A DNA stretch of 64,000 bases from Brachybacterium sp. YJGR34 (GTDB lineage Bacteria > Actinomycetota > Actinomycetes > Actinomycetales > Dermabacteraceae), in assembly GCF_003347015.1 (NCBI RefSeq), contig NZ_PNFB01000007.1, forward strand, positions 62,001 through 126,000, read 5' to 3'. The notes beneath the pieces are model-generated. The model saw only the letters and a program-made list of their open reading frames with translations. It was not told the origin of the DNA and did no database searches. Positions 1 through 64,000 of this stretch are shown here, in pieces. Position 1 is the stretch's first letter; every line of letters begins with the position of its first letter. The position numbers and the translations under genes were made by a program.

Positions 1-13
1 AGTCGTAGGTCAT
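1..13 (-). CDS. possible start of a gene running off the left edge
   Basis: Only four codons (M-T-Y-D) lie in the window, so no product can be named. The reason to report it is the upstream sequence: on the minus strand a TACGCT hexamer sits 7 bases before this ATG, the same start signal seen at many other genes here. If real, the gene is divergent from the sensor kinase that follows. Confidence 0.3.
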
Positions 14-20
14 GGCCACG

Positions 21-26
21 AGCGTA
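21..26 (-). promoter_or_regulatory. leaderless-type -10 (TACGCT) for the left-edge gene
   Basis: TACGCT on the minus strand followed by 7 bases and an ATG, with no Shine-Dalgarno. It is supported only by analogy with the other TANNNT-start pairs in the window. Confidence 0.3.
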
Positions 27-135
27 GGGAGGAGGAGCGCCCGAGCGCCTCGCCCGATCGGAGGAGAGGCCATCCCCTGATCAGTGGATGCCGGGCCTCT
101 GGTGCCGCGCTGCGTCCGGCGGAACACTGGTGGCC

Positions 136-1386
136 ATGGTGACACTCCGCGCCCCCGCGCCCTGGCGGGTCGAGAGCTCCGAGCATGCCGGGCCCCGGAG
201 ACCCGGTCCCGCGCGGACGGGCCGACTCGGGGAGCTGCTCGAGGTCTGGCTGCCGCCGATGCTGGTGCCGGTCTCCTGGGGAGCGGGTTGGATCGCCTCC
301 CAGACCTGGCTGTCCACGGTCCATGTCGCGTGGTCCCTGATCCCGGCGCTCCTGCTGCTGGGCACCCGGTGGCTGCTGGAGCGGACCCTCGTCGGCACCG
401 GTCGCGGCTCGCGGGCTCTGACCGCTCTGTACCCGCTGCACCTGATGCTCGTCGCGATCTCGACCCTGCTGAATCCGATGACCTGCATCTACGCCTTCGT
501 GGGCTATATCGACTCCGCGCGCTTCCTCACCGGGACGACCGGCCGTCTCGTCGTGGTCGCGACGGCGCTGCTGTGCGCGGTGGGGCAGCTGGGCGGGATC
601 CGGGTGGTGGTCGCGGAGGTCTGGTTCTTCGTCGCCCTCGCCGTCGTGAACCTGGTGGTCGCCGCCGGGATGATGGTGCTGGCCGGTGATCGGGAGCGCG
701 CCCTGGACGAGCGCGAGCAGGCCGTGCGCGAGATCGAGCGCATGCATCGGGAGAACGCCCGGCTGCAGGAGGAGCTGCTGGCCCGGGCACGGGAGGCCGG
801 CGTCGAGGAGGAGCGTGGACGTCTGTCCCGCGAGATCCACGACACCGTGGCCCAGGGCCTGGTCGGGGTGATCCGTCAGCTCGAGGCCGTCGGACAGGGC
901 GTCGACGGGGCCGCCCGGCACCGGATCGGTGTGGCCGAGGAGGCGGCCCGCGACTGCCTGCTCGAGGCGCGACGCGCTGTCGAGGGACTCGCCCCGCACC
1001 AGCTGAGCGGGGCCGACGCGGCCGATGCGCTGGCTGCCCTGGTCGCCCGCTGGGCACGGACGTACCGCGTGGTCGCCACCGTCGACGTCGACGACGCGCC
1101 GCGCACGGGACGGCACGACGACGTGCTGCTGCGCATCGCGCAGGAGGCGCTGGCGAACATCGCCCGCCATGCCGGGGCGGGGGCGGTCACCGTGCACCTC
1201 GGGGGCGACGCGGAGGTCCGGGTGCTCCGCATCGAGGACGACGGCCGGGGCTTCGACGCCTCGGCCGCACCGCGCGGTCACGGCCTGGCGAACATGGCCG
1301 AGCGCGCCCGCCGCGCCGGCGGTGAGCTGGAGGTCCGGACCGCGCCGGGGGCGGGATGCACGATCACGGCCAGGCTGCCCCGATGA
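136..1386 (+). CDS. NarL-type sensor histidine kinase (HisKA_3 family)
   Basis: Membrane sensor kinase that should phosphorylate the response regulator encoded immediately downstream. Residues about 35-185 hold several hydrophobic segments (roughly five membrane spans). A coiled-coil linker follows, then the dimerisation/phosphoacceptor helix with motif EERGRLSREIHDTVAQG, His235 being the phosphorylated residue. The C-terminus carries an HATPase_c fold with DDGRGFD and GHGLANMAERA motifs. The ATG used is preceded by AACACT and 7 bases, a weak leaderless-type signal; an in-frame ATG 48 bases upstream is possible. The stop overlaps the regulator start (ATGA), so the two are co-translated. The stimulus cannot be told from sequence. 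Confidence 0.88.
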   Translation: MVTLRAPAPWRVESSEHAGPRRPGPARTGRLGELLEVWLPPMLVPVSWGAGWIASQTWLSTVHVAWSLIPALLLLGTRWLLERTLVGTGRGSRALTALYPLHLMLVAISTLLNPMTCIYAFVGYIDSARFLTGTTGRLVVVATALLCAVGQLGGIRVVVAEVWFFVALAVVNLVVAAGMMVLAGDRERALDEREQAVREIERMHRENARLQEELLARAREAGVEEERGRLSREIHDTVAQGLVGVIRQLEAVGQGVDGAARHRIGVAEEAARDCLLEARRAVEGLAPHQLSGADAADALAALVARWARTYRVVATVDVDDAPRTGRHDDVLLRIAQEALANIARHAGAGAVTVHLGGDAEVRVLRIEDDGRGFDASAAPRGHGLANMAERARRAGGELEVRTAPGAGCTITARLPR

Positions 1387-2003
1387 GCCCGGTGCGCGCC
1401 GTGGTGGTGGACGACCACCCCGTGGTCCGCGACGGCCTGGTCGCGATGCTCGGTGCCGATGACGGCATCGACGTGGTGGGCACCGCGCAGGACGGCCGGC
1501 AGGCCCTCGACCTGATCGCACGGACCGAGCCCGACGTGGTGCTCATGGACCTGCGGATGCCCGGCACCAGCGGCACCGAGGCGATCCGCGCGCTGCGGGC
1601 CGACGGTCGCAGCACACCCCGCATCCTGGTGCTGACCACCTACGACACCGACCGTGACATCCGCAGCGCCCTCGAGGCCGGGGCCGACGGCTATCTCCTC
1701 AAGGACACCCGGCGCGACGAGGTGATCCGCGCCGTCCTCGATCTCGCCGCCGGCCGCGCGGTGCTGAGCCCTGCGGCGCTCGCGGTCCTCGCCGGAGCGC
1801 GCAGCGGCCGCGCGCGGCTCAGCACCCGGGAGGCAGAGGTGCTGCGTCTGGTGGCCGACGGCTGCACCAATCGGGCGGTCGCCACACGGCTGGGCATCGG
1901 CGAGGCCACGGTGAAGACCCACCTGATGCACGTCTACGAGAAGCTGGGGGTGGGCGATCGGGCCTCCGCGGTGCGCACGGCGTGGGAGCTGGGGCTGGTG
2001 TGA
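1383..2003 (+). CDS. LuxR/NarL-family response regulator
   Basis: Cytoplasmic DNA-binding partner of the upstream kinase, 206 residues. The receiver domain has the acidic pair D10/D11, phosphoacceptor D56 in VVLMDLRMPG and a conserved Lys in YLLKD. A LuxR-type helix-turn-helix lies at about residues 145-200 (LSTREAEVLRLVADG, then the recognition helix around GEATVKTHL). The start is the ATG of the ATGA overlap with the kinase stop. This is the standard two-gene architecture; target genes cannot be inferred. It ends about 30 bases before a convergent MFS gene. Confidence 0.92.
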   Translation: MSPVRAVVVDDHPVVRDGLVAMLGADDGIDVVGTAQDGRQALDLIARTEPDVVLMDLRMPGTSGTEAIRALRADGRSTPRILVLTTYDTDRDIRSALEAGADGYLLKDTRRDEVIRAVLDLAAGRAVLSPAALAVLAGARSGRARLSTREAEVLRLVADGCTNRAVATRLGIGEATVKTHLMHVYEKLGVGDRASAVRTAWELGLV

Positions 2004-2031
2004 ACCCGGGAGCCTCGCGCCGAGGTCGTCG

Positions 2032-3270
2032 TCACGGTGGGAAGGTGGCCTCCTCCGCGCCCCGCTCCGGACCGCGCCTGAGCCGCCGCACGGCGACGCA
2101 TCCCAGCACCCCGGCGAGGACGTAGGCGGCGCCGTCGAGCACCACGACTCCGCTGCCCAACCGTTCTCCGAGCATCCCGGCGACGGTGATTCCCACGATC
2201 TGCAGGAGCGAGGCGACGCCCCAGAACAGACCGAACACGCGCCCGCGGAGCACCGGTGCGCTCCCGGTCTGCAGCAGCGTCCCCTGCATGGCGGCGATGA
2301 CGGCGAAAGGAGCGCCGGCGACCATGACGATCAGCACCGCCGGCCAGAGGACGGGGTGGGCGAGCGGGTAGGTGAACAGGACGATCATCAGGGCACCTAC
2401 CGCGAGCGCAGCCCCCGAGAGCAGGCGCATCGGGTCGTGCCGGTCCGCCGCCCGGGTCGACCACCAGGCTCCGAGGACGCCGCCGATCGCCTGGACCGAC
2501 AGCAGCAGCCCCACCACCTCCGGCCCGGCGTCGAGGTAGTCGCGGGCGTAGGGCACCAGCAGCGCGGAGACGAACCCCTCCCCGCAGGCCATCACCGCCA
2601 CGACGGGCACGAGAGCGCGCAGGCCCGGATGGCCGCGCACCGCGGCCGCGCCCTCCCGCCACCGCGCCAGCATCCCCCGATCCCGGAGCACCCCGGCCTC
2701 TGGCGGGGCGCGGTGAGGGAGGAGGGCGATGAGCGCAGCGGAGAGGGCATGGCAGGCGGCGACGAATCCGATGGCTCCGGCGAATCCCGACAGGGCCAGG
2801 AGCACGCCGCCGGCCGCAGGGCCCGCGAGGCGGGCGAGCGTGTTGTTGAGCGTGTTGAGGCTGGCGATCTCACCCAGGCGGCCGGGCGGCGCCAGCTCGG
2901 GAAGCAGCGCGTGCTCGGCGGGCCCGACGAGCTGGCCCACACAGCTGCGCACGAAGGCGAGCACCGCGATCCACGACCAGGCGTCGACCCCCAGGAACCC
3001 CAGCGTCAGCGCCGTCAGGCCGAGGTTCGCGACCAGCAGGACGCGACGACGATCCCAGCGATCTGCGACGACGCCCGCCAGCTGCCCGCACAGCACGGGC
3101 GGCAGTGCGGAGGCGAGCACGGCCAGTGCCGTGGCCCCGGGTGAGGAGGTCCCGTCGAAGACGACGAAGGGGATCACGACGAACAGGGCATGGTTGCCGA
3201 GCCAGGCGATCAGCCCGGCGGTCCAGACGAGGGCGATCCGGCGGTCGCGCAGCAAACTCTGTGGGGGCAT
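2032..3270 (-). CDS. MFS transporter (MFS_3/macrolide-efflux-like exporter)
   Basis: Integral membrane protein of 412 residues with about 12 hydrophobic segments and the MFS loop motif around GVVADRWDRRRVL between helices 2 and 3. The overall pattern resembles MFS_3 exporters (Mef/enterobactin-exporter-like), suggesting proton-driven drug or metabolite efflux; the substrate is unknown. It is divergent from a winged-helix regulator only 30 bases away, with interleaved inverted repeats in the gap, so expression is probably controlled by that regulator. No clear Shine-Dalgarno is visible; GACTCT lies 6 bases before the start, so this mRNA may also be leaderless. Confidence 0.85.
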   Translation of the reverse strand: MPPQSLLRDRRIALVWTAGLIAWLGNHALFVVIPFVVFDGTSSPGATALAVLASALPPVLCGQLAGVVADRWDRRRVLLVANLGLTALTLGFLGVDAWSWIAVLAFVRSCVGQLVGPAEHALLPELAPPGRLGEIASLNTLNNTLARLAGPAAGGVLLALSGFAGAIGFVAACHALSAALIALLPHRAPPEAGVLRDRGMLARWREGAAAVRGHPGLRALVPVVAVMACGEGFVSALLVPYARDYLDAGPEVVGLLLSVQAIGGVLGAWWSTRAADRHDPMRLLSGAALAVGALMIVLFTYPLAHPVLWPAVLIVMVAGAPFAVIAAMQGTLLQTGSAPVLRGRVFGLFWGVASLLQIVGITVAGMLGERLGSGVVVLDGAAYVLAGVLGCVAVRRLRRGPERGAEEATFPP

Positions 3271-3284
3271 GGACGGAGAGTCGC

Positions 3285-3323
3285 GTCTACCCTGGGTGAA
3301 ATGGTAGACCCCGATTCACCCAG
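3285..3323. promoter_or_regulatory. two interleaved inverted repeats between exporter and regulator (operator candidate)
   Basis: GTCTACC (3285-3291) pairs with GGTAGAC (3303-3309), and CTGGGTGAA (3292-3300) pairs with TTCACCCAG (3315-3323), both perfectly. Together they cover the -10 hexamer and the start codon of the regulator gene, so binding there would block its own expression and probably that of the divergent exporter. Confidence 0.6.
3288..3293 (+). promoter_or_regulatory. leaderless-type -10 (TACCCT)
   Basis: TACCCT then 7 bases then ATG 3301; no Shine-Dalgarno. It lies inside the interleaved inverted repeats. Confidence 0.5.
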
Positions 3324-4008
3324 ACAGCCGCGGCGCGACGTCGACGAGGGACCACGTGCCGCGTGGGACGACATCGACCTCGAGGCCCTCCACGTGGTGC
3401 GGGATCCGGCCCAGGTGGAGATCCTCACCGATCCCGCACGCGTTCGGTTCCTCCGACCCTTCATGGGACGGGAGGTGACGATCAGCCAGGTCGCCTCCGA
3501 GCTCGAGGTGACGCCGAACGCGCTGCTGTATCGGGTGCGCCGGATGCTCGACGCCGGCCTCCTCCGGGTGGTCGCGACGAGACCGCGCCGAGGTCGGGCG
3601 ATCAAGGTGTACCGCGCGAGTCATGACGGGTACCGGGTGCCGGTCTCCGCCATGCGGTACGACGACCTCCGGCAGCGTGTGGACGTCTACTCGCGGCCGA
3701 TCGTCGAGGACCTCTCCCGTGCCTACACCGCGGCGCTGCTCGACGCCGGGCAGCACGACAGGATCATCGCACTGAACAGCGCGGGGCATCCCTGGGGGAC
3801 CGACCTCCTGCCGACCACGACGGCACAGGGGCGCCCCGTCGTCTTCGCCGATGCCGTGCTGTGGCTGGACCAGGAACAGGCGTCGCTGGTGCAGCGCCGG
3901 CTGCGTGAGGCGCTCGAGGAGGCGCTGCAGAGGGCGGGGTCCGCAGGACCCTCCGGCACCCGCCACCCGTATCTCGTCATGGGAGCCGTGCTGCCCATGC
4001 CCCGGTGA
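3301..4008 (+). CDS. winged helix-turn-helix (ArsR-like) transcriptional regulator
   Basis: 235-residue cytoplasmic protein. A winged HTH covers about residues 40-110 (ILTDPARVRFLRPFMG, then VTISQVASELEVTPNALLYRV and a basic wing RPRRGRAIKVYR), as in ArsR/HTH_20 proteins that bind DNA as dimers. The C-terminal about 120 residues are not recognised and may bind a ligand; the metal-binding Cys/His pairs of classical ArsR are absent. The divergent exporter and the perfect inverted repeats over its own start codon suggest autoregulation and control of that exporter. ATG 3301 is chosen because TACCCT sits 7 bases upstream; longer readings would run through the operator and the exporter start. Confidence 0.8.
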   Translation: MVDPDSPRQPRRDVDEGPRAAWDDIDLEALHVVRDPAQVEILTDPARVRFLRPFMGREVTISQVASELEVTPNALLYRVRRMLDAGLLRVVATRPRRGRAIKVYRASHDGYRVPVSAMRYDDLRQRVDVYSRPIVEDLSRAYTAALLDAGQHDRIIALNSAGHPWGTDLLPTTTAQGRPVVFADAVLWLDQEQASLVQRRLREALEEALQRAGSAGPSGTRHPYLVMGAVLPMPR

Positions 4009-4034
4009 TCCCCGCGCGCTCCGGGGCACCGGAC

Positions 4035-4919
4035 TCAGCGGAAGATGACCGTGCGGGTCCCGTCCAGCAGCACTCGGGACTGGGCGAACCAGGCCACGGC
4101 CTGGCGCAGGGTGCGCACCTCGGCGTCCTGACCGATCGTCATCAGCTCCTGCGGCGAGCGGGTGTGGTCCACGCGCGTCACGTCCTGCTCGATGATCGGA
4201 CCCTCGTCGAGATCGCTGGTGACGAAGTGGGCTGTCGCGCCGATCTGCTTCACGCCCCGGGCATGGGCCTGGCGGTACGGGTTCGCGCCCTTGAATCCCG
4301 GCAGGAAGGAGTGGTGGATGTTGATGCAGCGCCCGGCCAGCTCCGCGCAGAGCGCAGGGGAGAGGATCTGCATGTACCGCGCGAGCACCACCAGCTCGAT
4401 GTCGTGCTCGGCGACCGCCTCCCGCACCCGATCCTCGAAGGCGGCCTTCGCGCCCTCGCCCTTCGTGGGCAGGTGCTCGAAGGGCACGCCGTAGAACTCC
4501 GCGAGCGGGGCGAGCACGGGATGGTTGGCGAGGATCAGCGGGATCTCGATCGGCAGGTTCTTCCCGTCGACCTGGAACAGGAGGTCGTTGACGCAGTGCT
4601 TCGCGGTGGAGCCCAGCACCAGGGTGCGCACCGGGCGTCCCACGACGTCGATCCGGTGCTCGAGGGCGAAGCGGCGCACCACCGGGGCCAGGGCCGCCTC
4701 CAGCTCCTCTGCCGAGGCGCTCGTGACGACCTGCAGACGCAGGTAGAAGCGGTGCGTGGCCCCGCTCTCGAACTGCCGGCTCTCGGTGATGTTGCCGCCC
4801 ACCTCGACGATCGCACCGGTCACCGCGTGGACGATGCCCGGACCGTCGGCACACACCACGGTGAGGACGTACTCGGTCTGCGAGGCGGCGGACTGCGGGG
4901 CGAGGTCGAGACTGCTCAT
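4035..4919 (-). CDS. purU: formyltetrahydrofolate deformylase
   Basis: Hydrolyses 10-formyl-THF to formate and THF, balancing the one-carbon pool and supplying formate for purine synthesis. Residues about 16-90 form an ACT regulatory domain (TVVCADGPGIVHAVTG), and residues 100-294 a formyltransferase domain with the catalytic signature INIHHSFLPGFKG and the Asp of TSDLDEGPII. Length (294) is typical. It stands alone with no folate or purine genes nearby, as is common. TAGACT followed by 6 bases and the ATG suggests a leaderless mRNA. Confidence 0.95.
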   Translation of the reverse strand: MSSLDLAPQSAASQTEYVLTVVCADGPGIVHAVTGAIVEVGGNITESRQFESGATHRFYLRLQVVTSASAEELEAALAPVVRRFALEHRIDVVGRPVRTLVLGSTAKHCVNDLLFQVDGKNLPIEIPLILANHPVLAPLAEFYGVPFEHLPTKGEGAKAAFEDRVREAVAEHDIELVVLARYMQILSPALCAELAGRCINIHHSFLPGFKGANPYRQAHARGVKQIGATAHFVTSDLDEGPIIEQDVTRVDHTRSPQELMTIGQDAEVRTLRQAVAWFAQSRVLLDGTRTVIFR

Positions 4920-4925
4920 GACGGA

Positions 4926-4931
4926 AGTCTA
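4926..4931 (-). promoter_or_regulatory. leaderless-type -10 (TAGACT) of purU
   Basis: On the minus strand TAGACT is followed by TCCGTC and the purU ATG; no Shine-Dalgarno is present. Confidence 0.5.
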
Positions 4932-4996
4932 GAGTCCTCGCCGTCGCCGGTGCCGCGCGACCGGAGCCCGCCCGGGGGAGCTGCTCGTCACGCTGC

Positions 4997-7192
4997 TCAG
5001 GGCGCGCCGGAGCGCCAGAGCCGCGAGGGCCACCAGATGACCTTCCCGAGGTCCAGCGCGAGGGCGGGCACGAGGAGCGTGCGCACCACGAAGGTGTCGA
5101 GCAGCACGCCGATCGTGACGATCACGGCGATCTGGGCGAGGAACAGGATGGGGATGACCCCGAGCGCCGCGAAGGTCGCCGCGAGCACGAGGCCTGCGGA
5201 GGTGATGACCCCGCCGGTGACGGCCAGCCCGCGCAGCACGCCCTCGTGCGTCCCGTGCTCCGGCACCTCCTCGCGCACCCTGGTCATGAGGAAGATGGTG
5301 TAGTCGATGCCGAGCGCCACGAGGAAGACGAAGCTGTACAGCGGCACCGCCGGATCGGCGCCCGGGAAGCCCAGCACCTGCTCGAAGAGGACGGCGGAGA
5401 GCCCCAGCGCGGTGCCGAAGGAGAGCACCGTGGCGGCGATCAGCAGCAGCGGGGCCAGGATCGCGCGCAGCAGCAGCATGAGGATCAGCGTGATCACCAC
5501 GAGCACGACCGGGATGATCAGCGTGCGGTCGTGGGCGGAGGCGTCGTTCGTGTCCAGCGAGGTGGCCGTGACCCCGCCCACCAGGGCGTCGAGACCGTCG
5601 TCCTCGAAGGCCGCCCGCAGTGCGCGGACCGTGTCCTCCGCGGCCGCGGAATCGGGAGCGTCCGCGAGCGTCCCCTGGAGGAGGACCTGTCCGTCGATCA
5701 CCGTCGGCTCCGGCGCGGGTGTCCCGGGCGGGCCGACGGGGGTGATCCCCTCGGCGGTGACCGGCGCTGTGCCGCTGGGGGAGTCCGCGGCGGTGATCGC
5801 GACCGTGTCGATGCCCTCGGCGGCCAGCAGCTCCTCGGCGACCTCCGGTGCCGCGTCCTCGTCGGTCAGCACCAGCACGGGGGAGCCGGCGCCGTCCGGG
5901 AAGTGCTCGCCGAGGGCGACCTGTCCCTCGCGGGCGGCCGACGCCCCCAGCACGAGCTCGGACTGCGGCACCCCGTCGGCCTCGAGCTGCGTGATGCCCA
6001 GGCACCCGATCCCGAGCACCACGGCGGTGAGGACCCACAGTCGGCGGGGCCGTCGGGCCACGGCGAGCGCCACCGACCCCCAGCCCCCCTGCGCGGCGGG
6101 AGCGGAGCTCGCCTCCGGGGCCTGCGGATCGTAGCGCGGGCGGCGCGGCCAGAAGGCGACCCGCCCGGCGAGGCCCAGCATCGCCGGCAGGAAGGTGAGC
6201 GCGCAGGCCATCGCGAACAGGATGCCGATGGCGGCCACCGGGCCCAGCGTGCTGTTGGAGCGCAGATCGGACAGCAGCAGGCACAGCAGGCCCGCGATGA
6301 CCGTGCCGCCCGAGGCGAGGATCGGCTCGAGGGAGCCGCGCAGGGCCCGGACGGTGGCCGGCCAGCGCCCTCGAGTGCGGCGCAGCTCGTCGCGATAGCG
6401 GGAGACGTACAGCAGCGAGTAGTCGGTGGTCGCGCCGATGACGAGGATGAACAGGATCCCCTGGGTCTGTCCGGACAGCAGCAGGACGTCGGCGGCCGCC
6501 AGGTGCCAGATGGTCAGCAGGGCGACGCAGAGCGCGACCATGCTGGTGGTCAGGACCAGCAGCGGGAGCAGCACCGAGCGGTAGACGATCACGAGGATCA
6601 CCAGCACCGCGGCCAGGGCGACGGCCAGGAGCAGCCCGTCGATCCCGGCGAAGGCCGCGGAGAGATCGGCGGAGAAGCCGGCCGGCCCCGTGACGTACGG
6701 GGTCAGCCCTGCCGTGAGGGAGTCGGCGAGAGCGGCGTCGATCTCCTCGATCACCGCGCCGATGTCCGCCTCGGCGTCGATCGGCACGAAGGCCTGCACC
6801 GCGAGGGCGTCCTCGGAGAGCAGCGGCGGGGAGATCTCCCCTTCGACCCCGTCGATCTCCGCGATCCCGTCGAGCGCGGTGCCGACCGCGGCGAGCTGCT
6901 CCTCGGTGATCTCCCCCTCGGAGGTGATCACGATGATCGCGGGGATCGCCTCGGAGCCGGTGAACTCGCCGGAGACCTCGGCGACCCGGGTGGCGTCGGC
7001 GGATGCGGGCAGGTACGCGGTGCGGTCGTTCGAGGAGACCTCGTCGACGCGTCCGAAATAGGGGCCGCCGATGCCCGCGGCGGCCACCCAGATCAGGATC
7101 AGCACGGCGGGCAGGAGGATCCGCAGCAGTCGCGGTCCCCGGCGCGGGGCGCGGCGATGCGTGGGACCGGTGGGAGCGGCGTCGGCAGTCAT
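4997..7192 (-). CDS. MMPL/RND-family transporter
   Basis: 731-residue membrane protein with two repeated MMPL halves, each a first helix, a large extracytoplasmic loop and a five-helix block, as in MmpL/SSD-type RND exporters of lipids or drugs. Helix-4-like motifs GATTDYSLLYVSRYRDE (first half) and ALGIDYTIFLMTRVREE (second half) carry the Asp-Tyr pair used for proton relay. An AAGGAC Shine-Dalgarno precedes the ATG. It is divergent from a MarR regulator with a near-perfect palindrome between, so it is probably a MarR-repressed exporter. The substrate is not known. A second, very different MMPL gene lies at 37.3 kb. Confidence 0.9.
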   Translation of the reverse strand: MTADAAPTGPTHRRAPRRGPRLLRILLPAVLILIWVAAAGIGGPYFGRVDEVSSNDRTAYLPASADATRVAEVSGEFTGSEAIPAIIVITSEGEITEEQLAAVGTALDGIAEIDGVEGEISPPLLSEDALAVQAFVPIDAEADIGAVIEEIDAALADSLTAGLTPYVTGPAGFSADLSAAFAGIDGLLLAVALAAVLVILVIVYRSVLLPLLVLTTSMVALCVALLTIWHLAAADVLLLSGQTQGILFILVIGATTDYSLLYVSRYRDELRRTRGRWPATVRALRGSLEPILASGGTVIAGLLCLLLSDLRSNSTLGPVAAIGILFAMACALTFLPAMLGLAGRVAFWPRRPRYDPQAPEASSAPAAQGGWGSVALAVARRPRRLWVLTAVVLGIGCLGITQLEADGVPQSELVLGASAAREGQVALGEHFPDGAGSPVLVLTDEDAAPEVAEELLAAEGIDTVAITAADSPSGTAPVTAEGITPVGPPGTPAPEPTVIDGQVLLQGTLADAPDSAAAEDTVRALRAAFEDDGLDALVGGVTATSLDTNDASAHDRTLIIPVVLVVITLILMLLLRAILAPLLLIAATVLSFGTALGLSAVLFEQVLGFPGADPAVPLYSFVFLVALGIDYTIFLMTRVREEVPEHGTHEGVLRGLAVTGGVITSAGLVLAATFAALGVIPILFLAQIAVIVTIGVLLDTFVVRTLLVPALALDLGKVIWWPSRLWRSGAP

Positions 7193-7236
7193 CGGGGGTC
7201 CTTCGTCCGGAGGGGCGTCGAGAGCAGTGTCGCACA

Positions 7237-7259
7237 GATCGCTAGCCTGGCTAGCTATC
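7237..7259. promoter_or_regulatory. palindromic MarR operator candidate
   Basis: GCTAGCC-T-GGCTAGC is a perfect 7+1+7 inverted repeat (7241-7255). Adding 4 bases on each side (GATC / TATC) gives 11+1+11 with one mismatch. It lies between the MMPL start (7192) and the MarR -10 (7281), a position from which a repressor could cover both promoters. Confidence 0.6.
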
Positions 7260-7280
7260 AGGGGAGCGAAGGATCCTCGC

Positions 7281-7286
7281 TATGCT
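7281..7286 (+). promoter_or_regulatory. leaderless-type -10 (TATGCT) of the marR-type gene
   Basis: TATGCT, then 6 bases, then ATG 7293; no Shine-Dalgarno. Confidence 0.55.
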
Positions 7287-7292
7287 CGGATC

Positions 7293-7877
7293 ATGAGCAG
7301 CGCAGAAGGGGGATCGCCGTCCGGGCGCGGGGAGCAGTCGATCTACAGCCTCTCCGCGAGCGACCCTGCGGCGGAGCTCGTCGATCGTGCGGGGCTCACC
7401 GAGAGCGACATCGCGCAGATCGACGCGCTGATGGGGGCGATGTCCCGGTGGCGCAGCGCGGAGAAGGCGCTCCGGGACGCCTCGCAGGAGTACATGGCGC
7501 TGGGTGAGACCGACATGCGTGCGCTCCACCACCTGATCGTCTGCGAGAACACCGGCGTCCTCGCCACACCGGGCCTCATCGCCCAGCATCTCGGGATCTC
7601 CAGCGCCTCGACCACCAAGCTCCTGGACCGGCTCGAGGACGCGGGGCACGTGCGCCGGTCCCGCCATCCCTCCGACCGCCGTGCCCTCGTCATCGCCATC
7701 ACGCCCGCCACCCGCGCGGCGGCGCTGCGCACCCTCGGTGCGATGCACGCCCGGAAGGCGATCGTGGCGCAGCGGCTGAGCCCTGCGGAGCGCGAGGTCG
7801 TGACCGGCTTCCTCGACGACCTCGCCGACGAGCTCTCGCTCGCCGACATCGACTGGGCCCAGCCGCCCCCGGACTGA
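7293..7877 (+). CDS. MarR-family transcriptional regulator
   Basis: 194-residue regulator with a MarR winged helix: helix-turn-helix around TPGLIAQHLGISSASTTKLL and a wing containing RRSRHPSDRRALVIAITP, the conserved DxR motif of the family. N- and C-terminal helices should form the dimer interface. MarR proteins usually repress a neighbouring efflux gene and are released by phenolic or lipophilic ligands. Here the divergent MMPL exporter and the palindrome at 7237-7259 fit that role. The start is fixed by the TATGCT-N6-ATG arrangement. Confidence 0.9.
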   Translation: MSSAEGGSPSGRGEQSIYSLSASDPAAELVDRAGLTESDIAQIDALMGAMSRWRSAEKALRDASQEYMALGETDMRALHHLIVCENTGVLATPGLIAQHLGISSASTTKLLDRLEDAGHVRRSRHPSDRRALVIAITPATRAAALRTLGAMHARKAIVAQRLSPAEREVVTGFLDDLADELSLADIDWAQPPPD

Positions 7878-7911
7878 GCGGCCCGGGGACGGCCGCACCT
7901 CGCGGCGGGCC

Positions 7912-8991
7912 TCAGCGGTGGGCGCGCGCGTACTGCGGGGGGATGTACGCGCCGTCGTGGCGCAGGGCGCGAGCGGCGTGCAGCGGGAAGTTCGGATCCC
8001 GCAGCAGCTCGCGGCCGATCAGCACGACGTCCGCGAGTTCCGTGGCCAGGATCTGCTCGGCCTGGAAGGGCTCCGAGATCATGCCGACGGCGGCGGTGGG
8101 CAGGCCGCTCGCGGCACGCACCGCGGTGGCCAGGGGGACCTGGTAGCCGGGGCCGACGGGGATCGGCGCCGGGGTGATGTTCCCGCCGCTGGAGATGTCC
8201 AGCAGGTCGACCCCGTGCTCCTTCAGCAGGGCGCCCACCGCGCCGACCTCCTCGACGCTCAGCCCGTCCTCGACCCAGTCGGTGCCCGAGAGGCGGACCA
8301 GCACCGGCATCGCCTCGCCCACCCGGGCCCGCACCGCATCGACGACGCGCAGCAGGAGGCGGGAGCGGTTCTCGAGCGATCCGCCGTGCTCGTCCTCGCG
8401 CCGGTTCGACAGCGGGGAGAGGAACTCGTGCAGCAGGTAGCCGTGGGCGGCATGGATCTCGACCAGGTCGAACCCGGCCTCGGCCGCGCGCCCGGCCGCG
8501 TCGGCGAAGGCGGTGACGACCTCCTCGATGCCCTGCGCGTCCAGGGCGCGGGGCGTCTCCAGCCCGGGGAACGCGATCGCCGAGGGGGCGACGGTCTCCC
8601 AGCCGCCCTCCTGTGCGCTCAGGCTGCCCTCGCCCCCGGTGCCCCATTCGGGATGGGTCGAGGCCTTGCGGCCCGCGTGGGCGAGCTGGATGCCGATCGC
8701 CGCCCCCTGGCTGTGGACCAGCTCGACGATCGGGGTGAGGGCCTCGCGCTGCTCGTCGTTCCACAGGCCCAGGTCCTGCGGGGCGATCCGCCCCTCGGGG
8801 ACCACGCCGGTGGCCTCGACGATGACCGCGCCGGCTCCGCCCCGGGCGAGCGCGCCGTAGTGCATGAGGTGCCAGTCGGTGGCCCGGCCGTCACGCTCGT
8901 GGACGGAGTACTGGCACATCGGGGGGACCCAGATCCGATTGCGGACCTCGAGGTCGCGCAGCGTGAGGGGATCGAAGAGGGCATGGGTCAT
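7912..8991 (-). CDS. Old Yellow Enzyme-family NADH:flavin oxidoreductase (YqjM-type)
   Basis: FMN-dependent ene-reductase of 359 residues, a TIM barrel. PPMCQYSVHERDGRATDW carries Cys26, the redox-tuning cysteine that marks the thermophilic-like (YqjM) class. The substrate-binding pair is H180/H183 in EIHAAHGYLLHEFLSP, and QLAHAGRKAS contacts flavin. It should reduce alpha,beta-unsaturated carbonyls or nitro compounds with NAD(P)H, often in detoxification. The chosen ATG has AAGGACC about 9 bases upstream. It is divergent from a LysR gene, which probably regulates it. Confidence 0.92.
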   Translation of the reverse strand: MTHALFDPLTLRDLEVRNRIWVPPMCQYSVHERDGRATDWHLMHYGALARGGAGAVIVEATGVVPEGRIAPQDLGLWNDEQREALTPIVELVHSQGAAIGIQLAHAGRKASTHPEWGTGGEGSLSAQEGGWETVAPSAIAFPGLETPRALDAQGIEEVVTAFADAAGRAAEAGFDLVEIHAAHGYLLHEFLSPLSNRREDEHGGSLENRSRLLLRVVDAVRARVGEAMPVLVRLSGTDWVEDGLSVEEVGAVGALLKEHGVDLLDISSGGNITPAPIPVGPGYQVPLATAVRAASGLPTAAVGMISEPFQAEQILATELADVVLIGRELLRDPNFPLHAARALRHDGAYIPPQYARAHR

Positions 8992-9083
8992 ATCAGGGGT
9001 CCTTGGTCTCGAAGGGACGGAGGGCCCCGGGAGCGGGGCCGCTCCGGTGTCGACGCGCGCCAATCTACGACGGTCGCCATCGC

Positions 9084-9128
9084 GTCACCAATAGCAAGTC
9101 CGATAGCACGTATAGGGTCACCGATGGC
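9084..9128. promoter_or_regulatory. 33-bp-spaced direct repeats between OYE and LysR genes
   Basis: GTCACCAATAGC (9084-9095) and GTCACCGATGGC (9117-9128) match at 10 of 12 positions and are offset by 33 bases, about three helical turns. A further GATAGC lies at 9102-9107. LysR tetramers bind two sites on one DNA face, so this is a plausible binding region; a clean T-N11-A box is not obvious. Confidence 0.35.
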
Positions 9129-9148
9129 GGGAGGAGTAGGATCCCGGG

Positions 9149-10135
9149 ATGACCGAGCTCCTCCGCCCTGCCCTGGCCAGTCCCGAGGATCCCGCGCCGC
9201 GTGCCGGTGCGGGCACGGCCGATCTGAACCTGCTGCGCACCTTCCTCGCCGTCCATCGGGCGGGATCCTTCACCGCGGCCGCGCCCGCTCTCGGCCTCTC
9301 CCAGCCCACCGTCACCACCCAGATCCGTGCGCTCGAGAAGCACACCGGCCACCAGCTGTTCGAACGGCGCCCCCGAGGAGTGGTCCCCACCGCGTACGCC
9401 CAGGGCCTCGCCGCCCGGGTCGCCGGGGCGCTGGACACCCTGGCCGCGATCGACGACGGCGCCTGCGCCGCGGGCGGACGGGCCGCACCGGTGCGGCTGG
9501 CCGGCCCCTCCGAGCTGCTCTGCACCCGGCTGCTGCCGGCGATCGCCCCTCTGGTGGCCGAAGGGGTGCAGGTGCGTCTGACCCAGGGGGCCACGGACGA
9601 CCTCCTCGAGGAGCTGCGCGAGGGGCGGCACGATCTGGTCATCACCACGCGCCGTCCGCGGGGACGGGCGCTCGAGGTGTTCTCGCTGGCCGATGAGGAG
9701 CATCTCCTGGTCGCCGCCCCCACCTGGGCGAAGCGCCTCCCCCCGGAGCAGGACCGGCTCTGCGAGGCTCTCCGGGAGGTCCCGCTGGTCGGCTGCACCG
9801 AGGACATGCCGATCGTGCGCCGCTACTGGCGCACGGTCTTCGGGCGTCAGCAGCCGCCGATCGGTCCCGCCCTGACCGTGCCCAGTCTGCACGACGTCAC
9901 CGCGGCCGTCGTCCGCGGTGCGGGCTACAGCGTGCTGCCGCGGACACTGTGCGCGGAGCACCTGGCCACGGGCCGACTGGTCCCGCTCGACGACCCCTGC
10001 GACGGTCCGCTGAACACCCTGTTCCTGGTCCGGCGGCCCGGCGCGGTGACCGCGGCGGACGTCCTCCGGGTGCGCGACGCCCTGCGCGCCGACGCGGCCT
10101 GCTGGGACGAGCCGCGCTCCTCGACCGTGCGGTGA
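9149..10135 (+). CDS. LysR-family transcriptional regulator
   Basis: 328-residue regulator. The N-terminal winged HTH is at about residues 26-85 (LNLLRTFLAVHRAGSFT, then ALGLSQPTVTTQIRALE and LFERRPRGVVPT). The remaining about 210 residues form a periplasmic-binding-protein-like effector domain. A GGAGTAGGA ribosome site precedes the ATG. It is divergent from the Old Yellow Enzyme gene, its most likely target. It also lies upstream of, and in the same direction as, the ectoine-type catabolic operon, so control of that operon cannot be excluded, though known ectoine regulators (EnuR, DoeX) belong to other families. Confidence 0.9.
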   Translation: MTELLRPALASPEDPAPRAGAGTADLNLLRTFLAVHRAGSFTAAAPALGLSQPTVTTQIRALEKHTGHQLFERRPRGVVPTAYAQGLAARVAGALDTLAAIDDGACAAGGRAAPVRLAGPSELLCTRLLPAIAPLVAEGVQVRLTQGATDDLLEELREGRHDLVITTRRPRGRALEVFSLADEEHLLVAAPTWAKRLPPEQDRLCEALREVPLVGCTEDMPIVRRYWRTVFGRQQPPIGPALTVPSLHDVTAAVVRGAGYSVLPRTLCAEHLATGRLVPLDDPCDGPLNTLFLVRRPGAVTAADVLRVRDALRADAACWDEPRSSTVR

Positions 10136-10346
10136 GCGGCGCGGCCGCCTCGGCCGGCTCCGATATCGGCCCATGACCTGGGACGCGAGGTCACGCGGAG
10201 AACTCGCCCCGGCGGGAGTCTTGACGGGGTGACCTGCGCCGGGTGAAGGTCGAGCCAGCGGGTCCCGAGCGCCGGACCGGGCGGCCTTCGGCGCGGGAGC
10301 CGGCTGGGACGGACCGGGTCGCCCTCGCAGCGAAGTGAGGCCGCAC

Positions 10347-11606
10347 ATGGACACCACAGTCTTCGAGCAGCACGAGTCCACGATCCGCGGCTACAGCCGT
10401 GCCTACCCCACGGTGTTCGCCTCCGCGTCCGGGGCCCGACAGGTCGACGAGGAGGGACGCAGCTATCTCGACTTCTTCGCCGGGGCCGGGGTGCTGAACT
10501 TCGGGCACAACGACCCGGTGATGAAGCGCGCGGTGATCGACTACCTCGAGGCCGACGGGGTGGTGCACAGCCTGGACACCTACACCACGGCCAAGCGGGC
10601 CTTCATCCAGCGCTTCCACGAGGTGGTGCTCGCCCCGCGCGGCATGGACCATCGGATGCAGTTCATGGGTCCCACCGGGTCCAACGCCGTCGAGGCCGCG
10701 CTGAAGCTGGCCCGGGCCGCGACCGGGCGGCGCGAGGTGGTCGCCTTCAGCCACGGCTTCCACGGGATGACCCTGGGGTCGCTGGCCGCGACCGGCAACG
10801 AGGCCTTCCGCCGCTGGTCCGGGGTGCCGCTCGAGAACGTGGTGCGCCTGCCCTTCGAGACCGCTCCCGGAGGCCGCACCGCTCTCGCCGACTATCGCAG
10901 CGCCCTGCTCGACCCCTCCAGCGGGCAGACCCCGACGGCTGCCTTCCTGGTGGAGACGATCCAGGCGGAGGGAGGGGTCAACGTGGCGAGCGCCTCATGG
11001 CTGCACGAGCTGCAGGACCTCGCCCGCGAGGTCGGCGCGCTGTTCATCATCGACGACATCCAGGCCGGCGTGGGCCGCACCGGGCACTACTTCTCCTTCG
11101 ACGGGATGGACCTCGATCCGGACATCGTGACCCTCGCGAAGGGGCTCGGCGGCTTCGGCACCCCGATCGCCATGAACCTCAACAAGCCCGAGATCGACGA
11201 CCACTGGTCCCCGGGCGCCCACACCGGCACCTTCCGCGGCCAGGGCATCAGCTTCGTCGCCGGTGCCGCGGCTCTCGATCACTTCACCGACGAGACCTTC
11301 CTCGCCGGGGTGCTGGCCAAGGGCGAGATCATGCGCGAGCGCCTCGAGCAGCTGGCCGCCGCGCACCGTGAGCGCGGATGGACGGTGCGGGGGCGCGGCA
11401 TGATGCAGGCCCTGGACACCGGTGACGGCGCCTTCGCGGCGCGCGTGCAGCGAACCGCCTTCGAGTCCGGCCTGCTGATCGGTCCCTGCGGCAGCGGGGG
11501 ACGGGTGCTCAAGCTGATCCCGCCGCTGACGATCTCCGAGGCCGATCTCGCCGAGGGCCTGGACCTGCTGGACGGCGCGCTCGCCGCGGCGCTGGAGGTG
11601 GACTGA
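10347..11606 (+). CDS. doeD: EctB/DoeD-like diaminobutyrate--2-oxoglutarate transaminase
   Basis: Class III PLP aminotransferase of 419 residues interconverting L-2,4-diaminobutyrate and aspartate semialdehyde with glutamate/2-oxoglutarate. N-terminal FEQHESTIRGYSRAYPTVF and LDFFAGAGVLNFGHN, plus MGPTGSNAVEAALKLAR, are distinctive of the EctB/DoeD group. D236 (DDIQAGVGRTG) and the Schiff-base Lys265 (TLAKGLGG) complete the PLP site. The start is the ATG with GAAGTGAGG 6 bases upstream. No ectA or ectC adjoins it. An M24 hydrolase and a semialdehyde dehydrogenase follow in one operon, which points to catabolism (DoeD) rather than synthesis. Other diamine transaminase roles remain possible. Confidence 0.8.
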   Translation: MDTTVFEQHESTIRGYSRAYPTVFASASGARQVDEEGRSYLDFFAGAGVLNFGHNDPVMKRAVIDYLEADGVVHSLDTYTTAKRAFIQRFHEVVLAPRGMDHRMQFMGPTGSNAVEAALKLARAATGRREVVAFSHGFHGMTLGSLAATGNEAFRRWSGVPLENVVRLPFETAPGGRTALADYRSALLDPSSGQTPTAAFLVETIQAEGGVNVASASWLHELQDLAREVGALFIIDDIQAGVGRTGHYFSFDGMDLDPDIVTLAKGLGGFGTPIAMNLNKPEIDDHWSPGAHTGTFRGQGISFVAGAAALDHFTDETFLAGVLAKGEIMRERLEQLAAAHRERGWTVRGRGMMQALDTGDGAFAARVQRTAFESGLLIGPCGSGGRVLKLIPPLTISEADLAEGLDLLDGALAAALEVD

Positions 11607-12835
11607 TGCGCCGCCGGACGGACATGACGTTCCCGCCGGAGGAGTACGCGCGGCGCCTGCGGGAGCTGCGGACGCGGATGGCGCACCGTGATCTCGACGC
11701 GGTGATCATCACCGATCCCGAGAACCTCATGTACCTCACCGACTACCAGACCACGGGTTACTCCTTCTTCCAGGCGCTGATCGTCCCGCTGGAGACGGAA
11801 CCGCTGATGCTGACCCGTGCGATGGAGGAGTCCAACGTCATCGAGCGCACCTGGCTCGAGCACTCGCGGGCCTATCCGGACACCGGCGACGCGATCCTCG
11901 ATCTGGTCAAGGCGCTGCGTGACCATCGCCTGGGCGATGCGCGGGTGGGCTACGAGCGCAACAGCTACTACTTCCCCGCCTACCAGCAGGACCGCTTCCA
12001 CGACGCCTTCGGCGAGGGGCTCGTGGACTGCTTCGGCATCGTCGAGGAGGGGCGGCTGCGGAAGTCGGACGCGGAGATCGCCGTGATGCGCCGTGCCGCC
12101 GCGGCCGCGCAGGCGGGGATGATCGCCGGGCTCGAGGCGGCCATGCCGGGGGTGAGCGAGAACGAGGTGGCCGCGGAGGTCTCCGCGGCCATGTTCCGCG
12201 CCGGCGGCGAGTTCCCCGCGGTGATGCCGTACATCGCCTCCGGACCCCGCACGATGATCGGCCACGCCACCTGGGAGGGGCGCGTCATCGAGCCCGGGGA
12301 CCACGTCTTCCTCGAGGTGGGCGGGTGCTACCGGCGCTATCACGCGGCGCTCATGCGCACCGTCCTGAACACCCCGATGACGGACTCGATGCACCAGGCC
12401 CAGGAGACGATGCGCCGTGCGCTGTCCGAGCTGCGCGCCGTCATGGCACCGGGGATGAGCGTCGGGGCGGTGGACGCCCTGGTGCGGGAGATCATCGAGG
12501 ACAACACCCTCGGGGCGCGCCTGGTCACCCGCGCGGGCTACTCGCTCGGGATCGCCTTCCCGCCCAGCTGGGACGAGGGCTACATCCTCTCCCTGCTCGC
12601 CGACGACCCCACCCCGCTGGCCGAGGGGATGGTCTTCCACGTCATCCCCTGGATGTGGGGCGTGGACGGGGAGCGGACCGTGGGCATCTCCGACACCCTC
12701 CACGTCACCGAGGACGGCTGCGAGTCGCTGTTCACCCTGGCCGAGGAGTTCACCGTCCATGCGCCGTCGGCGTCCGGAGCGCCCTCGGTGCTGGGCGTCC
12801 CCCACGGCGCCCGGCCCAGCACGCAGCCCGGCTGA
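11606..12835 (+). CDS. M24-family creatinase-fold hydrolase, DoeA/EutD (ectoine hydrolase)-like
   Basis: 409 residues: N-terminal creatinase-like domain (about 10-150) and a pita-bread M24 domain (about 155-385). All five metal ligands of M24 aminopeptidases are replaced: the Asp pair by E237 and A248 (FLEVGGCYRRYHAALMRT), His by Y312 (GYSLGIAFPP), and the Glu pair by P348 (FHVIPWMW) and S362 (VGISDTL). H220 (IGHATW), at the creatinase catalytic-His position, is kept. This metal-free pattern and the GCYRRYH and GYS-IG-PP motifs match my recollection of ectoine hydrolases, which open ectoine to N-acetyl-diaminobutyrate. GGAGGTGG lies 7 bases before the ATG, which shares its A with the transaminase stop. 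Creatinase-type activity on another guanidino or cyclic compound is the alternative. Confidence 0.7.
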   Translation: MRRRTDMTFPPEEYARRLRELRTRMAHRDLDAVIITDPENLMYLTDYQTTGYSFFQALIVPLETEPLMLTRAMEESNVIERTWLEHSRAYPDTGDAILDLVKALRDHRLGDARVGYERNSYYFPAYQQDRFHDAFGEGLVDCFGIVEEGRLRKSDAEIAVMRRAAAAAQAGMIAGLEAAMPGVSENEVAAEVSAAMFRAGGEFPAVMPYIASGPRTMIGHATWEGRVIEPGDHVFLEVGGCYRRYHAALMRTVLNTPMTDSMHQAQETMRRALSELRAVMAPGMSVGAVDALVREIIEDNTLGARLVTRAGYSLGIAFPPSWDEGYILSLLADDPTPLAEGMVFHVIPWMWGVDGERTVGISDTLHVTEDGCESLFTLAEEFTVHAPSASGAPSVLGVPHGARPSTQPG

Positions 12836-12854
12836 GCCACGAGAGGAGAGAGTC

Positions 12855-14231
12855 ATGAGCATCCTGAGAGCCACCGACCCCACCACCGAGCAGGTGGTCC
12901 GTGAGGTCCCCGCCGCCACGGCGGAGCAGATCGATGCGGCGCTCGCCCGCGCGGACGCCGCCTACGCGTCGTGGCGCAGCACGAGCTTCGCCCACCGCGC
13001 CGAGGTGCTGCGCGCCGTCGCCGCGCATCTGCGCGAGCACGTCGAGGAGCTCGCCCCGGTGATGACCGAGGAGATGGGCAAGCCCCTCACGGAGGCGCGC
13101 GGGGAGGTGAACAAGTCCGCCTGGGCCGCCGAGCACTATGCCGAGCACGCCGAGGCGTACCTGGCCGCCGAGCACCTCCCGTCGGACGCGACCTCGTCCT
13201 ACGTCCAGTACCTGCCGCTCGGCCCGGTGCTGGGGATCCTGCCGTGGAACGCCCCGTTCTGGATCGCCTTCCGCTTCTGCGCGCCGGCCCTGATGGCCGG
13301 GAACACCTGCGTCATGAAGCACGATCCGCACGTGCCCGGCTGCGCGACCGCCCTCGAGGAGGCGTTCCGGGCCGCGGGCGCCCCCGAGGGGATCTTCCAG
13401 GCCGTGCACGCCGCCACCGAGGACGTCGAGGGGATGATCCGCGATGCGAGGATCCGCGCGGTCTCCTTCACGGGCTCGGACCGCGCCGGCGCGGCCGTCG
13501 CCGCCGTCGCGGGCTCCGAGGTGAAGCCCACCGTGCTGGAGCTGGGCGGCTCCGATCCCTGCCTGGTCCTCGCCGATGCGGACCTGCGCCGGGCGGCGGA
13601 GGTCACGGCCCTCTCGCGGATCATCAACGCCGGCCAGTCCTGCATCGCCGCCAAACGGGTGATCGTCGAGCGCTCCGTGCACGACGAGTTCGTCGCGCTG
13701 CTGCGCGCGCAGCTGGAGGCGCTGGTGGTCGGCGATCCCCGCCAGGAGTCCACCCAGATCGGGCCGATCGCGCGCGCCGAGCTGCGGGAGAACCTGCACC
13801 GACAGGTCGTGGAGTCGGTGGCGGCCGGGGCGACCTGCGAGCTCGGCGGACAGCTGCCGGAGGGACCCGGATACTTCTACCCGGTCACGCTCCTCACCGG
13901 GGTCGAGCCCGGCATGAGCGTCTGCGTCGAGGAGACCTTCGGGCCCGTCGCCGTGGTGATGGCCGCCGACGATGCCGAGCACGCCCTCGCCCTGGCCAAC
14001 GACACCGTCTACGGGCTCGGGGCGAGCGTGTGGACCTCCGCCGAGCGGGGGGAGCAGCTCGCCCCGCGGATCGAGTCCGGTCAGGTCGCGGTCAACGGGA
14101 TCGTCAAGTCCGATCCCCGCCTGCCCTCCGGCGGGATCAATCGCTCCGGCTACGGCCGGGAGCTGGGGCCGCACGGCATCCGCGAGTTCGTCAACGCCCA
14201 GCAGGTGTGGGTGGGGCCCGCGACGGGCTGA
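12855..14231 (+). CDS. NAD(P)-dependent semialdehyde dehydrogenase, DoeC-like (SSADH family)
   Basis: 458-residue aldehyde dehydrogenase oxidising a short semialdehyde to the acid. Catalytic residues are visible: N132 (LPWNAPFW), general base E229 (LELGGSDP) and nucleophile C263 (NAGQSCIAAKR), with EETFGPVAVV near the C-terminus. The family includes succinate- and aspartate-semialdehyde dehydrogenases. Behind an EctB-type transaminase the expected substrate is aspartate semialdehyde, giving aspartate, the DoeC step of ectoine breakdown. GAGAGGAGAG precedes the ATG, 19 bases after the hydrolase stop, so it is the third operon gene. A 12-bp hairpin follows. Confidence 0.85.
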   Translation: MSILRATDPTTEQVVREVPAATAEQIDAALARADAAYASWRSTSFAHRAEVLRAVAAHLREHVEELAPVMTEEMGKPLTEARGEVNKSAWAAEHYAEHAEAYLAAEHLPSDATSSYVQYLPLGPVLGILPWNAPFWIAFRFCAPALMAGNTCVMKHDPHVPGCATALEEAFRAAGAPEGIFQAVHAATEDVEGMIRDARIRAVSFTGSDRAGAAVAAVAGSEVKPTVLELGGSDPCLVLADADLRRAAEVTALSRIINAGQSCIAAKRVIVERSVHDEFVALLRAQLEALVVGDPRQESTQIGPIARAELRENLHRQVVESVAAGATCELGGQLPEGPGYFYPVTLLTGVEPGMSVCVEETFGPVAVVMAADDAEHALALANDTVYGLGASVWTSAERGEQLAPRIESGQVAVNGIVKSDPRLPSGGINRSGYGRELGPHGIREFVNAQQVWVGPATG

Positions 14232-14281
14232 GTGAGTGGTGTGTCCTCGCGGTGTGTGACATCGCCGGTGAGGGGACACAG

Positions 14282-14323
14282 CGAGAGGCCCCTACCGGGA
14301 ACACGTCCGGCAGGGGCCTCTCG
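14282..14323. terminator. perfect 12-bp hairpin terminator
   Basis: CGAGAGGCCCCT (14282-14293) pairs with AGGGGCCTCTCG (14312-14323); ACCGG/CCGG bases in the loop can extend it. No U-tract follows, which is usual at this G+C. It lies between the dehydrogenase end and the 3' end of the convergent tRNA gene, so it may serve both. Confidence 0.7.
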
Positions 14324-14370
14324 GTCTATCAGTGCAGGTCACCGGTGTGATCCGGTGGCCTGCGTCTCGG

Positions 14371-14444
14371 TCGGGCTGACAGGATTTGAACCTGCGACCC
14401 CCTGACCCCCAGTCAGGTGCGCTACCAAGCTGCGCCACAGCCCG
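14371..14444 (-). tRNA. tRNA-Pro (anticodon GGG)
   Basis: The minus strand folds as a complete cloverleaf: acceptor stem CGGGCTG/CAGCCCG with discriminator A, D-loop AGCTTGGTAGC, anticodon stem CCTGA/TCAGG with loop CTGGGGG (anticodon GGG, reading CCC/CCU), and T-arm with GGTTCAAATCC. The CCA end is not encoded. About 74 bases. Confidence 0.95.
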
Positions 14445-14640
14445 AGACCCTCCCGCTGAGGAGGACCGAGAAGAACTGTACCCCGAGCAGTGCCCCGGGA
14501 GCGAATCGACAGGCGCGTGACCTGCGGCACTCGGACCGGGAGCTCCGTGCGGGAGCGGCTCGGCGGGGGCCCGGGTGCGAACAGGGGCCGCGCTCGCCGG
14601 GGTCCCGCGGGTCGGTGCAGCCCGGACCCCGGGGCGCCGA

Positions 14641-14646
14641 TACGCT
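14641..14646 (+). promoter_or_regulatory. leaderless-type -10 (TACGCT)
   Basis: TACGCT, 6 bases, ATG 14653; no Shine-Dalgarno. It drives the DUF881-Sbp-DUF881 cluster. Confidence 0.55.
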
Positions 14647-14652
14647 GGCGGC

Positions 14653-15600
14653 ATGCGCGAGAGCGAACCGAAGCATCCGACGCCGCACGGCGAGACGCCG
14701 TACTCGCCGACGTCGCTGCTGCGCGCGCTGACCGCCAACCCCTACGACGTTGACCCCCTGCGCAAGGACGAGCATCCGGCGGGGGAGGCCGCTCCGCCGG
14801 ACAACCGGATCACCCGCAGCATCACACTGCTGATCGCGGTGGTCCTCGGCTTCGCGGTCGCCGTGGCGGTGATCGATCTGCGCCGCGAGGCCGCCGCCGA
14901 GGACAGTCCGCGCGCCCTGCTCGAGCAGGAGGTGCTCCAGACCCGCGAGGAGGCGGACGAGCTCGAGGCCCGGCAGGAGGACCTCGAGGGCCAGGTCGCC
15001 GAGGCGCAGGGTGCGGTGCTCGAGGGCAGCGACACCGAGGCCTCGGAGCGGCTCGGCGACTTCGAGGCCGCCGGGGCCGCGGTCGCGCTGACCGGGCCGG
15101 GCACGGTGCTGGTCCTCGACGACTCCGCGCCGCTGCCGGCGAGCCCGGGCGTCGAGGAGGGCACCGTGAACCGGGTGACCGACGGTGACCTGCAGATCGC
15201 CGTCAACGGCCTCTGGGCCGCCGGCGCCGAGGCGATCGCGGTCAACGGTCAGCGTCTGAGCAGCACCAGCGCGATCCGCACCGCCGGCTCCGCCGTGCTG
15301 GTGGACTTCCGGCCCCTCTCCCCGCCCTACCGGATCACCGCGCTCGGCGACCCCGAGCAGCTGCACGCCGCCGTCGACGACGGCGAGACCGGCGCGTACC
15401 TCGAGGAGATCTCGACGCGCTTCGGGGTCCGCACCTCCTGGGAGGACGGCGAGGAGCTCACCGTCCCGGCGCGCAGCCCCGGCTCCCTGCGCGAGGCGAC
15501 GGTGCCCGAGGACGAATCGACCGCGCCGGCGGAGGACGACCCGTCCTCCGCCGCCACCGACGCCGCCGAGCCGAGCGGCAGCGAGGAGGAGACCCCGTGA
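14653..15600 (+). CDS. DUF881 (UPF0749) membrane-anchored protein
   Basis: 315 residues: cytoplasmic N-terminus with LLRALTANPYDVDPLRKDEH, one membrane span at about 54-75, a coiled coil at about 85-125, then an extracytoplasmic DUF881 domain (TGPGTVLVLDDSAP, VNGLWAAGAEAIAVNGQR, LGDPEQL). A Ser/Glu-rich tail ends the protein. Biochemical role is unknown. The DUF881-Sbp-DUF881 trio upstream of garA is conserved in actinobacteria (Rv1823-Rv1825 region in Mycobacterium) and is thought to relate to envelope or division functions. Stop and next start overlap (GTGA). The start is set by TACGCT-N6-ATG. Confidence 0.88.
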   Translation: MRESEPKHPTPHGETPYSPTSLLRALTANPYDVDPLRKDEHPAGEAAPPDNRITRSITLLIAVVLGFAVAVAVIDLRREAAAEDSPRALLEQEVLQTREEADELEARQEDLEGQVAEAQGAVLEGSDTEASERLGDFEAAGAAVALTGPGTVLVLDDSAPLPASPGVEEGTVNRVTDGDLQIAVNGLWAAGAEAIAVNGQRLSSTSAIRTAGSAVLVDFRPLSPPYRITALGDPEQLHAAVDDGETGAYLEEISTRFGVRTSWEDGEELTVPARSPGSLREATVPEDESTAPAEDDPSSAATDAAEPSGSEEETP

Positions 15601-15929
15601 TCGCCATCATCGGATTGGTGGTGGGCATCGTGCTGGGCGTGCTCGTCCAGCCCGACGTCCCCGCCGTCCTCCAGCCCTACCTCCCCATCGCCGTGGTCGC
15701 CGCGCTCGACACCCTCGCGGGCGGCCTGCGGGCGAGCCTCGACGGCGCCTTCGACGCCCACGTGTTCATCACCTCCTTCCTGTTCAACGTCGCGATCGCC
15801 GCGTTCCTGGTGTTCCTCGGGGACCAGCTGGGGGTGGGAGCGCAGCTGTCCACCGCGGTGATCGTGGTGCTCGGCATCCGGATCTTCTCCAACGCCGCGG
15901 CGATCAGGCGCCTGCTCTTCCGCTCATGA
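15597..15929 (+). CDS. sbp: small basic protein Sbp (DUF1290)
   Basis: 110-residue membrane protein with three to four hydrophobic segments and the family features LGVLVQPDVPAVLQPYLPIA, LDTLAGGLRA and HVFITSFLFNVAIAA. It is homologous to Bacillus Sbp, encoded near ftsZ, and mycobacterial Rv1824; molecular function is unknown. It starts with GTG overlapping the upstream stop and ends overlapping the next ATG, so all three genes are translationally coupled. Confidence 0.9.
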   Translation: MIAIIGLVVGIVLGVLVQPDVPAVLQPYLPIAVVAALDTLAGGLRASLDGAFDAHVFITSFLFNVAIAAFLVFLGDQLGVGAQLSTAVIVVLGIRIFSNAAAIRRLLFRS

Positions 15930-16678
15930 GCGACGGGACCCGCACCCCGGAGAGCCCCGAGCAGCAGCGCGAGGTCTGGCGGCGCCTGCGCGAGACCCTG
16001 CGGCCGCAGGCGACCGCCTCCCAGCTCATCGTGGGCCTGCTGTGCCTGCTGCTCGGGATCTCGATCGCGGCCCAGGTGCGCCAGGGCGACGACTCCCTCG
16101 ACGGCGTCTCCCAGCAGGAGCTGGTGCGGCTGCTCGACGAGTCGGGCCGGCACATGGCCGACCTCGAGGTCGAGAACGCCGAGCTCGAGGACACCCTGGA
16201 GACGCTGACCTCCGGCCAGGAGGGCGACGAGGCGGCCCGCAGCGCCGCCGAGAAGCGCCTCGAGGACCTCGAGATCCTGGCCGGCACGGCCCCCGCCCAG
16301 GGCCGCGGCATCGTCGTCTCCATCGACGACCCCGCCGGCGGGGTGCGCAGCGCCACGCTGCTCGGCGTGATCCAGGAGCTGCGGAACGCCGGGGCCGAGG
16401 TCATCGAGATCGACGACGTGCGCGTGGTCGCCTCGACCGCTGTCACGACCGCCGACGACGGGGCCCTGATGGTGGACGGCACGGAGCTCGAGGCCCCCTA
16501 CACCGTCCGGGCGATCGGGGACCCCGCCGTCATGGAGCCCGCGCTGCGGATCCCCGGCGGTGCCGCGGACTCCGTGGCCGCCGACGGCGGGACCCTCGCC
16601 GTGGTCGCCGACGACGACGTGCGCATCGAGGCGACCGTCCCGCTGGAGGAGCCGGAGCACACCGAGGTGGTCAAGTGA
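15926..16678 (+). CDS. DUF881 (UPF0749) protein, second copy
   Basis: 250 residues with the same plan as the first copy: basic N-terminus, a membrane span at about 36-52, a coiled coil at about 65-105 and a DUF881 domain (GRGIVVSIDDPAGG, LGVIQELRNAGAEVIEID, IGDPAVMEPALR). It lacks the acidic tail of its paralogue. The two copies may heterodimerise through their coiled coils around Sbp (inference). The start overlaps the Sbp stop (ATGA). The next gene, garA-like, starts 125 bases later, so a separate promoter there is possible. Confidence 0.88.
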   Translation: MSDGTRTPESPEQQREVWRRLRETLRPQATASQLIVGLLCLLLGISIAAQVRQGDDSLDGVSQQELVRLLDESGRHMADLEVENAELEDTLETLTSGQEGDEAARSAAEKRLEDLEILAGTAPAQGRGIVVSIDDPAGGVRSATLLGVIQELRNAGAEVIEIDDVRVVASTAVTTADDGALMVDGTELEAPYTVRAIGDPAVMEPALRIPGGAADSVAADGGTLAVVADDDVRIEATVPLEEPEHTEVVK

Positions 16679-16803
16679 TCGTCAAGTCTTGATCCGCCGA
16701 CGGTCTCGAGGGCCCGTGGAGCGCCCGAAGCATGCGAGGATGGAGGGGCCGTATCGTGGGCGCTCATCGTCCACGGTCCGCACAGGCCAGGAAGGGGTGC
16801 GAG

Positions 16804-17247
16804 GTGTCCGGGAACACCGAGTGGAACAACGAGAGTCTCGACCACACGACGAAGCTGAGCGCGATCTCGCCCAGCGACCCCGTGGAGGAGAGCGAGCCCG
16901 GGCTCTCGTCCCAGGACCGCCAGGCGATCGAGAACCTGCCGCCCCGCAGTGCGCTCCTCATCGTGCGCAAGGGGCCGAACCTCGGTGCGCGCTTCCTGCT
17001 GGACTCGGAGACCACGATCGCCGGTCGCCATCCCCAGAGCGAGATCTTCCTCGACGACGTGACGGTCTCGCGCAAGCACGCCGCCTTCGTCCGTGACGGC
17101 GACGGCTTCCTGGTGCGGGACCTCGGCTCGCTCAACGGCACCTACGTCGGCAAGGACCGGGTCGACGAGGCCCGCCTGCAGGCCGGTCAGGACGTGCAGA
17201 TCGGCAAGTACCGCCTCTCCTACCACCCGTACCTCGGGACGGCCTGA
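16804..17247 (+). CDS. garA: FHA-domain regulator, GarA/OdhI-like
   Basis: 147-residue cytoplasmic phospho-switch protein. GarA and OdhI inhibit 2-oxoglutarate dehydrogenase and activate glutamate synthesis until a Ser/Thr kinase phosphorylates an N-terminal Thr. The FHA domain spans about 60-147 with the phosphopeptide-binding elements AGRHPQSEIFL, VSRKHAAF and DLGSLNGTYVG. The N-terminal tail holds a Thr-Thr pair (T15/T16 in DHTTKLS), a plausible kinase site, though not the ETTS sequence of mycobacterial GarA. GTG is chosen because AGGAAGGGG lies about 10 bases upstream. Its position between DUF881 and FtsR genes matches Rv1827. Confidence 0.82.
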   Translation: MSGNTEWNNESLDHTTKLSAISPSDPVEESEPGLSSQDRQAIENLPPRSALLIVRKGPNLGARFLLDSETTIAGRHPQSEIFLDDVTVSRKHAAFVRDGDGFLVRDLGSLNGTYVGKDRVDEARLQAGQDVQIGKYRLSYHPYLGTA

Positions 17248-17251
17248 CCCG

Positions 17252-17944
17252 ATGGCGGCCTCCGCATCGCGCAGGCCCAGCCCGTCCGCCGCTTCGCGGC
17301 TGAGCATCGGGCAGGTGCTCGAGATCCTCCGCGACGAGTTCCCCGAGCTCGCGCACTCCAAGCTCCACTACCTCGAGAACGAGGGGCTGATCACGCCCGA
17401 GCGGACCGCCGCGGGCTACCGCAAGTACTCGCGGGAGGACGTGGACCGGCTGCGGTTCGTGCTCCGAGCCCAGCGGGACCGCTTCTGGCCGCTCAAGGTC
17501 ATCAAGGAGCATCTGCTCGAGCACGGCGTCGACTCCGAGGTCACCTCGATCGCCTCGCTGCCGGGCCCCAGCTCTACCCTGCAGGCCGTGCGGCTGGATC
17601 GGCGCGGTCTCGCCCGGCAGGCGGCCGTGGACGAGGACTTCCTCCTCGAGCTCGAGCAGTTCGGGCTGCTTGCCGAGGGCGCGCTCTTCTACAGCGCGAC
17701 CGAGCTGGAGATCGTGACCTCCGCCCGGGATCTCGCCGACGAGGGCCTGCACCCGCGCCACCTGGTGATGCTGCGGACCTCCGCCGAGCGCGAGGCCCAC
17801 ATGATCCGCTCCGTGGCCCGCTCCCGCTCCCGCTCCGGGGACTCCGCGGCGCGCGGTGAGGCGGAAGATTTCACGCGCGACCTGGGGGAGTCGATGATCA
17901 CCCTCCACGGGGCGGTGCTGCGCACCAAGCTGCGGGAGGACTGA
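17252..17944 (+). CDS. ftsR: MerR-family regulator, FtsR-like
   Basis: 230 residues. An N-terminal MerR HTH (LSIGQVLEILRDEFPEL, SKLHYLENEGLITPERT, GYRKYSREDVDRLR) is followed by a long all-helical C-terminal region. It matches mycobacterial Rv1828 and corynebacterial FtsR, which activates ftsZ. It lacks the Cys residues of metal-sensing MerR proteins. It begins 4 bases after the garA-like stop and is probably co-transcribed. Identification rests on sequence features and conserved gene order. Confidence 0.8.
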   Translation: MAASASRRPSPSAASRLSIGQVLEILRDEFPELAHSKLHYLENEGLITPERTAAGYRKYSREDVDRLRFVLRAQRDRFWPLKVIKEHLLEHGVDSEVTSIASLPGPSSTLQAVRLDRRGLARQAAVDEDFLLELEQFGLLAEGALFYSATELEIVTSARDLADEGLHPRHLVMLRTSAEREAHMIRSVARSRSRSGDSAARGEAEDFTRDLGESMITLHGAVLRTKLRED

Positions 17945-18120
17945 TCGACCTGCGGCGAGCCGGCGAGCGATAGCAGGACGGGCGGTCAGCGCGGACCGAG
18001 GGCCGTCATCTCGTCGTGATCCTCATGCGGCGCGTTGCTGTCGGACTCCGCATGCCACGCGCTACGCTGGGCAGGTGCTCTCGCCCTTCCCCCTCGGAGA
18101 GCCGGAACCCGGAGGCAGCT

Positions 18121-18705
18121 GTGAACGACACCCGCGGCGACGATCGCACCGAGCAGTCCACCGTGCCTGCTGAGCCCGCCCAGGGCGTGCTCTTCGACGA
18201 CCTGGTGGACACCCCCGGCGAGCTCGGATACCGAGGCCCGGCCGCCTGCAAGGCCGCGGGCATCACGTACCGGCAGCTGGACTACTGGGCCCGCACCGGT
18301 CTGGTCGAGCCCGGCGTCCGCGCCGCGCACGGCTCGGGCAGCCAGCGCCTGTACGGCTTCCGCGACATCCTCGTGCTGAAGGTCGTCAAGCGTCTGCTCG
18401 ACACCGGCGTCTCCCTGCAGCAGATCCGCATCGCCGTCGGCGCGCTGCGCGAGCGCGGGATCGACGACCTCGCCGGCATCACCCTCATGAGCGACGGCGC
18501 CTCCGTCTACGAGTGCACCTCCGCCGAGGACATGTTCGATCTGGTCCAGGGCGGCCAGGGCGTGTTCGGCATCGCCGTCGGGCGCGTCTGGCGCGAGGTG
18601 GAGAACGACCTCGCCGTGCTCCCCGGCGTCGATCCGGCGGACGACGCCGCCCTCGCCCTGCAGGACGAGCTGGCCGCGCGCCGCCGTTCCCGCCAGGCCG
18701 GCTGA
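18121..18705 (+). CDS. MerR-family regulator, Rv1830-like
   Basis: 194 residues. MerR DNA-binding domain at about 35-105 (YRGPAACKAAGITYRQLDYW, RLYGFRDILVLKVVKRLLDTG) followed by VSLQQIRIAVGALRERG and a C-terminal region typical of the second MerR gene of the garA cluster (Rv1830). GTG is chosen for its GGAGG site 5 bases upstream. A TACGCT hexamer at 18063-18068 could be its -10, giving a leader of about 45 bases. The bifunctional nuclease gene that usually separates the two merR genes is absent. A 20-bp hairpin follows. Confidence 0.85.
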   Translation: MNDTRGDDRTEQSTVPAEPAQGVLFDDLVDTPGELGYRGPAACKAAGITYRQLDYWARTGLVEPGVRAAHGSGSQRLYGFRDILVLKVVKRLLDTGVSLQQIRIAVGALRERGIDDLAGITLMSDGASVYECTSAEDMFDLVQGGQGVFGIAVGRVWREVENDLAVLPGVDPADDAALALQDELAARRRSRQAG

Positions 18706-18717
18706 GCGCCACCACCG

Positions 18718-18763
18718 ACGACGACGCGGCGATCCCCGGGGAAGGGGATCGCCGCGTCGTCGT
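18718..18763. terminator. perfect 20-bp hairpin between convergent genes
   Basis: The arms 18718-18737 and 18744-18763 are exactly complementary over 20 bases with a GGGGAA hexaloop. There is no U-tract. It lies between the ends of the convergent MerR and ParA genes, as expected of a bidirectional terminator. Confidence 0.8.
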
Positions 18764-18784
18764 GCGAGGTGGGGGAGCGGCCGC

Positions 18785-19576
18785 TCAGGAGTTCTGGCGC
18801 GAGTCCATGACCGTGGTCAGCAGGGCGTCGAAGTCCTCGGTGAGGCGCGCGCCGGAGGCGCCCTCGTAGCGGTGCAGCGGCACGGCGCCGCCCTGGGCCT
18901 GCTGCAGCCCCACCCGCTCCTCGATGACCGGCTCGAGCACGGAGTCGCCGAAGAGCTCCCGCAGCTCCGCGAGGCGGTACTGGTGCTCGACGGAGCGCGG
19001 CCGGTAGCGGTTGACGACCAGTCCCAGCGGCTGCAGGCGCGGCGCCACGCCGTCCTCGCGCATCTCGGTGGCGAGCTTCAGAGCACGGTCCGCCGCGGTC
19101 ACCGCGAAGAAGCCGGGCTCGGCGACCACCAGGGAGCGGTCCGAGGCGGCCAGCGCCATCTGGGTCAGACCGTTGAGGGAGGGCGGGCAGTCGATGAGCA
19201 CCACGTCGTACTGGTGGGTGCGCTTGTCCAGCGCCGCGTGCAGCCGGCGCACGTCCTTGGGGCTCGGCGCGGGGGAGTCCATCACCGAGGAGCGGTTGGA
19301 GCCGGGGATGATGTCCAGGTGCGAGGAGGCACCCTCCGCCCACGGGGTGGGGATGATCGCACGGTCGATGGTCTCCGTGCGGGGAGAGGACATCACCTCG
19401 GCGATGTCGAGGGTGCTCGCGGGCTCACCCAGCAGACCGAGGGTCGAATCGCCCTGGGGATCGAGGTCGATCACGAGCGCGTTCACCCCCTGGTGCAGGG
19501 CGGCAGAAGCCAGGCCCAGGGTCACGGACGTCTTGCCGACGCCGCCCTTCAGGGAACACACACTCACGATGAACAC
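18785..19576 (-). CDS. ParA-family ATPase (orphan)
   Basis: 263-residue deviant-Walker ATPase. Walker A is SLKGGVGKTS with signature Lys10, switch I/II residues are in DLDPQGDSTLGL and DVVLIDCPPSLNGLTQ, and the C-terminal part holds VVNRYRPRSVEHQYRL. Such proteins position DNA or protein cargo by ATP-dependent dimerisation on the nucleoid. It has no N-terminal DNA-binding domain and no parB alongside, so it is not the chromosomal Soj and more likely positions an unknown cargo. No strong ribosome site is visible; TAGACT lies 12 bases upstream of the ATG, implying a very short leader. Confidence 0.85.
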   Translation of the reverse strand: MFIVSVCSLKGGVGKTSVTLGLASAALHQGVNALVIDLDPQGDSTLGLLGEPASTLDIAEVMSSPRTETIDRAIIPTPWAEGASSHLDIIPGSNRSSVMDSPAPSPKDVRRLHAALDKRTHQYDVVLIDCPPSLNGLTQMALAASDRSLVVAEPGFFAVTAADRALKLATEMREDGVAPRLQPLGLVVNRYRPRSVEHQYRLAELRELFGDSVLEPVIEERVGLQQAQGGAVPLHRYEGASGARLTEDFDALLTTVMDSRQNS

Positions 19577-19669
19577 AGGAGGAGTCTACCGACCGCACCT
19601 GGTCTCCCGGTGCCGCGACGGGCGATAACCTGCGGGGATCGTCCTCACATCGACCGGAGAGGGGAGACG

Positions 19670-20689
19670 ATGACGCGGATCACCCACGATCTGGTGCTCG
19701 AGGTGCTCGAGGGCTGCGCGGACAGCGCGCTGCAGGAGGCGCGGCCCCTCGGCCTCGTCCGCACCGTCGGGCCGACGGAGCTCGCGCTCGTCACCGACGA
19801 CCTCGACGCGGTCCGGGGCCTGCGCCGGGTGGTCTCGGCGTTCACCGGCCTCACCGTCCCGGCGCGCCGCCCCCGCGAGCTGCTCGAGACCTCCGTCCAG
19901 CAGCGGCTGGGGGAGCTGTGGGCCGACGTGGAGCGCCAGCGCCCGCGCCAGCGCTTCCAGGGCCTGCGCCTGGAGGCCGCCGGCTCCGACACCCCCGAGA
20001 TGCGCCGCGTGGCCGAGGCCCTCGCCGAGCGCACCGGCGTGAGCACGGATCCCGAGGGCGATCTGGTGGCACGGGTGCGTCGCGGCGGGGCGCCCGGCAC
20101 CTGGCAGGTGATGCTGCGCACCACGCCCCGTCCGCTGGCGACCCGGGCCTGGCGCACGGTGAACTACCCCGGTGCCGTGAACGCGACGATCGCGGCGACC
20201 GTGCTGGACCTGCTGCAGGTGGGCGCGGAGGACTCCGTGCTGGACATGACCTGCGGATCGGGCACCTTCCTCATCGAGCAGCTGCACGATGTCGCCCCGG
20301 CGCGCGCGGTGGGGACGGACCTCGAGCCCGCGGCGATCGACGCGGCGCGCCTCCACCAGCGCGCCGCGCGGCGACGGGGCCGGATCGACTGGCTGATCGG
20401 CGACGTGCGCGAGCTGGAGATCGAGCCCGGCTTCACCCGTATGGTCACGAACCCGCCGTGGGGGACCCTCCATGGGGAGCACGCGGAGAACGAGCAGCTG
20501 CTCGCGGACCTGCTGCGGCGCGGCGCGGAGCTCGCCGCGCCGCGCGCGCGGATGGGAGTGCTCACCCACGAGATCACACGGATGCATCGTGTGCTCGCCG
20601 CACGCCCGGCGGGATGGCGGCTGCGGGAGGAGCACCGCTTCTTCCAGAAGGGGCACCACCCGCGCCTGTTCCTGCTCGAGCGCGGCTGA
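19670..20689 (+). CDS. class I SAM-dependent methyltransferase (RlmL/Trm-like, N6-adenine/guanine type)
   Basis: 339 residues. The C-terminal Rossmann domain carries the SAM-binding motif DMTCGSGTFLIEQL (about residues 192-205) and the catalytic NPPWG (from N261), which marks methylation of an exocyclic amine on RNA or DNA bases. The N-terminal about 150 residues could be a THUMP-like RNA-binding region, and VNYPGAVNATIA precedes motif I as in RlmL/TrmG-type enzymes. So an rRNA or tRNA guanine-N2 or adenine-N6 methylase is likely. GGAGAGGGGAG precedes the ATG. Confidence 0.75.
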   Translation: MTRITHDLVLEVLEGCADSALQEARPLGLVRTVGPTELALVTDDLDAVRGLRRVVSAFTGLTVPARRPRELLETSVQQRLGELWADVERQRPRQRFQGLRLEAAGSDTPEMRRVAEALAERTGVSTDPEGDLVARVRRGGAPGTWQVMLRTTPRPLATRAWRTVNYPGAVNATIAATVLDLLQVGAEDSVLDMTCGSGTFLIEQLHDVAPARAVGTDLEPAAIDAARLHQRAARRRGRIDWLIGDVRELEIEPGFTRMVTNPPWGTLHGEHAENEQLLADLLRRGAELAAPRARMGVLTHEITRMHRVLAARPAGWRLREEHRFFQKGHHPRLFLLERG

Positions 20690-20705
20690 TCCCGCGCCGG
20701 CGCGC

Positions 20706-21335
20706 TCAGAACCCCCGACGGCCCTCCTCCAGGGCTCGCAGGCCGCCGGTGTCGCCGTCGATCCGCACGCGTGCGACCTCGTCGCGTCCGGTGACCCACA
20801 GCAGCAGCTCGATCTCCTCGCCGTGCACGCGCAGGCCGCCCGCGGCACGGCGCGAGCCCACCCGGCGTCCGGCGTGCGGGGAGACCAGGATGACCTCGGC
20901 CGGCACCCGCATCGCCCGCGCCATCAGTCCCGTGGCGCGCCAGGCATCGGCCCTGATCTCCGGGGGGAGTCGGCGCGGCTCCCAGCCGTCCTGGGCGCGG
21001 CGCAGATCCTCGTGGTGGATCAGCAGCTCGCCCTGGCCGGTCAGGGCGTCCACCCGCCCGGTGGGGGACAGGGGCGGGGGACCGTCGGCGAAGCGCCCGA
21101 CGAGCTGCTCCCACGGTGTGGTGCGCAGCTGCTCCCGGGCCGCGACGGCACGGCGGCCCACCGCCCCCGGGAGCAGCGCGCCGACCATCAGATGCGGCGC
21201 CGCCTCGCGCAGCAGGAGATGCTCCAGCAGATCCAGCGCGTCCCAGCCGGGGAGGATGGTCGGCGCCTCGGGGCCCAGCGCGAGGAAGGTCTCGGCGAAG
21301 GCCCCGCGCTCATCGGCGGGGCGCGAGCTCGTCAC
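20706..21335 (-). CDS. TIGR03085-type metal-binding protein (mycothiol maleylpyruvate isomerase fold)
   Basis: 209 residues with the DinB-like N-terminal fold of mycothiol-dependent isomerases: AETFLALGPEAPTILPGWDALDLLEHLLLRE, with metal-ligand His in DLLEHL, and GELLIHHEDLRRAQDGWEPR. The family is actinobacterial and presumed to use mycothiol as thiol cofactor; substrate unknown. The GTG start has GAGGGACG upstream overlapping the preceding isomerase stop, so the two are co-translated, but no functional link is obvious. Confidence 0.8.
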   Translation of the reverse strand: MTSSRPADERGAFAETFLALGPEAPTILPGWDALDLLEHLLLREAAPHLMVGALLPGAVGRRAVAAREQLRTTPWEQLVGRFADGPPPLSPTGRVDALTGQGELLIHHEDLRRAQDGWEPRRLPPEIRADAWRATGLMARAMRVPAEVILVSPHAGRRVGSRRAAGGLRVHGEEIELLLWVTGRDEVARVRIDGDTGGLRALEEGRRGF

Positions 21336-21343
21336 GGCGTCCC

Positions 21344-22345
21344 TCAGCCCTGGTTGCTGAAGGCGTCGTCGAAGGAGCCCTCGGCCACGGGATAGTCCAG
21401 GGAGCGCAGCACCTCGAGCGCCTCCTGCGCGCCGTGGAGGCGGTCCATACCGGCGTCCTCCCACTCGATCGAGATCGGACCCTCGTAGCCGATGTGCCGC
21501 AGCGCGCGGAAGGCGGCGTCCCAGGGCACGTCACCGCGGCCGAAGGACACGAAGTCCCAGCCCCGGCGCGGGTCGCCCCAGGGAAGGTGAGATCCCAGGC
21601 GGGTGTTGCGCCCGGTGACGCGCACGCGGATGTCCTTGCAGTCCACGTGGTAGATCCGGTCGGAGAAGTCGGTGATGAAGGAGACCGGGTCGATCTCCTG
21701 CCACATGAAGTGGGAAGGGTCCCAGTTCAGCCCGAAGGCCGGGCGGTGCCCCACGGCCTCGAGGGTGCGCTGGGTGGTCCAGTAGTCGTAGGCGATCTCC
21801 GAGGGATGCACCTCGTGGGCGAAGCGCACGCCGCACTCGTCGAAGACGTCGAGGATCGGGTTCCAGCGCTCGGCGAAGTCGCGGTATCCGTCGTCGATGA
21901 CGTCCTGGGAGACCGGCGGGAACATCGCCACGTACTTCCAGATCTTCGAGCCGGTGAAGCCGATGACGGTGTCCACCCCGAGCTTCTGCGCGAGGCGGGC
22001 GGTGTTCTTCATGTCCTCGGCGGCACGCTGCCGGACCCCCTCGGGATCGCCGTCGCCCCACACCGCGGAGCCGACGATCGCCTGGTGGCGGAAGTCGATC
22101 GGGTCGTCGCAGATGGCCTGGCCCTTGAGATGATTCGAGATCGCCCAGACCTTCAGCCCGTGCTTCTCCAGGATGCCGAGGCGCTCGGCGATGTAGTCGT
22201 CGTCGTCCCAGCGGGAGGCGTCCAGGTGCTCCCCGGAGACGGCGATCTCGAGGCCGTCGTAGCCGAAGGACGCGGCGTGGCCGGCGACCTCGTCGAGCGT
22301 CAGATCGGCCCACTGGCCGGTGAACAGGGTGTGCGGATGAGCCAT
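21344..22345 (-). CDS. sugar phosphate isomerase/epimerase (TIM barrel, AP-endonuclease-2 fold)
   Basis: 333-residue xylose-isomerase-like barrel. Metal-coordinating positions appear in FAHEVHPSEIAYDY, LNWDPSHFMWQ, YHVDCKDIRV and ISIEWEDAGMDR, giving the usual E-D-H-E set. It probably isomerises or epimerises a sugar or cyclitol intermediate. The gene lies downstream of a Gfo/Idh/MocA dehydrogenase on the same strand, 38 bases apart. Such pairs act on oxidised sugars (for example 3-keto-glycosides or inositols); the substrate is not defined here. AGGAGA precedes the ATG. Confidence 0.85.
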   Translation of the reverse strand: MAHPHTLFTGQWADLTLDEVAGHAASFGYDGLEIAVSGEHLDASRWDDDDYIAERLGILEKHGLKVWAISNHLKGQAICDDPIDFRHQAIVGSAVWGDGDPEGVRQRAAEDMKNTARLAQKLGVDTVIGFTGSKIWKYVAMFPPVSQDVIDDGYRDFAERWNPILDVFDECGVRFAHEVHPSEIAYDYWTTQRTLEAVGHRPAFGLNWDPSHFMWQEIDPVSFITDFSDRIYHVDCKDIRVRVTGRNTRLGSHLPWGDPRRGWDFVSFGRGDVPWDAAFRALRHIGYEGPISIEWEDAGMDRLHGAQEALEVLRSLDYPVAEGSFDDAFSNQG

Positions 22346-22383
22346 GGTGAGGGGTCTCCTTCGTGGTGGGGCGTCGGGAGGGG

Positions 22384-23529
22384 TCAGAGGGTGATCGTCG
22401 CGCCGTCGGCGGCGTCGGAGGCGATGACCGCGTCCAGCACGCGCTGGAGGTCCAGGCCGTCCCGGAAGCTGGGGGAGTAGGGCGCGTCCTGGCCGTCCCG
22501 GATCGCGACCAGCAGGTCGCGGGCCTGGTTGCTGAAGGCGTTCTCCCAGCCCAGCACGTGGCCCTGCGGCCACCAGGCCTCGAGATAGGGGTGCTCGGGC
22601 TCGGTGACGAGCACGCGCGTGTAGCCCTGCTGGGCGATCGGGGCGGTGGCGTCGAGGAACCACAGCTCGTTGGGGTTCTCGAGATCGAAGCGGAGCGCGC
22701 CGCGGGTGCCGTACACCTCGACCGTGAGCTGGTTCTTCGCACCGGTCGCCATGCGGGAGACCTCGACGGAGGCCACGGCTCCGCCGTCCAGCTCGAGGCT
22801 CGCCCAGGCGGCGTCGTCGACCGTGACCGGCTCCGGGCCGTCCGGCCCCGGACGCTCCGGCACCAGCGTGGCCAGGCGCCCGCGCACCGCGGTGACGCGC
22901 TGTCCCGCGAGGTGCTGGATCTGATCGATGGCGTGGGAGCCGATGTCCCCCAGCGCCCCGGAGCCGGCGGACTCCTTGCGCAGCCTCCAGCTCATCGGAG
23001 CCTCGGCGTCGACGAGCCAGTCCTGCAGGTAGGCGGCGCGCAGCTGGCGGATCTCGCCCAGCTTCCCGTCCTGGACGAACTGCCGTGCCAGGGCCAGCGC
23101 CGGGATCCGGCGGTAGGTGAAGCCCAGCGCCGCGACCTGGCCGCGGGCGGTCGCGGCCTCCGCGGCGCGGACCATCGCCTCGGCCTCGGCGGTGTCATTG
23201 GCCAGCGGCTTCTCGCACAGCACGTGCTTGCCCGCCTCGAGCGCCGCGATCGCGATCTCGGCGTGCAGGAACCCGGGAGTGCAGATGTCCACGACGTCGA
23301 TGTCCTCGCGCGCGATCACCGCCCGCCAGTCGGTGGAGTGCTCCTCCCAGTCCAGTCGGTGCGCGGCCTCGGCCACCGCGTCCTCGTCGCGCCCCACGAT
23401 CACACGGCGTGCGATCTCGGGGACGTCGAAGGCGGCGGCGACGGTGCGCCACGCCTGGGAATGGGCGCGGCCCATGAAGGCATATCCGATCATCGCGATG
23501 CCGAGCGGGCGGGCAGGGGTGTCCGTCAT
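22384..23529 (-). CDS. Gfo/Idh/MocA-family oxidoreductase
   Basis: 381-residue NAD(P)-dependent sugar or cyclitol dehydrogenase. The N-terminal Rossmann fold has GIAMIGYAFMGRAHSQAW, the EKP motif (HVLCEKPLAND) carries the conserved Lys, and GDIGSHAIDQIQHLAG supplies the catalytic His of the C-terminal domain. It is first gene of a pair with the TIM-barrel isomerase. The start used follows AGAAGGAC by about 12 bases; an ATG 21 bases further upstream overlaps that site. No sugar transporter or regulator adjoins, so substrate and inducer are unknown. Confidence 0.9.
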   Translation of the reverse strand: MTDTPARPLGIAMIGYAFMGRAHSQAWRTVAAAFDVPEIARRVIVGRDEDAVAEAAHRLDWEEHSTDWRAVIAREDIDVVDICTPGFLHAEIAIAALEAGKHVLCEKPLANDTAEAEAMVRAAEAATARGQVAALGFTYRRIPALALARQFVQDGKLGEIRQLRAAYLQDWLVDAEAPMSWRLRKESAGSGALGDIGSHAIDQIQHLAGQRVTAVRGRLATLVPERPGPDGPEPVTVDDAAWASLELDGGAVASVEVSRMATGAKNQLTVEVYGTRGALRFDLENPNELWFLDATAPIAQQGYTRVLVTEPEHPYLEAWWPQGHVLGWENAFSNQARDLLVAIRDGQDAPYSPSFRDGLDLQRVLDAVIASDAADGATITL

Positions 23530-23764
23530 GGTGCGGGGTGTCCTTCTCATCAGGGGTGGTTCTCGGGTATGGGGGCCGGGAGGCGGCGGGGCGCTCGGCC
23601 CCTGATCCCGCAGGGTCCGGTGGAGCGTCGCGCGAGCGGGAGACGGCCGCGAAGACGTCGCCGTCTCCGTCGCCGGGGTCCACGAGCCGCTGTCGACTCC
23701 CTCACAACCCTATGTCCGGTCTCACCTCCGGGGCAAAGGCGCGGCGGGGCCGCTCGCGGTGCGG

Positions 23765-24577
23765 ATGGCGGACACTGTCGGAGTGGAGCGACGGGTGCTG
23801 GCGTGGATGCGGATCGAGGTCGCCGCAGGGACCGATGTCGCTCTGCGGATGGCCGTCTCCGGGGTGCCGGTGGAGGAGGAGAGCCTGAGCGTGCGGGCGG
23901 GCGGTGCCGAGCGTCCGGTGACGGAGGCCCGCGACCGCTTCGGCAACCGGCTGCACCGCGTGCGCGACCTGCCGGCGGGCACGGTGGAGATCCGCTACGG
24001 CGCCCGCGTCACGAACCGAGGGCCGTCGCCACGGGTCGCGGAGATCACCGCGTCGGAGCATCTGCGCTCCTCCCGCTACTGCGAGGTCGGGCGGTTCGCG
24101 GCGCTCTCCCAGGAGGTGGTGGGGCGGCGCCGCGGGATCCTCGCGGCCCGCGCGGTCGTCGACTGGGTGCACGGGCACCTGGAGTACGTGCCCGGATCCA
24201 GCTCGATCCGCCATTGCGCGTACACCAGCTACCTCGCCCGGCGCGGCGTCTGCCGCGACTTCGCGCACCTCACCGCGACCCTGCTGCGCGCCGCCGGCAT
24301 CCCCGCCCGCTGCACCACGGTGTACGCCCCGGGTCTGGATCCGATGGACTTCCACCTGGTGGTCGAGGCGCTGATCGACGGCCGGTGGCTGGTGCTGGAC
24401 GCGACCGGCCTGGCGCCGCGGGAGGCGATGGTGCCGATCTCGACGGGTCGGGACGCGGCGGACACCGCCCACCTGACCACCCTCGCCGGCGACGTCACGC
24501 TGACCGGCTCCCGCGTCCGGGCCGTCGCGGACCCGGCGCCGGGGCGCCCGGTGACGGAGCCGATCTCGCTGCGCTGA
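23765..24577 (+). CDS. transglutaminase-like (papain-fold) protein
   Basis: 271 residues. A bacterial transglutaminase N-terminal beta domain (about 10-100) precedes a catalytic transglutaminase-like domain with the triad C163 (RRGVCRDFAHL), H197 (DPMDFHLVVEA) and D212 (LVLDATG). No signal peptide, so it is cytoplasmic. In bacteria such proteins act as proteases or peptide ligases; in actinobacteria they often sit near proteasome-linked or circular-peptide genes. Here the convergent neighbour is a PAC2 protein, which makes a link possible but unproven. ATG is used; GTG two codons earlier is also possible, and neither has a strong ribosome site. Confidence 0.82.
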   Translation: MADTVGVERRVLAWMRIEVAAGTDVALRMAVSGVPVEEESLSVRAGGAERPVTEARDRFGNRLHRVRDLPAGTVEIRYGARVTNRGPSPRVAEITASEHLRSSRYCEVGRFAALSQEVVGRRRGILAARAVVDWVHGHLEYVPGSSSIRHCAYTSYLARRGVCRDFAHLTATLLRAAGIPARCTTVYAPGLDPMDFHLVVEALIDGRWLVLDATGLAPREAMVPISTGRDAADTAHLTTLAGDVTLTGSRVRAVADPAPGRPVTEPISLR

Positions 24578-24609
24578 ACCGCTGGGGCCCCTGCGCCGAG
24601 CCCTCGGCC

Positions 24610-25539
24610 TCAGAGCGCGGGGCCGCCGTCTTCCGGGGTGTCGTCCTCCTCCGCGGAGGGATCCTCGGCGAAGCCCGCGAGATACTGCTCGACCTCGGCG
24701 GCGATGTCGTCGGCCGTCGGGACCTCCGCGCCGCCGCCGGCGGTGATCATCCGGTCGAAGCGCTGCTCGAGCTCCGCGACCATCTCCTGCAGCTGCGGGG
24801 CCGCGCCGATCTGGGCGGCGACGGCCTCGCGCACCGGCGCGGCCTGGGCCTCGAGCGCATCGAGCGGGAGATGGGGGCCGTTCTCCTGGCCGACGGCGCT
24901 GAGCAGCGCGATCGCGGCATCGGGATAGGACATCTCGTGCAGGTACTGCGGCACGTGCACCACCAGGCCCACCACCTCGTGGTCGGCCTCGGCCAGGCGG
25001 AGCGTGAGCAGCGCCGTGAACGGCGACCGCAGGCGGAAGGTGCCCGGCATGGTGCGGCGCACCGCGATCGAGTCCGGGGAGCCCGCGAAGCGCGTCACGG
25101 GCAGCTCGCGGGTGTGGGGGACCGGTGCGGGGAAGCCCTGCACCAGCAGCGTGCGCTCGATGCCCAGCTGGTCCACCACGATGCGCAGCGCCTGGGCGAC
25201 GCGCTCCCACTGGAAGGACGGCTCCGGGCCGGTGAGCAGGAAGAAGGTCTCCCCGTCGGTGCCGGTGACCTCGTGCAGCAGGATCTCGGGCCGACGGTAG
25301 TCCTCGAAGTGGTCGAGCTCGAGGGTCACCTCCGGGCGCTGCCCGGCGTAGTCGTAGACCTGGTCGATGTCCAGCCGGCCCACCACGCGGCTGGGCAGGG
25401 TGTTCAGGACGTGGTCGTCGATGAGGTCCTGTGCGCCGCCGGCATCGCTGAACGCCCCGAGCGTGACCAGGAGCGTGCGTCCGTGCAGGGCTCGCGAATC
25501 GACATGGCGCTCGTAGCTGAACAGTGACGTGGGATCCAT
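24610..25539 (-). CDS. PAC2-family protein (proteasome-assembly-chaperone fold)
   Basis: 309 residues. The PAC2 domain spans about 20-220 (LLVTLGAFSDAGGAQDLIDD, RPEILLHEVTGTDGETFFLL, VVGLVVHVPQYLH). An acidic C-terminal helical tail includes LEQRFDRMITAGGG and EDPSAEEDDTPEDGG. Actinobacterial PAC2 proteins are conserved soluble proteins; chaperone function is inferred from the eukaryotic fold only. GGAGGTCATC precedes the ATG. The gene is convergent with the transglutaminase-like gene. Confidence 0.85.
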   Translation of the reverse strand: MDPTSLFSYERHVDSRALHGRTLLVTLGAFSDAGGAQDLIDDHVLNTLPSRVVGRLDIDQVYDYAGQRPEVTLELDHFEDYRRPEILLHEVTGTDGETFFLLTGPEPSFQWERVAQALRIVVDQLGIERTLLVQGFPAPVPHTRELPVTRFAGSPDSIAVRRTMPGTFRLRSPFTALLTLRLAEADHEVVGLVVHVPQYLHEMSYPDAAIALLSAVGQENGPHLPLDALEAQAAPVREAVAAQIGAAPQLQEMVAELEQRFDRMITAGGGAEVPTADDIAAEVEQYLAGFAEDPSAEEDDTPEDGGPAL

Positions 25540-25636
25540 GATGACCTCCGGGCAACGGGCCGCCGGACCGGGCGGCGGATGGTGACGCCCCCTTCAACGG
25601 TGCGTGCGCTGGGACTATTCCCTCCGCCGTCGACGC

Positions 25637-26455
25637 TCAGGTGAACAGCGCCACGGAGTCGATCGCGAGCCGCACCGCCAGGACGCCGGAGACGACGAGG
25701 AAGACGATCCGCACGAAGCGCGAGCCGAGGCGGAGCGCGAGCGTCGCCCCGAGGAAGCCCCCGAGCACGTTGGCCAGGGCCATGAGCGCTCCGAGCGCCC
25801 ACCACACCTCGCCCTGCAGACCGAAGACCAGCAGGGCGCCGACGTTGGTGGTGAGGTTCGCGAGCTTCGCGTGCACGCTCGCCTCGAGGAACCCGTACCC
25901 GAGCACGGCGACCATCGCGATGAGGAAGAAGCTCCCGGTCCCCGGGCCCAGCATCCCGTCGTACACGCCCACCGCGGCGCCGATCCCGCCGGCGCGCACG
26001 GCATGCGCGCGGCCGGTGTGCCGCGGCGCGTGCTCGAGTCCCATCGCGGGGCGCAGCAGCGTGTAGAGCCCCACCGCCACCACGGCGACCAGCACGACGG
26101 GGGAGAGCCAGGGCCGCGGGATCAGCGAGGCCATCGCGGCCCCGGCGGAGCTGCCCAGGAGCGCGCAGACCACCAGCGGCACCACCGTCGCCGCCACCGG
26201 GGTGATCCGGCGGATGTAGGTCCAGGTCGAGACCGCGGTCCCTGCCGCGGAGGGGACCTTGTTGGTGCCCAGCACCGTCCCGGTCGAGGCCTCCGCCGGC
26301 AGCGCGGTGAGCATCGCCGGCAGCTGGATCAGCCCGCCGCCGCCGACGACGGCATCCACCCAGCCCGCCACGAAGGCCGCCCCCACGAGCAGGAGGAGCA
26401 CGGGGACGGAGAGCTGCAGCAGCTCGTCGATCAGGGGCACACGAGCAGTGAACAC
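25637..26455 (-). CDS. TSUP/TauE-SafE family sulfite/organosulfonate permease
   Basis: 272-residue membrane protein with about eight spans and the duplicated TauE/SafE motif: first half AGWVDAVVGGGGLIQLPAMLTALP with GTNKVPSAAGTAVS, second half GVYDGMLGPGTGSFFLIAM. Members move sulfite, sulfoacetate or related anions. It starts with GTG. The closest gene, a HAD protein, is divergent, and no sulfur gene is nearby, so the substrate stays open. Confidence 0.88.
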   Translation of the reverse strand: MFTARVPLIDELLQLSVPVLLLLVGAAFVAGWVDAVVGGGGLIQLPAMLTALPAEASTGTVLGTNKVPSAAGTAVSTWTYIRRITPVAATVVPLVVCALLGSSAGAAMASLIPRPWLSPVVLVAVVAVGLYTLLRPAMGLEHAPRHTGRAHAVRAGGIGAAVGVYDGMLGPGTGSFFLIAMVAVLGYGFLEASVHAKLANLTTNVGALLVFGLQGEVWWALGALMALANVLGGFLGATLALRLGSRFVRIVFLVVSGVLAVRLAIDSVALFT

Positions 26456-26505
26456 CGCGCGGGAGGCGAGCGGCGAATCGACGCGCGAGCTGTCACACTG
26501 CGCTC

Positions 26506-27138
26506 ATGCGCGCGATGATCTGGGACCTGGGCGGGACCCTCGTGGACACCTACCCCGACGTCGACCGGGCGCTCGCCGGGGCGATCGACCCGCGGCCCGG
26601 CCCGGAGCTGCTGCACGAGGTCGCCCTGCTGACTCGGGTCTCGAGCTCCCGGGCCATCGACACCCTCGCCTCGCGCCACGGCGTGCCCGCCGCTCACCTC
26701 CGAGCGGCCTACGAGCAGACCAAGGAGCTGTGGACCCACCGTCCGCCGCCGGTCATGGCAGGCGCCCGCGCGCTGCTGGCGGCCGTGCGCGGAGCCGACG
26801 GGCTGAACCTCGTGGCCACCCACCGCGACCGTGCCAGCGCGCTCGCCCTGATCGACGCCCTCGAGCTCCCGATCGACGATCTGGTGTGCCCCGGCGACGG
26901 GTACGCCCGCAAGCCCTCGCCCTCGATGATCCGCGCGCTGCTGGAACGGCACGCCCTGAACCCGGAGGCGTGCTTCGCCGTCGGTGACCGACCGGCGGAC
27001 GTGGAGGCCGCTGTCGCCGCCGGGGTGAGGGCCTTCCTGCTCCACACCCCAGGTGTCCCCCTGGAGGCTCCGGGGGATCTCCGGACACCTTCCCTCGATG
27101 CTCTGATCGGCCTGTTCACCGCCCGGGAGCAGTCCTAG
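26506..27138 (+). CDS. HAD-superfamily (IA) hydrolase with altered motif I
   Basis: 210 residues. Motif I reads WDLGGTLVDTYP: nucleophile D7 is present, but the acid/base Asp two residues later, normal in phosphatases, is Gly9. Motif II T/S is probably in NLVATHRD, motif III Lys in YARKPSP, and motif IV in FAVGDRPADVEAA. The cap is the helical subclass I type (about 15-80). Loss of the second Asp suggests weak or absent phosphatase activity or a different reaction. The ATG follows CACACT by 6 bases, a weak leaderless-type promoter. Confidence 0.82.
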   Translation: MRAMIWDLGGTLVDTYPDVDRALAGAIDPRPGPELLHEVALLTRVSSSRAIDTLASRHGVPAAHLRAAYEQTKELWTHRPPPVMAGARALLAAVRGADGLNLVATHRDRASALALIDALELPIDDLVCPGDGYARKPSPSMIRALLERHALNPEACFAVGDRPADVEAAVAAGVRAFLLHTPGVPLEAPGDLRTPSLDALIGLFTAREQS

Positions 27139-27190
27139 CCTGGCCGCGTCGGCGCCGCGACGGGCGGTGCCCCACGGGGAGGGGCCGGGC

Positions 27191-29557
27191 ATGCTGCTGA
27201 GGATGGCGCGGCGCACGCTGCGCGGAGATCGAGCGGTCGCGGCGACCCTGGCGGCGCTGCTGACGCTCTCGGTGCTGCTCGCCTGTGCGGGCGCCGCCCT
27301 CATCACACGCCTCGCCGGGGCGGGGGAGACCCTGGTCCAGCAGGCCGACGCACCGCACCTCGCGCAGATGCACTCCGGTGCGCTCGATCCCGCGACGGTC
27401 GACGACTTCGCCGCCTCGCGGCCCGAGGTCGCCGCGCACCGGGTCACCCCGCTGCTCGGGCTCGACGGCGCCCAGCTGGCGTTCGACGGCCGGAGCCAGG
27501 AGCACAGCGTGCAGCAGAACTCGCTCATGGTGCCGGGGGACGAGCGGGACCTGCTGCTGGACCTGGACGGAGATCCGCTGAACGAGGTCGCGCCCGGCAC
27601 GATCCACCTGCCGGTGATGTACCGGATCGAGGACTCCCTCGAGGTGGGCGACGTCGTGACCATCACGGCGCCCGACGGCTTCCGCCACGACCTCACGGTG
27701 GCGGGCTTCGTCCGGGACTCCATCATGAACACGGCCATCGCGAGCTCGAAGCGTCTGGCCGTCAGCGAGGAGGACTTCACGCAGGTCGCCGCGCGCACCG
27801 GGTCCCTCGAGCACCTCATCGGCTTCTGGGTCCATGACCCGACCACCGAGATCCCCGTGCTCCGCAACGCCTACCAGGAGGGCGGGATGCCGACGGCCGG
27901 GCCGATGCTGGACCGCTCCGGCTTCCTGCTCTTCACCGTGATCAGCGAGGGCCTCGTGGCCGCCGTGGTGCTGCTGGGCGCCGCGATGGTGCTGGTCGTG
28001 GGCCTGCTGTGCCTGCGTCTGGCGCTGCGCACAGCCCTCCAGCGAGACCGTCGGGAGATCGCCGTGATGACGGCCATCGGCATCCCGGCCCGGGACATCA
28101 GGCGCGTGTACCTGCTGGTCTACGGTGCCGTCGCGGTGTCCGCCGGGGCGGCCGGGCTGCTGGGCGGGGTGCTGCTGGAGCCGGTGATGTCCTCCCCGCT
28201 GCGCGAGTACGTCGGTGAGCTCGACGGCGACGGCGTGATCCTGGTCCCCGCCCTCGTGGCCGCCGGCCTGGTCCTCGCGGTGCTCGGCATCGTCTCCGGC
28301 CTGCTGCGCCGCACCGCGCGGGGCAGCGCCCTGGACGCGCTGCGTCCTCCCGCCGCGCGGAGGGCGTCGGCCTCCGGCCGGCTGCGGCTGCACCGCTCGC
28401 CCCTGCCCGCCGGAGTGACCCAGGGACTGATGGCCCTGCGGCGTCGGGGCGGGGGCACGGTCCTGCTCGTCACGGTGTTCGCCGTCTGCTCCTTCCTCGT
28501 CATCGTGCCGATCAGCGCCGCGACCACCCTGGCCGCGCCGAGCTTCGCCTCCCAGGTGGGTCTGGGCGGGGTGGATCTGCGGGTGGGGATCCAGCACACC
28601 GGGGCCGGCAGCGAGGAGCTGCACCGCGCCGCCCTCGCGAGCACGTCCGCCGACCCCCGGGTGGACCAGCGGATCGGACGGGTCACCACCCGGCATCTCG
28701 TCGACACCGCCGAGGGCACCACCGTCGCCCTGCCGGTCGAGAACGGGGACCACGAGACCCTCCCCGTCACCTATGCCGAGGGCCGCGCGCCGCGCGCGGA
28801 GGACGAGATCGCCCTGTCCCTGCTGGCCCTCATCGAGACCGGTGCCGTGGTGGGGGAGGAGCTGCCGGTGGCGGTCGGCGAGGAAGGTCGCCTGCTCACC
28901 GTCGTGGGCGCCTACCAGGACATCACCCACGGAGGGATCACGGCGAAGGCCCAGCTGCCCACGGACGGCGAGCAGATCATGTGGTCCGCGGTCGAGATCG
29001 CCCTGGCGCCCGGGACGGACGCGGAGGCGACCGCCGAGGACCTCGCCGCGGCACTGCCCGGCGCGCGGATCGAGCAGATGGACGTCGTCCACGACCAGCA
29101 GATCGGACCGATCGCCGAGCGCATGGCCGCCACCGCGATGATCGCGGTGCTCTCCGCCATCGGTCTCGCCGCCCTGTTCGCGGTCATGATCTCCCGGCTC
29201 TGGCTCGCGGCGGACGCCGAGGAGATCGCGATCCAGCGCGCTCTGGGCGCCGGCATCGGGGATCTGCGGACCCCGTACCTCACCCGCCTGCTCGCCGCCC
29301 TCGCCCTCGGGGTGCCGCTGGGGGTGCTCGCAGCGCTGACCATCGGACAGGGCCTGTTCAACATGGTCCTGGAGGTGATGTTCGGCGGGCTCGCCCATCT
29401 GTTCCAGGGCGCCAGCCGGATCGACCTGGTGACCAGCCCGCTCCTGGCCGGCGTGGGCCTGCCCCTGGTCCTGGCCCTCGCGGTCGTCGCGGCCGCCCTG
29501 CTCGCCACCCTGCCCCTGCGCGCCGCTTCGGTGCGCACCACCCTGACCAGCGGATGA
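27191..29557 (+). CDS. ABC transporter permease (FtsX/MacB-like)
   Basis: 788-residue membrane protein of the long FtsX-like type: one N-terminal span (about 16-38), a large extracytoplasmic domain, three spans (about 255-375), then a second membrane and extracytoplasmic block ending in three spans. Motifs LRTALQRDRREIAVMTAIG and ADAEEIAIQRALGAG are the cytoplasmic coupling loops typical of the family. With the ATPase encoded 13 bases downstream it should form an exporter or mechanotransmission complex for peptides, lipids or antibiotics. GGGGAGGGG precedes the ATG. Confidence 0.88.
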   Translation: MLLRMARRTLRGDRAVAATLAALLTLSVLLACAGAALITRLAGAGETLVQQADAPHLAQMHSGALDPATVDDFAASRPEVAAHRVTPLLGLDGAQLAFDGRSQEHSVQQNSLMVPGDERDLLLDLDGDPLNEVAPGTIHLPVMYRIEDSLEVGDVVTITAPDGFRHDLTVAGFVRDSIMNTAIASSKRLAVSEEDFTQVAARTGSLEHLIGFWVHDPTTEIPVLRNAYQEGGMPTAGPMLDRSGFLLFTVISEGLVAAVVLLGAAMVLVVGLLCLRLALRTALQRDRREIAVMTAIGIPARDIRRVYLLVYGAVAVSAGAAGLLGGVLLEPVMSSPLREYVGELDGDGVILVPALVAAGLVLAVLGIVSGLLRRTARGSALDALRPPAARRASASGRLRLHRSPLPAGVTQGLMALRRRGGGTVLLVTVFAVCSFLVIVPISAATTLAAPSFASQVGLGGVDLRVGIQHTGAGSEELHRAALASTSADPRVDQRIGRVTTRHLVDTAEGTTVALPVENGDHETLPVTYAEGRAPRAEDEIALSLLALIETGAVVGEELPVAVGEEGRLLTVVGAYQDITHGGITAKAQLPTDGEQIMWSAVEIALAPGTDAEATAEDLAAALPGARIEQMDVVHDQQIGPIAERMAATAMIAVLSAIGLAALFAVMISRLWLAADAEEIAIQRALGAGIGDLRTPYLTRLLAALALGVPLGVLAALTIGQGLFNMVLEVMFGGLAHLFQGASRIDLVTSPLLAGVGLPLVLALAVVAAALLATLPLRAASVRTTLTSG

Positions 29558-29570
29558 GGAGCCCCTCGCC

Positions 29571-30329
29571 ATGACCACCATCGCCACCCGCCCACCCCTC
29601 CTGCGAGCCCGCGGCCTCGAGCGGCGGCTCGGCGGGTCCACCGTTCTGCACGGCATCGACCTCGACCTCGCCGACGGCGAGCTCCTGGCCGTGATGGGGC
29701 CGTCCGGGAGCGGGAAATCGACCCTGCTGCACTCCCTGGCGGGTCTCGACCGCCCCGATGCCGGCACCGTCTCGCTGGACGGCGCGGACCTCACCACGGC
29801 CACCGAGAAGGAGCTCGCCCGGCGTCGGCTGATCGGGATCGGGATCGTGTTCCAGCAGATCAACCTGCTGCGCCACCTGACCCTCCTGGACAACGTGGTG
29901 CTGCCCGGGCTGCTGGCGCGCCGGGAGCCGCGCTCCGCGATCCTGACTCGGGCTCGCGAGCTGATGACCCGGCTCGGCGTCGCCGAGCTCGCCGACCGGG
30001 GCGTCGCGGAGGCCTCGGGCGGACAGCTGCAGCGCGCGGCCATCTGCCGCGCGCTGATCAACCGACCCCCGGTGCTCCTGGCCGACGAGCCGACCGGAGC
30101 TCTCGACTCGGAGGCGACCGGCGCCGTGCTCGACGCCCTCGCCGCGGTCAACCGCAGCGGGACATCGATCCTGCTGGTCACCCATGACATCGAGGTCGCC
30201 GCGCAGGCACACCGGGTGATCCGGATGGAGGACGGACGGATCGATCGCGAGATCGTGCTGGGGGAGCGGGGGCACTCCGATGCTCCGGAGGAGCTCAGGC
30301 GACGAAGTGCACAGGTGGGGGAGCGGTGA
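29571..30329 (+). CDS. ABC transporter ATP-binding protein (MacB/LolD-like)
   Basis: 252-residue cytoplasmic ATPase partner of the preceding permease. Walker A GPSGSGKST (43-51), Q-loop VFQQINLLRH, signature ASGGQLQRAAICRAL (Ala replaces Leu of LSGGQ), Walker B PVLLADEPTGALDSE and H-switch LLVTHD are all present, so it should be active. Its last 35 bases overlap the end of the convergent membrane-protein gene on the other strand. Confidence 0.93.
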   Translation: MTTIATRPPLLRARGLERRLGGSTVLHGIDLDLADGELLAVMGPSGSGKSTLLHSLAGLDRPDAGTVSLDGADLTTATEKELARRRLIGIGIVFQQINLLRHLTLLDNVVLPGLLARREPRSAILTRARELMTRLGVAELADRGVAEASGGQLQRAAICRALINRPPVLLADEPTGALDSEATGAVLDALAAVNRSGTSILLVTHDIEVAAQAHRVIRMEDGRIDREIVLGERGHSDAPEELRRRSAQVGER

Positions 30330-31068
30330 CCGTGCTGCGGCGCACCGCGGGATCCAGGCGCAGGGTGCCCTGGACGCGGTCGCGCTGGACCGTGCCCAGG
30401 AGTGCCGCCAGGGCGATCGAGAGCCCGCTCATCTCGCACAGCTCCTCGATCATCGTCCCGTAGAGGAAGGCATTGGTCACGAGGCCGTCGTGACGGGCCA
30501 GGACGAGGCCGTTGAGGGTTTCCACGCCGAGGGCGCCGACCAGGAACAGCGCTCCGCCCAGCACGATCCCGGCGCGGGCGCGCGAAGGGAGGGACAGCAC
30601 CAGGCGCAGCAGGAGCAGGGCGATCGCGAGGCCCAACGGGGCCCCGAGCAGGACCCAGCTGAACCCGAGGTCGAACGGCAGCCGCTCCATCAGCCGGTTG
30701 CCGGGCACATCGAGCCGTTCGTGCACCTCGAGGTACTCGTCGATCGAGGCGAACAGCGCCACCACCGCCAGCAGCCACCAGGAACGACGCAGCGGCGGCC
30801 GGAAGAGCGCGATCGCGACGGCGAGGACGCCCATGAGCAGCCACAGCCCGGAGTTGAACCAGGTCGCGACGTTGTACTCCCGCCCCACGTCGAAGTACCA
30901 GAACACCGTGTGCAGGTTCTGCGAGAGCAGCCCTGTGGTGCGCTGGTGCGCGGTGAGGAAGACCAGGGAGATCACGACGATGCCGAGGGCCAGGCCGATC
31001 AGTCCCAGCGCGATCCGGCGCATCGGGAGGGGGCGATAGTCGTCCGGCGCGGGCGGCTGTGTCGTCAT
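30295..31068 (-). CDS. uncharacterised seven-span membrane protein
   Basis: 257 residues with about seven hydrophobic segments, a short Pro-rich N-terminus and conserved-looking polar stretches VGREYNVATWFNSG, ASIDEYLEVHERLD and FLYGTMIEELCEMSG. I do not recognise the family. Acidic and His residues inside or near the spans (DEYLEVHE, EELCE) could bind a metal. It converges on and overlaps the ABC ATPase gene by 35 bases. TACGCT followed by 7 bases and the ATG indicates a leaderless mRNA, divergent from the maltokinase-cap gene. Confidence 0.75.
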   Translation of the reverse strand: MTTQPPAPDDYRPLPMRRIALGLIGLALGIVVISLVFLTAHQRTTGLLSQNLHTVFWYFDVGREYNVATWFNSGLWLLMGVLAVAIALFRPPLRRSWWLLAVVALFASIDEYLEVHERLDVPGNRLMERLPFDLGFSWVLLGAPLGLAIALLLLRLVLSLPSRARAGIVLGGALFLVGALGVETLNGLVLARHDGLVTNAFLYGTMIEELCEMSGLSIALAALLGTVQRDRVQGTLRLDPAVRRSTVTAPPPVHFVA

Positions 31069-31075
31069 GGTGAAC

Positions 31076-31081
31076 AGCGTA
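31076..31081 (-). promoter_or_regulatory. leaderless-type -10 (TACGCT)
   Basis: On the minus strand TACGCT is followed by GTTCACC and the ATG at 31068; no Shine-Dalgarno. Confidence 0.55.
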
Positions 31082-31152
31082 TGACGAGTCGGTGAGTTCT
31101 GGACGGATGTTCACCAGGACGACGTCGCGCGGTGTCCTGCCGAAAGACGGAC

Positions 31153-31158
31153 TACCGT
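31153..31158 (+). promoter_or_regulatory. leaderless-type -10 (TACCGT)
   Basis: TACCGT, 6 bases, ATG 31165; no Shine-Dalgarno. It is back-to-back with the minus-strand promoter about 75 bases away. Confidence 0.5.
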
Positions 31159-31164
31159 GGTGCC

Positions 31165-31743
31165 ATGGCGATCCTCCATCAGGCCCAGCTCACCCCGTCC
31201 AAGCCCGAGATGCTCCGCGCCCTCCTCGAGTCCCGGCCCTGGGGAGAGGCGGGGGAGCCGCAGGTGCTCGGCGCCTACCGCTTCGACGACCCCGCGGGGG
31301 AGGTGGGCGTCGAATGCCACCTCGTCCAGCTCTGTGAGACCGTCTACCACCTGCCGCTCACCTATCGTAGCGCGCCGCTCGGGGATGCCGAGGGAGCGGC
31401 GGAGGCGCTGGTCGGGACGATGGAGCACTCGGTGCTCGGGCAGCGTTTCGTGTACGACGGCCTGCAGGACGAGGTGGCGCTGGACTGCTTCCGCCGGGCA
31501 CTGAGCGGCGAGCAGGAGCAGGCGCGGATCGAGGTCGTGGATGCCGAGGGGCGCACGGTCGAGCACCGGGAGCCGACGGTGACGCTCGCGCTCGAGGTCG
31601 ACGAGGGTGAGGTGCCGCCCAGCGCCGAGGAGCTGCTGGACGGAGCACCGTTCACGATCGCGCGGACGCTCGGCGACCTCGACGGCACCGTGCGGCTGGT
31701 CGCCCGGTGGGACGGCGGCAGCGCGGCGGTCGCGGCGTTCTGA
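31165..31743 (+). CDS. stand-alone maltokinase N-terminal cap-like (Mak_N_cap) protein
   Basis: 192 residues. The opening AILHQAQLTPSKPEMLRALL and LVQLCETVYHLPLTYRSAPL, with EHSVLGQRFVYDGLQDEVAL, match the N-terminal cap of actinobacterial maltokinases, but no kinase domain follows. The free-standing version is found in many actinobacteria with unknown role, perhaps binding a sugar or regulating another protein. It is alone between divergent and convergent neighbours; glycogen genes lie about 26 kb away. The start is set by TACCGT-N6-ATG. Confidence 0.75.
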   Translation: MAILHQAQLTPSKPEMLRALLESRPWGEAGEPQVLGAYRFDDPAGEVGVECHLVQLCETVYHLPLTYRSAPLGDAEGAAEALVGTMEHSVLGQRFVYDGLQDEVALDCFRRALSGEQEQARIEVVDAEGRTVEHREPTVTLALEVDEGEVPPSAEELLDGAPFTIARTLGDLDGTVRLVARWDGGSAAVAAF

Positions 31744-31770
31744 CTCGACACCTGCGGCGACGCGGCAGGA

Positions 31771-32358
31771 TCAGCCCGGCGAGCGGTTCCCGGCCTGCTC
31801 CGCGGCGGGCGACATCGGTCCACCTGCGACGCGGTAGGTGGTCTGGACCATGCCACCGTCGAGCACCGCGGTGCGGACGTGCTCGAGGTGCACATCGCCT
31901 CCGAGAGGCCCGAAGAGCGAGGGGCCGTCGCCGATCAGCACGGGGACCTGGGAGAGCGTGAGCTCGTCGACGAGCTCGGCGGCGAGGAACCACCTGACGG
32001 TCTCGCCGCCGTCGACGTAGACGCGCTGGTGACCGTCCCGCTGCAGCGCATCGACGGCAGCCTCGGGGGAGCGGTGGACGGTGATCCGCGGATCGTGGTC
32101 GGTGGTGAGGGTCGTGCTGATCACGTGCACGGGCCGATCCTGATAGGGCCAGTGCTCCTCCGGGGCGATGGCCTCGTAGGTCTTGCGGCCCATCACCAGC
32201 GCGTCGACCGATTCCAGGAAGGGTGTGAAGCCGGCGTCGCCGGCGGCGGCGCCGCGGCTGATCAGCCATTCGAGATCGCCATCGGGCCGGGCGATGCGCC
32301 CGTCGACGCTCAGTCCGAGGAAGACGGCGGCGCGGAGAGTGTTCTGCGAACCGATCAT
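31771..32358 (-). CDS. dihydrofolate reductase/RibD C-terminal-like protein
   Basis: 195 residues of the RibD_C fold: RAAVFLGLSVDGRIARPDGDLEWL at the N-terminus, DALVMGRKTYEAI, then VYVDGGETVRWFLAAELVDEL and LTLSQVPVLIGDGPSLFG. These stand-alone proteins bind NADPH and reduce unknown substrates; they are not the housekeeping DHFR and have no riboflavin genes nearby. The N-terminal Met chosen starts the conserved fold; CAGCAT 7 bases upstream is a weak leaderless-type hexamer. Confidence 0.85.
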   Translation of the reverse strand: MIGSQNTLRAAVFLGLSVDGRIARPDGDLEWLISRGAAAGDAGFTPFLESVDALVMGRKTYEAIAPEEHWPYQDRPVHVISTTLTTDHDPRITVHRSPEAAVDALQRDGHQRVYVDGGETVRWFLAAELVDELTLSQVPVLIGDGPSLFGPLGGDVHLEHVRTAVLDGGMVQTTYRVAGGPMSPAAEQAGNRSPG

Positions 32359-32477
32359 CCGACAGATGCTGTCAGCACCGGGCGGGGACCTCAAGCCGAT
32401 ACCGACCGACGCCGAGGGCAGCGGCTTCGCGGGCGCTCATGACGCCCTCGGGAGGGGCGCGTGCTCGCGTACTTTAC

Positions 32478-32491
32478 ATAACGTACATTAT
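32478..32491. promoter_or_regulatory. AT-rich near-palindrome (operator-like)
   Basis: ATAACGTACATTAT pairs end-to-end at 6 of 7 positions and contains the second of two TACAT copies 9 bases apart. It is the core of an AT-rich patch (32471-32491) that stands out in this sequence, as TetR-type operators do, but no regulator gene adjoins it. Confidence 0.35.
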
Positions 32492-32523
32492 CGGCGACGC
32501 GTGTCGGGGTCGAGAGGGGCGCC

Positions 32524-32631
32524 GTGAGCCAGCCCGTCGAGCGCATCGCGCCCGTGTCCTGTCTCGGTGCACCACCGACGGCGGGTCAGGCGGTGAAGAC
32601 GTGCCAGCAGATCGCATCGCGGCGCTGCTGA
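32524..32631 (+). other. 35-codon open frame behind the AT-rich patch; possible gene remnant
   Basis: A GTG with AGAGGGG 4 bases upstream opens a 35-codon frame (begins VSQPVERIAPVSC) that runs into the end of the opposite-strand immunity-like gene. It matches nothing I recognise. Placed behind a promoter/operator-like patch, it could be the decayed start of a lost gene or chance. Confidence 0.2.
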
Positions 32632-33098
32632 TCCTCGAGCACCAGGTCGCGGATGGTCGCCGGCAGCTGCGCGCGCTGCCAGTCGCGCTCGGCCCGGCCG
32701 GCTTCCCGGTCCTCAGGGCCGTCCGCAGCCCGCACCGCCTTGATGGCATACGCCGCAGCGCCCAGGTCGTGCTCCGCCACGTGCCCGACGCAGGCGGCCT
32801 GGCCCGCGGCGTAGGCGGCGCATCGGGCGGCCCCGCGCAGAGGTCGGGCCGCACCCATCGCATGACCGCCGGCGGCCCGCGCCCGCATCATGCTCAGCTC
32901 GCCGTCCGCCCAGGCGCGAGCCGCCTCGATCGCCGCGCGCGGGCGCCGGTCCTGCGGATGCTCGGACTCGAACAGCTCCAGCACGTGCTCGGCGCAGTCG
33001 GCCGCCCAGCGGGCCAGCAGGTGGTGGTCCTCGTCGCGCAGCGTGCCGCCGCGGCGGATCGTCACCATCCGCGGGTCGCGCACCGAGGGCAGGATCAT
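32586..33098 (-). CDS. putative immunity protein (Imm-5-like domain)
   Basis: 170-residue helical protein: DEDHHLLARWAADCAEHVL, RPRAAIEAARAWADGE, AYAAGQAACVGHVAEHDLGAAAYAIKA and a C-terminal segment ending ICWHVF. This matches the Imm-5-like family of putative immunity proteins, named by association with polymorphic toxins. No toxin is adjacent, so its function here is not supported by context; a housekeeping role or an orphan immunity gene are both possible. GATACT 6 bases before the ATG resembles the leaderless starts in the window. Confidence 0.7.
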   Translation of the reverse strand: MILPSVRDPRMVTIRRGGTLRDEDHHLLARWAADCAEHVLELFESEHPQDRRPRAAIEAARAWADGELSMMRARAAGGHAMGAARPLRGAARCAAYAAGQAACVGHVAEHDLGAAAYAIKAVRAADGPEDREAGRAERDWQRAQLPATIRDLVLEDQQRRDAICWHVFTA

Positions 33099-33171
33099 CC
33101 CGCCAGTATCGCTGGTGCCACCGCCGGTCCCCTGCGCCCCGTGCGGTCCGCCGCAGCCCTACGAGAGGTCC

Positions 33172-34542
33172 TCAGTGCGCCGCGGCGTGCGGGTTCGGGG
33201 TGCCGCTCCCCCGCCCGGCCAGCACGAAGAAGGTGCCGGAGATCGTCACCCCGACCACCATCGCGATCGCCATCGGCAAGGACGAGTGGGTGCCGGCGAT
33301 GCCCACCAGCGGCGCGGCGACGGACGCGGCGAAGGAGAAGCCCAGTCCCAGCATCGCGGATCCTGTGCCCGCGAACTCCCGCGCCTCGTTGCTGGCCAGG
33401 GCGCCGCCGTTGCCGAAGATCAGACCCTGCGGGGCGACGGTGAAGAAGAACGCCGGCAGCACGATCCAGGCCGGGGTGTCGAGGAAGAGACTGCCGATCA
33501 GGAGCGAGAAGCTCGCCAGCGACACCACGATCAGGCCCACGCGGATGAGGCGGCGCGGATGGATCGTGCGGGTCAGGCGCGCCGAGAGCAGCGACATCGC
33601 CATCATGCCGCAGGAGTTGATCGCGAAGCTCACCGAGTATTCGCTCGAGGTGAAGCCCAGCATCTCCTGGACCACGAAGGAGCTGGCGGAGACGTATGCC
33701 ATGAGCGCGAAGGCGGAGAAGGCGTTGACCAGCATGTACGCGACGAAGATCCGTCGGCGCAGCAGGGTTCCGGCGTTGCGCAGGAAGGTGTGGAAGCCCC
33801 CGGAGTGCCGGCGCGAGACCGGCAGCGATTCGGGGATCAGGAACAGCACCCCCAGCAGCGAGAGCAGCGACATCGCGGCGATGACGAAGAAGATCTCCCG
33901 CCACTGGCCGACCAGCAGGATGAGGCCGCCCAGCAACGGGGCGACGATCGGGGCGACGCCGCCCACGCCCTGCATGACGTTCATGATCCGGAACAGCTCG
34001 GGGCCGTCGGTCATGTCGATGAGCACGGCGCGTCCCAGCACCATGCCGAAGCCGCCGCCGATGCCCTGGATCACGCGCAGCACCAGCAGCACCTCGACGC
34101 TCGGGGCGAGGGCGCAGCCGATCGAGGCGAGCAGGCACAGCACGATGCCCAGCAGCAGCGGGCCGCGGCGGCCGATGCGGTCCGAGAGCGGTCCGGCCAC
34201 CACCTGACCGCTCGCCGTCCCCAGGAAGAAAGCCGTGATGGTCAGCTGCATCCGCGAGGCCGAGGTCGCGAGATCGTTGGCCACGTCCGGGAAGGCCGGG
34301 ATGTACATGTCGGTGGCCAGCGGGCCGATCGCGCTGAGCGTGGTCAGCACCACGATCACCATGGCGGTGACCTTGCCGCGGGTCCCTCGCAGCTCGTCCT
34401 CGGAGGGCAGATGCGCCTGATCGTGATCGGCCTCGTCCTCCATGACCGGGATGGCGCCGGTGATGGTGGGGATCTGCCCGGTGACGGTGGGGAGGTCGTC
34501 GGCGGTGGAGTCGGAGGAGGCGGGATCGGCGGCGGCAGCCAC
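33172..34542 (-). CDS. MFS transporter, Bcr/CflA (DHA1) multidrug-efflux type
   Basis: 456 residues. An unusually long acidic, Thr/Ile-rich cytoplasmic N-terminus (about 55 residues, with TGQIPTITGAIPVMEDE) precedes 12 membrane spans. Typical Bcr/CflA elements: TDMYIPAFPDVANDLATS in helix 1, GQVVAGPLSDRIGRRGPLL in loop 2-3 and RVIQGIGGGFGMVLGRAV in helix 4. Proton-coupled drug export is likely. The GTG start has GAAAGGACC upstream; an internal ATG would remove the tail. Confidence 0.88.
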   Translation of the reverse strand: MAAAADPASSDSTADDLPTVTGQIPTITGAIPVMEDEADHDQAHLPSEDELRGTRGKVTAMVIVVLTTLSAIGPLATDMYIPAFPDVANDLATSASRMQLTITAFFLGTASGQVVAGPLSDRIGRRGPLLLGIVLCLLASIGCALAPSVEVLLVLRVIQGIGGGFGMVLGRAVLIDMTDGPELFRIMNVMQGVGGVAPIVAPLLGGLILLVGQWREIFFVIAAMSLLSLLGVLFLIPESLPVSRRHSGGFHTFLRNAGTLLRRRIFVAYMLVNAFSAFALMAYVSASSFVVQEMLGFTSSEYSVSFAINSCGMMAMSLLSARLTRTIHPRRLIRVGLIVVSLASFSLLIGSLFLDTPAWIVLPAFFFTVAPQGLIFGNGGALASNEAREFAGTGSAMLGLGFSFAASVAAPLVGIAGTHSSLPMAIAMVVGVTISGTFFVLAGRGSGTPNPHAAAH

Positions 34543-34662
34543 GAGGGTCCTTTCGAGCGTGCATGGAGAGAGCCGGGCGGATCACTGGGATCGCGCCCGA
34601 CTCGATCCCGCTATCGTAGGCGGGTTCTCCCCCGGCAGGACACCCTTGCGGGGCCCTCGGAC

Positions 34663-35433
34663 TCAGTCGGAGCCAGGTCCCGTCGCGGCGGCCAGCTGCC
34701 GCTGGTAGGTGGGGTCGGTGCGCTTGAGCCAGCGGATCACGGCGGAGGTCACGGGGATCATCGCGTACTGCACGATCACCTTGTAGAGCACTCCCAGGAT
34801 CGTGTACTCGGCCCACTGCTCGATGGTCGTGATGCCGATGGCGACCGAGGCGATCGAGCAGAAGAGGATGGTGTCGACCAGCTCGCCGAGCCCGCTCGAG
34901 GTGAACAGGCGCGCGATGAGGCCCCGCTCCCCCGTCCGCCGCTTCATGCGGCTGACCACGGCGGAGTTCAGGCTCTGCCCGGCGAGGAAGCCGACCAGCC
35001 CCGCCAGGACCACGATCCAGACCGGGCCGAGCGCCAGCTCGAGCGCCTCCTGCTTGGCGAGCCCGTACTCATCGGGGAACGGCGGCAGCGCGATGATCAC
35101 CTGATAGGAGATCGAGGCCAGGATGCTCGCGGCGAAGGAGGTGAGGATCGCGCGCCGCGCGGCGCCGGGGCCGTACAGCTCGGTGATGATGTCGCCGAGG
35201 ACGTAGGCGAGGGGGAAGAGGAAGAAGCCCCCGTCGGTGATGATCTCGAAGCCGGTCCCGGGGATCGTTCCGAAGCTGACTCCCTTGGCAGCGCCGATCC
35301 CGGAGAGGATCACCACCACGACCATGGCGGCGAGCAGGATGTCGAAGTGCGAGCGTCCCCGATCGGCGTAGACGGCGCCGATCGGGCGTCCAGAGTGGGC
35401 TGTGTGCGGTGGTGTGTTCTGTGCAGTGGTCAC
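34663..35433 (-). CDS. queuosine precursor transporter (YhhQ/VUT family)
   Basis: 256-residue membrane protein of the VUT_1 family (DUF165) with about six spans; FPLAYVLGDIITELYGPGAARRAI is the family signature, and SQSLNSA-type motif GQSLNSAVVSRMKRRTG and SSGLGELVDTILF follow. Homologues import preQ0, preQ1 or queuine for tRNA modification. No queuosine synthesis gene is in the window, so salvage is implied. GTG 35433 is chosen because TACCCT lies exactly 6 bases upstream; a GTG five codons earlier has no such signal. Confidence 0.87.
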   Translation of the reverse strand: MTTAQNTPPHTAHSGRPIGAVYADRGRSHFDILLAAMVVVVILSGIGAAKGVSFGTIPGTGFEIITDGGFFLFPLAYVLGDIITELYGPGAARRAILTSFAASILASISYQVIIALPPFPDEYGLAKQEALELALGPVWIVVLAGLVGFLAGQSLNSAVVSRMKRRTGERGLIARLFTSSGLGELVDTILFCSIASVAIGITTIEQWAEYTILGVLYKVIVQYAMIPVTSAVIRWLKRTDPTYQRQLAAATGPGSD

Positions 35434-35439
35434 CGGGGA

Positions 35440-35445
35440 AGGGTA
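35440..35445 (-). promoter_or_regulatory. leaderless-type -10 (TACCCT) of the yhhQ-like gene
   Basis: On the minus strand TACCCT is followed by TCCCCG and the GTG at 35433. It lies just downstream of the terminator of the preceding gene. Confidence 0.5.
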
Positions 35446-35453
35446 CACAGCGT

Positions 35454-35492
35454 GCCGGGCCGGACCCCCGCCCTGAGGGGGTCCGGCCCGGC
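35454..35492 (-). terminator. 16-bp hairpin terminator of the lysozyme gene
   Basis: The arm 35454-35469 and the arm 35477-35492 are perfectly complementary over 16 bases with a 7-base loop. It starts 9 bases after the lysozyme stop and separates it from the next gene on the same strand. Confidence 0.75.
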
Positions 35493-35500
35493 GCCTGCGC

Positions 35501-36301
35501 TCAGATGCCGCGGGCGTCGTAGTCGACGTCCGTGACGAAGCGCTCGAACTCCTCGGCGCTGCCGTGCCAGCGCACCGAGTCCCCGGCGAAGGGGCCGTTG
35601 TCCGAGTACTGCCACAGCTCCCAGGCCCACCAGCGGCCCGGCATGGTGGTGGGGGTCTCGTGGTGGTAGGAGGCCAGGAACAGCGGGGAGTTCGGCGGCG
35701 TCCAGTCCCCCACCACGTCGTTCCACCAGTGGAGGTTGGTGTAGAGCACGGGGCGGCGGCCCACCTGGTCGCGGTAGCGGACGGAGAAGCCGTGGATCCA
35801 CTCCCGCATCTCCTGCTGGCTGAGGCCGTAGTCGCGGGGCAGCCCGTGGTAGCCCTCGAGGTCGACCATGCCCGGCAGCGTGATGCCGTCGGCGCTCCAG
35901 CCCCCGCCGTTGTTGAGGAAGAAGTCCACCTGCTCCTCGGGGCCGCCGGAATCGGGGCGGGCGAAGTGGTAGCCGCCGCGCACCAGGCCCGCGCCGCCGG
36001 CGCCGAGGTACTGGTGGTCGAAGGCGGGACTGCGGTAGGAGCGACCCTCGGTGGCCTTGACGTAGGCGAAGCGCGAGCCCATCTCGCGCTGGGCGGCCCA
36101 GTCCACCTCCCCCTGCCAGCCGGAGACGTCCTGGCCGAAGAAGCCGTCGGCCCGAGCGGCGGCGGGACCCAGTGCGGCGACGCCGGTGCCGAGGGCGGCC
36201 GCGCCCAGCACCCCTCCGCGCAGGAGGGAGCGGCGGGAGGCGCCGGTGGGCTCGGGGTCGGAGGAGGAGGGGGCGAGATGGCGGGGGCGATACGACGACA
36301 T
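35501..36301 (-). CDS. GH25 lysozyme-like muramidase with Tat signal
   Basis: 266 residues. The twin-arginine signal is in ASRRSLLRGGVLGAAALG (about 21-38), with a likely cleavage after AAARADG. A GH25 barrel follows: catalytic-region Asp58 (GQDVSGWQGEVDW), then D147 and E149 (MVDLEGYHGLP), and WELWQYSDNGPF near the C-terminus. It should be exported folded and cleave N-acetylmuramyl bonds of peptidoglycan for wall turnover or competition. No wall-binding repeats are present. AGGAGA precedes the chosen ATG. A strong hairpin follows the stop. Confidence 0.88.
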   Translation of the reverse strand: MSSYRPRHLAPSSSDPEPTGASRRSLLRGGVLGAAALGTGVAALGPAAARADGFFGQDVSGWQGEVDWAAQREMGSRFAYVKATEGRSYRSPAFDHQYLGAGGAGLVRGGYHFARPDSGGPEEQVDFFLNNGGGWSADGITLPGMVDLEGYHGLPRDYGLSQQEMREWIHGFSVRYRDQVGRRPVLYTNLHWWNDVVGDWTPPNSPLFLASYHHETPTTMPGRWWAWELWQYSDNGPFAGDSVRWHGSAEEFERFVTDVDYDARGI

Positions 36302-36425
36302 GGCGTCTCCTGGGGAAGAGGGGAAGCGAGGTGCGACAGGCATCACACCGGGGCCACCGTACGCAGATCACGCGCCTGAGATCTCCCTGGGCGCGAGGTC
36401 GGCGTGTCGCGGAGGCGCCCGGCCC

Positions 36426-37124
36426 TCACTCCTCGAGCGGGGCGACGAAGGCCTGCAGGGTCCCCAGGATGGTGGTCGCTGCCAGCTCGGTGATGTCGAT
36501 CTGGTCCATCTGCTCGCGCACCATGAGGTCGACGAAGATGCCCACCAGGAGCTGGGCGAGATCCTCGGGCGGGAGCAGGAGGCGACCTCCCTCGTCCTCG
36601 ACCCAGCCGGTCAGCAGGCGGCCGATCTCGTCCCGGAGGCGGCCGCGCTGCACGGCGAGCTCCGCCCGCATCTCCTCGTCGCGCAGCGACCGGGCGATCG
36701 CGTCGGAGTACAGGAGGTACCACTGCCGGCCGAAGGGGCGGATCCCCTCGAAGACGGCCACCATCACCGCGGCGTCGTCGAGCGCGTCGTCTGCGTTCGG
36801 CGAGGGCTCCACCTCCTGGTGGGCGCGGACGACCGATTCGTCGACGATGGCCAGCATCTGCTCCGTCACCGAGGCGAACAGCGCGGTGAACACCTCCTCC
36901 TTGCTGGAGAAGCTCGAGTAGAACGCACCGCGCGTGAACCCGGCGGCGCGGACCAGGTCGTCGACCGTGGCTCCGTCGATGCCCTTCTCCACGAAGACGT
37001 CGAGCGAGGCCCGCACGAGCTTGGTGCGGGTGTTCTCCCGGCGCCGCGTCCCGGCGGAGGCGGGCAGGGGCTCGAACAGCTCGGTCATGGGTCCTCGGAA
37101 CGGTCGGCGTGTGGTCTCGCTCAC
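36426..37124 (-). CDS. TetR-family transcriptional regulator
   Basis: 232 residues. N-terminal TetR HTH at about 30-75 (NTRTKLVRASLDVFVEKGID, ATVDDLVRAAGFTRGAFYSS, FSSKEEVFTALF), then an all-helical ligand domain. Residues near WYLLYSDAIARSLRDEEM are typical of regulators of lipid or drug exporters. The GTG start has GGGGGAGGG upstream; an ATG 12 codons in, with GAGGA, is the alternative. It is divergent from the MMPL/YhgE operon, with a perfect 7-6-7 inverted repeat in the gap, so it most likely represses that operon and itself. Confidence 0.9.
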   Translation of the reverse strand: MSETTRRPFRGPMTELFEPLPASAGTRRRENTRTKLVRASLDVFVEKGIDGATVDDLVRAAGFTRGAFYSSFSSKEEVFTALFASVTEQMLAIVDESVVRAHQEVEPSPNADDALDDAAVMVAVFEGIRPFGRQWYLLYSDAIARSLRDEEMRAELAVQRGRLRDEIGRLLTGWVEDEGGRLLLPPEDLAQLLVGIFVDLMVREQMDQIDITELAATTILGTLQAFVAPLEE

Positions 37125-37170
37125 CGGCCCTCCCCCGTCGGGGGTCGCCGTGTGCGCCGACAGTATCCCA

Positions 37171-37190
37171 TCGATACACTCGCGTATCGA
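37171..37190. promoter_or_regulatory. TetR operator candidate (7-6-7 inverted repeat)
   Basis: TCGATAC (37171-37177) and GTATCGA (37184-37190) are perfect inverted arms around a 6-base spacer. A further GTATC at 37163-37167 pairs with GATAC at 37173-37177, so two overlapping dyads share one arm, which would suit two repressor dimers. It lies between the divergent TetR and MMPL genes. Confidence 0.65.
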
Positions 37191-37263
37191 ATGCAGGGGT
37201 GTCTCGAACGGGCCCTGCGTCCTCGCCCGCGCCGTTCCCGCCCGCGCCCGTCCTGGAGGTCCC

Positions 37264-40038
37264 GTGTCCTCGTCCCTGTATCGCCTCGGCCGTCGCATGG
37301 CCGCACTCCGCTGGAAGGTGGTCGCGGCCTGGCTCGCGCTGCTGGTCGCCATCGGCGTCCTCGCCGTCGGGCTCGGCGGGACCTTCTCCTCCGACATCGA
37401 GATCCCCGGCACCGAGGGCCAGCGCGGCATCGACACCCTCTCCCACCGCTTCCCGGAGATGGCCGGCACCTCAGGGCAGGTGGTCCTGGTCACCGAGGAC
37501 GGCACCACCGTCGACGAGCACCGGGACGAGATCGATCAGCTCATGGAGGAGATCGGCGAGGTGGAGGGGGTCGAGATCGCGACCTCCCCCTTCGACGACC
37601 TCTCCCCCGGCACCCGCAACGACGACGACACGGCGATCATCGCCCAGTTCCAGATGACGGGACAGCTGGGCCAGTACCCGCCCGAGTCCGTCGAGGAGAT
37701 CTCGGCGCTGGTCGATGACGCGGACACCGCTGCGCTCGAGGCCAGCATCGGCGGCCAGGTGCTCCAGTCCGCGGAGGTCCCCTTCGGCGCCGGTGAGGTG
37801 GTCGGCATCCTCGTCGCCCTGATCATCCTCGCGATCGTCTTCCGCTCCTTCGTCCCGGCCTTCATCCCGATCGTCACCGCCGTGGTGGGCGTGGGCGTCT
37901 CGATGCTCGCCGTCGTCGCGCTCTCGGCCGGGGTCGAGATCGCCTCGGTGACCACGGCGCTGGGGGCCATGCTGGGCCTCGCCGTCGGCATCGACTATGC
38001 GCTGTTCATCCTCTCGCGGCACCGGGACCAGCTCACGCGGGGCGACGACGTGCGCGAGTCCGTGGGCACCTCCCTGGCCACCTCCGGCAGCGCCGTCATC
38101 TTCGCCGGCATGACCGTGATCGTCGCCCTGGTGGGCCTGTTCGTCACGGGCATCCCGTTCCTCACCGTCATGGGCCTCGCCGCCGCCGCGACCGTCGGCC
38201 TGTCCGTGGTGGTCGCCCTGACCCTGCTGCCGGCGATCATGGGGATCCTCGGCGAGCGTCTGCGGCCGCGGCGGATCCGGCGCCTGATGGCCCAGAACGA
38301 CGGGGCGATGCCCACCGCGGAGGCAGATGGCGAGGCCACGACGTCCCGCCGCGGCCTCGGCCACCGCTGGGTCCGCCTGGTGACGAAGGTGCCGGCGGTG
38401 ACGATCCTCTTGGTCGTGCTCGGCGTGGGGGCGCTCGCGGTCCCGATCAAGGACCTCGAGCTCGCGCTGCCGGACCTGGGCACCGAGCCGGCGGGAACCG
38501 ATGCGCGCGAGACCTACGACCTCATCTCCGAGGAGTTCGGCGCCGGTTACAACGGTCCCCTGCTGGTGACCGCGGACATCATCAACACCACCGACCCGCT
38601 CGGCGTGGTGGACGAGCTCGAGACCGACATCGCCGCGCTCGATCACGTCGAGGAGATCCAGATCGCGACCCCCAACCGCGGGGCGGACATGGCCGTGGTC
38701 GCCGTCATCCCCGAGGGCGGTCCCACCGACCAGTCCACCAAGGATCTCGTGGCCGAGCTGCGCGGCAGCGCCGAGCAGTGGGAGGAGGAGCTGTCGATCT
38801 CGGACGTCACCGTCACCGGGGCGACCGCCGTCGGCATCGACGTCACGGACAAGCTCTCCGGTGCCCTGCTGCCCTTCGCGATCTTCGTCGTCGGCCTCTC
38901 GCTGATCCTGCTCGCCCTGGTGTTCCGCTCCGTCTGGGTGCCGATCAAGGCCTCGGTGGGCTATCTGTTCTCCGTGCTCGCCGCCTTCGGGGTCACGGCC
39001 ATGGTCTTCGAGTACGGCTGGTTCAACGACCTGCTGTTCGTCGACGTCAACGGACCGGTCGTCTCCTTCATGCCGATCATCGTCATGGGCGTGCTGTTCG
39101 GCCTGGCGATGGACTACGAGGTGTTCCTCGTCTCCCGCATGCGCGAGGAGTTCGTCCACACCGGTGACGCCCGCCGTTCGATCGAGCGCGGCTTCACCGC
39201 GAACGCTCCGGTGGTGACCGCTGCGGCCCTGATCATGGTCGCCGTCTTCGCGGGCTTCGTGACCACCGGCTGGTTCATGCTGCAGCCGATCGCCGTCGCG
39301 CTCGCCGTGGGCGTGCTGGTGGACGCCTTCGTGGTGCGCATGACGCTGGTGCCCGCCGTGCTGGCCCTGCTGGGGCGGCATGCGTGGTGGCTGCCGCGCT
39401 GGATGGACCGGGCGCTGCCCACCGTCGACGTCGAGGGCGAGGGCCTGGCCGCGGTTCTCGAGCACCGGCGCTGGACCGAGGAGCACGGCGACCACGCGCT
39501 CCGCCTCGAGGACACCGTGGCCCCGCTGCTCGGCGAGGAGGGACAGCTGGGCCCGCTGACCGGCTCCGTGCGCCCGGGCACCCTGCTGGTGGTCCGCGCC
39601 CCGGACCGCGCCGTCCGCGAGTCCTTCCTCGCGCTCGCCGCCGGCCGGCTGACGCCGAGTGCGGGGATCCTCGCCGTCCACGACCGTCTGGCGCCGGACG
39701 ACCTCGGTGCCGTCCAATCCCGGGCCCACTGGCTGGCCGCCGACCGGGACACCGCCGCCGCCCTGGCCCGGATCGACCGCCGACGCGCCGGCACCGCGGT
39801 GATCATCATCGAGCGGATCGACGACCTCGCCCCGATCGCGTCCTCGGCCGAGGACGAGACGCTCGGGCGCCTGGACGAGCTGCTGGAGGCGGGCGCCACG
39901 GTGGTCGTCGGCTCCCGCTCCGAGACACCCACCGACATCGAGCAGGCGCTGATGCACCGGCTCCGCGAGCCCGGCCGGCTGCTCGCCCTGTCCGTCCAGC
40001 GCTCCACCGACTCCGCCCCCGAAGGAGCTCTCGCATGA
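37264..40038 (+). CDS. MMPL-family transporter fused to a degenerate ABC-ATPase-like domain
   Basis: 924 residues. Residues 1-715 form a complete MMPL/RND transporter with about 12 spans (first helix near WKVVAAWLALLVAIGVLAVG; relay motifs GLAVGIDYALFILSRHRDQ and GLAMDYEVFLVSRMREE). Residues about 720-924 are an extra cytoplasmic domain whose order of elements mimics an ABC ATPase: VVRAPDRAVRESFLALAAGR sits where a P-loop and helix would be (from about 776), SAGILAVHD follows like the post-Walker strand, AVIIIERIDD (about 844) resembles Walker B, and GATVVVGSRSE the H-switch strand. The P-loop Gly/Lys/Ser are gone, so ATP hydrolysis is unlikely. GTG is used (GGAGGT 3 bases upstream); ATG 37297 is the alternative. 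The stop overlaps the YhgE-type start. Confidence 0.85.
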   Translation: MSSSLYRLGRRMAALRWKVVAAWLALLVAIGVLAVGLGGTFSSDIEIPGTEGQRGIDTLSHRFPEMAGTSGQVVLVTEDGTTVDEHRDEIDQLMEEIGEVEGVEIATSPFDDLSPGTRNDDDTAIIAQFQMTGQLGQYPPESVEEISALVDDADTAALEASIGGQVLQSAEVPFGAGEVVGILVALIILAIVFRSFVPAFIPIVTAVVGVGVSMLAVVALSAGVEIASVTTALGAMLGLAVGIDYALFILSRHRDQLTRGDDVRESVGTSLATSGSAVIFAGMTVIVALVGLFVTGIPFLTVMGLAAAATVGLSVVVALTLLPAIMGILGERLRPRRIRRLMAQNDGAMPTAEADGEATTSRRGLGHRWVRLVTKVPAVTILLVVLGVGALAVPIKDLELALPDLGTEPAGTDARETYDLISEEFGAGYNGPLLVTADIINTTDPLGVVDELETDIAALDHVEEIQIATPNRGADMAVVAVIPEGGPTDQSTKDLVAELRGSAEQWEEELSISDVTVTGATAVGIDVTDKLSGALLPFAIFVVGLSLILLALVFRSVWVPIKASVGYLFSVLAAFGVTAMVFEYGWFNDLLFVDVNGPVVSFMPIIVMGVLFGLAMDYEVFLVSRMREEFVHTGDARRSIERGFTANAPVVTAAALIMVAVFAGFVTTGWFMLQPIAVALAVGVLVDAFVVRMTLVPAVLALLGRHAWWLPRWMDRALPTVDVEGEGLAAVLEHRRWTEEHGDHALRLEDTVAPLLGEEGQLGPLTGSVRPGTLLVVRAPDRAVRESFLALAAGRLTPSAGILAVHDRLAPDDLGAVQSRAHWLAADRDTAAALARIDRRRAGTAVIIIERIDDLAPIASSAEDETLGRLDELLEAGATVVVGSRSETPTDIEQALMHRLREPGRLLALSVQRSTDSAPEGALA

Positions 40039-42830
40039 ACCGCCTGCTGCACCCCCGCACCCTGGTCATCGTCCTGCTGCTGCCGCTGTTCGTCGCCGGG
40101 GCAGGCCTGTGGGCGCTGAGCGGCCGGGTGGATCGGCTGGACACCGTGCCCGCCGCGGTCGTGAACCTCGACGCCGGCGCCGAGATCGAGGACGAGAACG
40201 GTGAGGTGCAGGAGGTGCCCTTCGGGCGCCTGCTGGCCGGCGCCCTCACCCAGCCCGGCACCGTCGAGGGACAGGACGCCCCGGAGACCTCCGGCTTCGA
40301 CTGGCAGCTGACCACCGAGGAGGACGCGGAGGAGGGCCTGACCGACGGCAGCTACGCCGCCGTGGTGGTGATCCCCGAGGACTTCTCCGCGCAGCTGGCC
40401 ACGATCGGCACCCCGGAGGCCAGCCAGGCGATCCTCGAGGTCACCACCAACGACGCCGCCGGACAGATCAACGCCCTGGTGGGCACCGCGGTCGCCGACG
40501 CCTCCGCCTCCACCATGGGCGGGCAGATGGCCCAGCAGTACCTCGACGGCCTCTACCTCGGCTTCAACGAGCTCGGCGAGGGCTTCGGGGAGGCCGCGGA
40601 CGGCGCCGAGGAGCTCGCCGGCGGCACCTCCGATTTCACCGAGGGCACCCGTGAGCTCGCCGACGGCACCGAGGAGCTCGCCGAGGGCGCGACCGCGGCG
40701 GCCGTGGGGACCACGGAGTTCTCCGGCGGGGTGTGGTCCCTCGCCGACGGCACCTGGCAGAGCGCCGACGGCAGCCGTCAGCTCGCCGACGGCCTCGGCG
40801 AGCTCGCCACCGGCTCCGAGGACGCCGCGAGCGGCGGCACCGAACTGGCCGAGGGCCTCGATGACCTCGCCACGGGCACCGAGGACCTCGCCGAGGGCGT
40901 GACGGGACTGCAGGCCGGGATGAACGGGACCGCGGACGAGCCCGGCCTCCTCGACGGCGCGAACCAGCTCGCCGCCGGGGTGGAGGGCGACGGCACCGCC
41001 GAGAACCCGGGCCTCGAGACCGGCGCCGAGCAGCTCGCCACGGGCCTCGAGCAGGTCGCCGGCGGTGTCGCCCAGACCGGCACCGCGGTCTCCGGCGACG
41101 GCACGGCGGAGAACCCGGGGCTGGTCCCCACCGCGCAGTCGGTCGCCGAGGGCACCGCGGAGCTCGGCGAGGGCGCCCAGCAGGCCGCCGACGGCCTGCA
41201 GGGCACCGCGGACCAGCCGGGCCTGGCCCAGGGCGCCGAGGGGGTCGTCGCCTACGGCGAGGGCCTGCGCACCGTCATGGACGGCGACGGCACCGCGGAG
41301 AACCCCGGCATGGCCGAGCTCGCGGCGCAGATGGACACCACGGCCGACGCGATGCTCGCGGAGGATCCCGAGGACCCGAACGCCCAGGCGATGAAGCAGC
41401 AGGCCCAGGGCATGCTCGGCTACGTCGACGGCGTGGGCACCGTGCTGGACGGCGACGGCACCGCCGCGGATCCCGGGCTGCTCGCGACCGCTCAGGGCGT
41501 GGGCGAGGGCGCGACCGCCGCCGCGGACGGCGTCCAGCAGGTCGCCGACGGGATCAACGGCACCGAGGAGCAGCCCGGGCTCGTCCAGGGCACCCAGGGC
41601 GTCCTCACCTACGCCGAGGGGGTCGAGACCGCCTTCGCCGGTGACGGCACCGCGGCGAACCCGGGCCTGGTGAGCTCCACCGAGCAGCTCGCCGCCGGGG
41701 CGCGCACCAGCGCCGAGGGCACCGGGGAGCTCGTCACCGGGGTGACCTCCCTACGCGACGGCCTGGTCCAGTACGGCCAGGGGGTGGACCAGCTCGCCGA
41801 GGGCGCCGAGGAGCTGGCCGGCGGCGCGCGCACCAGCGCGGACGGCGCCGGGGAGCTCGCCACCGGGCTCGACGACCTCGCCACCGGCACCCGCACCAGC
41901 GCCGAGGGCGCCGGACAGCTCGCCGACGGCTCCGAGGAGCTCGCCACCGGCGCGGACCAGCTCGGCACCGGTGCGGACCAGCTGGCCGAAGGCAGCGAGC
42001 AGCTGGCCGACGGGACCGGGGAGCTGGCCGAGGGCAGCGGCGAGCTGGCCGACGGCACGGACGAGCTCTCCGAGGGCACCGAGGAGCTGGCGAGCGGTCT
42101 GCGCGAGGGCGCCGACGGGGTCCCCAGCTACTCCGAGGACGAGCGCACGCGCATGGGCGAGATGGCGTCCTCCCCGGTGGGGACCGACGCGACCCGGCAG
42201 AACGAGGCCGCCGGCGCGGACACGGCGACCTTCCCCTTCGTCACGGGGCTCGCGCTGTGGCTGGGCGCCTTCGCGACCTTCCTGCTGCTGCCGGCGCTGT
42301 CCCGGCGCCTGCTGGACCAGGCGGTGCCCATGTGGCAGGTGGTGCTGCGATCGCTGGCCCCGGCGCTGCTGATCGCCGTGGCCCAGACCATCGCCGTGCT
42401 CGCGGTGCTCACCGGGGTGGGCATCTCACCCGTCTCGCCGCTCGCGGTGGGAGTGGTGGCGCTCGCCGGGGCGGCCATGTTCACGGTGCTCCATCAGAGC
42501 CTGCTGGTCCTGCTGGGGGCGCGCATCGGGCGCATCGCCTCGATCGTGCTGATGGTGCTGCAGGTGGTGACCCTGGTGGGCATCCTCCCGGTGCAGACGG
42601 CGCCGCCGCTGCTGCAGTCGATCGGCTCGCTGATGCCGCTGTCGATCGTCACCGAGGGCCTGGTGCACGCCTCCCTCGGCGGCTCGCTGGTGAGCACCTC
42701 GGGCACGCTGATGGCGATCCTCGCCTGGGCCGCTCTCGCGCTGCTGGTGACCCTCGCGGCCTCGCGCGGCGCCCGCCGCGCCGACCGTTCGGAGTGGGTG
42801 AGCGCGGCCGCCCTGCCGGTCGGCGCCTGA
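40035..42830 (+). CDS. giant YhgE/Pip-family membrane protein with heptad-repeat stalk
   Basis: 931 residues, ABC-2-related. One N-terminal span (about 12-32), a YhgE/Pip extracytoplasmic domain to about 170 (VNLDAGAEIEDENG, DGSYAAVVVIPEDFSAQL), a stalk of about 530 residues built on 7-residue units like ELADGTEELAEG, then about six C-terminal spans (735-910) as in ABC-2 permeases. Eight inserts of the type GDGTAENPGL interrupt the stalk. YhgE/Pip proteins include phage-infection receptors and lipid or secretion-linked exporters (ESX/YueB-like). Coupled by ATGA to the MMPL gene, it may pair with that protein's ATPase-like domain (inference). Confidence 0.87.
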   Translation: MNRLLHPRTLVIVLLLPLFVAGAGLWALSGRVDRLDTVPAAVVNLDAGAEIEDENGEVQEVPFGRLLAGALTQPGTVEGQDAPETSGFDWQLTTEEDAEEGLTDGSYAAVVVIPEDFSAQLATIGTPEASQAILEVTTNDAAGQINALVGTAVADASASTMGGQMAQQYLDGLYLGFNELGEGFGEAADGAEELAGGTSDFTEGTRELADGTEELAEGATAAAVGTTEFSGGVWSLADGTWQSADGSRQLADGLGELATGSEDAASGGTELAEGLDDLATGTEDLAEGVTGLQAGMNGTADEPGLLDGANQLAAGVEGDGTAENPGLETGAEQLATGLEQVAGGVAQTGTAVSGDGTAENPGLVPTAQSVAEGTAELGEGAQQAADGLQGTADQPGLAQGAEGVVAYGEGLRTVMDGDGTAENPGMAELAAQMDTTADAMLAEDPEDPNAQAMKQQAQGMLGYVDGVGTVLDGDGTAADPGLLATAQGVGEGATAAADGVQQVADGINGTEEQPGLVQGTQGVLTYAEGVETAFAGDGTAANPGLVSSTEQLAAGARTSAEGTGELVTGVTSLRDGLVQYGQGVDQLAEGAEELAGGARTSADGAGELATGLDDLATGTRTSAEGAGQLADGSEELATGADQLGTGADQLAEGSEQLADGTGELAEGSGELADGTDELSEGTEELASGLREGADGVPSYSEDERTRMGEMASSPVGTDATRQNEAAGADTATFPFVTGLALWLGAFATFLLLPALSRRLLDQAVPMWQVVLRSLAPALLIAVAQTIAVLAVLTGVGISPVSPLAVGVVALAGAAMFTVLHQSLLVLLGARIGRIASIVLMVLQVVTLVGILPVQTAPPLLQSIGSLMPLSIVTEGLVHASLGGSLVSTSGTLMAILAWAALALLVTLAASRGARRADRSEWVSAAALPVGA
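40920..41670 (+). repeat. eight in-frame GDGTAENPGL-type inserts in the YhgE stalk
   Basis: Copies of (D/N)G(D)GT-x-x-x-PG-(L/M) begin near 40922, 40987, 41095, 41202, 41284, 41453, 41558 and 41641, spaced unevenly among the heptads. Five have the fuller form G-D-G-T-A-x-x-P-G. The spacing and protein frame show a coding repeat, not a CRISPR or satellite. Confidence 0.8.
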
Positions 42831-42832
42831 GC

Positions 42833-42934
42833 CGACGGGCCGGTGCGGCGGGCGTCGATCGTGCCGGCCCGTCGCGCCGGTGATCCGGGGCGGTGAGCGC
42901 GGGCTCACCGCGGCATCCGACAGGCCGGATGCCG
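42833..42934. terminator. three consecutive hairpins between convergent genes
   Basis: Hairpin 1: CGACGGGCCGG (42833-42843) with CCGGCCCGTCG (42864-42874). Hairpin 2: GCGGTGAGC (42890-42898) with GCTCACCGC (42903-42911), loop GCGG. Hairpin 3: CGGCATCC (42911-42918) with GGATGCCG (42927-42934). They fill the gap between the YhgE-type gene and dnaE2, which run towards each other. Confidence 0.65.
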
Positions 42935-42938
42935 GCGC

Positions 42939-45900
42939 TCACCGGAAGTCCCGGGATCTGCCCGCCGCGGCCAGGTCCAGGGGCTCCACGTCGTCGGCCA
43001 CGAGGTTCACCGCCCCGGAGCGGTTCTCGACGATGCCGCGCAGCACCACGGCCCGGGCGGTGCGCAGCAGCGCGCGGTGCCGCACCCAGAAGCCCTGGGA
43101 GCAGACCACGTTGAGGATCCCGGTCTCGTCCTCGAGGCTGAGGAAGGTGACGTTCCCGGCGGTCGCCGGACGCTGGCGGTGGGTGATCACCCCGCCCACC
43201 CGGATCCGCGAGCCGTCCTCCGCCTCCCGGGTGCCGCCGATCGCCAGCACGGCCGCGGCCGTGAGCTGCTCGCGCACGAGCGCCATCGGATGCTCGTCCA
43301 GGGTGATGCCGGTGGCCCAGGCGTCGGCCGTGGCGAGCTCCGCATCGCTCATGCCCGGCAGCATCGGCGCCTGCGCCCCCACCGCGAGGTGGGCGAGAGT
43401 GCCCGGGGACTCCTGGGCGGCGGCGCCCGCGGCCCACAGCGCCTGCCGACGCGAGGAGGCGAGGGCGTCCAGCGCCCCGGCGGTCGCGAGCGCTTCGAGC
43501 TGGCGGGCGCTGAGGGCCACCCTCCGGGCCAGGTCCGTCACCGCGGAGAAGGGGCCGCCGCGCTCGCGCTCGGTGACGATCGCCTCCGCGGTCTCGGTGC
43601 TGATCGTGCGCACCTGGTCCAGGCCCAGCCGGATCGCCGGGCCGGCCGCGGCGGCCTCGCCCTGGATCTGTGCGCGCGGCGGGTCCACCCGGTAGCCGCG
43701 GTGGTCCGCGTCGGTCTCCAGGTCGGTGCGGGCGCCGCTGAGGAGCACGTCGGGCCCGCGGGTGAGGACTCCGTGCCGGCGGGCGTCCGCAACCAGCGAC
43801 TGCGGGGAGTAGAAGCCCATCGGCTGGGAGCGCAGCAGCGCCGCGGTGAACGCCGCCGGGTAGTGGCACTTGAGGTAGGAGCTCGCGTAGACCAGGTACG
43901 CGAAGGAGTAGGCGTGGGACTCGGGGAAGCCGTAGTTGGCGAAGGCCAGCAGCTTGCGGTGGACGGCCTCGGCGTCCTCGCCGGTGATGCCGTGCCGCGC
44001 CATCCCCGCGAAGAGGGCATCGGAGAGATCGAGCATCTTCTGGGTGGAGCGCTTGGAGCCCATCGCGCGGCGCAGCTGGTCGGCCTGGGCGGGGGTGAAG
44101 TCCGCGATGTCGACCACCATCTGCATCAGCTGCTCCTGGAACAGCGGGATGCCCAGGGTGCGGCGCAGGGACTTCTCCAGCCGCGGGTGCAGGACGGTGA
44201 CCTCCTCCTCGCCGCTGCGGCGACGGATGTAGGGGTGCACGGAGCCGCCCTGGATGGGCCCGGGGCGGATCAGCGCCACCTCCACCACCAGGTCGTAGAA
44301 CACGCGGGGCTTCAGCCGCGGCAGGGTCGAGATCTGCGCGCGCGATTCCACCTGGAACACGCCGATGCTGTCCCCGGCGCACAGCATGTCGTAGACCGCC
44401 TCGTCCTCCTGCGGCAGGGTGCGCAGCTCGAAGTGCTGGCCGTGGTGCTCGCCGACCAGACGCAGGGCGTGGTCCAGCGCGGTGAGCATCCCCAGGCCCA
44501 GCAGATCGAACTTGACCAGCCCGGCATCGGCGCAGTCGTCCTTGTCCCACTGCAGCACGCTGCGGTCCGCCATCGCCGCCCACTGCACGGGGCACACCTC
44601 GATCACCGGCCGGTCGCACAGCACCATCCCGCCGGAGTGGATGCCCAGGTGCCGCGGGGCGTCGCGCAGCTTCTGCGCGAGCTCCACGACGTCGGCGGGA
44701 ACGTCCGCCTCCGCGAGGGAGGAGAAGGAGCGCTCGATCCGCTGCGAGAAGGCGTCCTGCGCGCCGGTGTCGTAGCCGAGCGCCCGTGCGGCGTCGCGCA
44801 CGGCGAGCTTCGCCCGGTAGGTGATGACGTTGGCGACCTGCGCGGCGTTCTCCCGGCCGTAGCGCTCGTAGACGTGCTGGATGACCTCCTCGCGGCGGTC
44901 GGAGGCGATGTCGAGGTCGATGTCCGGCGGACCGTCCCGCTCCGGGGCGAGGAAGCGCTCGAAGAGCAGATGGTGGCCGACGGGCTCGACGGCGGTGATG
45001 CCCAGCGCGTAGCAGACGGCGCTGTTCGCGGCCGATCCCCGGCCCTGGGCGAGGATCCCCTCGCCCGCGCAGAAGTCGATGATCTCGTGGACGATGAGGA
45101 AGTAGCCGGGGAAGCGGAGGTCGGTGATGATGCGCAGCTCGTGGTCGATCTGCGCCCATGCTCCCGGCACGCGCTCCTCGGCGCCGGGCCCGGGCCGCGG
45201 GCCGTACCGCTCGCGGCCCTCGATCTCCACCAGCTCCCGCAGCCAGCTCGCCTCGTCGTGCCCGGCGGGTACCGGGAACGGGGGCAGGTCCGGGGCCAGC
45301 AGGCGCAGGTCCAGGGCGCAGTCCCGGCCCAGTCGGGACGCCTGCGCGATCGCGTCCGGGTAGCGGGGCAGCAGCTGGGCCATCTCCTCGCCGCTGCGCA
45401 GATGGGCCGGGCGGGAGGAGAGGTGGGGATCGGCCTGGGCGAGCGGCACCCCGGCGCGCAGCGCGGCGTGGGTGTCGGCCAGGCGCTTGTCCGCCGGGCG
45501 CGCATAGTGGGCGTTGGTCGTGGCCACGAGCGGCAGGGTGACCGTATCGAGGCCGTGCGCCTCCCGCACCAGGCGCGCGCCCTGGGCGAGGGCGTCGTGG
45601 AGCTCGTCGGCCTCTCCCCCGCCGCCGGCGACCAGCTCGACGGCGACGTTCCCGGCGCCGAACAGGTCCAGCAGGCGGGCGATGGCGCCGGCCGCGGCGT
45701 GGGCGGCGGCCTCGAGGTCCCCGGTCTCCAGGTGCGGCGCGGCCGCACGGGTCACGGCGCCCTTGCGGCAGCCGGTGAGGATCTGCCAGCCCCCCTCGCG
45801 GGCGAGGCGGGCCAGCTCCGCGAGCCGGTAGCGCGGCACGGCCTTCTGCCCGCTGTCGAGGTGGGCGCGGGCGATCGCGGCCGAGAGCCGGCGGTACCCG

Positions 45901-46364
45901 GGGGTGTCGCGCACGAGCACCAGCAGGTGCTCGCCGTCCGGATCGGGGAGGCCGGTGCGGGGCGCGGAGATCACCGGCGTGGTGCCCGCGGCCTGCGCGC
46001 CGGGCTCGAGCCCCAGGGTCAGCTCGGCGCCGAACACGGTGGCCACGCCCTGCGCCGCGGCGGCGCTCGCGAAGCGCACCGCCCCGGGCAGGCCGTCGTG
46101 GTCCACGAGCGCGATCGCCTCCAGCCCCAGCCGGGCGGCCTGCGCGGCCATGTCCTCGGGGCTCGAGGCGCCGTCGAGAAAGCTGAAGTGGGAGTGGGCG
46201 TGCAGCTCCGCGTACCCGACGGCGCGCTCGGGCCGGTAGGGGTCCTCGGCGACCGTCCCCGTGTGCTCGACGACGATCGGCGGGGAGACCAGCTCGGCCG
46301 GACGGTCCGAGAGGATCGCCTCGAGGTCCTTCCAGGCGGGCGGGCCCAGGAACCAGCCGGCCAT
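42939..46364 (-). CDS. dnaE2: error-prone DNA polymerase III alpha subunit
   Basis: 1141 residues, the C-family polymerase of the SOS mutasome that copies past lesions with help from ImuA' and ImuB. Order: PHP domain (AELHAHSHFSFLDGASSPED near residue 32), palm with catalytic aspartates in PPDIDLDIASDRREE, helix-hairpin region, then an OB fold near the C-terminus (GNVTFLSLEDETGILNVV). It lacks the longer C-terminal tau-binding part of DnaE1. The ATG lies 24 bases after the ImuB stop, so it is third in the imuA'-imuB-dnaE2 operon driven from the SOS box at 49000. Confidence 0.95.
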   Translation of the reverse strand: MAGWFLGPPAWKDLEAILSDRPAELVSPPIVVEHTGTVAEDPYRPERAVGYAELHAHSHFSFLDGASSPEDMAAQAARLGLEAIALVDHDGLPGAVRFASAAAAQGVATVFGAELTLGLEPGAQAAGTTPVISAPRTGLPDPDGEHLLVLVRDTPGYRRLSAAIARAHLDSGQKAVPRYRLAELARLAREGGWQILTGCRKGAVTRAAAPHLETGDLEAAAHAAAGAIARLLDLFGAGNVAVELVAGGGGEADELHDALAQGARLVREAHGLDTVTLPLVATTNAHYARPADKRLADTHAALRAGVPLAQADPHLSSRPAHLRSGEEMAQLLPRYPDAIAQASRLGRDCALDLRLLAPDLPPFPVPAGHDEASWLRELVEIEGRERYGPRPGPGAEERVPGAWAQIDHELRIITDLRFPGYFLIVHEIIDFCAGEGILAQGRGSAANSAVCYALGITAVEPVGHHLLFERFLAPERDGPPDIDLDIASDRREEVIQHVYERYGRENAAQVANVITYRAKLAVRDAARALGYDTGAQDAFSQRIERSFSSLAEADVPADVVELAQKLRDAPRHLGIHSGGMVLCDRPVIEVCPVQWAAMADRSVLQWDKDDCADAGLVKFDLLGLGMLTALDHALRLVGEHHGQHFELRTLPQEDEAVYDMLCAGDSIGVFQVESRAQISTLPRLKPRVFYDLVVEVALIRPGPIQGGSVHPYIRRRSGEEEVTVLHPRLEKSLRRTLGIPLFQEQLMQMVVDIADFTPAQADQLRRAMGSKRSTQKMLDLSDALFAGMARHGITGEDAEAVHRKLLAFANYGFPESHAYSFAYLVYASSYLKCHYPAAFTAALLRSQPMGFYSPQSLVADARRHGVLTRGPDVLLSGARTDLETDADHRGYRVDPPRAQIQGEAAAAGPAIRLGLDQVRTISTETAEAIVTERERGGPFSAVTDLARRVALSARQLEALATAGALDALASSRRQALWAAGAAAQESPGTLAHLAVGAQAPMLPGMSDAELATADAWATGITLDEHPMALVREQLTAAAVLAIGGTREAEDGSRIRVGGVITHRQRPATAGNVTFLSLEDETGILNVVCSQGFWVRHRALLRTARAVVLRGIVENRSGAVNLVADDVEPLDLAAAGRSRDFR

Positions 46365-46388
46365 CAGCGGCCCCCGCCCGTCGGGCGC

Positions 46389-48140
46389 TCAGTCATAGAG
46401 CCCCTCCAGCATCCAGCTGCCCGTCCGCGAGAGCGCCAGCACGGCGGTCTCCTCCCCGCTCGCGGAGCGCACCACCAGCTGCAGCCGGGCGGCGCGGTGC
46501 CCGTCGGGCGCCCACCAGCGCTCGTCGAGCACGGTCGGGGCGCTGTGGGCGAGCACCGGGTGAGCGCTGCCGGCGCGCAGCCCCGCGCGCTGCAGGGCGC
46601 CGGTCCCGGAGGCAGGGAGGCGCAGCTGCGCCGGCGGCCCGCTGAGCAGGCCGCGGGCGGTGACCACGACGGGGCGCCCGGCGGCGTCCTCGAGCAGCAC
46701 CGGCGGCATCTCGCGGAACACGGTGGCCGGCACCGGGCGCGGCAGGGAGCCCGGCCAGGGGCCCTCGCGCCGGGCGGGCTTCTCGGTGCGCCAGGGCACG
46801 AGCGTCACCTCCTCGGCCAGCAGCCGCCCGCCGAGGGGCACCGGGACCTGCACCGCGTCCTCCCCCGCCAGGCCCTGGGCGCGGGCGAGGGCGCGCGCGG
46901 CCCGCTGGGCGGCCTCCCCGGCGCTGCCCCACAGCGCCGGGGCGCTCTCCCCCGCCGGGGCCAGCTGCAGCGGGTGCAGCCCGATCCGGGTGATCGCCCC
47001 GGTCGCGGGGCCGCCGAGGCGCGAGCGGGTGATCCAGCCGTCGCACTGCCAGCGGATGCGGTCCACCACGTCCGCCACGCTCAGCGCGCCGTCGTGCCGC
47101 CAGGTGCGCTCCATCTCCTCGCCGCCCTCGGTGCGGGCCGCGATCCGCAGCCGGGTGCACACCAGCCCGCGCGCCAGGAGCATCGCGTGCAGCTCCTCGG
47201 CCAGCGGGCGGGCGATGAAGGCCGCCTGGTCGGTGCGCACCAGCGGGGTCTCCAGCGTGGTCTCGGCGAGGATCGGCTGGGTGGGGTGGTGGGTCGCGGG
47301 CGGGGCGCTCTCCCCGCCGCGGGCCAGCAGGTGCAGCGTCGCCACGTCGGGGCCGAAGCGGTCGGCGACGGCGGCCGAGGGCAGGGCCGCGAGCTCGCCG
47401 AGGGTGGTGATGCCCAGGCGCTGCAGCAGGTCCACGGTCTCCCCGAGGTCCAGCCGCCGCTCGGGCCGCTGGGCCGAGGGCTGGCCGCGATGCCCCCAGC
47501 CGGGGCCGACGGGCGCTCCGGCGAGCGCGGTGATCGGGTGCGGGGCGAGGTAGTCGGCGCTGCGGCCGGGGCGCACGATCCGGCCCGGTGCCGAGGCCAG
47601 CAGCGCGGCGAAGGGACCGTCGGCGATGCCGACGGTGCAGTCCCAGCCGGTGAGCTCCGCGACCGCGTCGAGGATCCGCTCGGCCAGGATCTCCTCGCCG
47701 CCGTGGTGGCGGGCGGGGCCGCGGGCGGACATCAGCAGCACGCCCGGGCGCAGCACGTCCACGCCGGCCGCGATCGTGTCCACGGCGGCGGCGACCAGCT
47801 CGAACAGGGCGGCCTCGTGCTCCCGGTCCGCCTCGAGCACGAGCGCCTCGGGGCAGGCGGCCCGGGCGGCGCGGCGCTTCATCCCCGGCAGCACCCCGGC
47901 CGCACGGGCCGCGGGGCCGGCATGGGTGACGCGGTGCTGGTCGAGCAGGAGCACGGGGGCGACAGCGAGGTCGAGCGCGGGGGCGTCGGCATCGAGGCGA
48001 CGCTGGTGGCGGTCCAGCGCCGCGAGCAGCGGCCAGTCCGGGACGGTGACGGCGACGGTGCGCGTGGCCGCGCGGGCTGCGGGAGCTCCGGCGCCGCCGG
48101 GGCCCGCGGCCGGCGGCGTGCGGGTCGGGGTGCTGGTCAT
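46389..48140 (-). CDS. imuB: ImuB-like Y-family polymerase homologue (catalytically dead adaptor)
   Basis: 583 residues. The Y-family fold is recognisable (PVLLLDQHRVTHAGPAARAAG, VLPGMKRRAARAACPEALV, helix-hairpin part LQRLGITTLGELAALPS), but the acidic catalytic triad is missing: VLRPGVLLMSARGP stands where SIDEA-type residues should be. This is normal for ImuB, which recruits DnaE2 and the sliding clamp. A beta-clamp motif could not be placed with certainty; a candidate is the region around QPILAETTLETPL. GGAGGGCCGG precedes the ATG, which overlaps the ImuA' stop (ATGA). Confidence 0.88.
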   Translation of the reverse strand: MTSTPTRTPPAAGPGGAGAPAARAATRTVAVTVPDWPLLAALDRHQRRLDADAPALDLAVAPVLLLDQHRVTHAGPAARAAGVLPGMKRRAARAACPEALVLEADREHEAALFELVAAAVDTIAAGVDVLRPGVLLMSARGPARHHGGEEILAERILDAVAELTGWDCTVGIADGPFAALLASAPGRIVRPGRSADYLAPHPITALAGAPVGPGWGHRGQPSAQRPERRLDLGETVDLLQRLGITTLGELAALPSAAVADRFGPDVATLHLLARGGESAPPATHHPTQPILAETTLETPLVRTDQAAFIARPLAEELHAMLLARGLVCTRLRIAARTEGGEEMERTWRHDGALSVADVVDRIRWQCDGWITRSRLGGPATGAITRIGLHPLQLAPAGESAPALWGSAGEAAQRAARALARAQGLAGEDAVQVPVPLGGRLLAEEVTLVPWRTEKPARREGPWPGSLPRPVPATVFREMPPVLLEDAAGRPVVVTARGLLSGPPAQLRLPASGTGALQRAGLRAGSAHPVLAHSAPTVLDERWWAPDGHRAARLQLVVRSASGEETAVLALSRTGSWMLEGLYD

Positions 48141-48958
48141 CCGGCCCTCCTGGCCGGCTGCAGCAGGCGCATCGGCTCCCGCTGGGCGGGAGCCGCCACC
48201 GCGGTGCGCGGCGAGGCCGCGATCATGCCGCCCACCTGGGGCAGCAGCACCTCGACCTCCCGCTGCCCGGCGATCCCCCGGCCCTCGGCGGCGACCGCCA
48301 GGCGGCGACGGCGCAGCCTGCCCGAGCCGCCGCCGAGACCGTCCCACCCCCGGGCCGAGGCCCGCAGCGCGAGGTCCGCCCGCCCGGGCGGCGCGGCGGC
48401 CAGGAGCAGGGTGTCAGCAGTGCGGGCGCGTCCCTGCAGGCTGCGCCAGAGCGCGGGGGTCAGCGGCAGGTCGGGGCCGAGCACGAGGACCGCCACCCCG
48501 TCCGCGAGCGCGGAGAGCACCTGGGGGCTCTGCTCCCCCTGTGCCGGGGCGAGGGCCAGGCGGCAGGGGTCCAGACCCGCGTCCAGGGCGGAGCGCAGCC
48601 CGAGATCGGGCATGCCGGCGATCGCGCACCAGGAGTCCTCCCCCGCCGCGGCGAGGGCCAGGGACAGCAGCAGGGAGGTGGTCGCGGCCCCCTCGATCGC
48701 GACCGAGCCGCCCGCGCGCAGCGTCCCGCGGGGGAACAGCGGCGCGAGCGGGCCGGGCACCGGCAGGCGCACGCCCAGGCCGTCGTCGGCGGAGGAGGTC
48801 TGCTGCTCCGGGGCCGAGGCCGGACGCAGGGCGGTGCGGTCGATCCTCCCGCCCCAGCGGGCGGCGCTGCGCTCGGCGGCGCCCAGGGTGGCGCGGGCCA
48901 GGGCCAGACGGTCCTCACGCTCCCCGGTCCGCTCCGCCGTGCGGATGGCTGTGGCCAT
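48137..48958 (-). CDS. imuA: ImuA'-like RecA-fold protein of the SOS mutasome
   Basis: 273 residues. The middle part (AGGSVAIEGAATTSLLLSLA, then SWCAIAGMPDLGLRSALDAG) resembles a RecA-type core in which the P-loop Lys is lost, as in actinobacterial ImuA'. It interacts with ImuB in mycobacteria and is required for DnaE2-dependent mutagenesis. GGAAGGAGG precedes the ATG, and its stop overlaps imuB. It is the first gene of the operon, with the SOS box about 42 bases upstream of its start. Confidence 0.8.
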   Translation of the reverse strand: MATAIRTAERTGEREDRLALARATLGAAERSAARWGGRIDRTALRPASAPEQQTSSADDGLGVRLPVPGPLAPLFPRGTLRAGGSVAIEGAATTSLLLSLALAAAGEDSWCAIAGMPDLGLRSALDAGLDPCRLALAPAQGEQSPQVLSALADGVAVLVLGPDLPLTPALWRSLQGRARTADTLLLAAAPPGRADLALRASARGWDGLGGGSGRLRRRRLAVAAEGRGIAGQREVEVLLPQVGGMIAASPRTAVAAPAQREPMRLLQPARRAG

Positions 48959-48999
48959 CGATCCTCCTTCCCGATCCTTGCGGAGCCCTCGCCCCACGC

Positions 49000-49015
49000 T
49001 CGAACAGGTGTTCGA
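49000..49015. promoter_or_regulatory. LexA-binding SOS box
   Basis: TCGAACAGGTGTTCGA matches the actinobacterial consensus TCGAAC-N4-GTTCGA in both half-sites. On the minus strand a TAGAGT -10 hexamer (49021-49016) abuts it directly, so bound LexA would sit on the transcription start of imuA'-imuB-dnaE2. Confidence 0.92.
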
Positions 49016-49204
49016 ACTCTACGCCTCGACGGGGCGCTCCTCAAGGTGTGCAGGTCGTTGCATCGAACGTACGTACGGAGTCTGATGGAGGGGTCCGACA
49101 GACGACGGGACGGCGCCGGGGAGGGGCCCGAAAGCCGCCGCGCGGGTGCCCCGCCCTGGTCTGCGATCATGAGAGCTCGCACACGCCTGTCGAAAGGGAG
49201 ATCC

Positions 49205-50236
49205 ATGCGCGCACTGGTGCTGCACGAGAAGAACCGGATGGCCATCGAGGAGGTCGAGCCCGTCGGCTCCCCCGGCCCGGGCGAGGTGCGGGTCGCCATG
49301 CACACCGTCGGCATCTGCGCCTCCGACGTGCACTACTGGACCGACGGCAAGATCGGTCCCTTCGTCGTCGAGGCGCCGATGGTCCTCGGCCACGAGGGCT
49401 CCGGCACCGTGGTCGAGGTGGGCGAGGGCGTGAGCCACCTGAGCGTCGGCGACCGCGTCGCGATGGAGCCCGGGGTGCCGGACCCCAGCTCCCGCGCCGT
49501 GCGCGAGGGCAACTACAACGTCGACCCCGGCGTGCAGTTCTGGGCCACGCCGCCGGTGCACGGCTGCCTCACCGACGAGGTCATCCACCCCGCCGCGTAC
49601 ACCTTTGCGCTCCCGGACAGCCTCAGCTACGCCGAGGGCGCCCTCATCGAGCCGTTCTCGGTGGGCATGTTCGCCGCCACCAAGGCCGACATCGCGCCCG
49701 GGGACGTGGCCGCCGTGGTCGGTGCCGGCACCATCGGCATCATGACCGCGATCGCCGCCCGCGCCGGCGGCGCCAGCACCGTGTACATCTCCGACGTGCT
49801 GCCCGAGAAGCTCGCCCTGCTCGAGGGCATGGAGGGCATCGTCCCGGTCGACGCCACGACGGAGGACCTCGGCGAGCGCGTCCGCGCCGAGACCGGCGGC
49901 TGGGGTCCCCAGGTCGTCTTCGAGGCCACCGGTGCCGCTCCCGCGTACAAGAACCTGTGGAGCCTGCCGGCCCCCGGCGGCCGCATCGTCCTGGTGGGAA
50001 TGCCCGTGGACCCGGTGCCCTTCGACATCGCCACCGCACAGAGCCGCGGCATCTCGCTCGAGACCGTGTTCCGCTACGCGAACGTCTACCAGAAGGCCAT
50101 CGACCTCGCCGCGACCGACGCCGTGGACCTCGGCCGCTTCGTCTCGGAGACCTTCTCCTTCGACGACTCCGTCGGCGCCTTCGAGCGCTTCCTCGAGGGC
50201 CGGCCGACGGACGTGAAGATCCAGATCACCTTGTGA
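49205..50236 (+). CDS. zinc-dependent polyol (sorbitol/xylitol-type) dehydrogenase
   Basis: 343-residue medium-chain dehydrogenase oxidising a polyol with NAD(P)+. Catalytic zinc ligands C38 ([13 protein letters not shown]), H63 ([10 protein letters not shown]) and E149 (LIEPFSVG) and the nucleotide motif VGAGTIGIM (172-180) are intact. The structural-zinc lobe (about 90-110) is present in outline but has lost its cysteines ([20 protein letters not shown]), so it binds one zinc only, as in some sorbitol dehydrogenases. GAAAGGGAG precedes the ATG. The histidine phosphatase downstream overlaps by GTGA and may dephosphorylate the product or substrate (inference). No transporter adjoins. Confidence 0.88.
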
Positions 50237-50796
50237 GGATCCATCTCCTCCGGCATGCGATGCCCGTCCCGGATCCGAGCGCAGCGCCCACCGACTGGCC
50301 GCTGAGCGAGTCCGGGAGGGCGGCGGCGATCGCGCTGCGGGACCGCGTGCCGGAGGAGATCCAGGTGCTCAGCAGCCCGGAGGTGAAGGCCGTCGAGACC
50401 GCTGTGCTCGTCACGGGCCGCGTGCCGCGGCTGGACGCGCGGTTCGGCGAGGTCACCCGTCCCGGGGAGCCCTTCGACGAGGCGGTGCGCGACCGGCGCC
50501 GGGCCTGGGTCGGGGACCGTCACGACGAGCGGCACCGGGGGTGGGAGACCCCGCACGAGGCCGGACGACGCTTCGGGGACGCGCTGAGCGAGCACCCGGG
50601 TGAGGATCTGCTGGTCGCCACCCATGGCATGGTGATGACGTCCTGGCTCGCCAGCATCGGGCTGCTCCTCCGCGGAGAGGAGGCCGCGGCGTTCTGGGAG
50701 GCACTGACCTTCCCCGATCTGGTCGGTGTGGAGGTCTCTGCGACCGGCGCGAGGATCATCGGCCACGGAGTGCCCGGACGCCCGCTCAGCCGTTGA
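50233..50796 (+). CDS. histidine phosphatase superfamily protein
   Basis: 187 residues. The motif LLRHAMPVP has the catalytic His after Arg (RHAM rather than RHG), and ATHGMVMTSWL carries the second His. The core reads WPLSESGRAAAIALRDRVP and VLSSPEVKAVETA, typical of phosphoglycerate-mutase-like phosphatases. The GTG start overlaps the dehydrogenase stop (GTGA), so the two are coupled. Substrate unknown. Its last 11 bases overlap the convergent small membrane-protein gene. Confidence 0.82.
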   Translation: MRIHLLRHAMPVPDPSAAPTDWPLSESGRAAAIALRDRVPEEIQVLSSPEVKAVETAVLVTGRVPRLDARFGEVTRPGEPFDEAVRDRRRAWVGDRHDERHRGWETPHEAGRRFGDALSEHPGEDLLVATHGMVMTSWLASIGLLLRGEEAAAFWEALTFPDLVGVEVSATGARIIGHGVPGRPLSR

Positions 50797-51079
50797 AGCG
50801 GAAGACCCGCTCCCCCACCGCGCCCCAGACGGCGATGAGCGCCGCACCGGCACCGAAGGCGTTCAGCTCCCCGCGCCCGTCCTCACCGCGGCGCACCGCG
50901 GAGGAGACGAGCACCAGCCCGCCCGCGAGGTTCGCCGCACCCCACACGGCGTTGACGGCGGGCGAGGACTCCCGCCCGCCCAGCGGCGTGAGCATGCGCC
51001 GGCCGGCGGCGGCGCAGGCCAGATGCGGCAGGCTGTTGGCGCACAGCACGCCCGCCGCGAGGGCTCGGGTACGGGACAT
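50786..51079 (-). CDS. small three-span membrane protein, unknown function
   Basis: 97 residues with hydrophobic segments at about 5-22, 38-55 and 70-90 and a short basic loop (AVRRGEDGRGE). The sequence is not recognised. GGAGGTCC 6 bases before the ATG supports expression. The 11-base overlap with the opposite-strand phosphatase gene means they share an end with no room for a terminator. Confidence 0.65.
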   Translation of the reverse strand: MSRTRALAAGVLCANSLPHLACAAAGRRMLTPLGGRESSPAVNAVWGAANLAGGLVLVSSAVRRGEDGRGELNAFGAGAALIAVWGAVGERVFRFNG

Positions 51080-51268
51080 GATGGACCTCCTCGCTCGGCG
51101 ACGGAACCATCGCATCACGGTGCACCGCCATGGCGGGAGCGACCTTCGTCGGCCCGTGCCGGGACCTCAGGAGCCCGTGCCGTCGAAGGCCTGCCGGCGC
51201 CCTTCGGAGATGACCTCGACCCGGACTCCGAGAGCGATATTCGTGCCATCGCCGGGGACGCACCCCGC

Positions 51269-51274
51269 TAGCCT
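51269..51274 (+). promoter_or_regulatory. leaderless-type -10 (TAGCCT)
   Basis: TAGCCT, 6 bases, GTG 51281; no Shine-Dalgarno. Confidence 0.5.
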
Positions 51275-51280
51275 CGAGCC

Positions 51281-52024
51281 GTGAGCACCCATGAGGACAC
51301 CCGCCGCGCCTGGGACGAGGCCTCCCGCAAGCATGTCGTGGAGTACGCCGAGCACCTCGAGCAGGCACGCACCGCGCGCCTGTGGCCGGTCGAGGAGGAG
51401 CTGCTCGCGCCGCTGATCGACGATGCGGAGGTGCTGCATCCGCAGAGCGGTCACGGGCTCGACGATCACGCCCTGCTCCGCCTCGGAGCGCGCAGCGTGG
51501 TGGGGATCGACTACAGCCCCACCGCCGTCGGCGCCGCGCAGCGCCGGGCCGAGGAGCTCGGCGTTCCCTGCCGCTACGAGGTCGCCGAGCTGCCGGACAC
51601 GGGCCTGCCGGAGGCCTGCGCGGACCTCGTCTACACCGGCAAGGGCGCACTGATCTGGATGGGTGATCTCGACGCCTGGGCGGCAGAGATGCACCGGCTG
51701 CTGCGTCCGGGCGGGCACCTGTTCGTCTACGAGGCCCATCCCCTGGTCCCGCTGTGGAGCTGGGACGCGACCGAGGCGTGGGTGCGCAGCGATCGCAGCT
51801 ACTTCGCCGCCTCGCACGTCAACGACACCTTCCCCGCCCGCGGGGCGACCGAGCACCAGCGCACCCTGGCCCAGCTGGTCATGACCCTGCAGCGTGCCGG
51901 CTTCGCCCTGCAGCACCTGGCCGAGCATCCCGATCCGTTCTGGATGCCGGAGGACGGCGAGCGCGCCGCGGCCTGGGACGGGCGTCTGCCCAACGCGATC
52001 AGCCTGCTGGCCGTGCGGAGCTGA
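51281..52024 (+). CDS. class I SAM-dependent methyltransferase (UbiE/methyltransf_11-type)
   Basis: 247 residues. The SAM motif I is atypical: VLHPQSGHGLDDHALLRLGA replaces the usual D-G-G-G-G string, followed by VVGIDYSPTAVGAAQRRAEE (acidic residue binding the ribose), then ACADLVYTGKGALIWMGDLDAW and LRPGGHLFVYEAHP. Small-molecule methylation is likely; substrate unknown. Start GTG follows TAGCCT by 6 bases. Confidence 0.8.
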   Translation: MSTHEDTRRAWDEASRKHVVEYAEHLEQARTARLWPVEEELLAPLIDDAEVLHPQSGHGLDDHALLRLGARSVVGIDYSPTAVGAAQRRAEELGVPCRYEVAELPDTGLPEACADLVYTGKGALIWMGDLDAWAAEMHRLLRPGGHLFVYEAHPLVPLWSWDATEAWVRSDRSYFAASHVNDTFPARGATEHQRTLAQLVMTLQRAGFALQHLAEHPDPFWMPEDGERAAAWDGRLPNAISLLAVRS

Positions 52025-52180
52025 TCACCTCGGCGCGTCCCCCGGGCCCGGCGTGGGGCACGATGGCGAGCATCGCGACGTACGGCGAGGGCCTGGGCAG
52101 CTCCTCCTCGCGCGCTGCGCCGCAGGACGGGAGGCCCGCCCTGCCCCGACTCGCGCGCCGCCGACCACGAGGAGCACAAG

Positions 52181-53302
52181 GTGACCACGATCCACTGGAC
52201 CGAGGGGGACGCTCCGCAGTCCGCGCTCTGGCACTCCGAGAACGGGGCGCCGGCCCCGCGCCGCGTCGTCGTCGCGGACGACCGGATGACGGCCGATGCG
52301 GCGCACCGGCTGGCCTGCGAGGGCACCGCCCTGCTGTGGCGGGGCGACTACCCGGGCGCGCGCCAGCTGCTGCAGGCGATGGGCCGACGGATCGATCGCA
52401 AGCCCGCACCCCGCGGGAAGGACCTCGCGGAGTCCTTCCACCTCCATCGCCGATCCCGCAGCCACCGCGCCCGCGTGCTGGGCCATCTCCTGGTCGTGCT
52501 GGAGGCGGACCACACCCTGGCTCTGCGCCGCGCCCCGGAGGTGCGCGAGGCGTGCACCGAGGCGTACGGGCCGTCCACCGCGCCGCGGGCCGTCGCGCTC
52601 ACCGAGCTGCAGGGGGTGATCGGCGCGCATCAGTGGCGCCTCAAGGGCGTGGAGATCCCCGCCCTGGGGGCTCGCATCCACCCGCACTACGGCGTGTTCT
52701 CCCCGGTCCGCGGGGAGTACATCGATCTGGTGGCCGAGGCGCCGCTGCCCGCTGCGGCGGTCGGCGGCACCGCCTTCGACCTCGGCACGGGCACGGGGGT
52801 GCTCGCCGCGGTCCTGGCCCGCCGCGGCATCGGCCGCGTGGTCGCCACCGACATCAGCCCGCGCGCCCTGGTCTGCGCCCGGGAGAACATCGCCGCGCTG
52901 GAGCTCTCCGGGCAGGTCGACGTCCAGGGCCCGGACCTGTTCCCCGACGGGCGCGCGGACCTCGTCGTCTGCAATCCTCCGTGGATCCCGGCCCGGCCCA
53001 CCTCGGTGGTGGAGCTCGGCGTCTACGACGACGGCAGCGGCATGCTCCGCGCGTTCCTCGACGGGCTCACCGCGCATCTGAGCCCCGGCGGCGAGGGCTG
53101 GCTGGTGCTCTCGGACCTCGCCGAGCGCCTCGGCCTGCGCCGCCGCGAGGAGCTGTCGGCCCGGATCGAGGCGGCGGGACTGCGCGTGGTGGATCGCACG
53201 GACACCCGGCCGCGACATCCGCGCGCGCGGGACTCCTCGGATCCACTGCATGCCGCCCGCGCCGCGGAGGTCACCTCGCTCTGGCGCCTGGCGCCCGCCT
53301 GA
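52181..53302 (+). CDS. class I SAM-dependent methyltransferase with NPPW motif
   Basis: 373 residues. N-terminal helical part (about 1-150; HRLACEGTALLWRGDYPGARQLLQA), then a Rossmann domain with AFDLGTGTGVLAAVLARRG, VVATDISPRALVCARENI and the catalytic NPPWIPARPTS (from N265), typical of amide or exocyclic-amine methylases such as RsmC and PrmC. HPHYGVFSPVRGEYIDLV precedes motif I, a pattern shared with RsmC-like enzymes. GGAG-type site before the GTG start. Likely an rRNA or protein methylase. Confidence 0.8.
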   Translation: MTTIHWTEGDAPQSALWHSENGAPAPRRVVVADDRMTADAAHRLACEGTALLWRGDYPGARQLLQAMGRRIDRKPAPRGKDLAESFHLHRRSRSHRARVLGHLLVVLEADHTLALRRAPEVREACTEAYGPSTAPRAVALTELQGVIGAHQWRLKGVEIPALGARIHPHYGVFSPVRGEYIDLVAEAPLPAAAVGGTAFDLGTGTGVLAAVLARRGIGRVVATDISPRALVCARENIAALELSGQVDVQGPDLFPDGRADLVVCNPPWIPARPTSVVELGVYDDGSGMLRAFLDGLTAHLSPGGEGWLVLSDLAERLGLRRREELSARIEAAGLRVVDRTDTRPRHPRARDSSDPLHAARAAEVTSLWRLAPA

Positions 53303-53364
53303 GGAGCGACGACCGCTCGCGAGGGAGCCGGTGCGTCGTTCGGTCGGCGCGAGGAGCGTCCGGC

Positions 53365-54207
53365 TCAGCGCGTCGCGTAGAAGGCCACGGCCGAGGCGGC
53401 GGCCACGTTCAGCGAGTCCACGCCGTGCATCATCGGGATCGTCACCCGACGGTCCAGCCGCTGATCCGTCGTCTCCAGCAGCCCGTGGCCCTCGCTGCCC
53501 AGCACGAGCGCGAGATCGCGGGGGTCCTCGGCGACGAGCTCGTCGAGGGTGATCGCCCCCTCCCCCAACGTCAGTCCGGCCACCGTGTAACCCGCCTCCT
53601 GCAGCTCGTCGATCGCCCCGGGCCAGTGCTCGATCCGCGTCCACGGCACCTGGAAGACGGTGCCCATGGAGACGCGCACGCTGCGGCGGTACAGCGGGTC
53701 GGCGCAGGTCGGCGTCACGAGGATCGCGTCCACGCCCATCGCGGCGGCGGAGCGGAAGCAGGCGCCCACGTTCGTGTGGTCCACCAGGCCCTCGAGGATC
53801 GCCACCCGAGAGCGACGCCCCGCCCCGGAGCTCTCGCCGCCTCGCGCCCCGGCCAGCAGCTCGGCGACCGTCGGCAGCACCGGACGCTGCATCGCGGCGA
53901 GCGCCCCGCGGTGCAGGTGGAAGCCGGTGAGCTGCTCGAGCAGCGGCTCCTCCCCCACGAAGACGGGCACCTCGGGGAAGCGGGAGTACAGCGGCGCGAA
54001 GCGCTCAAGCCACTTCTCGCTCATGAGGAAGGAGCGCGGCGCCATCCCGGCGGCCAGCGCGCGGGAGATCACCTCGTAACTCTCGGCCATGAACAGCCCG
54101 CGCTCGACCTCGACGCGCGAGCGCAGGCGCACATCGGTCATGCGCAGGTAGTCGTCCAGCGCCGGATCGGCGAGGTCCGTGATCCGGCGCAGCTGGGGGG
54201 CCTCCAC
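53365..54207 (-). CDS. TrmH/SpoU-family 23S rRNA/tRNA 2'-O-methyltransferase
   Basis: 280 residues with an N-terminal RNA-binding substrate domain (about 15-100; LFMAESYEVISRALAAG) and a C-terminal SPOUT knot: motif 1 EGLVDHTNVGACFRSA, motif 2 LALVLGSEGHGL, motif 3 IPMMHGVDSLNVAAASAV. It methylates a ribose 2'-OH in rRNA or tRNA using SAM. GTG start lies 8 bases after the ABC gene stop, so they form an operon. Confidence 0.9.
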   Translation of the reverse strand: MEAPQLRRITDLADPALDDYLRMTDVRLRSRVEVERGLFMAESYEVISRALAAGMAPRSFLMSEKWLERFAPLYSRFPEVPVFVGEEPLLEQLTGFHLHRGALAAMQRPVLPTVAELLAGARGGESSGAGRRSRVAILEGLVDHTNVGACFRSAAAMGVDAILVTPTCADPLYRRSVRVSMGTVFQVPWTRIEHWPGAIDELQEAGYTVAGLTLGEGAITLDELVAEDPRDLALVLGSEGHGLLETTDQRLDRRVTIPMMHGVDSLNVAAASAVAFYATR

Positions 54208-54214
54208 GCCGGCG

Positions 54215-55006
54215 TCAGTTCAGCGAGAGCGAGCGCGCGGTGAAGCGCTCCCCGCGCTGCTCGACCACCAGCGGCAGCCCGAAGGTGCGGGTGAGGTTCT
54301 GGGAGGTGAGGGTCTGCTCGATCGGGCCGGCCTCGACGATCTCCCCTTCGCGCAGCAGCACGACATGGGTGTAGCCCGGCGGGATCTCCTCGACGTGGTG
54401 GGTGACCAGAACGGTCACCGGGGTCGCCGGGTCCTTGGCGAGGCGGCCCAGGGTGCGCACCAGGGATTCGCGGCCACCCAGGTCCAGGCCCGCGGCGGGC
54501 TCGTCCAGGAGGAGCAGCTCGGGGTCGGTCATGAGGGCGCGAGCGGCGAGCACGCGCTTGCGCTCGCCGGTGGAGAGGGTGCCGAACATCCGCTCGCCCA
54601 GATCGCCGACGCCGAAGGCCGCCAGCAGCGTCCGGGCGCGCTCGAGGTCGACCGCGTCGTACTCCTCGCGCCAGCGGCCCACCACGCCGTAGCCGGCGGT
54701 GACCACGACGTTCTCCGCCGTCTCCTCGGCCGGGATCGTCTCGGCGAGCTCCTGGCTGGCCAGGCCGATCAGCGGGCGCAGCTCGAAGATGTCGACCTTC
54801 CCGAGCGTCTCGTCGAGGATGCCGACCGTCCCCGAGGTGGGGTGCAGGCGTGCCGCGAGCAGGCGCGTGAGGGTGGACTTGCCGGCCCCGTTGGGGCCCA
54901 GGACCGCCCAGCGCTCCCCCTCCCCGATCTCGAGGGACACGGTGCGAAGGAGGTCCTTCCCGCTGCGTCGGACGGTCACGTCGGTCAGAGAAGCTGCTGC
55001 GGCCAT
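54215..55006 (-). CDS. ABC transporter ATP-binding protein (ModF/YlmA-like)
   Basis: 263 residues. Walker A GPNGAGKST (37-45), signature LSTGERKRVLAARAL (STGE instead of SGGQ), Walker B LLLLDEPAAGLDLGG and H-loop VTHHVEEIP are intact. The LSTGE signature and lack of an adjoining permease resemble the soluble YlmA-type ATPases found beside rRNA methylase genes. TAGGCT followed by 6 bases and the ATG indicates a leaderless mRNA, divergent from the RNB gene. Confidence 0.88.
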   Translation of the reverse strand: MAAAASLTDVTVRRSGKDLLRTVSLEIGEGERWAVLGPNGAGKSTLTRLLAARLHPTSGTVGILDETLGKVDIFELRPLIGLASQELAETIPAEETAENVVVTAGYGVVGRWREEYDAVDLERARTLLAAFGVGDLGERMFGTLSTGERKRVLAARALMTDPELLLLDEPAAGLDLGGRESLVRTLGRLAKDPATPVTVLVTHHVEEIPPGYTHVVLLREGEIVEAGPIEQTLTSQNLTRTFGLPLVVEQRGERFTARSLSLN

Positions 55007-55012
55007 GCTCCG

Positions 55013-55018
55013 AGCCTA
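55013..55018 (-). promoter_or_regulatory. leaderless-type -10 (TAGGCT)
   Basis: On the minus strand TAGGCT, CGGAGC, then the ATG at 55006; the GGAG in the gap is too close to the start to act as a Shine-Dalgarno. Confidence 0.5.
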
Positions 55019-55105
55019 TCGTCCTCGGAGGCCCCCTCTGCTCCCGCGTGGCGGACGCCTCGCCCTAGACTGACCGGGCCCGATCCGCCGCTGAAGGAGG
55101 TCGCC

Positions 55106-56608
55106 GTGCCCCACCGCCCCGTCGCCCTGCACGCCTCGCGGGGGTCCGTCGCGGCCGCCGTGGTCCGAGAGGGCATCGACGCCCTGCTCGCCGAGCACGA
55201 GGACGAGGTGCCGCTGGGCTTCCCGCCCGAGGTGCTCGCCGAGGCCGAGCGCGCCGCCGCCCGCGAGCTCACCGACCTCGAGCGAGCGGACCGCACGGAC
55301 GTCCCGTTCGTGACCCTGGATCCGGCCACCTCCACGGATCTCGACCAGGCCATGCACCTCGAACGGTCCGGGGACGGCTACCGGGTGCTCTACGCGATCG
55401 CGGACGTGCCCTGGTTCGTGCCCCTGGACGGGCCGCTCGACCACGAGGCGCGGCGCCGCGGCGAGACCCTGTACCTGCCGGACCGCCGGATCCCCCTGCA
55501 CCCGGAGATCCTCTCCGAGGGCGCGGCCTCACTGCTGCCGGAGCAGACCACCACCGCCTTCGTCTGGCAGCTGGATCTCGATGCGCGCGGCGCGGTCCAG
55601 GGGATCGGCCTGGAACGGGCGCTGGTGCGCTCGCGCGCCAAGCTCGGCTACGACGAGGTGCAGGCCGCGCTCGACCGCGGCGAGGGTCATCCCACCATGG
55701 TGCTGCTGGAGGAGATCGGCGCGCTGCGCGGACAGCTCGAGGCCGAGCGCGGCGGGGCGAGCCTGAACGTCCCCGAGCAGGAGGTCCTCGCCGAGGGCGA
55801 GCGGGTGCACCTGGCCTGGCGCACCCCGAATCCGATCGAGGACGCCAACGCGCAGGTGTCCCTCATGACCGGCATGGCGGCCGCCTCCCTGATGCTCGAG
55901 CACGGCGCGGGGATCCTGCGCACCATGCCGCCCGCCTCGCCCCGGGCCGTGGACCGCTTCCGCCGGCAGACCGAGGTGCTGGGTGTGCCCTGGCCCGCCG
56001 AGCAGGGGTACGGCGCCTATCTCGCCTCCCTGACCTGGCGCGACCCCGTGCATCTCGCGCTGCTGAACCAGGCCGCGACCCTCTTCCGCGGCGCGTCCTA
56101 CACGGCGTTCACGCGGCACGAGGAGATCCCGGAGCAGCCCGAGCAGGCCGCGATCGCCGCCCCGTACGCGCACGCCACCGCGCCTCTGCGCCGGCTGGTG
56201 GATCGCTTCGTGCTGCTGGTCTGCCACGCCCATGCTCGCGGCAGCGCCCCTGCCCCGGAGCTGCTGGCGGTCCTCGGCGAGATCCCCGCGGCGATGCAGC
56301 GCTCGGGCGCCGCCGCGGGCACCCTCGAGCGCGAGGCGATCCGGCTGGTGGAGACGGCGGCGCTGGCCACGCAGGTGGGCGAGGTCCTCGACGCCTCGGT
56401 CATCGAGCGCCGAGAGGCCCGCGAGGGCGACGGTGCCGAGGGCTCCCCCGCCCGGGTGGAGGTCCAGCTCACGGAGCCGCCGGTGACCGCGTGGGTGACG
56501 ATGGACGCGCCGATCGGCGCGCGGGTGCGGGTGCGCGTGGACTCGGTCGACCCCCTCGCGCGGCGGGCGACGCTCGTCGCGGCGGACGACGCCGCGGGAG
56601 CCGCATGA
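55106..56608 (+). CDS. RNB-domain (RNase II/R-type) ribonuclease
   Basis: 500 residues, 3'-5' exoribonuclease fold. The catalytic string LDPATSTDLDQAMHL gives D72, D78 and D80, but the fourth Asp of DLDD is Gln81. YAIADVPWFV, LPDRRIPLHPEILSEG, LMTGMAAASLML and AIAAPYAHATAPLRRLVDRF are typical RNB blocks. There is no cold-shock region and at most a short remnant of an S1 domain at the end, so it is shorter than RNase R or II and belongs to the compact actinobacterial type. A full AAGGAGGT lies before the GTG. The stop overlaps the next gene (ATGA). Confidence 0.9.
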   Translation: MPHRPVALHASRGSVAAAVVREGIDALLAEHEDEVPLGFPPEVLAEAERAAARELTDLERADRTDVPFVTLDPATSTDLDQAMHLERSGDGYRVLYAIADVPWFVPLDGPLDHEARRRGETLYLPDRRIPLHPEILSEGAASLLPEQTTTAFVWQLDLDARGAVQGIGLERALVRSRAKLGYDEVQAALDRGEGHPTMVLLEEIGALRGQLEAERGGASLNVPEQEVLAEGERVHLAWRTPNPIEDANAQVSLMTGMAAASLMLEHGAGILRTMPPASPRAVDRFRRQTEVLGVPWPAEQGYGAYLASLTWRDPVHLALLNQAATLFRGASYTAFTRHEEIPEQPEQAAIAAPYAHATAPLRRLVDRFVLLVCHAHARGSAPAPELLAVLGEIPAAMQRSGAAAGTLEREAIRLVETAALATQVGEVLDASVIERREAREGDGAEGSPARVEVQLTEPPVTAWVTMDAPIGARVRVRVDSVDPLARRATLVAADDAAGAA

Positions 56609-57399
56609 GCCCCGCGGACCCCGCCGCCGCGGGCCGGGATCTCGTGGCCCTGCCCCGGGCGGCGGTGCTCATGCTGTGGACCTCCGTCTACCTGCGCGGT
56701 GATCTGGGGCCCGACGACGCCGCCGCGCTGAGCGACGGGGTGGGGCGCGGCGTGCCCGGCGGGGAGGGCGAGGACCTCTTCACGTGGATGACCGCGCTGC
56801 GCCGCCTGCCGCTGGCCCAGCTGCGCCTGGTCCTTCCTGTGCCCGGCCGGATCGCCGGGCTCGTGGGACCGCCCGCGGCGATCACCGCGGCGCTCGAGGC
56901 GGAGCAGGCGGTGGTCGTGACCGCCGCCGGCATCGCCGACCACACCCTGGTCCCGGAGGTGGTCGACGACGAGGTGGAGGGCCGGCGGGTCCACGCGGTC
57001 TCCTGGCGACGGATCGCGGCGCCCCTGGGGGCGCAGGTCGCCCCCGCAGCATCCTCGGGCGGCGCCCGCGAGGAGCTGCTGCACGCCCTGCGGCGCGCCG
57101 CGACCGGCAGCGTGGAGCTGGACCTGGTTCCCGACGAGCCCGTGGAGTCCGCGCGGATCCCGCCGGGCTGGACCTCCACCGCGCTGCCGCGGCACCTGGA
57201 TCCGGGAGCGGCGCACCTGCTCTCCCTCGCCGCGCGCACGCTCCTGCTGACCCGCTCCGAGATCGACGAGGGTCACGGCCACACCGTGCACCTCGCCGAG
57301 GCGCTGGCCCGGCGCGGCCTGCTCGACGAGCTGCACGACGCGGCCCGGGCGGCGCTGGTCGAGACCGTCGAGCGGATCGTCGCCGCCGACGAGCGCTGA
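56605..57399 (+). CDS. uncharacterised protein coupled to the RNB nuclease
   Basis: 264 residues, no membrane spans, Ala/Leu/Arg-rich. Recognisable stretches are RDLVALPRAAVLMLWTSVYL, LAQLRLVLPVPGRIAGLVGP, AGIADHTLVPEVVDD and VEGRRVHAVSWRRIAAP. I do not recognise the family by name, although such proteins often follow RNB genes in this group. Start and nuclease stop overlap (ATGA), suggesting a shared role. It ends 14 bases before the convergent glgA. Confidence 0.7.
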   Translation: MSPADPAAAGRDLVALPRAAVLMLWTSVYLRGDLGPDDAAALSDGVGRGVPGGEGEDLFTWMTALRRLPLAQLRLVLPVPGRIAGLVGPPAAITAALEAEQAVVVTAAGIADHTLVPEVVDDEVEGRRVHAVSWRRIAAPLGAQVAPAASSGGAREELLHALRRAATGSVELDLVPDEPVESARIPPGWTSTALPRHLDPGAAHLLSLAARTLLLTRSEIDEGHGHTVHLAEALARRGLLDELHDAARAALVETVERIVAADER

Positions 57400-57412
57400 C
57401 CCCCGGGAGGGC

Positions 57413-58606
57413 TCAGGCGCTGCGGGAGAGCACCGTCTCGTACACCTCGAGGGTGCGCTGGGCGATCGAGGACCAGGAGAAGTGCTCGGCGGCGCGGCGC
57501 CGGGAGGCCTCGCCCATCGTGCGGGCCCGGGAGGGATCGGAGACCATCCGCACCAGGGCCGCGCGCAGGTCCTCGACGAAGCGGTCGGGATCCACCGGCG
57601 TGCCGGTGCCGTCGTCGACCTGCTCGAGCGGCACCAGGTACCCGGTCTCCCCGTCCACCACGACCTCGGGGATGCCGCCGGTGGCGGAGGCGACCACGGG
57701 CGTGCCGCAGGCCATCGCCTCGAGGTTCACGATCCCCAGCGGCTCGTAGACGCTCGGGCACACGAAGGTGGTGGCGTGGGTGAGGATCTGGGTGAGCTCG
57801 TGGCGCGGGAGCATCTCGGTGATGAGGTGGAGGCCCCCGCGGGTGGCCTGCAGCTCCTCGACCAGACCGTCCACCTCGGCGGCGATCTCGGGGGTGTCCG
57901 GGGCGCCCGCGCACAGGACCACCTGGACCTCGGCGGGCAGCTCGCGCACGGCGCGCAGGAAGTACGGCAGGCCCTTCTGGCGCGTGATCCGGCCGACGAA
58001 GACGATCGTCGGCGCCTCCGGGTCGATCCCGCGCGAGGTCAGCGCCGAGGTGTCGGGATTCGGGGCCCACTGGTCGAGATCGATCCCGTTGTGGACCACG
58101 TGGACGCGGTCGGGGTCCACGGAGGGGTAGGCGCGCAGGATGTCCTCACGCATGCCGCCGGAGACGGCGATCACCCCGGCGGCGCCCTCGTAGGCGGACC
58201 GCTCGGCGAAGGAGCTTAGCCGGTAGCCGCCGCCCAGCTGCTCGGCCTTCCAGGGCCGCAGTGGCTCCAGGGAGTGGGCCGAGAGCACGTGCGGCGCACC
58301 GTGCAGCAGCGAGGCGACGTGGCCGGCGAAGTTCGCGTACCAGGTGTGGGAGTGGAGGAGATCGGCGCCCGCGCAGTCCGCGGCGATCACGAGGTCCGTG
58401 CCGAGCGTGGCCAGCGCCGCGTTGGCTCCGGCGAGCTCCTCCGGGGTGCTGTACGAGACGGTGCCCTCCTCCGCGCGGGGCTCGCCGAAGGCCCGCACGC
58501 GGACCTCGATGTGGGGGCGCAGCACCCGTGTGAGCTCGGCGACGTGGACCCCCGCGCCTCCGTAGACCTCGGGCGGGTACTCCTTGGTGAGCAGATCGAC
58601 GCGCAT
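57413..58606 (-). CDS. glgA: glycogen synthase (actinobacterial GT4 type)
   Basis: 397 residues, a two-Rossmann GT-B glycosyltransferase: RVDLLTKEYPPEVYGGAGVH at the N-terminus, HSHTWYANFAGHVAS, HVVHNGIDLDQW, IVFVGRITRQKG and CPSVYEPLGIVNLEAMACGT with the E-x7-E donor site. This type uses ADP-glucose (or makes maltose-1-phosphate as GlgM in mycobacteria) to extend alpha-1,4-glucan. AGGAGGAT precedes the ATG. It is divergent from glgC, 109 bases apart, so the donor-making and polymerising steps share one control region. Confidence 0.92.
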   Translation of the reverse strand: MRVDLLTKEYPPEVYGGAGVHVAELTRVLRPHIEVRVRAFGEPRAEEGTVSYSTPEELAGANAALATLGTDLVIAADCAGADLLHSHTWYANFAGHVASLLHGAPHVLSAHSLEPLRPWKAEQLGGGYRLSSFAERSAYEGAAGVIAVSGGMREDILRAYPSVDPDRVHVVHNGIDLDQWAPNPDTSALTSRGIDPEAPTIVFVGRITRQKGLPYFLRAVRELPAEVQVVLCAGAPDTPEIAAEVDGLVEELQATRGGLHLITEMLPRHELTQILTHATTFVCPSVYEPLGIVNLEAMACGTPVVASATGGIPEVVVDGETGYLVPLEQVDDGTGTPVDPDRFVEDLRAALVRMVSDPSRARTMGEASRRRAAEHFSWSSIAQRTLEVYETVLSRSA

Positions 58607-58703
58607 GACCGGATCCTCCTGTTCGGGCGGCGCACCGCCAGCCGTGCCGGCACCGGTGCATCCCAGATGGATCATCTCGGAGTGACCGGTGCCACCTCTG
58701 GGC

Positions 58704-58709
58704 TATCCT
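58704..58709 (+). promoter_or_regulatory. leaderless-type -10 (TATCCT) of glgC
   Basis: TATCCT, 6 bases, ATG 58716; no Shine-Dalgarno. Confidence 0.55.
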
Positions 58710-58715
58710 CGCACC

Positions 58716-59957
58716 ATGTCGTCCAAGAAGGTCCTCGCCATCGTTCTCGCCGGCGGCGAGGGAAAGCGGCTGATGCCCCTCACCCTCCACCGGGCGAAGC
58801 CCGCTGTGCCGTTCGGCGGGATCTACCGACTCATCGACTTCGCGCTGTCGAACATCGTGAACTCCGGGTACCTCAAGATCGTGGTGCTCACCCAGTACAA
58901 GTCGCACTCCCTGGACCGCCACATCGCCGCCACCTGGCGCATGAGCTCGCTCCTGGGCAACTACGTCGCCCCCGTCCCCGCGCAGCAGCGCACCGGCAAG
59001 CACTGGTTCCGCGGCTCCTCCGACGCGATCGCCCAGTCGCTGAACCTCATCTACGACGAGAAACCGGACTACGTGCTGGTGGTCGGCGCGGACAACATCT
59101 TCCGCATGGACTTCTCCCAGATGCTCGATGCCCATATCGAGTCCGGGAAGTCCTGCACCGTCGCCGCGATCCGGCAGCCGATCGAGCAGTCGGACCAGTT
59201 CGGCGTCATCGAGACCGACGCCTCGGATCCGACCACCATCGCGGCCTTCGTCGAGAAGCCGACGCAGACCGAGGGACTCGCGGACGACCCCTCCTCCGTG
59301 CTCGCCTCGATGGGCAACTACATCTTCACCGCCGACGCCCTGGTCGAGGCCGTCACCCGGGACGCGGGCGACGACGGCTCGAGCCACGACATGGGCGGGA
59401 ACATCGTCCCCGGCTTCGTCGAGCGCGGCGACGCCGGCGTCTACGACTTCCTGCACAACGACGTGCCCGGCTCCACCGATCGTGATCGGGACTACTGGCG
59501 GGACGTGGGCACGCTGGACGCGTTCTACGACGCGCACATGGACCTGATCTCGATCCACCCGGTCTTCAACCTCTACAACGCGGACTGGCCGATCTACACC
59601 GGGCACCGCAACGAGCCGCCGGCGAAGTTCGTGCACGCCGGCCCCGGCCGCGTGGGCTCCGCGGTGGATTCGATCATCTCCCCCGGCGTCGTCATCTCCG
59701 GCGCCCAGGTCTCGAACTCCGTGCTCTCGCCGGGGGTGCGCGTGCACTCCTGGTCCCAGGTCTCCGACTCGGTGATCATGGACGGCGTCTCCATCGGCCG
59801 CCACTGCCAGGTCCATCGGGCGATCATCGACAAGAACGTGGTGGTCCCGCCGCGCACCCAGATCGGCCTGGACCCGGAGCAGGACCGGGCCCGCGGCTGG
59901 GTGGTCACGGACTCCGGGATCACCGTGGTCGGCAAGGGAACGGTCATCGAGCCGTGA
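58716..59957 (+). CDS. glgC: glucose-1-phosphate adenylyltransferase
   Basis: 413 residues; makes ADP-glucose from glucose-1-phosphate and ATP, the committed step of glycogen synthesis. The nucleotidyltransferase core has [20 protein letters not shown], then [37 protein letters not shown] and [20 protein letters not shown]-terminal left-handed beta-helix ([20 protein letters not shown]) carries the allosteric region. Start set by TATCCT-N6-ATG. The stop overlaps serB (GTGA). Confidence 0.96.
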
Positions 59958-60616
59958 GGGGCGACGCACAGGGCGCGACCGGCCTGCTGGTCTCCGACGT
60001 CGACTCCACCTTCCTCACCCAGGAGGTCATCGAGCTGGTCGCGGACCATGCCGGGGTGCGCGAGCAGGTGGAGGAGATCACGACCGCCGCCATGCGCGGG
60101 GAGCTGGACTTCTCACAGTCCCTGCGCGCCCGCGTGGCGCTGCTCGAGGGGCTCGAGGACTCCGTGTTCGCCGCGGTCCGCACACAGCTGGTGCCCACGC
60201 CGGGCGCGCTGGAGCTGGTGCGGCGCGCGAAGGAGGCGGGCTGGGTGACCGCCCTGGTCTCCGGCGGATTCCACGAGATCATCGACGAGCTGGCCGCCGA
60301 GGCCGGGATCGACCATGTCCTCGCCAACCGCTTCGAGGTCGAGGACGGCCGTCTCACCGGACGCGTCTCCGGTCCGATCATCGACGGCACCGCCAAGCGG
60401 CGCACCCTCGAGGAGCTCGCCGCGCGTCACCGGGTGTCGACCCGGCACGCCGTCGCCATGGGCGACGGGGCGAACGACCGCGAGATGCTGCGGGCGGCCG
60501 GCACCGGCATCGCGTTCCGGGCCAAGCCCGCGCTGCGCGAGGTCGCCGACGTCTGCCTGGACGGGGAGTCGCTGCTGGACGCATGGCCGCACCTCGAGGC
60601 GGCCGCAGCGCGCTGA
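59954..60616 (+). CDS. serB: phosphoserine phosphatase
   Basis: 220 residues, the last step of serine synthesis. HAD motif I is [14 protein letters not shown] (nucleophile D15, acid/base D17), motif [14 protein letters not shown], Lys in [11 protein letters not shown] and motif [21 protein letters not shown]. The N-terminal ACT domain of longer SerB proteins is missing; this is the short form. The GTG start overlaps the glgC stop, coupling it to glycogen synthesis for no evident metabolic reason. Confidence 0.92.
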
Positions 60617-60633
60617 GCGCCCGCCGTGCGCCG

Positions 60634-61161
60634 CTACGGGCGCACGATCGTGTGCAGCGTCAGCGCGTCCTCATCGAGCTCGGACCAGTGCGCCAGTGGG
60701 CCGGAAAGGACGGCCATCCCCCCGGTCGGCATGCCGATGCGCGCCTGGGCGACCGAGCCCGAGTCGGAGTCGTCGTCGGCCAGGAGCGCGGTGAGGTTCG
60801 CGATCGTCGGCTCGTGGCCGACGACGAGTACCACCGAGTGCTTGTCCTTCACCCCGCGCAGCAGACCGAGCAGCTCCGTCCGGCCGCCGGTGTAGATGTC
60901 CTCGTGGAAGGTCACCTTGCCCGAGAACTCCGGCATCCGCGAGGCGGCCGCCTCCCAGGTGTCCGTGGTGCGCAGGGCGTCCGAGACGAGCACCCGGGAG
61001 ACCTGCACCTTCTGCGCGGCGAGGTACTCCCCCACCAGGTGTGCCTGGGCCGTTCCGCGGTCGGCCAGGCGGCGCTCGTGGTCCGGCTGTCCGGAGCCGC
61101 TCTCCGCCTTGCCGTGGCGCATCAGGAGCAGGAGGCGACTGTCGGGGTCGGAGGATGACAT
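60634..61161 (-). CDS. SixA-type histidine phosphatase
   Basis: 175 residues. Catalytic RHG (R15-H16-G17 in LLLMRHGKAES), VLVSDALRTTDTW, TELLGLL and the second His in VVLVVGHEPTIANL are the SixA set. In Escherichia SixA dephosphorylates phosphohistidine on ArcB or NPr; in actinobacteria the target is unknown. It follows fabG on the same strand, 57 bases apart, an arrangement common in this group. No good ribosome site or TANNNT signal is seen before the ATG. Confidence 0.88.
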   Translation of the reverse strand: MSSSDPDSRLLLLMRHGKAESGSGQPDHERRLADRGTAQAHLVGEYLAAQKVQVSRVLVSDALRTTDTWEAAASRMPEFSGKVTFHEDIYTGGRTELLGLLRGVKDKHSVVLVVGHEPTIANLTALLADDDSDSGSVAQARIGMPTGGMAVLSGPLAHWSELDEDALTLHTIVRP

Positions 61162-61218
61162 GGGAGTGCGTTCACGCCTTTGTCTCGGGAGTGGGGTCGG
61201 GGGTGCTCGTGAGCGGGA

Positions 61219-61944
61219 TCAGTGTCCCATGCCGAGGCCGCCGTCGACGGGGATCACCGCGCCGGAGATGTACGCGGCGTCGTCGCTGGCGACGAAGGCG
61301 ACCACCTTGGCGACCTCCTCCGGGGCGGCGAAGCGCCCGGCCGGGATCGCCGAACGGTAGCTGGACTGCAGGTCCTCCGACAGCTCCTGGGTCATCTCGG
61401 TGTCGATGTAGCCCGGGGCGACCACGTTCGCGGTGATCCCCCGCGATCCCAGCTCCCGCGTGATCGCCCGGGCGATGCCGATCAGTCCGGACTTCGAGGC
61501 GGCGTAGTTGACCTGGCCCGGAGAGCCGTAGAGGCCCACCACCGAGCTGATCAGCACGATGCGGCCCTTCTTCTTGCGCATCATCGACTTGATGACCCGC
61601 TTCACGGTGCGGAAGGAGCCCGTGAGGTTGGTGTCGAGCACGGACTCGAAGGACTCGTCACCCATCCGCAGCAGCAGCTGGTCGTCGGTGATCCCGGCAT
61701 TGGCCACGAGCACCTCGATGGGTCCGTGGGCCGCCTCGACCTCGGCGATCGCAGCATCGAGCGAGGCGCCGTCGGTGACGTCCGCGGCGACCGTGAGCGC
61801 GCCCTCGGGGCCGCCCTCGCCCGAGCGGCTGGTCACGGCGACCCGGTCGCCCCGGCGGAGGAACTCCTCCGCGATGGAGCGGCCGATGCCCCGGTTCCCG
61901 CCGGTGACAAGGACGCTGCGCTGCTCGGGGATGGGGTCGGACAT
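61219..61944 (-). CDS. fabG: 3-oxoacyl-[acyl-carrier-protein] reductase
   Basis: 241-residue short-chain dehydrogenase reducing 3-oxoacyl-ACP with NADPH in fatty-acid elongation. Cofactor motif TGGNRGIG (14-21), NAG at 82, and the catalytic set N106, S134, Y147 and K151 (YAASKSG) are present. LRMGDESFESVLDTNLTGSF and PGYIDTEMTQELSED are typical FabG/MabA. No other fatty-acid gene adjoins. GAGGAGC precedes the ATG. Confidence 0.93.
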   Translation of the reverse strand: MSDPIPEQRSVLVTGGNRGIGRSIAEEFLRRGDRVAVTSRSGEGGPEGALTVAADVTDGASLDAAIAEVEAAHGPIEVLVANAGITDDQLLLRMGDESFESVLDTNLTGSFRTVKRVIKSMMRKKKGRIVLISSVVGLYGSPGQVNYAASKSGLIGIARAITRELGSRGITANVVAPGYIDTEMTQELSEDLQSSYRSAIPAGRFAAPEEVAKVVAFVASDDAAYISGAVIPVDGGLGMGH

Positions 61945-62025
61945 GAAAGCTCCTCGGGGAAAGACTGTGCGTCGGATCGGGTATTCGCACGGCGGAGCCG
62001 AGAGTCTCAGCAGGGCCGTGTGCTC

Positions 62026-62044
62026 TACGATACGGGTCTAGACC
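62026..62044 (+). promoter_or_regulatory. promoter candidate with a 10-bp palindrome at the start site
   Basis: TACGAT (62026-62031) fits the local -10 pattern, and GGTCTAGACC (62035-62044), a perfect palindrome, lies where transcription would begin. The downstream gene has a GGAAGGTG ribosome site, so this transcript would carry a leader of about 65 bases. Confidence 0.35.
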
Positions 62045-62102
62045 GCGTCGGGACCCATGGGGGGAGCCCGTCCACGACCTGAGCCCCGGAAGGTGCTACC
62101 CG

Positions 62103-63575
62103 ATGGCATATCGCTTCAACCCTCCGCCGAACTGGCCGATCGACGATCCGAACTGGAGCCCGCCGCCCGGATGGCAGCCGGACCCCTCCTGGGGACCCGC
62201 GCCCGAGGGCTGGGACTTCTGGGTCGAGGCCGAGCAGGCCCCGGAGAGCACCGGAGCCGAGGGAGCCTCCGCCCCCGCGGACCAGCCCGCGCCGGAGGAC
62301 GATGCCACCCGCATGGTCCAGACCGGACAGGACGAGGACGCCACCCACGTCGCGGACTCCGGTCAGCTGGCGGCGGGGGCGGGCGCCGCGGCGGCCGGCC
62401 CGGCCGACGCGGCTGTCCCGGGCGAAGACGACGCCACCCACGTGGCCGGCTCCGAGGAGAGCTCGGCCGTCGAGGGCGAGGCAGCGCCCGCAGCCGATGC
62501 CGGCGCCGCGGCCGGCGCGGAGACCGCCGAGTACCAGGGGCCCGACCACGAGGCCGGCCTCGCGCAGCAGGCGCCGTACGAGTCGGCCGCCCCGACGCCC
62601 GGTTACGGCGACGCCCCGGCGCAGGATCAGGCCGACGCCGCTGCGGCGGGCGCCGCCTACGGTGCCGCGCAGCCGGGCGCCGAGTACGGCCAGGCCGTGC
62701 CCGGGGCCGACTACGGTCAGGCCGCGCCCGGCTACGGCCAGGCCGCACCCGACTACGGCCAGGCGTCCCCGGCCCCCGGCTACGGCCAGGCGTCCCCGGC
62801 TCCCGGCTATGGGCAGCCCTCTCCCGCGCCCGGTTACGGCCAGGGCTCTCCGTCCATGGAGACCGGCTCGGGATGGACCGCCTCGACCGCCACCGGGGAG
62901 GCGCCGCAGAAGAGCGTCCTGCAGCGCTTCTGGTGGGTCGGCTGCGTGATCCTGCTCGTCCTCGCCCTGGTGATCGTCGCGATCGGCGGCATCTTCCTGT
63001 TCACCCGCAACGGTGACGACACCGCGGGCGGCGGTGGCGAGACCACCACGAGCGAGGAGACCACGGTGGAGGAGCCCACCGAGGAGGAGCCCACCGACGA
63101 GGCCACCGAGGAGGAGGCGACCGAAGAGGCTGCCACCCCCACCAACCTCCCCACCATCGATCCCGCCGCCGAGGAGGACGCCAAGGAGTGGGTCTCCATG
63201 GACGGCGCGGGCACCGTGGCGGTGCAGATGGAGTACATCCCGGCGAGCGATCTGCCCAACACCTACGGCGGGACCGTCGACGAGGGTCAGTTCGGCGACT
63301 ACCTCGCGGTCACGGCGAAGCTCACCGTCACCGAGGGGACGATGGACCTCAACCCGTTCCAGTTCAGCGTCGTCACGCCCTACGGCGGCGAGGTCGAGCC
63401 GGCGCTCGCGAGCTACCAGCTCTCGGGCTCCGGGTTCGAGTCCGATGCCCCGACCACCTTCGAGGCCGGCGACGAGTACACGATCATGGTGCTCTTCGAC
63501 GTCCAGAAGGCCGGAGGCAACACGCTGAACTTCACCACCTACTCCGACGACTACACCTGGGAAGTCCCTGCGTGA
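62103..63575 (+). CDS. Trp/Pro-rich N-terminus, YGQ-repeat membrane protein with extracytoplasmic DUF4352-like domain
   Basis: 490 residues. Residues 1-45 carry the motif FNPPPNWPIDDPNWSPPPGW followed by PDPSWGPAPEGWDFWVEAE, shared by the next gene. Residues 45-190 are low-complexity and acidic with repeated DDATHVA segments. Residues 193-250 hold seven YGQ units in Pro/Gly/Ala-rich sequence. One span (about 280-302, WWVGCVILLVLALVIVAIGG) follows, then an acidic Thr/Glu linker and a beta-rich extracytoplasmic domain (about 360-490) resembling DUF4352, which binds partners in secretion-type systems. Function unknown. GGAAGGTG precedes the ATG; the stop overlaps the next start (GTGA). Confidence 0.78.
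   Translation: MAYRFNPPPNWPIDDPNWSPPPGWQPDPSWGPAPEGWDFWVEAEQAPESTGAEGASAPADQPAPEDDATRMVQTGQDEDATHVADSGQLAAGAGAAAAGPADAAVPGEDDATHVAGSEESSAVEGEAAPAADAGAAAGAETAEYQGPDHEAGLAQQAPYESAAPTPGYGDAPAQDQADAAAAGAAYGAAQPGAEYGQAVPGADYGQAAPGYGQAAPDYGQASPAPGYGQASPAPGYGQPSPAPGYGQGSPSMETGSGWTASTATGEAPQKSVLQRFWWVGCVILLVLALVIVAIGGIFLFTRNGDDTAGGGGETTTSEETTVEEPTEEEPTDEATEEEATEEAATPTNLPTIDPAAEEDAKEWVSMDGAGTVAVQMEYIPASDLPNTYGGTVDEGQFGDYLAVTAKLTVTEGTMDLNPFQFSVVTPYGGEVEPALASYQLSGSGFESDAPTTFEAGDEYTIMVLFDVQKAGGNTLNFTTYSDDYTWEVPA
62679..62852 (+). repeat. seven in-frame YGQ repeats
   Basis: Coding repeat with units such as DYGQAAP and GYGQASPAP. The last three (GYGQxSPAP) are almost identical at DNA level, with a 27-base period. 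Expect length variation between strains. Confidence 0.8.
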
Positions 63576-64000
63576 CCTCCCGCTTCAACCCGCCGCCGAA
63601 CTGGCCGGAGCCTCCGCACGACGGATGGAACCCGCCGGCGGACTTCCGCCCCCAGCAGACCTGGGGGCCGGTCCCGGCGGGATGGAGGCTCTGGGTGCCC
63701 TCCGCACCCGACGTCGCCGAGGGGGCGCCGCTGCAGGAGTCCGAGGACGTCCCTGCCAGCGGCGCCCGTCCGCGACCACGGGTGGAGCAGTATCCGATCT
63801 CCGTGATCAACCCCGGGATGTGGTCCGAGAACCAGCTCGAGGACGAGGACTACGGCTTCCCGCCCGCGCCGCCCCGGAAGGACCGACCCCGTCGACGCCT
63901 GGCCCTGCGGATCACCGCGACCGCGCTCGGCATCGCGCTGACGGCGCTGACCGTCGTCCTGTTCGTGCTGCTCGTCGACTTCGCCGTCGAGGACCTCCCC
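63572..64000 (+). CDS. Trp/Pro-rich membrane protein, cut by the window edge
   Basis: 143 codons are in the window. It begins TSRFNPPPNWPEPPHDGW and continues FRPQQTWGPVPAGWRLWV, the same N-terminal motif as the preceding protein. A charged stretch (EQYPISVINPGMWSENQLED) and a membrane span follow (about 115-137, TATALGIALTALTVVLFVLL), after which the sequence runs off. Its GTG overlaps the upstream stop (GTGA), so the two form a coupled pair of related but diverged proteins. Confidence 0.75.
   Translation, partial: MTSRFNPPPNWPEPPHDGWNPPADFRPQQTWGPVPAGWRLWVPSAPDVAEGAPLQESEDVPASGARPRPRVEQYPISVINPGMWSENQLEDEDYGFPPAPPRKDRPRRRLALRITATALGIALTALTVVLFVLLVDFAVEDLP

Follow-up and report, generated by a model that had tools for sequence, protein, structure and literature searches.

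The RND and ABC families of transporters are unrelated and run on different fuels, and the locus described here raises the question of what an ABC-type domain stripped of its catalytic motifs does at the end of an RND pump whose gene overlaps that of a YhgE/Pip-type membrane protein. The window is the whole 64,000-nucleotide stretch of Brachybacterium sp. YJGR34 contig NZ_PNFB01000007.1 that was analysed, and its features around this locus are as follows.

36426..37124, minus strand: divergent TetR-family regulator gene (TetR_N, E 3.4e-13)
37264..40038, plus strand: MMPL/RND protein with a C-terminal dead ABC domain, 924 aa (GTG start inferred)
37264..39411, plus strand: RND core (best PDB match MmpL3, 7nvh, E 1.2e-43)
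37975..38010, plus strand: Asp-Tyr pair GLAVGIDYALFI, aligned with the MmpL3 pair
39100..39141, plus strand: second Asp-Tyr pair GLAMDYEVFLVSRM, aligned with MmpL3
39421..40035, plus strand: dead ABC nucleotide-binding domain, 205 aa, residues 720-924 (profiles, predicted fold)
39421..39486, plus strand: linker helix TVDVEGEGLAAVLEHRRWTEEH, where conservation in the domain peaks
39595..39624, plus strand: Walker A equivalent RAPDRAVRES (profile alignment)
39679..39717, plus strand: HDRLAPDDLGAVQ, conserved, preceding the Q-loop place (alignment)
39796..39825, plus strand: Walker B equivalent AVIIIERIDD (our reading of the alignments)
39898..39924, plus strand: H-switch strand TVVVGSRSE, without His (predicted model, sequence)
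40035..40038, plus strand: ATGA overlap of the MMPL stop with the YhgE start (sequence)
40035..42830, plus strand: YhgE/Pip-type membrane protein, 931 aa (ABC2_membrane_3, E 2.6e-19; TIGR03061, TIGR03062, TIGR03057)

The MMPL reading frame opens at the GTG at 37264, an inferred start, and its stop codon occupies 40036-40038. The product matches PF03176 with 291 bits (cut-off 20.5; E 1e-86) in two stretches spanning both halves, and both Asp-Tyr pairs align with those of MmpL3 7nvh; GLAVGIDYALFI presumably lies in TM4 and GLAMDYEVFLVSRM in TM10, both with a role in proton relay. The RND core and the two pairs are shared with the MmpL3/MMPL family (PF03176), from which the window protein differs in its additional C-terminal ABC-fold domain and its near-constant YhgE neighbour. 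The TetR-family regulator gene, separated from the MMPL start by 139 bases, is found in the same position in all 20 loci of the window's family that were retrieved. Long antisense frames through the MMPL gene (e.g. 37471-39957, minus strand) are ascribed to the high GC content. An earlier note on this DNA had proposed that the MMPL and YhgE genes are coupled by ATGA; this overlap is real, and ATGA or GTGA stands at the MMPL stop in 57 of 82 related loci. The same note set the domain start at 39420, which is one base out of frame, while the domain itself stands.

Identity and decay of the C-terminal domain

The identity of the C-terminal domain (CTD) as an ABC nucleotide-binding domain (NBD) is firm. 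The earlier note had read the last ~205 residues in this way and had named structure prediction with a Foldseek search against ABC domains as the check; an ABC fold was obtained, and profile searches confirm the reading. The AlphaFold model of the CTD is confident and compact (pLDDT 88.7), its best Foldseek E-value is 2.1e-7 with all 50 matches listed belonging to ABC proteins, judged by their titles or names, and a second structural alignment (Z 12.8, 162 residues, rmsd 3.1) also has ABC proteins as all 50 matches listed. Searched against the PDB, a 38-member family profile of the CTD reached a best E of 1.7e-4, and ABC-type ATPases made up 58 of the 60 best matches listed (E up to 0.82); these matches mostly span the region before the P-loop to the Q-loop, and at the Walker B end there are weak matches to UvrA (E 0.016) and to a single ABC protein (E 0.73). 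Profile-profile comparison of the window-family CTD with P-loop-bearing fused NBDs gave an E of 1.4e-11 in an alignment that includes the shared MMPL linker and that sets RAPDRAVRES opposite HGPSGSGKTA. With the linker removed, the CTD profile scored 30 YhgE-type NBDs at a median of 24.0 bits (best 36.1), and 29 of the 30 score above the 8.0 bits that was the top score of 20 column-shuffled profiles. The window CTD alone has no ABC match in Pfam; its top match there, PEP_mutase (E 0.001), is below cut-off and was set aside as an identity because the fold is that of an ABC domain. Scanned one by one against Pfam, the 38 CTD members returned scattered weak matches, with ABC_tran absent among the 25 families listed.

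The P-loop, described as missing in the earlier note, is indeed gone from the CTD: RAPDRAVRES stands in place of the Walker A motif GxxGxGK[ST], lacking its Gly and Lys. Read against VVVDDADD in the alignments, AVIIIERIDD has Glu in place of Asp and Arg at the catalytic place. The IIIERIDD and VVVGSRSE segments lie where they had been reported, within 39796-39825 and 39898-39924, and carry neither the Walker B Asp and catalytic Glu nor the H-switch His. The LSGGQ signature and the helical subdomain are likewise absent, only ~20-25 residues separating the Q-loop place from the Walker-B-like strand. These motifs led us to reject the candidate explanation that the CTD is still an active, if diverged, ATPase. 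The proposal of an RND pump carrying a decayed NBD is supported by the PF03176 match, the MmpL3 match and the CTD fold together. The helical subdomain normally contributes to the coupling-helix groove of an ABC NBD, and because it is missing here the docking of the window CTD could differ from that in an ABC transporter.

The YhgE/Pip-type neighbour

YhgE/Pip proteins are known mainly as phage receptors and for a secretion-system relative. The window YhgE has a heptad-repeat middle flanked by ABC-2-type ends; its putative N- and C-terminal domains and its heptads are in common with YhgE/Pip proteins (TIGR03061, TIGR03062; relative EsaA, to which the match is weak), from which it differs in being coupled to an MMPL-NBD fusion. 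Scored as a protein it falls just short of both cut-offs (TIGR03061, 94.1 bits against 96.15; TIGR03062, 100.0 against 102.2), and in the genome search its TIGR03062 score of 104.4 bits is above cut-off. Structure was approached through an AlphaFold model of the Aurantimicrobium homologue L173, which is 29% identical to the window YhgE and was picked for its short ectodomain. Type V exporters are laid out as TM1, ectodomain, TM2, coupling helix, TM3-5, re-entrant helices and TM6, and the model, with TM1, ectodomain, TM2, a short helix and TM3-6, shows this membrane layout. Foldseek found nothing below 1e-3 for the L173 model (best, a putative ABC type-2 transporter domain, E 0.012); with the second aligner, all 50 structural matches listed were ABC transporters, nearly all ABCG (best Z 18.1, 226 aligned, rmsd 4.0). 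The homologue thus has the membrane fold of ABCG/ABCA type V exporters, whereas in the window the NBD is catalytically dead and part of a separate polypeptide, that of the RND pump, and the YhgE ectodomain is very long. These observations suggest that YhgE/Pip proteins are the membrane parts of ABC-type exporters; the PIP family has been placed near the ABC-2 superfamily in one paper (PMC3924187).

A second YhgE in the same genome has neighbouring frames without an ABC or MMPL gene, so that a YhgE need not have an NBD. A third TIGR03062 match (26.9 bits, below cut-off) was rejected, as the frames there read as an ABC-2-type permease with a canonical ABC ATPase next to it.

Fused and stand-alone relatives

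For the composite machine of the earlier note, the two genes should occur together in other genomes, and they do: YhgE lies directly downstream of 82 of 84 NBD-tailed MMPLs versus 0 of 21 tail-less ones, two of the latter (L157 and L198) being too close to a contig end to reveal the downstream gene and another (L162) being counted as tail-less with a 161-aa tail in which the NBD was not recognised (E 0.12). With the linker left out, two profiles, both partly built from the tested tails (family rows and 8 rows of A2), recognise the NBD in 83 of the 84 tails and miss it only in L152, which is frameshifted. A Walker A bearing GK[ST] is intact in 9 of the 83 aligned fused tails, including that of Aeromicrobium, and seven of the eight P-loop-bearing fused orthologues scanned pass the Pfam ABC_tran cut-off of 25 (L149, 57 bits; L146, 51; L160 and L161, 46 each; L163 of Aeromicrobium, 43; L145, 36; L144, 28), with L143 below it at 18 bits. 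These less decayed fused copies in related bacteria point to a machine in which two transporter families without common origin are combined.

In an MMPL tree of 103 of the 105 rows (L166 and L167 were left out for their short cores) and in a mixture-model tree of 50 of these 103, a single branch with support 98 divides fused from unfused proteins. L152 is labelled as decayed in the larger tree and omitted from the tail alignment, which holds 83 of the 84 tails. Assuming irreversible loss, Walker A was lost about five times on the tree; with branches below 80 or 90 collapsed at least four losses remain, and at least two with branches below 95 collapsed. The dead CTD is still under constraint: the four least diverged pairs have dN/dS values of 0.17-0.37, more distant pairs (40 of 210 pairs are listed) being set aside because dS plateaus near 0.5 in these GC-rich genes. 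The CTD values are ~1.5 to 3 times those of the RND core, so that the domain, though constrained, is looser than the core.

The closest unfused relatives of the CTD that were found are stand-alone ABC-like proteins of actinobacteria, with a YhgE gene adjoining in all 20 loci that we chose, non-randomly, across families from a candidate list whose scores slide towards ordinary ABC ATPases without a clean gap. Like the window CTD they neighbour YhgE; unlike it they retain the helical-subdomain region and are not fused to an MMPL. A profile of the P-loop-bearing NBDs scores the stand-alone YhgE-linked NBDs at 99.7-163 bits, and all other matches in the window's own genome at 42 bits or less. Because the CTD is specifically akin to a YhgE-adjacent ABC-like protein, the fusion looks like a capture of YhgE's own NBD. 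The description of an ancestral ATPase calls for caution: neither the P-loop-bearing fused copies nor the stand-alone proteins have a canonical signature or H-switch, and the catalytic Glu is almost always missing from both, so that the ancestor may already have been a binder of ATP that hydrolysed it poorly or not at all.

Candidate roles of the dead domain

We lean towards an RND pump that has been joined to a YhgE-type NBD, with the dead NBD docking YhgE to the proton-driven pump. In an actinobacterial ancestor, the cytoplasmic end of an MMPL pump would have been joined to the NBD of a YhgE-type, type V ABC exporter; the NBD fold may dock onto the YhgE coupling helix, tying YhgE to the RND pump as a clamp or coupling joint. 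The pair in the window would be driven by the proton gradient through its MMPL half, and the long YhgE heptad domain could span the cell wall. NBD identity, the kinship and co-occurrence with YhgE, the Walker A losses, the constraint and the Asp-Tyr pairs, each drawn from sequence, model or tree, support this as the best explanation. A bolder version, less likely than not, is an ATP-free, proton-powered ABC exporter, in which an RND pump captured the YhgE NBD, ATP binding was repeatedly lost, the NBD was kept as a mechanical joint and the RND cycle moves YhgE with its wall-spanning extension.

The CTD could instead regulate the MMPL pump or serve its oligomerisation, with YhgE sharing the operon and a stress regulon but acting by itself. 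The second YhgE of this genome, with neither NBD nor MMPL adjoining, fits such a role, as does the peak of conservation in the linker helix, which adjoins the RND core and whose DVEGE-like start is also present in tail-less MMPLs; the restriction of YhgE neighbours to tailed MMPLs and the position of the closest unfused relatives beside YhgE argue against it, and we regard it as rather unlikely. It is improbable that the CTD has no present role and is a weakly selected relic in the course of being lost. All catalytic motifs are absent, dN/dS is looser than in the core, Walker A may have gone some five separate times, and broken copies occur (the G027 match is spread over two frames, and the L152 tail is frameshifted into YhgE); however, the CTD is present in 42 of 47 genomes of the window's family with no internal stop in any listed match, dN/dS is 0.17 in the two closest pairs, the predicted domain is confident and compact, and no tail-less protein falls inside the fused group in either tree, although tail queries were the source of most loci.

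Equally improbable is a CTD that binds a nucleotide or other ligand through an altered site to gate the pump; copies with a P-loop would then be ATP sensors and not motors. Sensing may be the older role because even the GPSGSGKT-bearing copies are without the catalytic Glu, a canonical signature and a canonical H-switch, and Arg replaces the Walker A Lys in 19 of 22 stand-alone relatives, but conservation at the P-loop place is no more than average in the window's family (8-mer rank 87 of 190), against a retained ligand site there.

A close known parallel is found in the Mycobacterium tuberculosis complex, where export of the lipid PDIM involves both the RND protein MmpL7 and DrrABC, a type V ABC exporter (PMC11539658). 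The proposed pair would likewise combine an RND protein with a type V exporter, whereas DrrABC is a separate three-protein complex, reported from mutants to be a real ABC transporter, and in the window the NBD is fused and dead and the membrane part is YhgE. Cooperation of RND and ABC proteins in the export of one lipid is thus already known, and here both are in one polypeptide. No description of an MMPL-ABC fusion was found in the literature searched, as far as its accessible text goes and with few subscription journals covered. P-loop-bearing, Arg-substituted and fully dead versions within one family make RND-ABC coupling testable and form a natural series for the role of an NBD after ATP holding is lost.

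Most likely the cargo would be hydrophobic, a lipid or some other compound, as the analogy with MmpL proteins and ABCG exporters and one expression report suggest: S. hirsuta genes with neighbouring tags, identified by annotation only as YhgE/Pip (3.82) and MMPL (3.33; F1721_04140), both rise with cholesterol (PMC9782250).

Gene neighbourhood and the ABC-like C-terminal domain

The gene of interest encodes an MMPL protein and lies divergent from a TetR gene, with its stop overlapping the start of a YhgE/Pip-type gene in the sequence ATGA. The convergent gene beyond encodes a DNA polymerase III alpha-type protein, which we take to be probably an error-prone DnaE2.

35501-36346, minus strand: glycosyl hydrolase family 25 protein (E 1.5e-43), on the far side of the TetR gene
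36426-37124, minus strand: TetR gene, divergent from the MMPL gene
37264-40038, plus strand: MMPL gene, 924 aa
40035-42830, plus strand: YhgE/Pip-type gene, 931 aa
42939-46364, minus strand: DNA polymerase III alpha-type protein gene, convergent, with PHP, DNA_pol3_alpha, finger and OB domains

The first 715 residues of the MMPL protein match PF03176 (E 1e-86), and the closest PDB match to the RND part is MmpL3 (E 1.2e-43), with which two transmembrane Asp-Tyr pairs, presumably serving as the proton relay, both align. By sequence, residues 1-715 are an ordinary RND protein.

The C-terminal domain (CTD; residues 720-924, 39421-40035) has no match over cut-off when compared with Pfam as a single sequence. 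A profile of 38 members from Dermabacteraceae matches ABC nucleotide-binding domains (NBDs) in the PDB with a best E of 1.7e-4; 58 of the 60 matches listed are ABC-type ATPases, the other two being a phosphonopyruvate hydrolase and a magnetosome protein. The earlier note had described the last 205 residues as an ABC-like domain and called for structure prediction and a Foldseek search, and both uphold that description: in the AlphaFold model (pLDDT 88.7, pTM 0.86) strands and helices follow one another as in ABC domains, and all 50 Foldseek matches listed are ABC proteins, led by FtsE at E 2.1e-7. VIA-align gave Z 12.8 (rmsd 3.1 over 162 residues). A CTD profile lacking the N-terminal linker helix (39421-39486) scored a median of 24.0 bits on 30 YhgE-type NBDs, while the top score of its column-shuffled controls (n=20) was 8.0 bits. 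The CTD profile also matches that of P-loop-bearing fused NBDs at E 1.4e-11, a value boosted by the linker common to both.

The catalytic P-loop is absent, as the same note had it: RAPDRAVRES occupies the Walker A place. The catalytic Glu and the H-switch His are also missing, and the helical subdomain and signature are gone, because only about 20-25 residues remain between the Q-loop place and the Walker-B-like strand. Among family members, conservation is no better than average at the P-loop place (rank 87 of 190 windows) but high in the linker helix and in HDRLAPDD.

Distribution, P-loop-bearing relatives and decay

The CTD was found in 42 of 47 genomes of the family (36/38 in the genus and 6/9 beyond it), with no stops within the listed matches of these 47 genomes; in one genome the match is divided between two contigs. 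The gene order TetR, MMPL-CTD, YhgE holds in all 20 family loci fetched. As a separate observation, genome G027 carries a broken CTD (C1:1758964-1759577), its tail match divided between two frames. Across the order, 159 of the 297 genomes searched contain matches, but many of these matches lie in short frames the size of ordinary ABC ATPases. The 29 long-frame matches read are all MMPL fusions, with YhgE at 28 (the remaining locus is at a contig end) and a TetR match at 21. Searches of contigs identified carriers in Aeromicrobium, Rathayibacter, Mycetocola, Brevibacterium, Microbacterium, Frigoribacterium, Promicromonospora, Saccharopolyspora, Aurantimicrobium, Tessaracoccus and Leucobacter.

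An association table was made from 105 MMPL loci, with a tail counted if at least 180 aa. Co-occurrence of tail and YhgE in other genomes, set as a test in the earlier note, is borne out: YhgE lies downstream of 82 of 84 tailed MMPLs as against 0 of 21 without a tail, counts which show that tails come with YhgE and not how frequent tails are among MMPLs, most tailed loci having come from tail queries. Of the two exceptions, one is cut off by a contig end and the other has a frameshift that runs into YhgE; two of the 21 tail-less loci have no room for a downstream gene. With the linker left out, NBD recognition (E below 1e-3) succeeds for 83 of the 84 tails and for no short tail, and ATGA or GTGA is present at the MMPL stop in 57 of the 82 loci with tail and YhgE. 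The frameshifted exception, L152 (genome G267), is a second relative with a broken CTD: its MMPL frame shifts within the tail and continues into the YhgE region.

P-loop-bearing orthologues were found by an MMPL-core search of the class, from which 20 loci were read. Walker A is retained in 9 of 83 aligned fused tails. Full motifs occur in group f45 (GPSGSGKT in four members, GSDGAGKT in one), group f35 (GPPGTGKT, two members), and group f57 (GPPHSGKT, one member); Aeromicrobium sp. Root495 supplies a further GPSGSGKT. Eight of the nine tails were scanned against Pfam, L148 being left out; seven pass the ABC_tran cut-off of 25, at 28 to 57 bits, and L143 falls below it at 18 bits. A canonical signature is missing from all nine, whose Walker B is mostly VVVDDADD, with the catalytic Glu replaced by Asp. 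A Rathayibacter fused tail has GPHRSGRT at Walker A, an in-between step. In the decayed tails L093, L097 and L098 (group f19) the middle is longer and includes a signature-like stretch ahead of the Walker-B-like strand (VSALGAVDRTLVALAAALAEKP in L093, scattered across a gapped alignment); these tails look as if they were at an intermediate stage of decay.

MMPL-core trees under two models place a single change between fused and unfused forms, with support of 98 in each. The tree requires five losses of Walker A if loss is irreversible, and at least two when branches below 95 are disregarded; the starred branches imply at least 2 decayed-label changes in one tree and 3 in the other. For the CTD, the four pairs with least divergence give dN/dS values of 0.17, 0.17, 0.27 and 0.37, against 0.07, 0.06, 0.17 and 0.26 for the RND core: the CTD is relaxed yet constrained.

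YhgE and its stand-alone NBDs

YhgE was modelled with AlphaFold from a short Aurantimicrobium homologue (L173; 555 aa, 32-row alignment, 29% identical to the window's YhgE; pLDDT 82.3, pTM 0.64). With transmembrane labels assigned in the present analysis, TM1 leads into an ectodomain built of strands and long helices; TM2 and a short helix come next, followed by TM3 to TM5, a pair of short helices and finally TM6. Foldseek gave no match under 1e-3, the top match being a domain of a putative ABC type-2 transporter (E 0.012). VIA-align matched ABCG5/G8 over 226 residues at Z 18.1, which exceeds the Z 14 that mostly helical models can score from common arrangement. The alignment spans residues 14-545, covering both chain ends, and the 50 matches listed consist entirely of ABC transporters; almost all belong to ABCG, and ABCA1, ABCH and fungal Pdr5/Cdr1 are also present.

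When the P-loop-bearing profile was run on 394 genomes, stand-alone proteins were intermixed with decayed fused ones below the top fused proteins. The 22 stand-alone NBDs read have frames of 239-382 aa, scores of 99.7 to 163 bits, and Arg (19) or Lys (3) in Walker A. A YhgE gene adjoins the stand-alone NBD in 20 of 20 chosen loci, and since these matches adjoin YhgE, the fused NBD is, from sequence comparison, kin of YhgE's own partner NBD. The YhgE-linked stand-alone family (L237-L256) was observed to lack a canonical signature or H-switch, and L237 and L242 are tandem, with two NBD-YhgE pairs each. Elsewhere in the window's genome, matches to the P-loop-bearing profile stay at or below 42 bits. 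A second YhgE in this genome, on a different contig (L270:5843-8956, minus strand, contig C11, 1037 aa as listed), scores 184.8 bits on TIGR03062, above the window's YhgE, and by reading, no ABC or MMPL gene lies beside it among the surrounding frames.

Proposed mechanism and cargo

No description of an MMPL-ABC fusion was found in the literature searched. The closest counterpart in function is MmpL7 with DrrABC: both partners, the one an RND pump and the other a type V ABC exporter, serve PDIM export (PMC11539658). Cooperation of RND and ABC components is already known; the system in the window differs from MmpL7-DrrABC in its MMPL-NBD fusion, its dead NBD and YhgE as partner.

Most likely the CTD occupies the site of an ABC NBD and there holds YhgE onto the RND pump. 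The proton-driven RND half would most likely be the sole motor in the window's lineage; in Walker A-bearing lineages, ATP use or sensing at the CTD may persist. Lipids and sterols are the cargo of MmpL proteins and ABCG exporters. For this reason, and because genes of Saccharopolyspora hirsuta annotated as YhgE/Pip and MMPL rise with cholesterol, the cargo is probably hydrophobic. These S. hirsuta genes, which have neighbouring tags and between which the authors draw no link in the available part of the article, are both induced after 24 h with cholesterol, the YhgE/Pip gene at 3.82 and the MMPL gene at 3.33 (PMC9782250, Table 2).
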